This document shows, in pieces, positions 1 to 22,361 of a stretch of DNA of 22,361 bases. Source of the DNA: a virus; the IMG/VR virus record IMGVR_UViG_3300032308_000386, positions 1 through 22,361 of that record; one strand, given 5' to 3'. The notes beneath the pieces are model-generated. The model saw only the letters and a list, made by a program, of their open reading frames with translations. It was not told where the DNA came from and made no database searches. The position numbers and the translations under genes are program-made. How positions within the stretch are numbered: position 1 is the first letter of the stretch; every line of letters starts with the position of its first letter.

Positions 1-500
1 AAATATGTTTGAGATGATGATGGCATACCATCTTTATTTGTATAAGAATAAAACCAGGGATAATCATTTGGAAATGCTTGTACTCTATCTAATAACCTTT
101 GAGCGTAAAACTCGTATCTACCTTGTTCTATTTCTCTTAAATAAGACATACCTTTAATGTCTATTGATGTTCCTTGTTCTGTATTTCCAATAGTTATGGC
201 TTTATTCATTCGTCTAGCGAATACCTCTGGCATAGCCTCATAATAGGCTCTATGAATAAGATATGGAGCAATATAATCATTCAACATTATACTATCCGCT
301 TGAGAAAGTGTCCCACCTGATAATTGAACTGACTTCACCAATTCCATATAATAATCATAACCTTTTGTTCCAATCAAGGTTTGTAATCCTAACTCCTGTG
401 CCATATAGATAGTTGAGGTCAATAATGCCGTATCTATGTTTTGGTTCAAAGTTGAGAACGCCTTTAATTTTGTCTCGCTGATTAATAAAACTGTTGCCAT
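1..500 (-). CDS. Head-tail connector/adaptor-like protein (DUF6712-like), 3' end outside window
   Basis: An open frame starts at the ATG at 498-500 and stays open for 166 codons to the left edge, so the C-terminus is missing. It begins MATVLLISETKLKAFSTLNQ and continues with features I associate with the DUF6712-type connector family of Bacteroidota phages: a short N-terminal 'LISE' segment, a helical stretch with LGLQTLIGTKGYDYY, and an all-helical core around LNDYIAPYLIHRAYYEAMPE. Such proteins are thought to form the ring below the portal that joins head and tail. The start lies two bases after the portal stop codon, which fits a portal-connector pair translated from one message. The family call comes from memory of motifs, not a search. 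A gp6-like head completion protein of another family is the main alternative. Confidence 0.7.
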   Translation of the reverse strand, partial: MATVLLISETKLKAFSTLNQNIDTALLTSTIYMAQELGLQTLIGTKGYDYYMELVKSVQLSGGTLSQADSIMLNDYIAPYLIHRAYYEAMPEVFARRMNKAITIGNTEQGTSIDIKGMSYLREIEQGRYEFYAQRLLDRVQAFPNDYPWFYSYTNKDGMPSSSQTY

Positions 501-502
501 TC

Positions 503-1648
503 TTATATTCCTTTTTCTATATCAATTTGGTTTTGAACCTCGTCCGGTAATATCTGGTTTTGTTCTATTCCCAATTTGATTGTTTGTTTATTTTTTAAGA
601 ACAGGAGTTTCTCAAATGTCTTTAACATATCCTCCTGAATGGGAATTATCCGTGTTTGAAGGAATAAATTATAGGCATCAATCATCTCTGTTCTACCCCC
701 AAGTTGTCCCGAAGTTTTTATGCCAAGAAGCATCGGGGAACTTATACCCCAAGCCGTAAGTATGGTTTGGTCTATTTGTGGAGACATATTAGAATACCAA
801 GCATCACTCGCATTATTTGGTATTGGGGAAATAACAGGTGCGGTTTCAGGGTTCTCACTAAAGAATAAAAAAATCTTACCTGCGTTGTTCGTGGAGGTAT
901 ATTTGGCTTCTAACTGACGCATCAAAATATCTCTCTCTTCTTCACTTGGAACACCATTTGTAAAACTAACAGCCATACTTGGCATCATAGAGTTTTGAGT
1001 GTTATTCAAGTGGAAGTTTCTAATCTCAATATCTAATTGACTTGTAGTCAAAGAAGCAATCCAATCAGGAGTTGGATAATACGACATCATCGGTTGATAC
1101 TTCTTCACATAATATATTTGAGATGGGCTGTCTTCACCAACCATATTAAAGGCTGGTATTTCAGCAGGCTTCCATTTTTGAGGATTAACTTGTGTTCCTC
1201 TCCAATCAACAGAGTAATAGTAAGTATCAACATTACCAAACATATCTTCTTTACCTGCTCTCAATTTTGAGAAGTCAGTATGGTAGATTTCAGCAATACC
1301 ACCATCATTAGATTTTACAATATTTAACGCAAATCCTCCAAAAATAATTCTATCAACCACACATTTCTCATAGACCTCATAAAGCGTCTCACTTCTATTT
1401 GCCATTCCAATAGCATTAGGGTCTCCTTCTTTTACAATAAGGTTCTTACCTTTAACACCATACATAGTAGCATTAGCACAAGCACGAGTAATTGGAGAAT
1501 ATTGATAGTTTGTTAATAGGTGATTTGGAAATGCGTTGTCGTCCCCGTAGAATACCCACGGCTTGTTTTTAATTACCTCCTGAAATTGTGGGACATAAGC
1601 AGCATTAAACTCTTGTATCCCCATATGGTATTTGTTTTTATTATCCAT
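503..1648 (-). CDS. Portal protein
   Basis: The 381-residue product resembles phage portal proteins, the dodecameric ring at one capsid vertex through which DNA is packaged and ejected. Visible hallmarks are an early segment with YQYSPITRACANATMYGVKG (residues about 48-67), an aromatic-rich middle, and near the C-terminus the portal-typical stretch SSPMLLGIKTSGQLGG followed by a long helix with TEMIDAYNLFLQTRIIPIQE (about 321-340). In portals the comparable helix lines the channel. The length is near the low end of the HK97-like portal range. The ATG is at 1646-1648 and the downstream connector starts two bases after its stop. The gene is unusually placed: it is far downstream of the terminase and separated from the protease and capsid genes by adhesin and small genes. 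No truncation is evident. Confidence 0.85.
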   Translation of the reverse strand: MDNKNKYHMGIQEFNAAYVPQFQEVIKNKPWVFYGDDNAFPNHLLTNYQYSPITRACANATMYGVKGKNLIVKEGDPNAIGMANRSETLYEVYEKCVVDRIIFGGFALNIVKSNDGGIAEIYHTDFSKLRAGKEDMFGNVDTYYYSVDWRGTQVNPQKWKPAEIPAFNMVGEDSPSQIYYVKKYQPMMSYYPTPDWIASLTTSQLDIEIRNFHLNNTQNSMMPSMAVSFTNGVPSEEERDILMRQLEAKYTSTNNAGKIFLFFSENPETAPVISPIPNNASDAWYSNMSPQIDQTILTAWGISSPMLLGIKTSGQLGGRTEMIDAYNLFLQTRIIPIQEDMLKTFEKLLFLKNKQTIKLGIEQNQILPDEVQNQIDIEKGI

Positions 1649-1695
1649 TACTTATAAATATCTAAAGTTTCCATTTTATCAATACTCAAAAAACA

Positions 1696-2181
1696 TTAGG
1701 TTGATGTTGGAGTAGGTGTGGGTGTTAAAGTAGGAGTATTGGTTGGACTATTACTCGGTGTGGGACTTGGAGGTTGTTGGCATTCTTGTTCCTCCTCACT
1801 TACATAGATTACCTGTGCGAAGTCCTCATCATTAGAAATATAAGGTTCAAAGAAACAATCTTGGGTATTATCATTACCAACAATAACCCACGCTCTACCA
1901 CTCTCTAATACATTATAGGCAAGTGCTATATTTGTTGAACCTGATGTTATATTCTCATAGATAGAATAATAATACTGACCCAAATATTCAAAATTGACTT
2001 GTGGAGTTGTACCAGTAAGAACTGTTGTCGGTGCTTCAACAAACCTAAACTTATCATAACGTATATTACTGGTTATGACTTGAGGATAGAAACTAATTCT
2101 TTCCTTTGAGGCGATATGTTGAAATGAGAATAGATAATAGGGATTTGGTAGTGTCTTATTCATAGACACAGTCGCAATCAT
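1696..2181 (-). CDS. Virion-associated protein of unknown function with C-terminal Pro/Thr tail
   Basis: I chose the ATG at 2179-2181 (161 residues, MIATVSMNKTLPNPYYLFSF) because it has one of the few good Shine-Dalgarno sites in the window, GAGGT at 2189-2193, eight bases upstream. An upstream in-frame ATG at 2214 would add eleven residues but would overlap a possible micro-ORF. The N-terminal about 135 residues form a compact, beta-rich, aromatic sequence of a kind I have seen in Bacteroidota phages without known function. The last about 24 residues are a Pro/Thr tract ([20 protein letters not shown]) and the protein simply ends there. The tract matches those in four other genes of this window. 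A tail or baseplate accessory role is inference from context. A lost downstream domain is possible. Confidence 0.7.
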   Translation of the reverse strand: MIATVSMNKTLPNPYYLFSFQHIASKERISFYPQVITSNIRYDKFRFVEAPTTVLTGTTPQVNFEYLGQYYYSIYENITSGSTNIALAYNVLESGRAWVIVGNDNTQDCFFEPYISNDEDFAQVIYVSEEEQECQQPPSPTPSNSPTNTPTLTPTPTPTST

Positions 2182-2188
2182 ATTATTT

Positions 2189-2193
2189 ACCTC
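2189..2193 (-). promoter_or_regulatory. Shine-Dalgarno site GAGGT
   Basis: The minus strand reads TGAGGTAAATAATATG, giving GAGGT eight bases before the ATG at 2179-2181. Most other starts here lack such a site, so it helps to decide the start of the downstream gene. It also overlaps the stop codon of the possible micro-ORF just upstream. Confidence 0.5.
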
Positions 2194-2275
2194 ATTTTTT
2201 CTTATTATCAACATTTTCGCTTATGATATAATGTGCGTCAAGTTTATCGTCTATTAAAACAAATAAAATATTCAT
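2192..2275 (-). CDS. Possible micro-ORF, 27 residues
   Basis: A short frame starts at ATG 2273-2275 and ends at TGA 2192-2194. It encodes a peptide beginning MNILFVLIDDKLDAHYIISE and ending in three lysines. Its start overlaps the stop of the upstream 70-residue gene as TAATG, the same coupling used at the tape measure gene here, and its stop lies ten bases before the next start. It therefore fills the only gap of about 60 bases in this cluster exactly. The composition is protein-like, with a hydrophobic N-terminus and a polar C-terminus. No homologue is recognised and a frame this short could occur by chance. Confidence 0.35.
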   Translation of the reverse strand: MNILFVLIDDKLDAHYIISENVDNKKK

Positions 2276-2487
2276 TAAATATCTCCAGGTATGTATGGTT
2301 CATTCCATTCTATTAAAGGTAAATCTTTTACCCATGAAACTGATGGATTGGTATTATTATACATCTCTTCTGTTGAAATAATCCAATTATCATTATTATC
2401 TTGAACTGGATTAAAATACCAATCGTGTTGAAGTTCAACTCCAACTAATTCATCTTTTTGTTCTATTGTTAAAAGTCCTACTAGCAT
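2275..2487 (-). CDS. Small conserved-type phage protein, function unknown
   Basis: A 70-residue protein with ATG at 2485-2487. It contains TIEQKDELVGVELQHDWYFN and a tryptophan-rich middle and end (DNWIISTEEMYN, SVSWVKDLPLIEWNEP). I recall similar small acidic proteins with the pattern 'YFNPVQD..NWxIS.EE..NTNPxxxWVKDLP' next to fibre or structural genes in Bacteroidota phages, always without assigned function. It has no signal peptide or membrane segment. It starts nine bases after the stop of the preceding 93-residue gene and its own stop overlaps the ATG of a possible micro-ORF. Position suggests a virion or adhesin-assembly accessory, but that is only inference. Confidence 0.65.
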   Translation of the reverse strand: MLVGLLTIEQKDELVGVELQHDWYFNPVQDNNDNWIISTEEMYNNTNPSVSWVKDLPLIEWNEPYIPGDI

Positions 2488-2496
2488 TTTAATATT

Positions 2497-2778
2497 TTAT
2501 TCATTAACTGGATTATACACACAAGTGCTGATATTTGATGGTAAAATTAATATTTCACTTTTTTGTAATTCTGTGAGACAATTTACAATTCTGTCCTTGA
2601 TAATTACCCCATAACCTATTTCAATTTTTTGACCTGTGTTTAAGTCAAACTCACACATTAAATCAGGAGTTTCTTGCCAAGTTATAGTCCCATCACTAGG
2701 CCACCCCATACAAATATTGATTTGGTTTATTAAATCAATCGCATCTTGTTCTTGTATAAAAATTATGTATTCATTCAT
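2497..2778 (-). CDS. Small conserved-type phage protein, function unknown
   Basis: A 93-residue acidic protein starting MNEYIIFIQEQDAIDLINQI. The N-terminal 'YIIF..EQDAID..NQIN.CMG.P..GT.TW' pattern and a following beta-rich segment resemble small proteins that often follow tail-fibre genes in Bacteroidota phages. No function is known to me. The ATG at 2776-2778 is one base from the stop of the LamG-like adhesin gene upstream, so the two are probably translated together. A second Met codon at 2772-2774 is a weaker alternative start. It contains four cysteines but no obvious metal-binding spacing. A chaperone or capping role for the neighbouring adhesin is possible but not shown by the sequence. 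Confidence 0.65.
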   Translation of the reverse strand: MNEYIIFIQEQDAIDLINQINICMGWPSDGTITWQETPDLMCEFDLNTGQKIEIGYGVIIKDRIVNCLTELQKSEILILPSNISTCVYNPVNE

Positions 2779-2779
2779 A

Positions 2780-3820
2780 TTACCAAGTATTATATTGATA
2801 TTTTGTTTTTAGGTAAGACATTACATTCGCATATTCAATAGTAGTCAAAACTCTATTATAAACTATAAACTCAAACATACTGATTTGAGTAGTAGAAGGA
2901 TTACCAGGGTCTGTACCTAAGTTTAATATTGTAGCATTAGATAATGAAAATGCTGTTGAACCACTTGTACCAATCACATCATTAAATGATGCTGTAAAGA
3001 ATGAATTACTCTGTCCTGATGTAGCAAGTAATAATGGGCTAATTAATCTAGTTGGAGATACAGATGAACCTGGCGTCTTTCTAGCAATTGACGTTAATGC
3101 GGTATTCCTTGATTGCCAATCCCACGATGTATTACCAGAAGAACGAACTTCAATAGACCATCCATTAGCATCTGTATTAAATATTTTCATTACAGCAAAT
3201 ACAGTTGATGATGAATAATCAGCAGTTGTAAAAGTACCACTCATATTATCTCTGCCTGCGAAATACACACTTTGACCTGTATAACTTCCTAATGTCTCAG
3301 TATCTATACTTGGTTGTCTAGAACCTGTGCTTTGACTGACTGAACCACCCAACAAACCATAGTTAGTCCAAGATGATACTGATGCTCCACTTGTAGAAAT
3401 ATACCAGTGTTGTAAGTTAGTCAAACCTGACGGATTAAATGGAGCAGGTGTTCCACTTGGAGTTGGAGTATTTGTCGGAGTGGAAGTATTAGTTGGTGTT
3501 TGTGTTGTTGTAGGAGTAGATGTGCTAGTTTGTGTTGGAGTAGCACTTGGTGTTATGTTCCCTGTTGAACTTGGAGTTGGAGTAGGCGTGGGCGACACAT
3601 CAGGACTTGGAGTTGTTTGTCCTATAACTGTTCCACCTTGTTGAATAGAAACATCATATCCATCAACACGTCTAAATCTTGAACGCTTGATGTCCCAACT
3701 ATCAAAAGCATTAGCATTTAATGGAGTTTTTATTTTTCCTTCAACTTGCTTTTGAGGCGAATAAAAGGTTTGTTGTTTCCCTAATACACCCCATACTCTT
3801 TTTTCTATTCTATTACCCAT
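2780..3820 (-). CDS. LamG/concanavalin-like tail or capsid adhesin with Pro/Thr linker
   Basis: The 346-residue protein has three parts. Residues 1-68 are a basic N-terminal region (RIEKRVWGVLGKQQ) that could be the virion-anchoring part. Residues about 69-130 are a Pro/Thr/Ser linker. Residues about 131-346 look like a LamG/concanavalin-type beta-sandwich: it begins GLTNLQHWYISTSG, has SVYFAGRDNMSG and ASSSTVFAVMK-like strands, and ends with the typical FEFIVYNRVLTTIEYANVMS helix and turn. Such domains commonly bind glycans, so a surface-binding role is reasonable inference. It follows the terminator after the tail-tube-like gene, so it is probably expressed at a lower level by read-through or from an unseen promoter. 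The exact virion location is unknown. Confidence 0.75.
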   Translation of the reverse strand: MGNRIEKRVWGVLGKQQTFYSPQKQVEGKIKTPLNANAFDSWDIKRSRFRRVDGYDVSIQQGGTVIGQTTPSPDVSPTPTPTPSSTGNITPSATPTQTSTSTPTTTQTPTNTSTPTNTPTPSGTPAPFNPSGLTNLQHWYISTSGASVSSWTNYGLLGGSVSQSTGSRQPSIDTETLGSYTGQSVYFAGRDNMSGTFTTADYSSSTVFAVMKIFNTDANGWSIEVRSSGNTSWDWQSRNTALTSIARKTPGSSVSPTRLISPLLLATSGQSNSFFTASFNDVIGTSGSTAFSLSNATILNLGTDPGNPSTTQISMFEFIVYNRVLTTIEYANVMSYLKTKYQYNTW

Positions 3821-3835
3821 ATAATTAGAAGTGGC

Positions 3836-3868
3836 TAAAATAAGGGGGGAAAAAGTCCCCCCCTATTA
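3836..3868 (-). terminator. Rho-independent terminator after the tail-tube-like gene
   Basis: In the minus direction the sequence has a run of seven G (3863-3857), a short loop rich in T, then six C (3849-3844), followed by a T-rich tail TTATTTTA. The flanking AATA and TTATT extend the stem with one bulged base. It begins directly after the stop at 3875-3877. It is the strongest terminator-like structure in the window and would end the scaffold-capsid-tube message. Stem strength and tail are seen; termination activity is inferred. Confidence 0.75.
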
Positions 3869-3874
3869 TGATTT

Positions 3875-4420
3875 TTAGCAAGCACAAGATACTACACTTA
3901 ATCCTACAAGAGTAGATGATAGAGAATTAGCCAATTTCTTAGCCGGTTCCTTCTCAAATCCCTCAAGGACAACAGTATAGCCATACCTGTCCGCAAAAGC
4001 GGTTCCAGTTTCAGCAGTACCCGTTTGTAGGGCCATACCAAAATCTTCACCTAAATAAAATACATCACCTTCATTCGTCTCAACAAATACCTTCATATCG
4101 GTATTTTGAGCCAAGAGTTTGATTTGATTTCTCGTGGATTGTTGTAATTTCAAAAAGACCAAATTGACTATTTGATTATACACCACAGTACCATTTTCTA
4201 AACTCGCTTGGATTGTCTCAACAAAGTTTGATGTATTTTTTTCAACTTGGAACTGGAATACAGTTCCACCAGTAGCACCTACTGTAAGGATTTCTTGGTC
4301 TGCGTTTTCAGTTGTACCGGTCACGCAACCTGCGATTACATATACATTTTTAACACCACCAACCGCATCACGACATCCTTTACAGACAGAAGATGATACA
4401 AAACAAGATGAAAAACTCAT
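3875..4420 (-). CDS. Putative major tail tube or other abundant structural protein
   Basis: A 181-residue protein directly after the major capsid gene. The first part is cysteine-rich (Cys 6, 13, 16 and 32, including VCKGCRDAVGGVKNVYVIAG), and it ends with two more cysteines (179 and 181). The middle carries a beta-rich pattern, FQFQVEKNTSNFVETIQASL, then LKLLAQ-type helix and VFVETNEGDVFYLGEDFGMA, then a loop TGTAFADRYGYTVVLEGFEK. I recall this 'LLAQ...V.DNNG..FLG...G.GTA..D..GYT.TL.G.E.EPA' pattern in Bacteroidota phage proteins beside the capsid gene, and it would suit a tail-tube fold. The strong terminator just after it suggests high expression. A head decoration or head-tail joining protein is the alternative. 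Confidence 0.6.
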   Translation of the reverse strand: MSFSSCFVSSSVCKGCRDAVGGVKNVYVIAGCVTGTTENADQEILTVGATGGTVFQFQVEKNTSNFVETIQASLENGTVVYNQIVNLVFLKLQQSTRNQIKLLAQNTDMKVFVETNEGDVFYLGEDFGMALQTGTAETGTAFADRYGYTVVLEGFEKEPAKKLANSLSSTLVGLSVVSCAC

Positions 4421-4463
4421 AACTTTTGTTTTTTAATTTTTTGACTTTTCAAGTCGGTTTATT
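4421..4463 (-). promoter_or_regulatory. A-rich translation leader with small hairpin before the tube-like gene
   Basis: The 43-base gap reads in the minus direction as a short GACTT-GAA-AAGTC hairpin followed by an A-rich stretch that ends ACAAAAGTTATG. The capsid gene upstream has an almost identical ending before its ATG (ACTAAAGTTATG). No Shine-Dalgarno is present. A-rich leaders replace Shine-Dalgarno sites in many Bacteroidota genes, so this may be the ribosome-loading signal of two highly expressed genes. The role of the hairpin is unknown. Confidence 0.35.
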
Positions 4464-5408
4464 TTAGGTTAATCCGTTTGTAATTACAAAGTTAGGCCAA
4501 GCAATTTGAACTCCAATTTTGAAGTTTGCTCTTAATCTAACCTCATCAAAATCAACAGAATAGAACATTTTAAGATTATCCATATCACTCATTAAATCAA
4601 CACCAGCGACAACGTAGCCCGCAGGAACCAACATAACAAGATTTGAGTTCAACAAACCTCCAACTGGATGAACCAAGATGTTAGTTGCTGGATGGAATGT
4701 TTTGAACTCCTCATAAGACCCTTCAGGGTTGAAGTGGTAGTAGTTAGCAGTTCTGTAGTTGATTAGATACTTTCTGTAGTTTGCGTGAGACATAAACACA
4801 ACCCAGTCAGTTCTATTTACAACATCATCAGGGATTTTTTCAATAAGAGCATCAACTTGTGATAATGCTGTTGTTGAAGCGATTGGTGTTTGCCCGGTCA
4901 CCACAATTCCACCGGTCACCGTTGTGGTTCCTGTTCCTTGTTGTGCTACTAATTGCTTCAATCCTGAGAAGCAAGTTGTTCCTGAAGAAGCACCCCAAAT
5001 AGTGTTTTCTACATATTGAGAAATCTGCGCTGTTTTCAATTCACTTATTTGCTGCTCAAAAGGAACTGTCTCTGGTGTTGAACCTGGAGTCAATAACTGA
5101 CCTAACCAGTAATTATTCAAATCAGCCGGACAAAGTGTCTCGTTGATTTTATATTGGCACACAGTAATATCTCTCTGTGTGTAGATTGTTTGACCTGACG
5201 GAGTCCATCCGCAAGTTCCGTCTTGAACGTATAAATCACTATTTAATAGATTTATCGCCTGTGAGCCTTTTACACCTGGTTGAACTTTAATCAACTTGAT
5301 TGTCTCACTTTCCAAAATTGCTCTTCTAATCAATTCTCCACCAACTTCATCTGTGTAAGTTGATAATGAAGACAAATTGAATGAAAAGTCATACTTTTTG
5401 TTTGCCAT
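4464..5408 (-). CDS. Major capsid protein (HK97-like fold expected)
   Basis: A 314-residue protein starting MANKKYDFSFNLSSLSTYTD. It shows the pattern I associate with major capsid proteins of Bacteroidota siphoviruses: an N-terminal helix-turn segment, a cysteine-containing region with Cys 66, 84 and 93 (QRDITVCQYKINETLCPADL), the segment NNYWLGQLLTPGSTPETVPF, a spine-like helix with QQISELKTAQISQYVENTIW (119-138), and a C-terminal domain with VFMSHANYRKYLINYR and VGVQIAWPN-like strands. It follows the scaffold-like gene by 26 bases and precedes the tube-like gene, as expected for the capsid subunit. It lacks a long N-terminal delta domain, which fits a separate scaffold. A Thr/Gly-rich loop sits at about 158-176. 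Confidence 0.85.
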   Translation of the reverse strand: MANKKYDFSFNLSSLSTYTDEVGGELIRRAILESETIKLIKVQPGVKGSQAINLLNSDLYVQDGTCGWTPSGQTIYTQRDITVCQYKINETLCPADLNNYWLGQLLTPGSTPETVPFEQQISELKTAQISQYVENTIWGASSGTTCFSGLKQLVAQQGTGTTTVTGGIVVTGQTPIASTTALSQVDALIEKIPDDVVNRTDWVVFMSHANYRKYLINYRTANYYHFNPEGSYEEFKTFHPATNILVHPVGGLLNSNLVMLVPAGYVVAGVDLMSDMDNLKMFYSVDFDEVRLRANFKIGVQIAWPNFVITNGLT

Positions 5409-5434
5409 AACTTTAGTTATTTTATTTGTTTAAT

Positions 5435-6217
5435 TTATTTTTTGTGGAAACCTTGTCTAATACTAACAAGTTGAGATATGTAATCATCTTTCGCCTGGTT
5501 TAGTTCAGTTTGGATTTGATTTTTACCCATTCTTATAGGTTCTCCTGCGGGTTCCTTCGCAAACTTGGAGACCTTCTTTTTCATTTCCTCTTGGTCTGCT
5601 ACGATACTATCAATTTTATCTTTGATTTCTCCTAATACAGCCATTAGTTCCTTCTTGAAACCTTCCATATTGTCGTTTCCTTGTGATAGACCTGGAGTAG
5701 TCATACCCATTTCTTCCTCTACTTCTTCCATTTCTGGTTCAGGAAGTTCAACATTCTCTCTTTCAGTAATTTTTCCGTCTTTGGTTTTAATCTTGATTAG
5801 AACTTCTTTACCTTCAGTATCTTTGAGTTTCAACTCATGCTCACCATCTGGTGCTAATTGTTCTTTTCCATCAGGACTTACTACCTTAACTTCTTCACCT
5901 ACATCAAATGTTGGGGATTTAACTAACGTTCCATCCTTTAGCATCGCTTCTACGAAGTTTTGTGTTTGTTCCATATTTTCATAATTTATTTTTTGGACTA
6001 GTCCGTCCTTAATCGTTATTTTAGTTGTATCGTCCAACTCAAACTCACCATCAGGTGCTGGTATTTGCCCGTCTTTATTTATAATATAAATAGGTTCTCC
6101 AACAGCCAAATCACCTTCGGTGATAATTTCGTTGCCATTTTCTTTGATTTTGTAAGAATTAAACTTATTCAAACCTAGCAACTTGTTTATTCTGCGTATA
6201 GCATCTTGGTATTTCAT
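5435..6217 (-). CDS. Capsid scaffolding-like protein with duplicated PDGE module
   Basis: A 260-residue, highly charged protein between the protease fusion and the capsid gene, the usual place of a scaffold. Residues about 36-76 and 106-155 are two copies of a similar unit containing APDGEFEL and APDGEHEL, each followed by a Lys/Thr-rich beta hairpin ending KDG. Residues 158-170 are a glutamate-rich linker, about 184-218 form a predicted coiled coil (ELMAVLGEIKDKIDSIVADQ), and the C-terminus is basic (GFHKK). Long helix plus basic C-terminus is typical of scaffolds that bind capsid subunits. The gene overlaps the protease gene by four bases (ATGA), so cleavage by that protease is plausible. 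No experimental link is available. Confidence 0.7.
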   Translation of the reverse strand: MKYQDAIRRINKLLGLNKFNSYKIKENGNEIITEGDLAVGEPIYIINKDGQIPAPDGEFELDDTTKITIKDGLVQKINYENMEQTQNFVEAMLKDGTLVKSPTFDVGEEVKVVSPDGKEQLAPDGEHELKLKDTEGKEVLIKIKTKDGKITERENVELPEPEMEEVEEEMGMTTPGLSQGNDNMEGFKKELMAVLGEIKDKIDSIVADQEEMKKKVSKFAKEPAGEPIRMGKNQIQTELNQAKDDYISQLVSIRQGFHKK

Positions 6218-8412
6218 ATAATTTTTTTTAGAATATCTTTGATTTCTTTAAGTATTTTATTGTTGTCGGCACTAAACTTTGCTCTTTCAAGAAAATAACC
6301 TTGAACGGAAAAACCATTTAATTTACCTTCTTTGACTTTTTGCCAAATAGTGTCGTCGTCAATCTTCATAGAAACCATCCAAGTCCCTTTTGGATAATCC
6401 ATACCGAAAACTTGTTGTTTATCTTTTGCTGGGTCATCAACAATCCAACTCTCAACCACAGATACTCCATTCAAAAATCTTCTTCCGTGTTCTACATTTG
6501 TCTTGTCTAATAACTTTTCCAACATAAACTTCTGTTGAAGTTTCTTTATAGTTTCAGCCGTGAAATATACATAATAGATTTCACCAGTTATTTCATTTCT
6601 CCTAATAATCATTTTATCAGGAACCATCGCAGGGCCAACAACCATTTTTTCCTCCATACTAAATACAGAAAAACTCATCTCATTTCGTATAGATTTTAAT
6701 TTGTCTGCCGCCCAATTTATTCCTGTTGTTCCACCCCATCCTAACCAAGCAACATAACCTCTGTCTTTCCAAGGCGTATCTTTGTATTCTGGTGCTACTT
6801 CACTATTTTTTTGATGTCTTTGGAAACCAGACATTCTGGCTATTGTTTCTTCACTAATGTTTTCACCTTTACATAGTTGGTTTGCTCTAATCCAACCTAT
6901 TTGGGTCATTCCATCAACTTCGTCTCCATATTCTTCTTTCCACTTGATTACCTTACAAGCGTTATTTTTTGCTGAAGTAGGATAGTCGTTATATGCCGCA
7001 AAATCTTCTATTGATTGTTTTACATATTTTGGATGTTCCTTTGGCAATAAATCATTATCACCTGTATATTTTGAGTTCTCAGGTCTTCCTGTCTTTAACA
7101 TATACAGAAACGCATTTACACGAGCATAAGCCCACTGTTCTGCTGACTTTACCTTTGGTGAGTGTGAAACATTAAAGGCTCCTAATCCTCTTTGGAATAC
7201 TGATTTTAATGCCCCTAAAGTAGCACGACCATTCTTGGTATTACTTTCTTTTTCGTTGAAGTCATCAACCTTTTGTTGTAATGTTTTTTCTTGTTCGGCA
7301 GATACTTTTGCTCCTCTTTTACCTGAAGCATCACCTTTAGCAGTTCCTTCTCCTTTTGGGTCTTTGTTTGGTGTATCACTCTTTGGGGCTTTATCACTTT
7401 TATTAATACCACCTCTTGGGCCTATTTCAGCAAACTCTTCAAGTATTGCCCCATAATTCATCATAGGATTATCACTTCCACCTACATCATCAGGGTCTTC
7501 ATCTTCATCTGTCTCATAACTTGTGTCTTCCTTTGGATGTGTCTTACAAGGCATATACAAAGTTTTACCACCATATTCGTGGGGATGCGAACCCTCACAA
7601 CCAATCAACATAGCAATTGCTTCAGCGTCTTCTTGTTTCTCAAATAAAGGTAATGAAGCAAGGACTGGTCTTTTCTTTGGTTTTGATATTTGTTCTACAT
7701 AAGGCGATAAAGCACTTACATCAGGATTTGATGCTGCGAACCCTACTCTTGGTGGAGTATTACCCGCTTCTATTGTTGCGGTTGTTCTTGTATCCGGTCC
7801 TGGCATATCGTCCTCATCTTCTACTCCTGTGGTAATTTTATCATTATTGATAATTCTACCCTGTCTTTCATACATAAGTTGAACCCATCTATGACGACAA
7901 TTATATGACCCTCTCCAAGTAAAAATATCATAACCATCAGGCCCAACCTCATTTACAGAACGATTACTCATTTCCATAATGTCTTCAATTCTAAACACTC
8001 TACGAGCAGCCATCATTTCAGCACAGAAGGTTCTATTGAGTTCATCTTTCGGCCCAACATACTTATATCTAAATCTTACATCAGGAGTATCTTGTGCTGA
8101 TGGTAAATTAGGATTACTGATAATTTGGAAATCTTGTTTTCCAACTGACTTAACAGATGTAATCTCCCAACCTTCTTTTTCAAGGAAACCTTGTGGTTCT
8201 CCATAAGCATGAAACATCTGTATTACTTGTGGTATTTTTTCCTCAGCAAGAATATAATGAGAACATTTGCCGTCCTCACAAGGTGATTGTTCCTCTTGAT
8301 TAAAGTATTCAAAGTTTGCTTCGTGTGCCGGCATTTCTACCAACGCAATACCATCAAGACCCGCTTCGTTGTCTCCTTCCTGAATTATAAGTTCAATAAT
8401 TTTAGGGGTCAT
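6214..8412 (-). CDS. Multidomain head morphogenesis protein with C-terminal XkdF-like (S78_2) prohead protease
   Basis: The 732-residue protein is much longer than a simple prohead protease. Residues 1-195 include CEDGKCSHY and a FTWRGSYNCRHRWVQLMYER segment (about 164-183), reminiscent of the cysteine/histidine end of Mu gpF-like minor head proteins. Residues 271-292 carry a Cys/His cluster (C272, H276, H278, C289, H292). A Lys/Gly/Asp-rich linker follows to about 375. Residues about 402-443 (FQRGLGAFNVSHSPKVKSAE) resemble DUF5824, and about 483-575 form a further domain ending WLGWGGTTGINWAAD. Residues about 588-712 match the XkdF-type protease: MVPDKMII, EHGRRFLNGVSVVESWIVDD, YPKGTWMVSMKIDDDTIW and LNGFSVQGYF. 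H642 and S702 are the likely catalytic pair. It would process scaffold and capsid subunits; extra roles are unproven. Confidence 0.8.
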   Translation of the reverse strand: MTPKIIELIIQEGDNEAGLDGIALVEMPAHEANFEYFNQEEQSPCEDGKCSHYILAEEKIPQVIQMFHAYGEPQGFLEKEGWEITSVKSVGKQDFQIISNPNLPSAQDTPDVRFRYKYVGPKDELNRTFCAEMMAARRVFRIEDIMEMSNRSVNEVGPDGYDIFTWRGSYNCRHRWVQLMYERQGRIINNDKITTGVEDEDDMPGPDTRTTATIEAGNTPPRVGFAASNPDVSALSPYVEQISKPKKRPVLASLPLFEKQEDAEAIAMLIGCEGSHPHEYGGKTLYMPCKTHPKEDTSYETDEDEDPDDVGGSDNPMMNYGAILEEFAEIGPRGGINKSDKAPKSDTPNKDPKGEGTAKGDASGKRGAKVSAEQEKTLQQKVDDFNEKESNTKNGRATLGALKSVFQRGLGAFNVSHSPKVKSAEQWAYARVNAFLYMLKTGRPENSKYTGDNDLLPKEHPKYVKQSIEDFAAYNDYPTSAKNNACKVIKWKEEYGDEVDGMTQIGWIRANQLCKGENISEETIARMSGFQRHQKNSEVAPEYKDTPWKDRGYVAWLGWGGTTGINWAADKLKSIRNEMSFSVFSMEEKMVVGPAMVPDKMIIRRNEITGEIYYVYFTAETIKKLQQKFMLEKLLDKTNVEHGRRFLNGVSVVESWIVDDPAKDKQQVFGMDYPKGTWMVSMKIDDDTIWQKVKEGKLNGFSVQGYFLERAKFSADNNKILKEIKDILKKII

Positions 8413-8451
8413 ATAATATTAAATATCAATTTTTTTATAAAGTTCAATTTT

Positions 8452-10731
8452 TTATATTGTTGAACGAGTTTTGATGTTTCTATCCATCATTTGTTGATTA
8501 GTCATATCACTCGCAACTACATAAGTTTTGATTGGTGCTTGATTTATAGATAAAGTATCCTGTAATTGTGATAATGCTTGGTCTTGTGAGAATGAACCTA
8601 TCGCAAGTCCTCCATCAGCAAATCTCTTACCTCCACCAATAGAGTTTATAGAAGATAATAGTGGTCTAAACATCGCTGTAGATTGTGCGTTTATTACACT
8701 CTCACCATTACTCAACATCGCAGGTATTAAATCACTTTTGGGGCCTCCTATTCCTTGAACCAACCCACCAGTTGCCATTCCTCTTGGTTTTGGAACTGAT
8801 GTACCCGAACCAGATGAACCTCCATTACCACCACCGCCCCCACCAGCACCAGGAATAGGTGTCTTAACAATATCACTAACTGCTTTGAAACCAACTAATC
8901 CTGTGGCTATTGCTTGAACTATCGCATAAGCGGGTATTGGAACATCAGCAAATGCGTTCAACTGACCTGCTATGGCAGCATAAGTATTGATTAAAGATGC
9001 GGCTATTGCGAGTGCCTTACCTTCTTTTGTATTTTTACCGAGAATATCCCCTAATGCGTTTAATGCTGATGCTGTTGCTTGTAATAATGCTTGTTGAGCC
9101 TGAAACCTCTTTTGTTCTATTGTTATTTGAGTTTCAGCATTAGCCCTTAAATCAGCAGTTTGTTTGTCCCTGATTGCCTTGATTTGTTCGGCATTCAATC
9201 CTTCACGAGCAAGTTGTTCGGTATAATATATGTCGTCTAATCTTCTCTTTTCATCAAGTAGTTGTTGTTGAAGTTGTAAGTCCCCTTCAGCAGCCTTCAT
9301 ATTATCTTGGAACTGTTGGTCTTGAACCTTTTTGTTTTCTTCAGCAGTTTTTAGTGCTCTGTCTAAATCACTTCTAAATCTCTTGTTGTTCTCAATTTGG
9401 ATAGTAGCGGTGAGTTGTCTTTGTTGTAGTTCAAGTTCCTTAACTCTCTGTGCCTCATCTTCTGTTAGTGTTCCAACTTGTTTTTTTCTTTCTTCATATA
9501 AAGCAAGTTCATCACTTATAGTTTTCTTTTGTGTCGCAAAAATCTCATCTTGAACCTTTCTTGCCTCAACTGAGTTTTCGTTGGATAAATCTTTAACTAA
9601 ATTATAAGTGATTGTGAGGTCATCTATAATTTGTTTGTTCTCTTGTTGTTTTGACTTTACCCTATCCTGAAACGCCTTTGTATCAAGTTCTTTTTGTTTG
9701 TTGGCAAACTCTGTCTGTTTGTTTAGATAATCAGCATCAAGTGCTGTAAGTGATGCCACATAATCCTTATACTCTTTTGAGTTTTTTGGATATAATGCTT
9801 GTGTCTGTTCTAATAATAATTTCTTTGACTTATATGTATCTTCAGCATATTTCTTCTCAATATTAAATCTATCTTGTTCTGTCTTAGCGTTGGATAAAGC
9901 AATAGATTTAGCCTTATCAAGGTCAGCCTGTCTTAACTTTTCTTGTTGTTCGTAATTCGCCTTTGTTTTTTCCAAATATTTGGCATGTGCTTCAGCGGCT
10001 TCTTCTAAGTTCTTCTTTTGTGTTTCGGTAGTTTCCTTTGTTCCTTCTTCATATCTACCATAAGCCTCCAAACCAGCATCAACACCAGCAGTTATTGAAC
10101 CTGTTAGTTGCTTCATACCCTCATCAATAAGGGCTGTATCCATCGTGAATATACCAATAAGAAGTTTTCCTGCTCCAACACCCACATCTTTAATCATGGT
10201 AAATAAACCATATAGAGTGGAATAAAGCATACCAATACCTTTAATAACATATGGTAATGCTTGAACTACTAAATCAATTAAAAGGTCAAAAACTGGTTCT
10301 AAAGCAGTAAAAATACCCCCCAAGATTTGCTCAAAGGCAATCATAACAGGCTCCAACTTCTTCATCGCTTTTTCATTCTGCGTGAAGGCATTAACCAAAA
10401 GTCCTACTAATGAAACTACTAATCCAATACCAGTAGCCTTGAGTGCTAAACCGAACTTATTTGTTGAAGATGTTATGGTGTCTAAACCTCTACCTAATTT
10501 CCCGACAATACCAGGTGCTCCTGCTAAACTATCAATCCAATCTTCACTTTGTCCTCTTGCGGTTTTTGTAGCATCACCAATATCGTTGATACGTTCCTGT
10601 ATTCGTTTGAACTCAGCACTACCTGCGACAGTTTCTTTTTGTAATTTCTTTAACTCACGAAGGCTTTTTAATGTACCTTCAGCGTTAATCGCAGCATCAA
10701 TTCTAACCTGTAATGTTTGTGGTTGTGCCAT
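8452..10731 (-). CDS. Tail tape measure protein
   Basis: The 759-residue protein has tape-measure architecture. The N-terminus is helical, with hydrophobic segments at about 92-116 (GLALKATGIGLVVSLVGLLV) and 130-180, then a long coiled-coil region from about 225 to 560 that is rich in Lys, Glu and Gln. Near the C-terminus are a hydrophobic helix pair (ALAIAASLINTYAAIAGQLN), a Gly-rich hinge (about 642-660), and the characteristic ATGGLVQGIGGPKSDLIPAM / LSNGESVINAQST motif found at the end of many tape measures. Tape measures set tail length; at the known ratio of about 0.15 nm per residue this suggests a tail of roughly 110 nm. Its ATG overlaps the stop of the small gene upstream (TAATG). It sits immediately before the head genes, an unusual order. 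Confidence 0.9.
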   Translation of the reverse strand: MAQPQTLQVRIDAAINAEGTLKSLRELKKLQKETVAGSAEFKRIQERINDIGDATKTARGQSEDWIDSLAGAPGIVGKLGRGLDTITSSTNKFGLALKATGIGLVVSLVGLLVNAFTQNEKAMKKLEPVMIAFEQILGGIFTALEPVFDLLIDLVVQALPYVIKGIGMLYSTLYGLFTMIKDVGVGAGKLLIGIFTMDTALIDEGMKQLTGSITAGVDAGLEAYGRYEEGTKETTETQKKNLEEAAEAHAKYLEKTKANYEQQEKLRQADLDKAKSIALSNAKTEQDRFNIEKKYAEDTYKSKKLLLEQTQALYPKNSKEYKDYVASLTALDADYLNKQTEFANKQKELDTKAFQDRVKSKQQENKQIIDDLTITYNLVKDLSNENSVEARKVQDEIFATQKKTISDELALYEERKKQVGTLTEDEAQRVKELELQQRQLTATIQIENNKRFRSDLDRALKTAEENKKVQDQQFQDNMKAAEGDLQLQQQLLDEKRRLDDIYYTEQLAREGLNAEQIKAIRDKQTADLRANAETQITIEQKRFQAQQALLQATASALNALGDILGKNTKEGKALAIAASLINTYAAIAGQLNAFADVPIPAYAIVQAIATGLVGFKAVSDIVKTPIPGAGGGGGGNGGSSGSGTSVPKPRGMATGGLVQGIGGPKSDLIPAMLSNGESVINAQSTAMFRPLLSSINSIGGGKRFADGGLAIGSFSQDQALSQLQDTLSINQAPIKTYVVASDMTNQQMMDRNIKTRSTI

Positions 10732-10922
10732 TATCTATTAATTCTATTTTTAGCAATCTCAAAAAACTCTGGTAAGTTCTTTAACTGCGAATACCATTTA
10801 TGGAACTTGTCTCTTTTTGGAAGTTCAACATTTAATGACCTTCTCAAATCACCAATAGGGTCTATCAACTCATTAGGTTCGTTCTCTTGGACTTTCTCTT
10901 GTATCATAGTATGAAATATCAT
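10731..10922 (-). CDS. Small protein coupled to the tape measure gene, function unknown
   Basis: A 63-residue acidic/basic protein (MIFHTMIQEKVQENEPNELI at the N-terminus). The rest is amphipathic and helical, with KRDKFHKWYSQLKNLPEFFE near the C-terminus. Met 6 is an alternative start. The stop overlaps the tape measure ATG as TAATG, so it is probably translationally coupled. The gene just before a tape measure is often an assembly chaperone component, but this product is too short and too unlike known ones to name. No membrane segment or cysteine is present. The antisense frame over the same bases is not convincing. Confidence 0.6.
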   Translation of the reverse strand: MIFHTMIQEKVQENEPNELIDPIGDLRRSLNVELPKRDKFHKWYSQLKNLPEFFEIAKNRINR

Positions 10923-10959
10923 ATTTGTTTTATTCGGTTATATTGGGTCTTAAAATGAG

Positions 10960-13287
10960 TTAGGTACAACACTCATTAATAGTTCCACCTGATATAGTAA
11001 GGAAGTCAAATGTTGGACTTGCGATTTCACCACAAGAAGGTAGTGGGGCACATTCCACATCACTTGTAGCAATAAGTACATTACCAGTCGTACCTGCCGA
11101 TATAAATGTACTTCCTGTTGAACTATCGCTATAATGTGCTATAACATTCATATCAAATGGAGCCGCTATTGTAGTTCCACTACAAGTATTAAAGAACCTT
11201 ATAAACGTATCTGTTGTACTGAAGAAATTACCAGGACAATCAACACATTCTCCAGGAGCACTTTGCTCCGATATTATTGTATAACAATATGGATTACTTG
11301 TTGGTGATGGTGTCTGTGTTGGTGATGGTGATGGTGCTACTGATGTACCAGTTTGAGTATTGGTTGGTGTATTAGTAGGTGTTGATGTATTAGTTGTTGT
11401 ATTTGTTGGAGTATTGGTAGGTGTTTGTGTAGGTGTTGATGTTTGACTATTTGTTGGTGTATTAGATGGAGTTTGAGTTGGAGTTGCCGTCGGTGTTGGG
11501 GTAGTTCCTGGTTCTACAACATTTCTACCTAATGTTGTATTGAATGTTGTTATTGCGTCTCTTAAACATGCTAGTTCAGTAGTGGTTAATCCATCACCCA
11601 AGAATGCTGAACCTAAACCTCTGTTAGTATAACCACCAAATCCATTCGCTTGAAGAATACCAACTGATGTACCAGACCTACCAATAGTTGTATTTTGTGT
11701 TATTGTTTGTACTCCTCCACCTGCTCTAACAAAAGATACTTGAGAATTATTTGTTCTAGTTATTGCGAAGAAGTTTCTTGCTTGTGTGGTTGTTGTACCA
11801 GTTAAGGTGTTTAGAGAACCTGTCTGAATTGAACCTCTTGTATTTGTACCATTTGATGATTGAATAACTAACCATCCTGAAAGATATTGTGCTCCAATCT
11901 CAAATCCAGTAGTACCCGTTTGAGATATGAAATATCCTATTGTTGTATTTGCTGATGTCGGAGTTTGTGCGCTTTCAACCCAGAATGTATCAGCATTAGC
12001 GTTTATACCATCACCTTTAATCCCTCTTTCTTGAGAAAATACTACTCCACCACCGAATACTAATCTAAATGCTGCGTTAGTATCAACAGGATTTTTAGCA
12101 TTCCATTTAGCAGATGCCGCAGTACCACCCAAGAATGGATATAGAGCATCCAACTTGGCATAAACATTACAAGATTTTAATGTGGTAAATAATGTCTGTG
12201 TTGCCGCAGATACTGTTGCTGTAATACCTGTTCCACCAGCAGAGACGACTGCTTCAAGGTAAGCATTTGCGTCTGTATCACCACTTGATATTGGACTTGA
12301 TGTTGGTGTATTAGTAGGAGTTGCTGTGTTCGTAGGAGTACTTGTATTAGTTGGAGTATTAGTTGGAGTATTCGTACTTGTATTTGTTGGTGTATTAGTA
12401 GGAGTACTTGTGTTTGTACTTGTGTTTGTAGGGGTGTTTGTCGCAGTATTAGTTGGTGTATTTGTAGGAGTACTTGTATTGGTACTTGTATTAGTTGGAG
12501 TATTTGTGGCAGTATTAGTTGGAGTATTCGTAGGAGTTTCAGTATTGGTTGCTGTGTTTGTAGGTGTATTCGTGGCTGTATTAGTTGGTGTGTTTGTAGG
12601 TGTTTCAGTATTTGTCGGTGTTTGTGTAGCAGTATTAGTAGGCGTATTTGTAGGAGTACCTGTTGGAGTTTCTGTGTTAGTAGGTGTTTGTGTAGCAGTA
12701 TTAGTTGGAGTGTTAGTCGCAGTTTGTGTTGGAGTTTCTGTGTTAGTTGGAGTATTAGTAGGCGTTCCTGTTGGAGTATTGGTAGGAGTATTTGTAGGCG
12801 TTTCTGTGTTAGTTGGAGTGTTAGTCGCAGTTTGTGTTGTGGTATTAGTTGGTGTTTGTGTCGCAGTTTGTGTATTAGTTGGTGTTTGTGTAGAAGTATT
12901 TGTAGGCGTATTTGTAGGCGTTTCTGTGTTAGTTGGAGTATTAGTCGCAGTTTGTGTAGGAGTATTCGTAGGAGTATTCGTAGGCGTTTCGGTATTCGTA
13001 GGTGTTTGTGTAGCAGTATTGGTAGGAGTATTAGTTGGAGTTTCTGTCGTGGTATTAGTTGGTGTTTGTGTCGTAGTATTAGTTGGTGTTGTTGTATTTG
13101 TTGGAGTATTGGTAGGTGTTTGTGTATTTGTAGGAGTATTAGTTGGTGTTTGTGTATTAGTTGGAGTATTTGTCGGTGTTGGAGTGTTTGTTGGAGTAGG
13201 GCACGCAGTACCACTCGGTGTATTACTCAACGTTATTGTAGGTGAATTACTTGGAGTGGGTGATACTCTTAATCTAAAGATAGTCAT
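10960..13287 (-). CDS. Adhesin-like protein with ~300-residue Thr-x repeat, concanavalin-like domain and C-terminal Cys domain
   Basis: The 775-residue product starts [20 protein letters not shown]. Residues 31-329 have threonine at every odd position without a break, the other positions being mostly Pro or Asn with some Gln, Glu, Ala, Ser, Gly or Thr. Residues about 335-590 resemble a concanavalin-like module found in phage structural proteins ([60 protein letters not shown]). A second Pro/Thr tract follows at about 592-662, then a C-terminal Cys-containing domain ([20 protein letters not shown]) ending ECCT. The layout is anchor, long stalk, binding domain, stalk, tip. A fibre or surface decoration that binds host glycans is inference. 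The nearby gene at 13300-13851 shares its N-terminal leader. No signal peptide is seen. Confidence 0.75.
11300..11511 (-). repeat. Second Pro/Thr-coding tract
   Basis: This DNA codes for a second Thr/Pro/Asn/Ser-rich linker inside the 775-residue protein ([17 protein letters not shown] and similar). It is shorter and less regular than the first tract. It joins the concanavalin-like module to the C-terminal Cys domain. Confidence 0.8.
12301..13197 (-). repeat. Long Thr-x dipeptide-coding tract (six-base period)
   Basis: About 900 bases code for roughly 150 Thr-x dipeptides in unbroken register. Codon third positions vary freely (on the plus strand GGAGTA, GGTGTA, GGCGTA; ATTAGT, TTTGTA, TTCGTA), so copies are not simple recent duplicates. 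Higher-order blocks recur, for example the protein string [17 protein letters not shown] twice around residues 261-297. Long open frames on the other frames and strand here are by-products of this period. Confidence 0.9.
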
Positions 13288-13299
13288 TTTTTTACAGAA

Positions 13300-13851
13300 T
13301 TAACAAGGAGGACTTAATGTGGAGATAAACCCACTATTATCTACTTGTATAGAAATACCTGAATTAGGGGCTGAAACACTCTTATAATACTTGCTATTAC
13401 CAGCAAGGACAGTAGTTAAACCAGCATTTGTATAAAGTACTTTACCATCATCAAATACATCTTGGAATGTTAGAGGACAACCACCAGCATTAGAGAAATA
13501 TACTGTTAATGGTGTTCCAGTTCCATTACAAGCCTCATTAGAAGTATCCCAACCTTGTGTGCCAGGTGATTTAGATACATCAAAGTATATTATCAAACTA
13601 CAAGGTAAAGGTGATGGAGTATTAGTTTGTGTTGGAGTAATCGTAGGTGTGGCAGTATTCGTTGGAGTATTGGTCTGTGTTGCTTGAATAGTTTGTGTTT
13701 GAGTTGGTGTATTTGTTGGTGTTTGTGTCGGCGTAGGAGAAGTACCAGGACAAGCAGTAGAACTTGGAGTATAACTCGGTGTTATAGACGGAGTTAAACT
13801 TATTGTTGGACTAACACTTGGAGTTGGAGTAGGTGTGTATCTAAATGCCAT
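13300..13851 (-). CDS. Small adhesin-like protein with Pro/Thr stalk and C-terminal Cys domain
   Basis: A 183-residue protein beginning [20 protein letters not shown]. Residues about 6-82 are Pro/Thr/Gln/Asn-rich; residues 84-183 form a compact domain with cysteines at 84, 108, 125 and 183 and the pattern [20 protein letters not shown] ... [20 protein letters not shown]. The latter resembles small beta domains that cap phage fibres ('LYTD..LTT...G...YY'). Its leader ([13 protein letters not shown]...STACP) parallels that of the downstream 775-residue gene ([16 protein letters not shown]), suggesting paralogy. It follows the 1089-residue tail protein by 15 bases and precedes the larger adhesin by 12. 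Function as a tail tip or fibre component is inference from composition and context. Confidence 0.7.
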
Positions 13852-13866
13852 TATTATAAATATTAT

Positions 13867-16800
13867 TTAACAAGGTGTTCCTGATGTTATTACTGTAAAT
13901 ACCGCCAAATCAGCATAAGGAAATCCTGGTTCAACGCTGCCTTCTTCAATACAAGTGGTTATTGTATTACTTCCTAATGAACCGAAATACTGCCAAGTAA
14001 GAGTTCCATTACATAAATTATACCTCACCCAACCTGGATTAGTTATGTTTATAGTTGTGTTTATTCTACATAATACTGACGGAGTAGCACTCGGTGTTGG
14101 TGTTGGTTGATTTGGTGTTGATGTTGGTGTTGGCGTAGGAGTAGGCGTCCTTGTAGCACTTGGTGATAGATTTGGGGTATTACTTGGTGTTGGTGTTGGT
14201 AATGGAGTCCAACTAGTACAAGCACTAAATGCTGATAGACAATAAGTCAGTCCTTCAGTATTGAAACTTTCATATAAACCACAAAGAGTTATAGCACTTG
14301 ATGGAGCAAGCGTCCAACTACCATCAACCCCATCACAATACTTAAATGTAAATGTTTGAGGTATAATGTCGTTATTTGTGATAGTCATGGAAACACAATT
14401 ACCGGTGAATGCTGATATAATTTCATTCTTGAATGGTTCTAACTTAAATGATGGTGTTGTCTCATCACAAGAGTTATACACAGCATAATCCCAAAAAGTG
14501 TAATAACTTGATGTTTGAGTTCTGTAAATATCAAAGTAAGGTACTTCGTATGTATATGCCTCATTATACTGAGTTCTAATAACTCTATATCTTTCAACTA
14601 CCTTGAAGGGTGCCTCTTCTAATGGGCCTTTGTAAATATCCACATACTGGTCTTCAAAAGCCCATATTGGATATAATATATCTGTGTGTGTATGGATTAC
14701 ATCACAAGGGTCATCACAAGAAATTAAATCATAAAATAAAATAGGACTTGGGGTATAATCTCTTGTAAGTTTAACCAATTCAACATTACATAAACCAGGT
14801 CTTAATAATGATAATCCTGAAATCTTATTTATACGGAACTTTGCGTTTTTGATAATAATAGTTTCATTATAATATAAGTTGGCAACCTCCCAAGGCGTTA
14901 GATACATTTGAACTTGATATATCTTATTCTCATCACTAGTCAAGTCATCAATATAATCTCTATAATATCTATCATATTGGTTTTCTAATGTTGGATAAAT
15001 AATCTCATCTGTGGTAAAGTTATTACTACTATCATAGATTGTATAATGTGAGAAATCCTTTATAGCAAATGGATATGTGGTTAAGCGATTATAATTAAGA
15101 AATGTTCCCATACTTGTTAATCCTATAACAGTAAAAGGATTACTTGTCCCCGCATATCTATAAAAGAATGGGCGACTTTCAGTATTTCCTGTTGGTATTG
15201 AAACCGACTTGAATGTTTGTCTTGGTATTGAACGGAATGGTCTATACTCAAAGACAGATATACCATTATTGTTGTCTTCTTTGGTTATAAAATAACATGG
15301 TAAAGCAATATTCGTATCACCACTTGCGTTCAAGTAATAGTCAGTATTCTGTCCTAATGTTTGTGTAAGGTCTGTTGTTTGATTTTTATAATCTATATTT
15401 AGGTCAATAGTGTTTTGACCGAATATCTTATTTGACCTCTTTGTATATTCTGTATTGATGTAATCTTTGTCGGCTTTATTTGCGGCAAATATTGTTCCGT
15501 TAATTATGTTGGTTGTTGGATACAGATTTTGTGTAGCATCATAATTTACTTTATCAGTCCAATCTAAAGTTTCACCTTTACCAATATAATCAATCATAGG
15601 TTCAACTATAAGAGTTTTTGGTTTTATTGGATGTTCCACAACAACAAGATTAAATGTCCTATTGATGTTTTGGATAAAGTCAATTTGTTTCTGGTCGCAA
15701 GACATCTCCTTATACAATTCTATTGTAAAAGGTAAGACCACAGGTGATGAGGTAATCTCAAAGGTTGCCCCTTTGACTATAAATGGTATTCCTGGTGTTT
15801 TTTGATATGTGAGAAAGTATAAATCAGTTCCATAAATTGAACCTGTTGATGTGGTTGTGCCAGTCAAAGTAAATGTACTTACAGTTCCTGCCATATTTGT
15901 TATTACAATAAAATTGGTGCCTAATACTAGTTCAGCCAATAATGGTGATGTATTCTGTTTATATTTCCATAATTGAAATGTTCCACCAGCATATTGATAT
16001 GGAAAAACACCATAGGTTGCTGTTGCTTCACTTGTAATTGTTGCCTTAAAAGAAAAAGGAAGCCCGTTGCTTAATGGTAAAGCAAACATATAGTTTTCTA
16101 TTTCATTCTGTGATAATGTTGTCGCAGAATACTCGCTATATTGAAGTGGATTAATGCCGAGATTTTCCTCAACTATATCTTTTGTTTTGAACCAATTTAC
16201 AGTACTTAAAACCCCTGTTGAAATATTTTCAACTTGACGCACATACGAGTTTGTTTCACCCGATAGATTTACCCATTCATAATTGTATGGGGATGCTTGT
16301 GCCATATAAGGTTGTTCGGTATTGAATGATAAAGGTATGTAATACCTTCCAAAATAATCAGTATCAAAAAACTCACTCTCTAAATAATAACCAGCCTGAT
16401 TAACTATAAGTTCATATAATGTTCTTGTCCTAACAGAAGGAATGAGATACGAAGATATGACCGGGGTTCCTGAAAAATCAAAAAATCCTGTAATCCCTGA
16501 AAAATCTAATAAAGGTGTATTAGCAACATTTATGTCTCTAATATCTCCAAAAGTTGAACCAGTATAATCATAACCCCTTTGTCCTAAAATATATTGGACT
16601 TTACCTGTATTGATTGGGGTTATAGTAGCAGGACTGGTTGGATTAGCAAGATTGTATGAATATGGGTTATGTAATGATGTATCAAAAAATAAACTCTGTG
16701 CTACATTCAAATCATAAAGAGAATGGTTTAATGGGGTTGTATCAATATTACATAAGGCTTTATCTCCTATGTTTGCCACAAGGTCTCCCACAGCAGAATA

Positions 16801-17136
16801 GAAGGTGATAGAATATACCTTTTCAATTTTATTGATGGATACACTATTTAATCTAACATATCCATTATAGATTTCATAACCATCATATATTAGGTCAGCC
16901 TCAAACTTCTTCTTGGGGTTCCAATCTGTGAATACTTGGTTTATATCAAAAAAGTAGTTGAATATGTAGTTATTGTTTTTTGAGCCAGGAACCTTAAACT
17001 CTTTTGTGAAGGCACTATTCTTTTTGGTAATGTCCTGTATCTCTGCGAAGGAAACCTCCATATCAATTTCTTCATTACCATAAAGTTCAATAAACTTTTG
17101 GTTTCCATCAACATATGTTCTAATTTGTAATCCCAT
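13867..17136 (-). CDS. Large tail/baseplate-like protein with C-terminal Pro/Thr linker and small tip domain
   Basis: The 1089-residue product starts MGLQIRTYVDGNQKFIELYG. The N-terminal about 130 residues include AEIQDITKKNSAFTKEFKVP and KNNNYIFNYFFDINQVFTDW, then a strand-rich segment with YDGYEIYNGYVRLNSVSINK. I recall this 'I.DI.KRNS.F.K.F.IPGT..NN..F...F' module in large Bacteroidota phage structural proteins, probably tail tip or baseplate. The middle is beta-rich with many aromatic residues. Residues about 977-1018 are a Pro/Thr/Ser tract (TPTPSNTPNLSPSATRT), followed by a small domain (VLCRINTTINITNPGWVRYN) ending TSGTPC. The tract and Cys-ended domain look like the modules in the next two genes, so a core tail protein appears fused to a display module. 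Exact structural role is not proven. Confidence 0.7.
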   Translation of the reverse strand: MGLQIRTYVDGNQKFIELYGNEEIDMEVSFAEIQDITKKNSAFTKEFKVPGSKNNNYIFNYFFDINQVFTDWNPKKKFEADLIYDGYEIYNGYVRLNSVSINKIEKVYSITFYSAVGDLVANIGDKALCNIDTTPLNHSLYDLNVAQSLFFDTSLHNPYSYNLANPTSPATITPINTGKVQYILGQRGYDYTGSTFGDIRDINVANTPLLDFSGITGFFDFSGTPVISSYLIPSVRTRTLYELIVNQAGYYLESEFFDTDYFGRYYIPLSFNTEQPYMAQASPYNYEWVNLSGETNSYVRQVENISTGVLSTVNWFKTKDIVEENLGINPLQYSEYSATTLSQNEIENYMFALPLSNGLPFSFKATITSEATATYGVFPYQYAGGTFQLWKYKQNTSPLLAELVLGTNFIVITNMAGTVSTFTLTGTTTSTGSIYGTDLYFLTYQKTPGIPFIVKGATFEITSSPVVLPFTIELYKEMSCDQKQIDFIQNINRTFNLVVVEHPIKPKTLIVEPMIDYIGKGETLDWTDKVNYDATQNLYPTTNIINGTIFAANKADKDYINTEYTKRSNKIFGQNTIDLNIDYKNQTTDLTQTLGQNTDYYLNASGDTNIALPCYFITKEDNNNGISVFEYRPFRSIPRQTFKSVSIPTGNTESRPFFYRYAGTSNPFTVIGLTSMGTFLNYNRLTTYPFAIKDFSHYTIYDSSNNFTTDEIIYPTLENQYDRYYRDYIDDLTSDENKIYQVQMYLTPWEVANLYYNETIIIKNAKFRINKISGLSLLRPGLCNVELVKLTRDYTPSPILFYDLISCDDPCDVIHTHTDILYPIWAFEDQYVDIYKGPLEEAPFKVVERYRVIRTQYNEAYTYEVPYFDIYRTQTSSYYTFWDYAVYNSCDETTPSFKLEPFKNEIISAFTGNCVSMTITNNDIIPQTFTFKYCDGVDGSWTLAPSSAITLCGLYESFNTEGLTYCLSAFSACTSWTPLPTPTPSNTPNLSPSATRTPTPTPTPTSTPNQPTPTPSATPSVLCRINTTINITNPGWVRYNLCNGTLTWQYFGSLGSNTITTCIEEGSVEPGFPYADLAVFTVITSGTPC

Positions 17137-17139
17137 ATT

Positions 17140-18747
17140 TTATCCTTGTGTTCTGTATCTTTTTACATTAGCATATTTCAAGTCAAAAGTGTATTGAAAT
17201 ATTTTTTGATATTGTCTTTGGAACCTTTTGAGTTCTTTATTCCCCAACACAACAGGTAATAGATATTGGTATTGTCTTATTTCATCAAGACAGGACTGGC
17301 AATCCTCTATATCTGGTTGAGAGCAAGGGTCAATTCTTTCTGTTGTTCCTTCTATAACATAAACCTCTGGTGAGTTGAATATCTCCTCCACAACAACTGT
17401 ATCTTCATCAGTCATAAAGTTAGACATACATTCAATAGTGTAAGTAGCATCTTGGTCGTAAATAGTTGTACCCCTTTGATATGCTCCCCTTGAATACCAA
17501 GATTTGTCTAATGAACTTTCTTGTCTATATTGTTTTCTATCAACCTCAAATATCTTACTAGATTTTTTACCAAATGTATAAGTGTCCCACATACCTCTTC
17601 CATTAAGAAACAAAAGATGTATTGGATTATTTATACAATCAGGGTCTTCCATATAAAACTCAAGTATTTCACTTGTTCTTGCTGAGAAGTTCATATCACT
17701 ACCAGATGTTAGATAGAAACATAATTTCTGTGCGTCTTGTGGAATTACATTAGTTCCTGTTTGTGTAATGTTCCACGGCATATAGAATACCGCTTGTTTC
17801 CAAATATCATAGTTATTTACGATTGTGGAATTATTTGCCGTATAGGCTGAATAAGTATAATTTTGTCCTTGAAAATCTGCCCCACGAACTACTACCCTTG
17901 TCGTTTGATTATTAAAATAGTCATTCTGTCCGTCAAGGAATGAAATGATTATAGGACAATCTGGATGATGTTGTCTTCTACGAACTCTTTGTGATACGAA
18001 ACCATCTTGTGATATTGTCTTGTATTCCCTACCACCAGCATTTAGAAACTCACGAGGCCCACAAGTAATATCCTCACCAGGTTTATATATGTGTCTAAAC
18101 AAATCATAATAATACCATGACTGATTATCTACTTGGAAAAAGTTAGGGGATTGTGTATAACCAGACCCTAATGTAGCACCTGATAAAAAAGGTGATGGTA
18201 TAAGTTTATTATCAACACCAGGAAATATATTAACTGCTGGTGGTTGGTAAGATGCCAACAAATCCATATCTATCACAATAGCAGATATACTTGGGTCTTC
18301 ATACTCACAACCAACTTTAATTTGGTATTGTTCTGCGTGCCATAAAACAGGAACAGTAGCACTCAAGTTATTACCACCATAGATATTAAATGCGTTTAAT
18401 GTCCTTGTGTCCTTAGCATCACTCATAGTCAATATTGAGTTTTCTTCTGCCACAAAGTTCAAGTATGGATATGTTGTCCCCGAGAAACGAGGATTAACTT
18501 GTAAGAATGTTCTAACTATTTCTTCCAACTCAACAATAGCCCTACCATAAGAGTTTGGACGAACCTTTAATCTTGCTGTTGCCTGAGGGGTTCCTGAAAA
18601 GTTTATACTATCAGGTCTAAAATATACATCTATTACAAACTTGAAGTTTTGTAATGTATATCCTGTTGATGAAAGAGTGTAGATATGTTCCCCATTACTC
18701 GGTGTAATGGTTAGTGGTGATTGTTCTACATTTATTATTACGCTCAT
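17140..18747 (-). CDS. Tail structural protein, probably distal tail or baseplate
   Basis: A 535-residue, beta-rich protein starting MSVIINVEQSPLTITPSNGE. Landmarks are SYGRAIVELEEIVRTFLQVN (about 87-106), a central region with CEYEDPSISAIVIDMDLLAS, and a C-terminal part with LLFLNGRGMWDTYTFGKKSS KIFEVDRKQY, a segment I recall in conserved Bacteroidota phage virion proteins. The C-terminus has a CSQPDIEDCQSCLDEI cluster. No catalytic motif, signal peptide or membrane segment is evident. It lies between the gp10-like gene and the 1089-residue tail protein, and both gaps are under four bases, so it probably belongs to the same tail complex. The family is recognised only by pattern, so distal-tail, baseplate or hub remain open. 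Confidence 0.65.
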   Translation of the reverse strand: MSVIINVEQSPLTITPSNGEHIYTLSSTGYTLQNFKFVIDVYFRPDSINFSGTPQATARLKVRPNSYGRAIVELEEIVRTFLQVNPRFSGTTYPYLNFVAEENSILTMSDAKDTRTLNAFNIYGGNNLSATVPVLWHAEQYQIKVGCEYEDPSISAIVIDMDLLASYQPPAVNIFPGVDNKLIPSPFLSGATLGSGYTQSPNFFQVDNQSWYYYDLFRHIYKPGEDITCGPREFLNAGGREYKTISQDGFVSQRVRRRQHHPDCPIIISFLDGQNDYFNNQTTRVVVRGADFQGQNYTYSAYTANNSTIVNNYDIWKQAVFYMPWNITQTGTNVIPQDAQKLCFYLTSGSDMNFSARTSEILEFYMEDPDCINNPIHLLFLNGRGMWDTYTFGKKSSKIFEVDRKQYRQESSLDKSWYSRGAYQRGTTIYDQDATYTIECMSNFMTDEDTVVVEEIFNSPEVYVIEGTTERIDPCSQPDIEDCQSCLDEIRQYQYLLPVVLGNKELKRFQRQYQKIFQYTFDLKYANVKRYRTQG

Positions 18748-18748
18748 A

Positions 18749-19324
18749 TTATTTGATTGGTTCTTGAATTATAGTTGTTAGGAACTTTTGAAGGTCAATA
18801 CCAAGTTTTGCCACAGGCCCATTAGGATTGTTGAATGCGTCAATCAAAGTATCAAAACTATCATCATAGAAATTAGTAGGTTGAATACCATATTCTTTTA
18901 TAGATTTAGATATTGCGAATGCTGCCCCCTTAATATTAAACTTCTTGAACCTACCTTTTGGGTCTCTATTCATACCCTTTGCTCTCATCCACGCCATCAA
19001 AGGTTTTAATGGAACATATTTACCAGGTTGTCGTCCATCATTAACATATCTCCAATAATCCAACATATTAATCTTCATTTTATTTGTTTCAGGGTCAAAT
19101 GATACTTTTATGGAGTTGTATAATGAACCAGTTTTCTGTCTCATATTTCTTTTACCTGTTGATGATTTTTGACCGAAAAATCCTGGTGCGTAAGGATATG
19201 GTTTTGCTAGATTTTCTTTAAGTGATTTCTCAAACATATTAGCAAGTTCAGCCATAGCCGCATCAAAGTTCGGTTGTGGTATTTGTTGAAATGAATAGTA
19301 TTGATATTTACTCGCTTCTTCCAT
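18749..19324 (-). CDS. HK97 gp10-like head-tail joining/neck protein
   Basis: I chose the ATG at 19322-19324 (191 residues, MEEASKYQYYSFQQIPQPNF) over the upstream ATG at 19355-19357, which would add a short hydrophobic extension overlapping the previous gene more deeply. Hallmarks of the gp10 family are the TGSLYNSIKVSF segment, DYWRYVNDGRQPGKYVPLKP (the conserved 'Y...G..PG..P....L..W' pattern), MAWMRAKGM, and FAISKSIKEYGIQPTNFYDD towards the C-terminus. Proteins of this family sit at the head-tail interface. It overlaps the terminator-like gene by 17 bases and is followed by the 535-residue tail protein after one base. The pairing with a terminator-like gene strengthens the call. Confidence 0.75.
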   Translation of the reverse strand: MEEASKYQYYSFQQIPQPNFDAAMAELANMFEKSLKENLAKPYPYAPGFFGQKSSTGKRNMRQKTGSLYNSIKVSFDPETNKMKINMLDYWRYVNDGRQPGKYVPLKPLMAWMRAKGMNRDPKGRFKKFNIKGAAFAISKSIKEYGIQPTNFYDDSFDTLIDAFNNPNGPVAKLGIDLQKFLTTIIQEPIK

Positions 19325-19856
19325 CACTATTATTATCACAAGGGGGGAATGCCGCATAAGGTGCGATACATCTGTTTATTGCGTCAGGAACTCTCAATCT
19401 TATATTACCAGTCCAACCATTTACATAGTCATCATATGCCTCACCAAATGGGGTCATATCTATTGGATAATCAAGGTCAAGATTACAATAACATTCCATT
19501 CCTGTTGCGTATTTTAGTTGTGCTATAACATCTTTGAGAATATCTAATGTGTCGCTATATGTGTCTAACTCATTATCAAAGTTTTTAACATTCTGTATAT
19601 CCATAATCAAAATGCTAAAATCATAAGTAGTTTCTCTACCATCTGTTTTTGCTGAGTTAGGTATAACCCACATAGCAGGATAGAATGGGGCTTGATTGAT
19701 TTGTACGTTGTCCTGTTTCAATCTCATTTCAGTTTGATAGATTAGTTGTTCCACATCACCAAATCCCCAAGATTGTATTTGTTCGTGATAATCTGCTAAT
19801 TGTCTTAGCAAGTCCATTATCTTCTTAAAATTATAGTATCCTACCGCATTTGCCAT
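19308..19856 (-). CDS. Tail terminator/completion-like protein
   Basis: A 182-residue protein starting MANAVGYYNFKKIMDLLRQL. It has an N-terminal helix, then FYPAMWVIPNSAK, a strand with ETTYDFSILIMDIQN, a helix with LDILKDVIAQLKYATGM, and the C-terminal segment PFGEAYDDYVNGWTGNIRLR followed by VPDAINRCIAP. The alternation helix - strand - helix - strand and the closing 'GW.....I.VPD..NRC' pattern are what I associate with tail terminator-type proteins of Bacteroidota phages, which cap the tail tube and join it to the head. The ATG lies one base after the TAA of the shifted frame upstream. The name is inference from pattern and neighbours; other neck proteins are possible. Confidence 0.6.
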   Translation of the reverse strand: MANAVGYYNFKKIMDLLRQLADYHEQIQSWGFGDVEQLIYQTEMRLKQDNVQINQAPFYPAMWVIPNSAKTDGRETTYDFSILIMDIQNVKNFDNELDTYSDTLDILKDVIAQLKYATGMECYCNLDLDYPIDMTPFGEAYDDYVNGWTGNIRLRVPDAINRCIAPYAAFPPCDNNSDGRSE

Positions 19857-19857
19857 A

Positions 19858-20645
19858 TTATCTTTGTTTCATTTGTTGTTGTATCTTTTGAGCCTCTCGT
19901 CTCCTGATGTCGTTTATATCCTTCATATATGATAAATAGTTGAGAACAAACACTAACGGATATTTAGTAATTTCTTCAACTTTTGTAATATCCTCGTTCG
20001 CCAAGGAAACAAGAGTAGCGAACCAACCCCAAAACTTATCAAAGGAATGAACTTCACGAGTATCCAAATCATCTTTGCCATCAATTTCAACTTGAGGCCG
20101 AAAGAGCCCTGAAAATTGCCTCGCAAGGTTTTGTCTAAATGAAAAAAAAAATTGGTAGAACCACGAACATAACGGACGGGGAGTTTCTTGAACTCCTCTG
20201 CTTTAAGTTGTAATTCTTTTGAGTTGTAAGGTTTGTAGTTTCCTTTATCATCTATTTCCCTATACAACATCGCCATCAATAGTGGCATCTCCCTTTTCTT
20301 TTCGTGTTCTTCTTTTGAGAGGTATGTATCAATATCTATAAACTCACCAAATGTTAGATTTGGTAAATCAAGAAATCTGTATTTTTTATCGTTGAACTCA
20401 AACTCATTATAGAACTTGTCCCCATTTTGATTTAGGAATGCTGAGACCTCATTTGATACTTTGACTACTTCCAAGTAATCACTATTCTCAATTTCTTCTT
20501 CTGTTAATCCTGTGGTGAATGATAATAACTTTACACAGAACTCACGCTCATCAGTCCATTCTTGTAATAATACAAGTTTAGACCACATTTCAACTGTGGG
20601 TTCATCAATCTGGTATTGTTTGTTTTTGTAGTTAAACTTCATCAT
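19858..20645 (-). CDS. Tail assembly chaperone-like gene split by a -1 frameshift at a T10 run
   Basis: Two overlapping frames belong together. The first starts at 20645 (MMKFNYKNKQYQIDEPTVEM) and stays open to TAG at 19953 (230 residues). The second, in the -1 frame, ends at TAA 19858 and is open far upstream of the overlap; its only nearby start would be TTG at 20067. Joining them at the T run (20142-20151) gives about 262 residues, passing STNFFF to SFRQNLARQ and ending in DITKVEEITKYPLVFVLNYL. After the run the first frame looks like shadow translation, whereas the second looks like real protein, and the next gene starts one base after its stop. N-terminal features (LTEEEIENSDYLEVVKVSNE, GEFIDIDTYLS) suit chaperone-like proteins. 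Programmed slippage or a homopolymer miscount would both explain it. Confidence 0.65.
20142..20151 (-). promoter_or_regulatory. T10 slippery run, candidate -1 frameshift or transcriptional slippage site
   Basis: The minus strand reads ACCAATTTTTTTTTTCATTT, where the first frame reads AAT TTT TTT TTT CAT. Slipping back one base at the end of the run reads TTT then TCA and enters the second frame. It contains the U-UUU-UUU heptamer, an efficient ribosomal slip site. A GC-rich 5-bp stem, GAGGC (20118-20122) with GCCTC (20094-20098), lies downstream, but about 19 bases away, further than usual. Confidence 0.5.
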
Positions 20646-20681
20646 ATAAAAATATCTTTATTGTTTTTTTTATTCATAACT

Positions 20682-21920
20682 TTATCTAACAACATAAGTT
20701 CCATATGTTGCTTTTTTCTTGAACGAATGATATGATAATGCTAGTGATATTACAGTATCATCGTGGAACCCATTAGGAGACCCGTACTTGACTTTTCTTG
20801 ACTTGGGTGAGTATTCATATGTAAAGACAGAAAGTTCTTTGTATAGGTCTGTATTGAGGTCTGGTGAGGCTAGTTTAATTTTGGTCTCATTCATACCCAT
20901 AATCAAATCTTCAATCAGGTTTTGCTTACTATCATTACTGGTAATGAATGGTTGAACGGAGGGGTATTGTCTTTTAATCTGTTCGTATAAAACATCACCA
21001 ATACTATTAACCTCGGCAAAACATACTGGTCTCCATTTCCTTAACTTAGCAACAACTTCACTAATGATGATGTCCCAACTCTTTTGTCTCTCCCTATAAA
21101 AATCAACCATATCCCCATCCCCATTTAATATAGTCAAAACCGTATAGTCATTTTGACGACCAAAGTCCAAACCAGCATAATATTTTTTGGTGGGGTCATA
21201 AGCAGGGTAATTATTCAATACACAACTATTTTTTAATGAACCGAATACTTCACCACCATCATCTATGAACTCTGCTAATATCTCCTGTTTATAGATTGTT
21301 TCTGGTAAAGATAATTTCGCTTCTTCCAATTCTTCGTGTGTGATAAATGGTGTATCAAATGATGTAGCAAAGAATGTTTTATAGGTGGGGTATTCATCAC
21401 TCATACCTCGTAATGCTACTTGATGAAACCAGTTCTTTCCTTTTGGTGTAGATATGAATAATACCTTCTTACCTTGAACCAATACTGTTGGTCTTAATAC
21501 TTCCATCCAAACATTATCTTTGATATATGCTGCCTCATCAATAACAAGATAGGTCAAAGTATAACCTCTCAAAGTATCTTCTCTCTCACCACTCCTAAAA
21601 TACATTACAGACCCGTTAATGAATGTGATGGTGAGTTCGCTTTTATTGATTGACTTGGTAAGCCCTGTTCCTGCGATTGTATTTGTTAATTCTGTAAATA
21701 CTTTTTTTGCTTGAGAATAAACTGGTGAAACCCACATGGATACGGAACCATTATCTTCTAAAGCCCATTTGAGTAATAAGTTCATAGCAGTAAATGATTT
21801 CCCCGATTGTCTGCCAAAACAACCGACTATGTATTTGATGTTCTTTGATAAACAAGCATCAATAATCTCCTTCTGTTTTATGGTAGGGGTGAAACCTTGA
21901 ACTACTATTTCTTTATTCAC
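20682..21920 (-). CDS. Terminase large subunit
   Basis: A 412-residue packaging motor and nuclease. The ATPase domain shows Walker A GRQSGKS (36-42), Walker B LVIDEA with D128 and E129, and motif III STPKG (157-161). The nuclease domain has the RNase H-like acidic residues D252 (AGLDFGRQND), E303 (CFAEVNSIGD) and D387/D388 (GFHDDTVISLALS). Together with the small subunit it docks at the portal, pumps DNA into the prohead and cuts it. The start is GTG at 21918-21920, overlapping the small terminase stop by eight bases; the next Met is after Walker A, so GTG is right. The length is slightly short for the family (often 420-560) but all key motifs are present. The headful or cohesive-end type cannot be told from sequence alone. 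Confidence 0.95.
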   Translation of the reverse strand: MNKEIVVQGFTPTIKQKEIIDACLSKNIKYIVGCFGRQSGKSFTAMNLLLKWALEDNGSVSMWVSPVYSQAKKVFTELTNTIAGTGLTKSINKSELTITFINGSVMYFRSGEREDTLRGYTLTYLVIDEAAYIKDNVWMEVLRPTVLVQGKKVLFISTPKGKNWFHQVALRGMSDEYPTYKTFFATSFDTPFITHEELEEAKLSLPETIYKQEILAEFIDDGGEVFGSLKNSCVLNNYPAYDPTKKYYAGLDFGRQNDYTVLTILNGDGDMVDFYRERQKSWDIIISEVVAKLRKWRPVCFAEVNSIGDVLYEQIKRQYPSVQPFITSNDSKQNLIEDLIMGMNETKIKLASPDLNTDLYKELSVFTYEYSPKSRKVKYGSPNGFHDDTVISLALSYHSFKKKATYGTYVVR

Positions 21921-22361
21921 TTGGTTCGCCGAAGTTCAACTTTATTGATGTTCCTGTAATATGGACTTTATCAGGTTCATTCAACCCTTGTAATTTAGCA
22001 AGGTCATTTAATGCTTGTCTTGCGTTTGTATAGTCATTAGACATTAATGCTTGTTCGTATATGTCCCAATATTTCTGTGTATGCTTCAATACAAGTTTGT
22101 CTTTTTCAAGTTCAAACTTTTTCTTCAGTAATACCCATACTTTACCCCAATATTCGTTCGCTTGTGATTTAGACATATTTGCGCTGTCCTTACAATACTT
22201 CACAAACTCACTATAAGACAAGTGGTGTTCTAATATTTCTCTTGCTGCGTTGTTGATGAATGTTCTTTTTTCAACATCGGTCATTCTTTTTGCGTATGAA
22301 CCCTTTGGTCTCCCCGCTGGTCGTGGAGGTATTGGTGTTAGGGGTAATTCATCATCAGGAA
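21913..22361 (-). CDS. Terminase small subunit, 5' end outside window
   Basis: The frame upstream of the ATG at 22284 stays open to the right edge for 25 more codons and reads ...PDDELPLTPIPPRPAGRPKG SYAKR before MTDVEKRTFINNAAREILEH. The Pro/Arg/Gly/Lys stretch 'GRPKGS' is typical of the N-terminal DNA-contacting end of small terminases, so the true start probably lies outside and the ATG at 22284 is internal. The remaining sequence is helical and charged (SYSEFVKYCKDSANMSKSQA, LLKKKFELEKDKLVLKHTQK), as expected for a DNA-binding oligomer that selects the packaging site. It directly precedes and overlaps the large subunit, the usual order. The assignment rests mainly on context plus this motif. 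Confidence 0.75.
   Translation of the reverse strand, partial: PDDELPLTPIPPRPAGRPKGSYAKRMTDVEKRTFINNAAREILEHHLSYSEFVKYCKDSANMSKSQANEYWGKVWVLLKKKFELEKDKLVLKHTQKYWDIYEQALMSNDYTNARQALNDLAKLQGLNEPDKVHITGTSIKLNFGEPSE

Follow-up and report, generated by a model that had tools for sequence, protein, structure and literature searches.

A −1 ribosomal shift is a known route in phages lambda and P2, and a stimulatory RNA structure or SD-like element is common, though not obligatory, in −1 ribosomal frameshifting. Exploring a viral DNA stretch of 22,361 nucleotides (IMG/VR record IMGVR_UViG_3300032308_000386, positions 1 to 22,361; the window), we found a gene that resembles lambda G/GT in that two predicted proteins have a common N-terminus, the longer one would arise via a −1 switch close to where the first gene ends, and the arrangement is conserved across divergent phages. 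The gene lies on the minus strand (Table 1), and its zero frame at 20151-20142 reads AAT TTT TTT TTT CAT, a run of ten T (T10). As described in the first-pass annotation, two overlapping frames are joined at this run. The zero frame encodes 230 aa and continues for 62 open codons past the site to a TAG, while the −1 frame, extending from the run to a TAA at 19860-19858, gives a joined product of 262 aa. The next gene follows one base after this stop, with its ATG at 19856. To that description we add selection on the zero-frame tail. Nearly all full-length homologues measure 262 codons minus one base, and one BFVD protein (A0A6J5M6A3) is 230 aa long and 82% identical to the zero-frame product.

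Table 1. Position and supporting matches of the frame-switched gene, its parts and its neighbours in the window.
Feature	Coordinates	Strand	Evidence or remark
Terminase large subunit (TerL), upstream neighbour	20682..21920	-	PF03237 1e-17, phrog_2 1e-49
Whole frame-switched gene	19858..20645	-	Joined product 262 aa, G+T-like
Shared N-terminal (G-like) domain	20152..20645	-	Conserved in all relatives; model pLDDT mostly 75-90
Zero-frame CDS	19953..20645	-	230 aa, G-like plus 62-codon tail past FFF, stop TAG
T10 switch site (predicted)	20142..20151	-	In-frame U_UUU_UUU twice
−1-frame (T-like) domain	19858..20151	-	97 codons, FFFSFR...FWGWF...NYLSY
Dual-coded overlap, zero-frame tail and −1-frame domain	19953..20141	-	Stop avoidance, halved synonymous divergence
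182-aa neighbour	19308..19856	-	ORF list; start one base past the −1-frame stop
HK97-gp10/Neck1-like tail completion protein	18749..19357	-	PF04883 0.0097 (below cut-off), phrog_5 4e-5
Tape measure protein candidate	8452..10731	-	phrog_25241 7e-15; about 9 kb downstream

A T10 run in the window is unremarkable by itself (0.73 expected by chance, from shuffles), so that comparison had to decide and conservation of the run is the evidence. Searching IMG/VR with the joined protein gave 35 relatives. The match falls one base under the codon count in 34 of them, with T10 or, in L034, T9; only L002 carries T11 and an unbroken frame, and its twin L033 has T10. Further profile searches, which used either half or distant members as query, widened the set to ~40% T-domain identity and beyond, and clustering at 75% nucleotide identity reduced 92 gene copies, from many independent metagenomes, to 41 clusters that include the cultured Nonlabens phages P12024S and P12024L. 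T9 was present in 63 copies and T10 in the other 29, the T domain always being in −1 relation. The run starts at codon base 3 in 36 clusters, at base 2 in four and at base 1 in one; in the main class its first T is a wobble base that is retained against codon usage (log10 P ~−5, a value that ignores shared descent). A scan of genome contigs yielded a sole match, L161, in which the pattern lay in unrelated ORFs and was attributed to chance. An alignment of mixed fragments (A4) proved to be misaligned and was set aside.

The first-pass annotation had cautioned that the run might be miscounted, ten T for eleven, and one metagenome contig alone could not have excluded a miscount in sequencing or assembly, or a plain frameshift mutation. 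Contigs in which an extra T produces an unbroken frame do exist, but only two were found, L002 (T11) and L227 (T10), and both have near-identical twins of standard length, L033 and L226 (T9), respectively. L002 differs from L033 by two indels with no mismatch over 1263 bases; for L227 (1753) and L226 (2501) the comparison showed one gap and 3 mismatches over 4411 bases. The extra T of L227 would so be an error or a rare length variant. Alignment with related phages, which had been proposed as a check, revealed that the run and the −1 relation are conserved in all 41 clusters, two cultured phages among them. Given T9 or T10 in so many independent metagenomes, the standard-length twins and purifying selection on both frames, a miscount is effectively excluded for the family, and we regard this explanation as extremely improbable. 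Together, the conservation strongly supports a frame switch that is real, programmed and conserved.

Conservation of the T domain begins at the run. Upstream of the run the T frame is closed by stops, one of them directly before the run in 5 of the 41 clusters, and no ATG, GTG or TTG precedes the run in the T frame in 38 of the 41, indicating that in these 38 the conserved part can be entered only by a frame switch. The same two observations ruled out an independent start of the T domain, which had been considered as a candidate. In P12024S, the annotated gene 39 starts inside the T domain.

The slip site named by the first-pass annotation, U_UUU_UUU, is a slippery heptamer (X_XXY_YYZ) and was found in frame in every copy. 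We infer that the ribosome is the agent: a −1 ribosomal shift is likelier than slippage of RNA polymerase and is ranked first on precedent. No downstream RNA structure was detected (z 0.59; 0 consensus pairs), leading us to reject a pseudoknot or stem, and no consistent purine motif was seen upstream that could act as SD-like stimulator. The competing explanation holds that transcripts gain or lose a U at T9/T10 through RNA polymerase slippage and that the mRNA fraction with one extra U is translated normally to give the G-T fusion. It fits the finding of no RNA stimulator, and it fits the length of the run, which was never shorter than nine T in the 92 copies; the heptamer alone does not require nine. 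In many bacterial genomes, selection against slippage becomes apparent once a run reaches nine A or T (PMC1088944), and nine is also the figure given for slippage in bacterial transcription (PMC5009743). Transcriptional slippage, which leads to mRNAs of unequal length at the run, calls for at least nine A or T irrespective of codon position, and all copies carry T9 or T10, in phases 0, 1 and 2. In nearly all copies the third frame, reached by loss of one U, runs into a stop within 2-4 codons, so that any deletion products would be short. Length alone is not decisive, however, since any T9 also holds an in-frame U_UUU_UUU, and the need to code Leu/Phe in the zero frame accounts for two of the nine T where the run has the main codon phase, though less well in the five clusters of other phase. 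Moreover, the chaperone shifts discussed in the literature considered are ribosomal, and literature pairing tail assembly chaperones with transcriptional slippage amounted to general works only. We consider polymerase slippage a serious competitor, though not the favoured route.

Were the fusion and a short G the only products of use, stops would be expected to accumulate in the zero frame past the site; that this frame stays open argues for dual coding. To measure stop avoidance, the T frame was randomised among synonymous codons with the codon use of the non-overlapping parts. Randomised zero frames stayed open for a mean of 9-31 codons, compared with 57-83 codons in the real genes (32 clusters). 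In the larger set the zero frame was open for 46-104 codons in 40 of 41 clusters, with P<0.05 in 37 of 41; these per-gene P values, and not the total of stops, are the proper test of stop avoidance, and the clusters are related and do not count as independent trials. The exception was P12024S, with 27 codons after the run start and no significance. Zero-frame stops within the overlap numbered 0 against 134.5 expected in 32 genes, the overlap being stop-free by definition. The same shift applied after the overlap, in the N-terminal region and in nine other genes of the window gave counts near expectation (z −3.0 to 1.5), and the other shifted frame held more stops than expected (299 vs 236). 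Synonymous divergence was 0.29 of expectation in the overlap vs 0.62 before and after it, and was lower also at codons without stop risk (p 0.007). In the clade of the window, but not in distant clades, the zero-frame tail exceeds the hydrophobicity and basicity that synonymous choice predicts. Judged from these comparisons, selection maintains both C-termini, encoded by one and the same stretch of DNA, and the zero frame is not idle past the site, which is new here.

The same signals could in principle stem from a different constraint, acting on DNA or RNA through a structure, a motif or a regulatory site, with the zero-frame tail as a by-product and only G and G-T of use. The short tail of P12024S agrees with this explanation, as does a hydrophobicity that is not conserved and is TM-like in the clade of the window only. 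It accounts poorly for the specific absence of zero-frame stops next to an excess in the other shifted frame, for the finding of no RNA structure, and for a window-clade tail that is hydrophobic and basic beyond synonymous prediction, and we consider it unlikely. A transmembrane tail as the general function was rejected given its restriction to that one clade; a clade-specific membrane or helical segment is our guess at what the tail might be. Joining the two questions, RNA polymerase slippage might set the isoform ratio while the ~60 dual-coded codons give the short isoform a selected tail of its own, resulting in two functional tails, a combination that we find doubtful. The alternatives are not mutually exclusive, as route, identity and meaning of the tail are separate questions.

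To identify the protein, we compared members of the family with profile and structure collections. The phrog_166 profile ('tail protein') matched 35 of 49 members (best 1.7e-4) and Pfam Phage_TAC_7 matched 13 of the 49 (best 0.005), all of the latter below cut-off. The model of the zero-frame product (pLDDT 75.7) matched BFVD proteins of uncultured phages, of Nonlabens phage P12024S and of Flavobacterium phage 6H, some of them named tail assembly chaperone; the structural matches so labelled had E values of 0.0066, 0.013 and 0.19. Searches of PDB by sequence and by fold, and of NCBIfam, returned nothing useful. The fused form, modelled from L002 as found, had a poorly supported N half. The −1-frame domain showed a weak but uniform match to Pfam DUF3929 (10 of 10 members of A2, best 3.4e-4). 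Taken together, phrog_166, Phage_TAC_7, the BFVD labels, the context in the Cellulophaga phage Ingeline and the gene order point to tail morphogenesis, no single line being conclusive. The chaperone identity suggested by the first-pass annotation thus gains support from weak profiles, fold matches and remote Duneviridae homologues, and stops short of proof.

Two predicted products that share an N-terminal domain through a frame switch were found at the sequence level in all 41 clusters, as befits G/GT, a family whose members also bind the tape measure and the tail tube, stay out of the virion and are made at a fixed G:GT ratio. A position just before the tape measure gene, which is typical of G/GT though not strictly defining, was seen only in remote homologues, e.g. 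Ingeline, in which two genes separate the homologue from the tape measure gene. In the window the gene adjoins the terminase and not the tape measure candidate (Table 1), as the first-pass annotation had remarked. The order in the relatives examined is TerL, the frame-switched gene, a gene of ~150-180 aa, one of ~170-200 aa (some Neck1-like) and one of ~500-600 aa, and a gene similar in size and position to the 182-aa neighbour is present in them as well. This location, together with the weak profile matches and the lack of a solved relative, would suit a programmed two-product virion or assembly gene other than a tail assembly chaperone, but the convergence of several weak chaperone signals and the G/GT logic itself make such a gene quite unlikely.

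Other features of the window were recorded as well. The genes at 19308-19856 and 18749-19357 overlap by 50 bases in different frames. A 732-aa protein (6214-8412) carries a C-terminal XkdF-like protease domain and a segment similar to the end of a portal family (phrog_33693), while the portal gene itself lies far away, at 503-1648. Several proteins with long Thr-Pro-Asn repeats (PTNTPTNT...) are encoded at 10960-13851 and 2780-3820 and are probably fibre-like; the repeats also give long spurious ORFs in other frames.

Relatives among phage records surfaced only through the fold match to P12024S, tblastn of the window or L103 protein against 50,697 phage records having given no match. In P12024S and P12024L (genes 38-39, 40-41) the gene resembles that of the window in following TerL, in its T9 run (CTT TTT TTT TAT) and in the T domain in the −1 frame, indicating that metagenome assembly is not the cause of the split; the P12024S gene aligned with the family at hhalign E 7.7e-14. 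They differ in the codon position at which the run starts, in a shorter zero-frame tail and in being annotated as two separate hypothetical genes, part of the T domain forming a gene of its own. Relatives with a single frame of 259-301 codons and no long T run were found in Flavobacterium phages FPSV-F7 and laban6-1, Cellulophaga phage Ingeline, Polaribacter phage Leef and a Microcystis phage. The Duneviridae among them (FPSV-F7, laban6-1, Ingeline) share with the window both domains, their order and FF at or near the junction, and aligned with the family across the junction (hhalign E 1.5e-14), but are encoded in one unbroken frame of 293-301 codons with no run of at least 7 T. Thus, on alignment, the gene exists in both fused and split versions. 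Homologues with the same domains in one unbroken, run-free frame had been put forward as evidence against a switch; they are confined to remote relatives (Duneviridae, the Microcystis phage and Leef), and the conservation of the split form stands. In Flavobacterium phage 6H (L165, 10352-10927) the homologue is annotated with 191 aa, whereas the near-identical FPSV-F7 (L166, 1501-2382) has an unbroken frame of 293 codons; a short garbled stretch of indels in 6H looks like a sequence error. The host of the window phage is probably a member of the Bacteroidota, as suggested by the cultured relatives (Nonlabens, Flavobacterium, Cellulophaga and Polaribacter phages) rather than by a direct host link.

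We propose that the locus encodes a tail assembly chaperone of the G/GT type in a family of tailed phages, most of them uncultured, and that it is expressed by ribosomal slippage and carries a selected zero-frame tail; we assign this reading as a whole a probability of about 0.58. Most ribosomes would read T9/T10 in the zero frame and make the G-like protein with an extra ~60-residue tail, while a minority would slip back one base on U_UUU_UUU and make the G-T fusion, in which the 97-residue T domain replaces the tail. If the proteins work as they do in lambda, G would form a coat on the tape measure protein, and G-T, the less abundant of the two, would bring in tail tube subunits. Annotation pipelines record the zero-frame half only, or two halves as in P12024S, which makes it easy to misread this structural gene of aquatic phages. 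Natural split (switched) and fused (Duneviridae) forms of one gene make the need for a G:GT ratio directly askable, and a homopolymer site in a cultured phage allows a clean comparison of ribosomal shift with polymerase slippage in phage assembly. With so long an overlap under selection, the notion that the non-shifted chaperone simply stops close to the slip site becomes questionable.

Compared with lambda G/GT, the site here is a homopolymer of T9/T10 and the gene adjoins the terminase. P2 gpE/E+E' (Phage_TAC_7) shows weak N-terminal profile similarity and has an annotated −1 frameshift; gpE differs in having 91 aa, in ending 20 nt past the annotated site and in lying beside the tape measure gene T. 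The slippage sites of Shigella mxiE and Thermus dnaX likewise consist of a conserved A/T run of about nine bases that joins two frames, but those are cellular genes in which RNA polymerase was shown to be the agent, whereas here it is a candidate. The zero-frame tail greatly exceeds the usual length: the annotated SEA-PHAGES set used to train PRFect has a mean of 26 nt from slip site to zero-frame stop (PMC10885494), compared with a median of 186 nt from the end of the run to the zero-frame stop in this family.
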